Source: Deltaproteobacteria bacterium
GTDB taxonomy: Bacteria > Desulfobacterota > DSM-4660 > Desulfatiglandales > Desulfatiglandaceae
Length of the DNA stretch: 7,317 nucleotides
Direction: 5' to 3'
Assembly: GCA_013349725.1 (NCBI GenBank)
Contig: DUZB01000253.1
Span: 1 to 7,317, forward strand
Position 1 is the stretch's first letter, and the number at the start of each line of letters is the position of its first letter. The position numbers and the translations under genes are program-made. The notes beneath the pieces were generated by a model, which worked only from the letters and a program-made list of their open reading frames with translations, was not told the DNA's origin and did not search any database. This document shows, one piece after another, positions 1 to 7,317 of the stretch.

Positions 1-82
1 CGTTCATGTCCCTTGCCTGCATCCGTTCGGACATGGTTTCCAGGAAATCTTTTTCATCATCCACCAGCAATACTTTTTCCAT
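1..82 (-). CDS. Response regulator receiver protein, 5' part only (cut by the window edge)
   Basis: Only the first 27 codons are present, starting at an ATG (82-80) with an AAGGAG ribosome binding site at 94-89 and a 6-nt spacer. The peptide begins MEKVLLVDDEKDF, the beta1 strand and paired acidic residues (D8, D9) that bind Mg2+ in CheY-like receiver domains. The phospho-acceptor Asp and any output domain lie outside the window, so it is unknown whether this is a single-domain regulator or carries an effector. The stretch closely resembles the start of the receiver domain in the fusion protein at 2949-4175 (KVLLVDDE, then a matching SER...RDM pattern), which suggests a paralogue. It is the last gene seen in the operon, 44 nt after the preceding stop, and may be the terminal acceptor of the phosphorelay encoded here. 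Confidence 0.88.
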   Translation of the reverse strand, partial: MEKVLLVDDEKDFLETMSERMQARDMN

Positions 83-104
83 TTTGTTCTCCTTTCTTAA
101 TGCC

Positions 105-139
105 GTTAGCTTTCAGCCTTTAGCCTTCAGTTGTCAGTC
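105..139 (-). repeat. Heptanucleotide array A (five 7-nt units, consensus RRCTRAM)
   Basis: Read on the minus strand from 139 to 105, five consecutive 7-nt units are GACTGAC, AACTGAA, GGCTAAA, GGCTGAA and AGCTAAC. Every unit has CT at positions 3-4 and A at position 6. The array covers the last codons and stop of the H-box protein gene (127-807) and extends into the 44-nt gap before the next gene. Confidence 0.75.
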
Positions 140-807
140 GATTTTTGACGTATATCTTTTGGCAAAACCATTTGGATTTCCCGAGCCTTCGCATCCAGGA
201 AAATCGCTCCGCCCAGCGTTTGCAGCAAGGCTTTTTCCGTTTCCGTTGGGAATGCATCCTCCGACAGGTTTGAAAGCATTTCAAGTCCGGTAACCCTTAT
301 TTTAACCGAATCCGGGCCTGTTTCATACGTGAATCTTAGGGTTTTTCCGTCTCCTGAAGCTCCCATGGCAAAATCAACGACCTGCCAGAGAAGGTTCAGA
401 AGATGGAATGGGGATGTAATAATGGTTACAGGATCCTGCGGCAGTTGCAGATCCAGTTTTACACTTTTCATATCCGCTAATCGCAGGGAAAGTCCGACCG
501 ACAATTCCAGGATTTCTCTGAGTCCGACACTTTTGTGGAAATCATCCACACTGTGGGCCAGACTATTCATATTCCTTGTAATTCCGCCCGCCCGCCGGAT
601 CTGTTTTGAAACCCTCTGGGATAATGCCTTAAGCTTCTCAGGGTCGATGGGAATACCTTTCTCGGCCATGATAGTATAGTCTTCCAGCAGTCCCGCACTT
701 TCATTTATGATCGCCATCACATTCTTGATTTCATGAGAAATAGACGCAGTCATTTTTCCGAAAAATTGAAGTCCTGTTCCTGTTTCACCATCCGACAGGT
801 GATTCAT
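127..807 (-). CDS. Histidine-kinase-like protein with H-box but no ATP-binding motifs (possible phosphotransferase)
   Basis: This is a cytoplasmic protein of 226 residues with no membrane segment. Residues 13-90 look like a dimerisation/phosphotransfer (DHp) helical pair with an H-box, SHEIKN, whose phospho-acceptor would be H25. The flanking pattern HEIxNxxAIINExAGL is almost shared with the full kinase at 1163-2914, pointing to common ancestry. The C-terminal half (about 125-216) has the outline of a HATPase domain but not its motifs: the N-box position reads LLNLLWQVVDFAMGA, where the metal-binding Asn aligns with Gln (Q142), and neither a DxGxG G1 box nor a GTGLGL G2 box is present. Spo0B and ChpT have this plan, a DHp dimer with a non-ATP-binding CA-like domain, and move phosphate between receivers. 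That role is inference; a divergent kinase is the alternative. The ATG at 807 follows AAGGGG (819-814), which overlaps the previous gene's stop. The last codons are encoded by a heptad repeat. Confidence 0.85.
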   Translation of the reverse strand: MNHLSDGETGTGLQFFGKMTASISHEIKNVMAIINESAGLLEDYTIMAEKGIPIDPEKLKALSQRVSKQIRRAGGITRNMNSLAHSVDDFHKSVGLREILELSVGLSLRLADMKSVKLDLQLPQDPVTIITSPFHLLNLLWQVVDFAMGASGDGKTLRFTYETGPDSVKIRVTGLEMLSNLSEDAFPTETEKALLQTLGGAIFLDAKAREIQMVLPKDIRQKSTDN

Positions 808-818
808 GTTCCACCCCT

Positions 819-1178
819 TTATTCTCTCATCAACTTTTTCATTTTTTCCATGAGTTCATCGATATGGACGGGCTTCAGCAGATAGTAATCCTCCCCCGTC
901 TCGGAAGATCCGGCGGCAAAATCGTCCTGCGATCCGTGCCCGGTCAGGAACATGAATTTCAGATCAGGACACTTTACCTTCATTTTCCTTTGCAGATCTA
1001 TGCCACTGATTCCCGGGATCTTCACGTCCAGAATGGCCAGGTCGAATGCCTCTTCCCCAATGCGTTTCAAAGCCGCATCACCAGTCGTTTCCCAATGCGC
1101 CTCTATCCCTCTGATGCCCAACCTTTCCGCCAGTGCTTCCACCAGTTCCTTTTCGTCGTCCACTAAGAGTACACGCAC
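819..1178 (-). CDS. Single-domain response regulator (CheY/Spo0F-like receiver)
   Basis: The 119 residues form one complete receiver domain with no output domain. The conserved residues are visible: D7 and D8 for Mg2+ binding, phospho-acceptor D51 (in LAILDVKIPG), T79 (FLTGHGS) and K102 (LLKPV). Proteins of this size either act by protein-protein contact or pass phosphate on, as Spo0F does. The start is GTG at 1178-1176; no ATG occurs in frame upstream, and an AAGGAG lies 11 nt before it. The gene overlaps the last 16 nt of the sensor kinase gene, so translation of the two is probably coupled, and the kinase is its most likely phosphodonor. It is followed after 11 nt by the H-box protein lacking ATPase motifs, an order that fits kinase to receiver to phosphotransferase. 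Confidence 0.93.
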   Translation of the reverse strand: MRVLLVDDEKELVEALAERLGIRGIEAHWETTGDAALKRIGEEAFDLAILDVKIPGISGIDLQRKMKVKCPDLKFMFLTGHGSQDDFAAGSSETGEDYYLLKPVHIDELMEKMKKLMRE

Positions 1179-2914
1179 GAGCTTTTCATCTCCTTTTCTT
1201 CGGTTACAAGGGGGAGTATAATGGTAAAAGTTGTCCCTTTGTTTAACTCACTTTTCACTTCAATCTTTCCACCGATCTGTTCAACAAGACCGTAGGTAAT
1301 GGAAAGGCCTAACCCGGTTCCTCCTTTTCCCGTCTTTGTCGAGAAAAACGGTTCAAAAACACGTTTCAGATCCTTTTCTGAAATCCCGCTGCCATCATCA
1401 GAAATGGAGAGCGATACGCTGTCTTTTCCTTCCATTCTGCTCACGACGTGCAGATGACCGTTGTCTCCCATGGCGGCAAAGGCATTGTTGATGATATTCA
1501 ATATAATCTGCTGCAGCTTGCCCGCATCTGTCTGAATCCGAGGAATATCTTCGGCAACTTCTATCAAAATTTCAATGCATCGGAATTCTGCTTCTTTGTT
1601 TAGAAACCCAAGGACTTCCCGGACAACCTCCTCTAAATTCACCGTCTGAATGCTCACATCCATATGGCGCGCAAAACCCAGCAGGCGCTTTGTGATTCTT
1701 CCGCACCTGGCTACCGAACGTATGATGGAGTCCAGCAGGCCCATGAGCGTATCGTTTCCCGCATATTCCTTCTTAAAGAGAAACAGGTCCTTCATCAAAC
1801 CGGCTTTTTCGTTAATGATGGCCAATGGATTGTTAATTTCATGAGCCACCCCGGCCGCCAGCCTCCCGATGGAGGCCATCTTGTTGGCATATTCCACCTG
1901 ATGAAGCGTGATAATCAGTTTCCGATCCGACTGAAAGATTCTATTTACAAGATACGTTACCCCACCTAAAATGACAAAGAGAATAAAGGCCACACTGATG
2001 ATCAGAAACCAGATCAGTTTCTTTCTGGTATCCTCCCATGGCCGCATCAGCTCCTTTTTGTGCTTGACCACCATCAGGATGAACGGCGTATCGGCAATAT
2101 ATTTATACCCGATAACGAGGGCGCCCCCGTTTTTATCCAGCCATTCTATAACCCTTGTCTTGGGGGCATATTCCGGTATGGGCAGAGAGATTTTCTGCAG
2201 CACCTCCCCGTTGGCGGATGTGGGCGTCTGGAGCACCCCGTTGTGGTTGATAATAAAAGCATCTCCCTGACCGGCTATCTCAAGCTTGGATAGCAGATCA
2301 TTAAATTTCTCCGTATCCAGCGCCGCCCTGAGAACGAAGAAATCACCATCTACCGGGGTACATTTGACCGCGATAACGAGGTGGGGAACATTTCGATACC
2401 CCATGAATACATCACTGATAAAAACCCCGTGAAGCGCAACCTGCTTAAACCACTCCTGCTCGCTGTAATCCCTGCCTTTCAATCCGTAAGGCCCCACATA
2501 GGAGAGCTGAATACCACGATGGTCAATCAATCCCAGGTCGGTGAAACCGCCGAAACTCTTTTTCAGGTTTTCAAGAATAGCGTTCAACCGTTCAGGATTC
2601 ATGCATTCGTCAAAGCAACGATCATGCACAACAAAATCAAGCGCGGATTTCCTTTCATCCAGAAAGTACGAAAAAGTCCGGCGGACATTGGATACAAGCC
2701 GGGAAGTTCTGAGAAGGATCTCGGATTCAACGTCGTGTCTTGTTGCCCTGTAATCCATGACGGTCATGAATATCAGAGGCGCCAGAACCACCGCAGATGT
2801 GAGGAAAACCGCCGCGTACCAGATACGCCGGAAGTCGAACTGAGACCTGTAGGGTCCTGCATCCGAATCGTGATGATCCCAGAACTCGGGTTTTATCTTA
2901 TTTAAGATTTTCAT
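1163..2914 (-). CDS. Membrane sensor histidine kinase with Cache-like extracytoplasmic domain
   Basis: This 583-residue kinase has all catalytic parts. A short cytoplasmic N-terminus leads into TM1 (about 31-53). An extracytoplasmic region of about 245 residues follows, whose central part (GLKGRDYSEQEWF, then FISDVFMGYRNVPH) resembles the double Cache sensors of DctB-like kinases. TM2 is about 300-323. The HisKA H-box, GVAHEINNPLAI, gives phospho-acceptor H358. The HATPase domain shows an N-box (N473, N477), a G1 box (D506 to G510, DDGSG), an F-box (FEPFFSTK, 520-527) and a G2 box (GTGLGLS, 532-538). There is no PAS domain between TM2 and the H-box. The ligand cannot be predicted; Cache domains of this kind usually bind small organic acids or amino acids. 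The start ATG at 2914 lies inside a heptanucleotide array and lacks a normal Shine-Dalgarno sequence; an in-frame TGA lies two codons upstream, and no better start is visible. Confidence 0.95.
   Translation of the reverse strand: MKILNKIKPEFWDHHDSDAGPYRSQFDFRRIWYAAVFLTSAVVLAPLIFMTVMDYRATRHDVESEILLRTSRLVSNVRRTFSYFLDERKSALDFVVHDRCFDECMNPERLNAILENLKKSFGGFTDLGLIDHRGIQLSYVGPYGLKGRDYSEQEWFKQVALHGVFISDVFMGYRNVPHLVIAVKCTPVDGDFFVLRAALDTEKFNDLLSKLEIAGQGDAFIINHNGVLQTPTSANGEVLQKISLPIPEYAPKTRVIEWLDKNGGALVIGYKYIADTPFILMVVKHKKELMRPWEDTRKKLIWFLIISVAFILFVILGGVTYLVNRIFQSDRKLIITLHQVEYANKMASIGRLAAGVAHEINNPLAIINEKAGLMKDLFLFKKEYAGNDTLMGLLDSIIRSVARCGRITKRLLGFARHMDVSIQTVNLEEVVREVLGFLNKEAEFRCIEILIEVAEDIPRIQTDAGKLQQIILNIINNAFAAMGDNGHLHVVSRMEGKDSVSLSISDDGSGISEKDLKRVFEPFFSTKTGKGGTGLGLSITYGLVEQIGGKIEVKSELNKGTTFTIILPLVTEEKEMKSSCVYS
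1190..1195 (-). promoter_or_regulatory. Ribosome binding site supporting the GTG start of the response regulator
   Basis: AAGGAG on the minus strand lies 11 nt before the GTG at 1178, inside the end of the sensor kinase gene. The spacing is longer than usual but no other start is available in that frame. It supports a real, overlapping gene start. Confidence 0.55.
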
Positions 2915-2944
2915 TCTTCATTCTTAATCCACAATTCGTAATTC
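2910..2944 (-). repeat. Heptanucleotide array B (five 7-nt units, consensus GAATKAA)
   Basis: Read on the minus strand from 2944 to 2910, the units are GAATTAC, GAATTGT, GGATTAA, GAATGAA and GAATGAA, with the last two identical. The array fills nearly all of the gap between the fusion protein gene and the sensor kinase gene. The kinase's ATG (2914-2912) is inside the final unit. Confidence 0.78.
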
Positions 2945-2948
2945 CTCA

Positions 2949-4175
2949 CTACTCCCGCAGGCGTTTCTTCTCCTTGATTTTTTCATTGGCACTCTGCAGC
3001 GTCTCCGTCAGAACGGCAATATCCACGGGTTTATGAAGGTAGGCAAAAGCGCCTAATTCCATGCAGACCTTCCTGTCGTCTTCCGAACCGTGTCCCGTAA
3101 GGATAATTACTTCTATGTCCGGACTGGTTTTTTTCACGCGCCTTAGCACCTCGATTCCATCTATCCCGGGCATTTTGAGATCCAGGATCATCACTTCCGG
3201 CTCATCCTCACTGACCATCTGGAGAGCCGATTCCCCGTCATAGGCCACGGCGGAGCCCATGTCACGCATCAACAATCGCTCGGAGAGGGTCTGCACAAAT
3301 TCCCTTTCATCATCAACAAGAAGGACCTTTGAAGGGGCCTCAAAGTCAAATTTCCGGTAGATGTCTGTCTTGTGGAAATTCTTGCCCACTGTGGTATTCA
3401 CGGACTGGACGCCGGATACCCGGACCGCAATGGCTTTGAGTTCCTCTTCCAACCTGCTCAGCATGAGGACATGCTTGTTGATGGTAATGGTGACCGAACC
3501 ATCTGCGGCGCTCACATCCGCATCGTGTCCCTCTTTAGCCAGAGCCACACCCACGGCGGCGGACAGAAGAAAATCTGCGAGGGCTTTTCCGGACCGCTCC
3601 GTTGGTTGAAGCAGGTCTTTTTTCAGATAGTCACGGATGGTGGCAACAGCCTTTTCGACCTCTGTTTTGTCCATGGGGATAACGATGTCATACAGCGAAG
3701 AATCCCAAGGATCTTTACTTCCCAGATGCGACTGCACCCAGACTGCACAGTCTCCATCCTGTTTGTGAATCAAGGCTGTCGCTTCCTTCTCGGACAAGTT
3801 CTTTTCAGTGGTTGCGGCCGATTTTCTGTATTTCATATCCGCGATCAGACAGACCCGAAGCACATGGGTGATTTCTCTTGGAATGAGCTGGCTTGAAAAC
3901 CCTGATAGGATGAGATTGTCATGAGCAAGAATGTCAGCCACAGCAAGCTTCATTTCCGCTATGGATCGCTCCTTCTCGTGCGTGAAGTTGTTAAATACAG
4001 AGGTTTTGGCTGAAAAAGCCCGTTCTATTTTGCCCTCTGCGACACCGGATTGTGCACTCACTTTCTTCACGATGTCCTTGTCGAGAACGACTTTATAGCC
4101 TGTGCTCTCTTGAAGCGCCCGAAGTACGTGCCCTTCGTTGCAGAATGTGCCGCTGAAAATACCAATAACGGACAT
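2949..4175 (-). CDS. Cytidylate-kinase-like / BON-like / receiver-domain fusion protein
   Basis: This 408-residue soluble protein has three parts. Residues 1-188 resemble the cytidylate-kinase-like family (Pfam Cytidylate_kin_2): an initial beta strand and loop (IGIFSGTFCNEG), a GYKVVLDKDIV segment, ILSGFSSQLIPR, the SEKEATALIHKQD helix, and WDSSLYDIVIPMDK near the end. The phosphate-binding loop is altered: the usual small-residue GSGG stretch reads CNEG, so catalysis is doubtful. Residues about 195-265 look like a BON domain (GSVTITI, then VSGVQSVNTTVG). Residues 282-400 are a full receiver with D288/D289, phospho-acceptor D332 (MILDLKMPG), T360 and K382. The output module is thus at the N-terminus, the reverse of most response regulators. 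The start ATG has AAGGAG 7 nt upstream, 25 nt after the permease stop. Domains 1 and 2 are called by pattern recall and are less certain than the receiver. Its position between permease and kinase suggests a cytoplasmic effector. Confidence 0.85.
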   Translation of the reverse strand: MSVIGIFSGTFCNEGHVLRALQESTGYKVVLDKDIVKKVSAQSGVAEGKIERAFSAKTSVFNNFTHEKERSIAEMKLAVADILAHDNLILSGFSSQLIPREITHVLRVCLIADMKYRKSAATTEKNLSEKEATALIHKQDGDCAVWVQSHLGSKDPWDSSLYDIVIPMDKTEVEKAVATIRDYLKKDLLQPTERSGKALADFLLSAAVGVALAKEGHDADVSAADGSVTITINKHVLMLSRLEEELKAIAVRVSGVQSVNTTVGKNFHKTDIYRKFDFEAPSKVLLVDDEREFVQTLSERLLMRDMGSAVAYDGESALQMVSEDEPEVMILDLKMPGIDGIEVLRRVKKTSPDIEVIILTGHGSEDDRKVCMELGAFAYLHKPVDIAVLTETLQSANEKIKEKKRLRE

Positions 4176-4200
4176 ATGTGAACTCCTTTTTTAGCGTCGT

Positions 4201-6339
4201 TTATAAAATTTCTGGTGTTAGATGGCATACGGTCAACAGGGGGCAAACCTCCTCCTTGCCATCCTTATGCGTCTCCGCGTGAATCGATTGAACAGCCTTT
4301 TCCATGGTCGGATACAGATGATTCGCTCCTATTTTTTCCATAAAATGCGTTCTTTTCAACACTTTCATCACAGTTTCATTGACACCGCTGAGGGAGACAT
4401 CGATGTTGGCGCTTCGGATTCGATCTACAAGCAAAGATAACGTTTCTTCTCCCGAGGCGTCAATATCATTTATTCCATTGGATACCAGGATAATGTGCTT
4501 TAATCTTCTTTTCCTGGCCATGATATCCGCGATCTGGTCCTCCAGGTAACTGGAGTTTGCAAAAAACAGGGATCCGTCAAATCGAAGCATGGCAATATAT
4601 TCGCACTCTTTCAGCCCATGATCGGCTGCGCATCTCAAGGCCTGATCCTGATCCCGGGAGAGAAATGCCATTTTCGGTCTCATGCTTTTGTAAAGATATA
4701 CAAAAAGCGAGAGTGCCACACCGATCATGATGCCCCTGTCGAGATGGGGTGCAAAAACAAGGGTACAGAGAAAAGAGACGATGGCAATCGCCCCGTCGTA
4801 CCATTGGGCCTCCCACGCGTGGACAAAACCGGAAACGTTGATCAAACCGATGACGGCCATCATGATCACCGCGGCAAGGACGGGCTGGGGCAGATGGTAG
4901 AGAAGAGGTGTGAAAAAGAGAAGGGCAATCACCACCACCAGACTGGTAAAAACACTCGACAAACCGGTGACCGCCCCGCTCTGAAGATTTACCGCGGATC
5001 TCGAGAAAGAACCGGAAACGGGATAACTCTTCCCCATCGCCCCAAGGATGTTTCCCAGGCCCTGTCCGATCAGTTCCTGATTCGGGTCCAGTCGCTGTCC
5101 CGTCTTGGCCGCCATGGCCTTGGCAATACTGATGGCCTCCATGAAACCAAGAAGGGAAATAATGGCGGCATAGGGCAGGAGATGCAGAATAACTCCCATA
5201 TCAACTTTGGGCATGCTCAGGGATGGAATCCCCTTGGGGACCACTCCTACCACCAGACCTCCTCCGATCATAAGGATCTGATTGGTTTTCAGCTCCGAGT
5301 TCCCGATTTTTATCCGCCAGGTTCGACCATCTCCCTTCATACCTTCGGGAAGCTCGTTTCTCAAATAGAATTTCAGGGAACCATCCGCCTGTTCCACCCC
5401 CTCAAACAGCATGTTCCGGATAGGACCGCGTGACTTGTAGATCTCATCATTCACTCTTTCCATATTCATCGTGAGAACATTAATTTCATGTTCCGCATTC
5501 AATACCCCGATGAGATCATGGTTCCTGTTGGCGGCATCCAGGGCCTTGTTCACCTCTGTCCTCTCTTCCGAAAGAGAAGGAATGAGGGCAATCGACCGGT
5601 TAAAATTCTTAACCATATTCCTTATTTCCGGTATCTGGATGGCTGATATGTCCACCGTCCTATTGTGCTGAAAACCGGTGGCCCAGGACAGCAGCGTCGT
5701 GATGATCACGGCAACCAGGACATTGGGGATTTTCGGGGATACCCTCCTCAACCCGTACATGATGCCAAATGCCAGCGCCCCCATGCCCAGCGTCGGCCAG
5801 TGGGTGTAATGCCAGGCGGACTGAACAACCCGCATAATCGTCTCGTAGTGATGTGCCGCCTTGTCCACGGAAACACCAAAAATCTTGGACAACTGGGAGG
5901 AGGCAATAATAATCGCGGCAGCATTGGTAAACCCGTTGACAACGGGATGGGACAGAAAATTGACCACAAGCCCGAGCCTCAGTATCCCCAGAGCAAGTTG
6001 GAAGGCCCCTACCGTAAGCGCCAGCAGGATGGCGTAAGCGATATAGCCGGGACTTCCTGCAGTCGCAAGAGGCTCCAACGATGCCGCAGTCATCAGGGAA
6101 ACGACGGCCACGGGACCGGTGGCTAACTGACGGCTTGACCCGAAAAGTGCCGCAACCATGGGCGGCAGGAAAGAAGCATAGAGGCCATAATAAGGCGGCA
6201 GGCCCGCTAACTGGGCATAGGCCATGGACTGGGGAATCAGTACAAGCGCAACGGTAATGCCTGAAATGAGGTCAGTCCTGAAACTCACCAGATCGTACTC
6301 TTTAAACCAGCCCAGGAACGGGAATACTTTGGTTAACAT
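4201..6339 (-). CDS. SulP (SLC26-type) anion permease with C-terminal STAS domain and a large soluble insertion
   Basis: This 712-residue inner-membrane transporter is longer than the 550-600 residues usual in bacterial SulP proteins. The family signature is near the N-terminus (RTDLISGITVALVLIPQSMA, then AGLPPYYGLYASFLPP), followed by NGFTNAAAIIIASSQL (135-150) and, in the second half, PYAAIISLLGFMEAISIAKA and SYPVSGSFSRSAVNLQSGA. The C-terminal STAS domain (about 575-690) contains NDIDASG (624-630), matching the regulatory loop of SpoIIAA-like folds. The extra length comes mainly from residues 223-357, between the helix ending at about 222 and the VVPKGIPSL motif: a charged helical part followed by a strand-rich part. 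The substrate is not readable; family members carry sulfate, bicarbonate, C4-dicarboxylates or other anions. The ATG has AAGGAG at 6354-6349 with a 9-nt spacer. Co-transcription with two-component genes suggests it reports on, or is controlled by, the signalling proteins downstream. Confidence 0.95.
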   Translation of the reverse strand: MLTKVFPFLGWFKEYDLVSFRTDLISGITVALVLIPQSMAYAQLAGLPPYYGLYASFLPPMVAALFGSSRQLATGPVAVVSLMTAASLEPLATAGSPGYIAYAILLALTVGAFQLALGILRLGLVVNFLSHPVVNGFTNAAAIIIASSQLSKIFGVSVDKAAHHYETIMRVVQSAWHYTHWPTLGMGALAFGIMYGLRRVSPKIPNVLVAVIITTLLSWATGFQHNRTVDISAIQIPEIRNMVKNFNRSIALIPSLSEERTEVNKALDAANRNHDLIGVLNAEHEINVLTMNMERVNDEIYKSRGPIRNMLFEGVEQADGSLKFYLRNELPEGMKGDGRTWRIKIGNSELKTNQILMIGGGLVVGVVPKGIPSLSMPKVDMGVILHLLPYAAIISLLGFMEAISIAKAMAAKTGQRLDPNQELIGQGLGNILGAMGKSYPVSGSFSRSAVNLQSGAVTGLSSVFTSLVVVIALLFFTPLLYHLPQPVLAAVIMMAVIGLINVSGFVHAWEAQWYDGAIAIVSFLCTLVFAPHLDRGIMIGVALSLFVYLYKSMRPKMAFLSRDQDQALRCAADHGLKECEYIAMLRFDGSLFFANSSYLEDQIADIMARKRRLKHIILVSNGINDIDASGEETLSLLVDRIRSANIDVSLSGVNETVMKVLKRTHFMEKIGANHLYPTMEKAVQSIHAETHKDGKEEVCPLLTVCHLTPEIL

Positions 6340-6369
6340 ATGTATAAGCTCCTTCGTAAAGATTTTATC

Positions 6370-6390
6370 CGGTTAATAGAACGTTAACCG
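6370..6390. promoter_or_regulatory. Inverted repeat in the leader of the SulP gene
   Basis: Perfect 7-bp arms CGGTTAA (6370-6376) and TTAACCG (6384-6390) flank a 7-bp centre, 31 bp before the permease ATG and within the 106-nt gap after the TetR gene. No T run follows on the minus strand, so it is not an ordinary terminator. It could be a protein-binding site or an RNA hairpin acting on the permease leader. It differs in sequence from the palindrome at 7064-7087. Confidence 0.4.
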
Positions 6391-6445
6391 TTTCCAAGCA
6401 CACATTTGGCTCCACCAAGAATCGCCCATTACTCTTACACAGAAT

Positions 6446-7039
6446 TCACTGACCACTGGCCACTGTTCCAAGCATCCGCCTGCAAGAAGCGATGAGTTCA
6501 CTGTACAATGCGCCGGCGTCATAAAGGTTGTAGCTATTGAAACGAACCAGTCCATCCGTCAAAGTAAAAATAAGCAACGCATTCTTTCTTGCGGGAATAT
6601 CGCCAACGGAACCATCTTCTTTTCCCAGGTTTATAGCCTTCTCGAAAATGTCCACAAGACAGTTATAAGTATCTTCAAGATATTCTCTGCAAACTGGATT
6701 TACCTCCGCAAGTTCATAGGCATCGTGGCGATGCAGAAGCATGAAAAAATCGGGCATGTGGCCCGCCATGTAGAGATAAAAAGAAATGACCTCTTCAACC
6801 ATTTCGAGGCCTGTTCTGAAGGTCTTCTTCGCGGTATACCTATCAAATTCATTAATAATTTTCGATTTAACCATTTCCAGGATCGTGATAAAAAGCGTTT
6901 CTTTATTTTTGAAATGGTAAAAGATCGTCCCTTCTGCCGCACCTGTCATTTTCGATAGATCAGACATGGAGGTATCCTTAAACCCCTTCTTCGCAAAGAG
7001 ACATAGTGCAGACTGCAGAATGGATTCCTTTTTTGACAT
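6446..7039 (-). CDS. TetR/AcrR-family transcriptional repressor
   Basis: A 197-residue protein from the ATG at 7039; an upstream in-frame GTG at 7048 would give 200. The ATG is preferred because the peptide then starts MSKKESILQSAL, typical of the family, and GAGAG and AGG sequences lie just upstream, whereas the GTG has no binding site. Residues 4-47 form the TetR N-terminal domain: helix 1 (ESILQSALCLFAKKGF), then the helix-turn-helix MSDLSKMTGAAEGTIFYHF with the family's YxHF ending, and KNKETLF. The rest is a mostly helical ligand-binding and dimer domain of unknown specificity. It is the first gene of the operon and has a promoter with an overlapping palindrome directly upstream, so autorepression is likely. 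The last six residues are encoded within a heptad repeat (6447-6467), so the natural C-terminus may have been altered. Confidence 0.92.
   Translation of the reverse strand: MSKKESILQSALCLFAKKGFKDTSMSDLSKMTGAAEGTIFYHFKNKETLFITILEMVKSKIINEFDRYTAKKTFRTGLEMVEEVISFYLYMAGHMPDFFMLLHRHDAYELAEVNPVCREYLEDTYNCLVDIFEKAINLGKEDGSVGDIPARKNALLIFTLTDGLVRFNSYNLYDAGALYSELIASCRRMLGTVASGQ
6447..6467 (-). repeat. Heptanucleotide array C (three 7-nt units, consensus NNCAGTG)
   Basis: Read on the minus strand from 6467 to 6447, the units are AACAGTG, GCCAGTG and GTCAGTG, each ending in CAGTG. They encode the last residues and most of the stop codon of the TetR-family gene. The array is shorter than the other two but has the same period and the same kind of location. 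Confidence 0.65.
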
Positions 7040-7063
7040 AACTCTCACGCCTAAAACGATAAT

Positions 7064-7087
7064 AACTAACTGAGTGCTCAGTCAGTT
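7064..7087. promoter_or_regulatory. Probable TetR-family operator: 24-bp palindrome
   Basis: Two 11-bp arms (AACTAACTGAG at 7064-7074 and CTCAGTCAGTT at 7077-7087) are inverted repeats with one mismatch, separated by 2 bp. The symmetry, length and TGAG/CTCA core resemble operators bound by TetR-family dimers. It sits immediately downstream of the -10 hexamer and so covers the expected transcription start, an ideal position for repression. It lies 25 nt from the repressor's ATG. Binding by the adjacent repressor is inferred from position. Confidence 0.75.
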
Positions 7088-7089
7088 TG

Positions 7090-7118
7090 TGTATAGCAAT
7101 CTTTTTTTAGAGCGTCAA
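7090..7118 (-). promoter_or_regulatory. Sigma70-type promoter of the operon
   Basis: On the minus strand a -35 hexamer TTGACG (7118-7113) and a -10 hexamer TATACA (7095-7090) are separated by exactly 17 nt that contain a run of seven A. Each hexamer differs from consensus at one position. The start of transcription is expected near 7083, inside the palindrome at 7064-7087. No other good promoter was seen in front of the downstream genes, so this may drive the whole operon. Confidence 0.75.
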
Positions 7119-7202
7119 GGAAATAAATTGACAGAATCAAACGAAAAGGCAAACCGGCGGGAATGCGTGCAGGGAAGACAACCGAAGGCATAAACCAAGC
7201 AG

Positions 7203-7229
7203 CAAAAAGCCGGGTCCAGGGCCCGGCTT
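7203..7229 (-). terminator. Intrinsic terminator of the gene upstream of the operon
   Basis: On the minus strand an 8-bp perfect stem (AAGCCGGG at 7229-7222 and CCCGGCTT at 7214-7207) with a 7-nt loop is followed by a T run starting within the stem and continuing to 7204. The plus strand has no T run after the hairpin, so it acts on minus-strand transcripts coming from beyond the right edge. It separates that unit from the promoter at 7118-7090. Confidence 0.7.
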
Positions 7230-7279
7230 CCAAAGGAGATCTTCCGATGGGTTTTTGGCAGTTGGACAGATGAGACGGA

Positions 7280-7317
7280 TCACCGCAGGCCGTCTTCTTT
7301 CTTCGCATCTTCCTTCA
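7280..7317 (-). CDS. Possible 3' end of an upstream gene (partial)
   Basis: In one minus-strand frame the last 11 codons read KEDAKKEDGLR and end at a TGA (7282-7280). The charged, lysine- and glutamate-rich tail looks like a natural protein C-terminus, and a terminator lies about 50 nt downstream. The fragment is far too short to identify, and the call rests mostly on the position of the terminator. Confidence 0.4.
   Translation of the reverse strand, partial: KEDAKKEDGLR

Follow-up and report, generated by a model that had tools for sequence, protein, structure and literature searches.

A kinase-like protein with a lost ATP site and a likely phosphotransferase role in a conserved receiver cluster beside SulP sulfate permeases of Desulfobacterota

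Spo0B and ChpT pass phosphate between receivers in other bacteria. Few phosphotransferases derived from kinases are named in the literature consulted, namely Spo0B, ChpT and PhyT (PMC9981736, PMC5898713). ChpT combines a DHp domain with an atypical Bergerat fold that has lost its ATP lid (PMC3433190), and it serves several receivers, including the lone receiver CpdR, which acts by protein contact (PMC9981736). PhyT, a degenerate kinase of the Sphingomonas general stress response, takes phosphate from the lone receiver SdrG to PhyR; it is predicted to have a membrane anchor and a periplasmic sensor, and the motif in its DHp domain is HRxxN (PMC5898713). Clusters of Desulfobacteraceae that hold a SulP transporter, a TetR regulator, a Cache kinase and response regulators have also been described, together with a DASS cluster containing CBS proteins, and were interpreted as a kinase with WalR-type regulators that bind promoters (PMC11887813). 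The DNA analysed here, a window of 7,317 nucleotides, carries the same kind of cluster, and our reading departs from the published one in that the receivers scanned have no DNA-binding domain and a putative phosphotransferase made from a dead kinase is added. The terms 'phosphorelay', 'receiver' and 'cytidylate' are absent from the main text of that article, and no published report of a kinase-REC1-DHp-REC2 relay was found in the literature listings searched.

The genes of the window follow one another on the minus strand in the order TetR, SulP, CK-REC, Cache histidine kinase, REC1, DHp protein and start of REC2 (Table 1), the 3' end of the kinase gene overlapping the start of REC1 (1163-1178). 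The original prediction, made from the sequence of the window, of a kinase with H358 and every ATP-binding box, followed by a lone receiver with D51, is borne out, the boxes being N473xxxN477, DDGSG at 506 and GTGLGL at 532. The further receiver that it placed after the DHp protein is present here by its start only, and relatives carry the whole of it, most often with about 142 aa (71 called). CK-REC, a third receiver just upstream of the kinase, had been omitted.

Table 1. Features of the window, in order of transcription
Feature	Positions	Strand	Description
TetR	6446..7048	-	TetR-family regulator, head of cluster
SulP	4201..6339	-	712 aa; sulfate permease carrying a STAS domain; putative target of the relay
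CK-REC	2949..4175	-	CMP-kinase-like domain in which no P-loop is recognised, then a middle domain and a receiver with D332 (ILDLKMPG)
Kinase	1163..2914	-	583 aa; dCache histidine kinase with H358 and all of the N, G1 and G2 boxes
REC1	819..1178	-	119 aa; single-domain receiver with D51; Spo0F-like shuttle role proposed
DHp protein	127..807	-	226 aa; His phosphotransferase role proposed, with H25; DHp hairpin at 6-86, lidless CA-like domain at 92-216
REC2 (start)	2..82	-	single-domain receiver, 27 codons before the window edge

The 226-aa protein had been described as a DHp protein with H25 and without G1 or G2 box, and the Pfam matches, the homologues and the positions of the boxes all agree with this description. 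Pfam matches HisKA in it with an E of 1.8e-4 and 21.9 bits, under the cut-off of 26.9, and a search to an E of 1 reveals no HATPase_c; with the same limit, HisKA (PF00512) is matched in 44/44 family members scanned and HATPase_c is absent from the 18 Pfam families that these members match. The phospho-acceptor His and the Asn of HExxN are conserved in 121/121 aligned rows, and among the 81 locus rows the His stands in 80 (with one gap) and the Asn in 81. None of the 151 homologues listed contains G.GLG, and in none is a G1 or G2 box in place. The candidates for a diverged but intact box fall elsewhere: D.G.G occurs in 8 of the 151, always in the last hairpin (residue 205) and away from the G1 site, and in 4 of the 81 locus proteins between residues 179 and 205 of the matched piece, near its end, while three N...N[AG] matches at 172-173 among the 151 and two N-box-like matches at 173 and 192 in the 81 are likewise out of place. 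The prediction of a Gln at the metal-binding Asn did not hold, the family-guided alignment setting Q142 opposite N473, the first Asn of the N box, and F146 opposite N477, which we take to be the Mg-binding Asn of the kinase; Gln 142 is poorly kept (56/121 rows) and F146 conserved (116/121). The protein belongs to a uniform family, whose members databases often name histidine kinase and for which 926 relatives are listed, some of which may be kinases. Since the ATP site is lost and the phosphate-carrying His is kept, the DHp protein probably passes phosphate between receivers.

The single-chain structure model (pLDDT 87.3) consists of helices H6-49 and H56-86 followed by a CA-type domain without ATP lid. 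Foldseek matches this model to kinases and to ChpT (4fpp, TM 0.52/0.56, rank 24, behind kinases); that ChpT is not shown in the VIA list for the model excludes nothing. By its model, the protein resembles ChpT in joining a DHp domain to a lidless Bergerat-type fold, with the difference that the lid is missing in the model and replaced by helix turns in ChpT. At the level of sequence, with E up to 1 throughout, the 13 PDB matches of the family profile do not include ChpT, no phosphotransferase family is among the 18 Pfam families mentioned above, and the 44 members give no match to Spo0B (PF14689/PF14682), two models called poor Spo0B markers in PMC6136694. The proposed Spo0B/ChpT-like phosphotransferase role is likely, in view of the dead ATPase, the invariant His, the lidless kinase-like model and the receivers on both sides. 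With the Spo0F-Spo0B-Spo0A relay of Bacillus and Clostridia the locus shares a separate kinase, a single-domain receiver, a kinase-like DHp protein and a further receiver; it differs in that the genes are clustered with a sulfate transporter, in that REC2 has no DNA-binding domain (10/10 scanned), and in that REC1 can be lost alone, whereas the Spo0 scenario is a loss of Spo0F and Spo0B (PMC6136694). The Obg/L21/L27 neighbourhood of Spo0B is not seen in the window, where the DHp gene lies among receivers, kinase and SulP. As in the CckA-ChpT-CtrA/CpdR system of Caulobacter, several receivers, one of them lone, would be served, although the kinase here is non-hybrid; and unlike PhyT, the protein has a DHp and a CA-like domain only and is of the HisKA type.

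Kinase, REC1, DHp protein and REC2 constitute a conserved gene set in Desulfobacterota, which mostly adjoins SulP (unfused in most loci) and sometimes DASS transporters, and the presence of receivers on both sides of the DHp gene is more than chance. Of the 74 loci whose sequence runs on for 700 bp or more past the DHp gene, 70 have a receiver in the next 1.5 kb and 4 lack one, and a receiver stands between kinase and DHp gene in 58 of the 71 loci (counting the window) with a visible kinase. The remaining 13, one of which (L051) was classed by hand, retain the DHp protein without REC1. CK-REC is present in 40/51 loci with enough upstream sequence. Among 18 distant loci, the kinase adjoins the DHp gene in 15, with a receiver in between in 12 of these, a receiver follows the DHp gene in 16, and Pfam finds a DASS transporter in 5. 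A relocation of REC1 downstream was rejected, no REC1-clade receiver being found there among the loci in the receiver tree, where the extra receivers group with REC2 types; nor did three-frame reading reveal a receiver in the REC1-position gaps of L007, L009, L015, L019, L031 and L050.

The phospho-Asp and the two acidic Asp are intact in all three receivers (REC1 61/61, REC2 79/79, CK-REC 57/57), the upstream receiver of L034, which groups with CK-REC, being excluded from the REC1 counts and D2_L028 and D2_L033 from those of REC2; column 103 of this count holds the Pro of K-P, and the Lys of that motif is visible in the consensus lines. The ten REC2 proteins scanned and the REC1 of the window consist of a receiver domain only (Pfam). 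In a receiver tree of 39 loci chosen among the 81, REC1 forms its own clade and the REC2 rows split into two groups. Helix 1 identity is 0.39-0.57 within 37 complete loci, against 0.27-0.31 to 37 other receivers, and between CK-REC and REC1 it reaches 0.57, against 0.31 in the rest of the domain; because helix 1 is shared, one kinase likely serves both CK-REC and REC1. SulP-STAS-REC fusions make up 18 of the 120 matches listed. The 19 fused receivers scored, which come from distant relatives and several of which are closely related to each other (a twentieth, of less than 80 aa, was dropped), are nearest to CK-REC in 12 cases, to REC2 in 7 and never to REC1, which suggests that REC1 is the shuttle and that the other receivers act on the transporter.

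The model we propose, with a probability of about 0.55, is that of a pseudo-histidine-kinase phosphotransferase that spreads phosphate among REC1, CK-REC and REC2, with outputs achieved by protein contact, most likely on SulP. The Cache kinase, for which sulfate is the putative signal, would autophosphorylate at H358 and hand the phosphate to REC1 and probably to CK-REC, receivers encoded in the same cluster. Probably as a dimer, the DHp protein would accept receiver phosphate at H25 and donate it to REC2, perhaps also back, so that the phosphate would be distributed over the three receivers, REC1 acting as shuttle and CK-REC and REC2 as output receivers. Neither of the latter two was found to carry a DNA-binding domain, and they would therefore act by contact with proteins, most likely the neighbouring SulP transporter. 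The 13 loci without REC1 and the 4 without a downstream receiver speak against this model, as do the lack of a SulP fusion in most loci and the phosphatase role of HExxN in HisKA kinases. A bolder version, which we advance tentatively and hold less probable, makes the protein a member of a new ATPase-dead His-phosphotransferase family of sulfate reducers, in whose relay REC1 is dispensable and CK-REC and REC2, to which the SulP-fused receivers are closest, directly set the activity of SulP and perhaps of DASS; a phosphorelay would then switch sulfate uptake post-translationally. Such a relay, if true, would revise the published view of sulfate uptake control as a two-component system. The family, with its hundreds of relatives listed, is placed at the entry point of sulfate reduction, and its natural variants, with REC1 lost or a receiver fused to the transporter, make the wiring testable.

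As to descent, the original prediction had the DHp protein arise by duplication of the DHp region of the neighbouring kinase. In the kinome tree, which includes 51/67 HisKA matches of NaphS2 (the remainder failed the filters) and in which row L119 is a DHp-family protein labelled kinase, the DHp family and the neighbouring-kinase clade are adjacent, with a support of 80/80 that is not firm, and the long stem of the family (2.33) makes its placing unsure. The tree weakly favours an origin from the lineage of the neighbouring kinase, from which the protein would stem by one old event; a recent local duplication is not favoured, both clades being single and old. The shared HEIxNxxAIINExAGL motif invoked for it is partly found also in other kinases of the same tree region, e.g. 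HEINNPLAIIKESAGW. The helix-1 docking triplet I/E/L occurs in 60/76 DHp proteins, 53/68 neighbouring kinases and 0/43 other kinases scored, after 5/81 DHp rows and 14/57 other kinases without the motif used were left out. Being mostly common to both proteins, it speaks for the proposed phosphotransferase role; it could also let the kinase reach REC2 directly, so that the kinase may phosphorylate REC2 itself and the shuttle be unnecessary. This likeness is tempered, as the triplet is identical in only 37/64 DHp-kinase pairs of the same locus and shared residues can be inherited.

These data bear on three other readings. The strict kinase-REC1-DHp-REC2 chain of the original prediction, with phosphate moving from kinase His to REC1 Asp, DHp His and REC2 Asp and CK-REC off the path, accords with the gene order, with the intact active-site residues and with the separate clade of REC1, which is nearest to none of the SulP-fused receivers, as a shuttle would be; the loci that dispense with REC1 and keep the DHp protein, the frequency of CK-REC and its helix 1 likeness to REC1, and the similar docking residues of kinase and DHp protein make it unlikely. 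Alternatively, the DHp protein could reset the receivers as a phosphatase or phosphate sink, without forward transfer. HExxN, kept throughout the family, doubles as the phosphatase motif in HisKA kinases, and the loss of REC1 would be of no consequence; however, HisKA phosphatase activity normally needs a CA domain with nucleotide, whose site the DHp protein has lost, and a phosphatase does not require an invariant His. PhyT itself was initially proposed as a phosphatase but showed no such activity on PhyR in vitro (PMC5898713). We consider a resetting role quite improbable, and still more so one in which the protein, as a pseudokinase, would only modulate the neighbouring kinase or the receivers by binding them. 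RetS and DivL are pseudokinases of that sort, and the adjacency of the DHp and neighbouring-kinase clades could favour mixed dimers, but a role in binding only would not demand the His that is retained across this diverged family.

In the middle domain of CK-REC a BON-like topology is seen by eye, the structure lists covering mainly the receiver. A downstream output gene is not general, the TrkA- and TrkH-like genes being found in L003 and L004 (Pfam on the L004 pair only); L001 and L002 have downstream genes of similar size.

Seven genes are read in one direction in the window, ending with the start of another receiver. The original prediction, which had listed a complete kinase, a lone receiver, a DHp protein and another receiver, was correct on the window sequence as far as it went: the kinase has H358 and complete ATP boxes, REC1 has D51 and the DHp protein has H25. 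The Gln claimed at the metal-binding Asn of the DHp protein is misplaced, since in our alignment Q142 stands opposite the first Asn of the kinase N box, and the second Asn, which we take to be the metal-binding one, lies opposite F146. The SulP permease is long (712 aa; full SulP genes, n=43 with the window counted, span 707-735 aa), with about 120 additional residues separating two Sulfate_transp stretches.

Genes of the window in order of transcription, and sulfate permease-receiver fusions at other loci
Feature	Position	Strand
TetR	6446-7048	-
SulP permease with STAS domain	4201-6339	-
CK-REC, 408 aa, CMP-kinase-like domain + receiver	2949-4175	-
dCache histidine kinase	1163-2914	-
REC1, 119-aa receiver	819-1178	-
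DHp protein, 226 aa	127-807	-
REC2, first 27 codons of receiver	2-82	-
SulP-STAS-receiver, one open frame	L175:7689-10274	
SulP-STAS-receiver, one open frame, cut by contig end	L176:7426-9840	
SulP-STAS-receiver, one open frame	L183:8252-10792	

One scan of genome contigs gave 151 relatives of the DHp protein, of which 80 loci were retained. A receiver separates kinase and DHp gene in 58 of the 71 loci showing the kinase (window counted) and is absent in 13, and a receiver follows the DHp gene in 70 of the 74 loci with at least 700 bp downstream. Where at least 5.6 kb upstream was available (n=51), SulP was present in 44, CK-REC in 40, the kinase in 50 and REC1 in 41. Among 18 further loci, comprising the 17 weakest matches of a search and one paralogue, the kinase adjoins the DHp gene in 15, with an intervening receiver in 12 of those, and a receiver follows, directly or beyond one small frame, in 16. 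Five of the 18 (L175, L179, L181, L184, L187) carry a DASS transporter by Pfam, L187 adding a PAS/sigma-54 activator, a CBS protein and TauE; the gene set therefore adjoins both sulfate transporter classes. TrkA- and TrkH-like potassium uptake genes lie 3' of REC2 in two close relatives of the window, L003 and L004 (Pfam for the L004 pair).

A tree that sets the DHp family among 51 HisKA kinase rows from strain NaphS2, plus a few taken from further genomes, recovers the family at 100/100, one row mislabelled as kinase included, next to the clade of neighbouring kinases (96/87). Support for joining the two is 80/80, which is not firm, and a long stem leads to the DHp family. Profile scores from six genomes agree in part with this placing, the neighbouring kinase being the best non-family match in three and closely behind other kinases in three. 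At three helix-1 docking positions, taken from HK853 rewiring mutants, an I/E/L triplet occurs in 53/68 neighbouring kinases, 60/76 DHp proteins and 0/43 other kinases, and the two triplets are identical within the locus in 37 of 64 pairs. The common triplet suits a DHp protein having to meet the same receivers as the kinase; it could also be inherited, and it blurs which protein phosphorylates which. A second short DHp-like protein (L005:2396-2815, 139 aa, LAHDLKNHLATIHESAGL) lies with a 247-aa protein 5' of the kinase, neither having a Pfam match.

Spo0B, ChpT and PhyT, as described in PMC6136694, PMC3433190, PMC9981736 and PMC5898713, are working parallels, and the passages of PMC11887813 on the gene clusters, which report Cache kinases alongside WalR-type regulators, TetR and CBS proteins and suggest sulfate as the signal, mention no relay; the DHp proteins would therefore represent a new family of proposed kinase-derived phosphotransferase, the mechanism not being new. 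Neither 'histidine kinase' nor 'response regulator' was matched in the main text of the sulfate transporter review PMC5840216.

The output of the gene set is unusual and apparently DNA-free: domain searches gave no DNA-binding match for the window's REC1 and CK-REC, nor for any of 10 REC2 proteins scanned. The consensus of 46 aligned CK-domain relatives, as we read it, contains no recognisable P-loop; by eye, the middle domain of CK-REC has a BON-like helix-strand-strand-helix-strand order. The SulP protein of L175, L176 and L183 itself ends in a receiver (Pfam), a make-up shared by 18 of the 120 matches listed for a search with that part of the protein. The nearest class of 19 scored fused receivers, several of them closely related to one another, was CK-REC for 12, REC2 for 7 and REC1 for none; this gives our best clue that the transporter may be acted on by CK-REC and REC2, with REC1 serving as shuttle.

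All three receiver classes retain the phospho-Asp and the acidic pair. In a tree of receivers from 39 chosen loci, of few columns and modest support, REC1 and CK-REC each form a clade, and the REC2-type rows are split over two groups. Over 37 complete loci, identity in helix 1 within the locus reaches 0.57 between REC1 and CK-REC, 0.45 between REC2 and CK-REC and 0.39 between REC1 and REC2, compared with 0.27-0.31 to 37 other receivers from the loci; the corresponding values outside helix 1 are 0.30-0.35 within the locus and 0.26-0.36 to other receivers. Loss of REC1 requires five changes on the DHp tree, 10 of 14 REC1-less rows forming one group, and H25 is kept in all 15 REC1-less rows checked (L015 and L051 added to the list). 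The kinase-DHp gaps of REC1-less L009, L015, L019 and L050 have in common a stretch similar in translation, perhaps an intergenic repeat.
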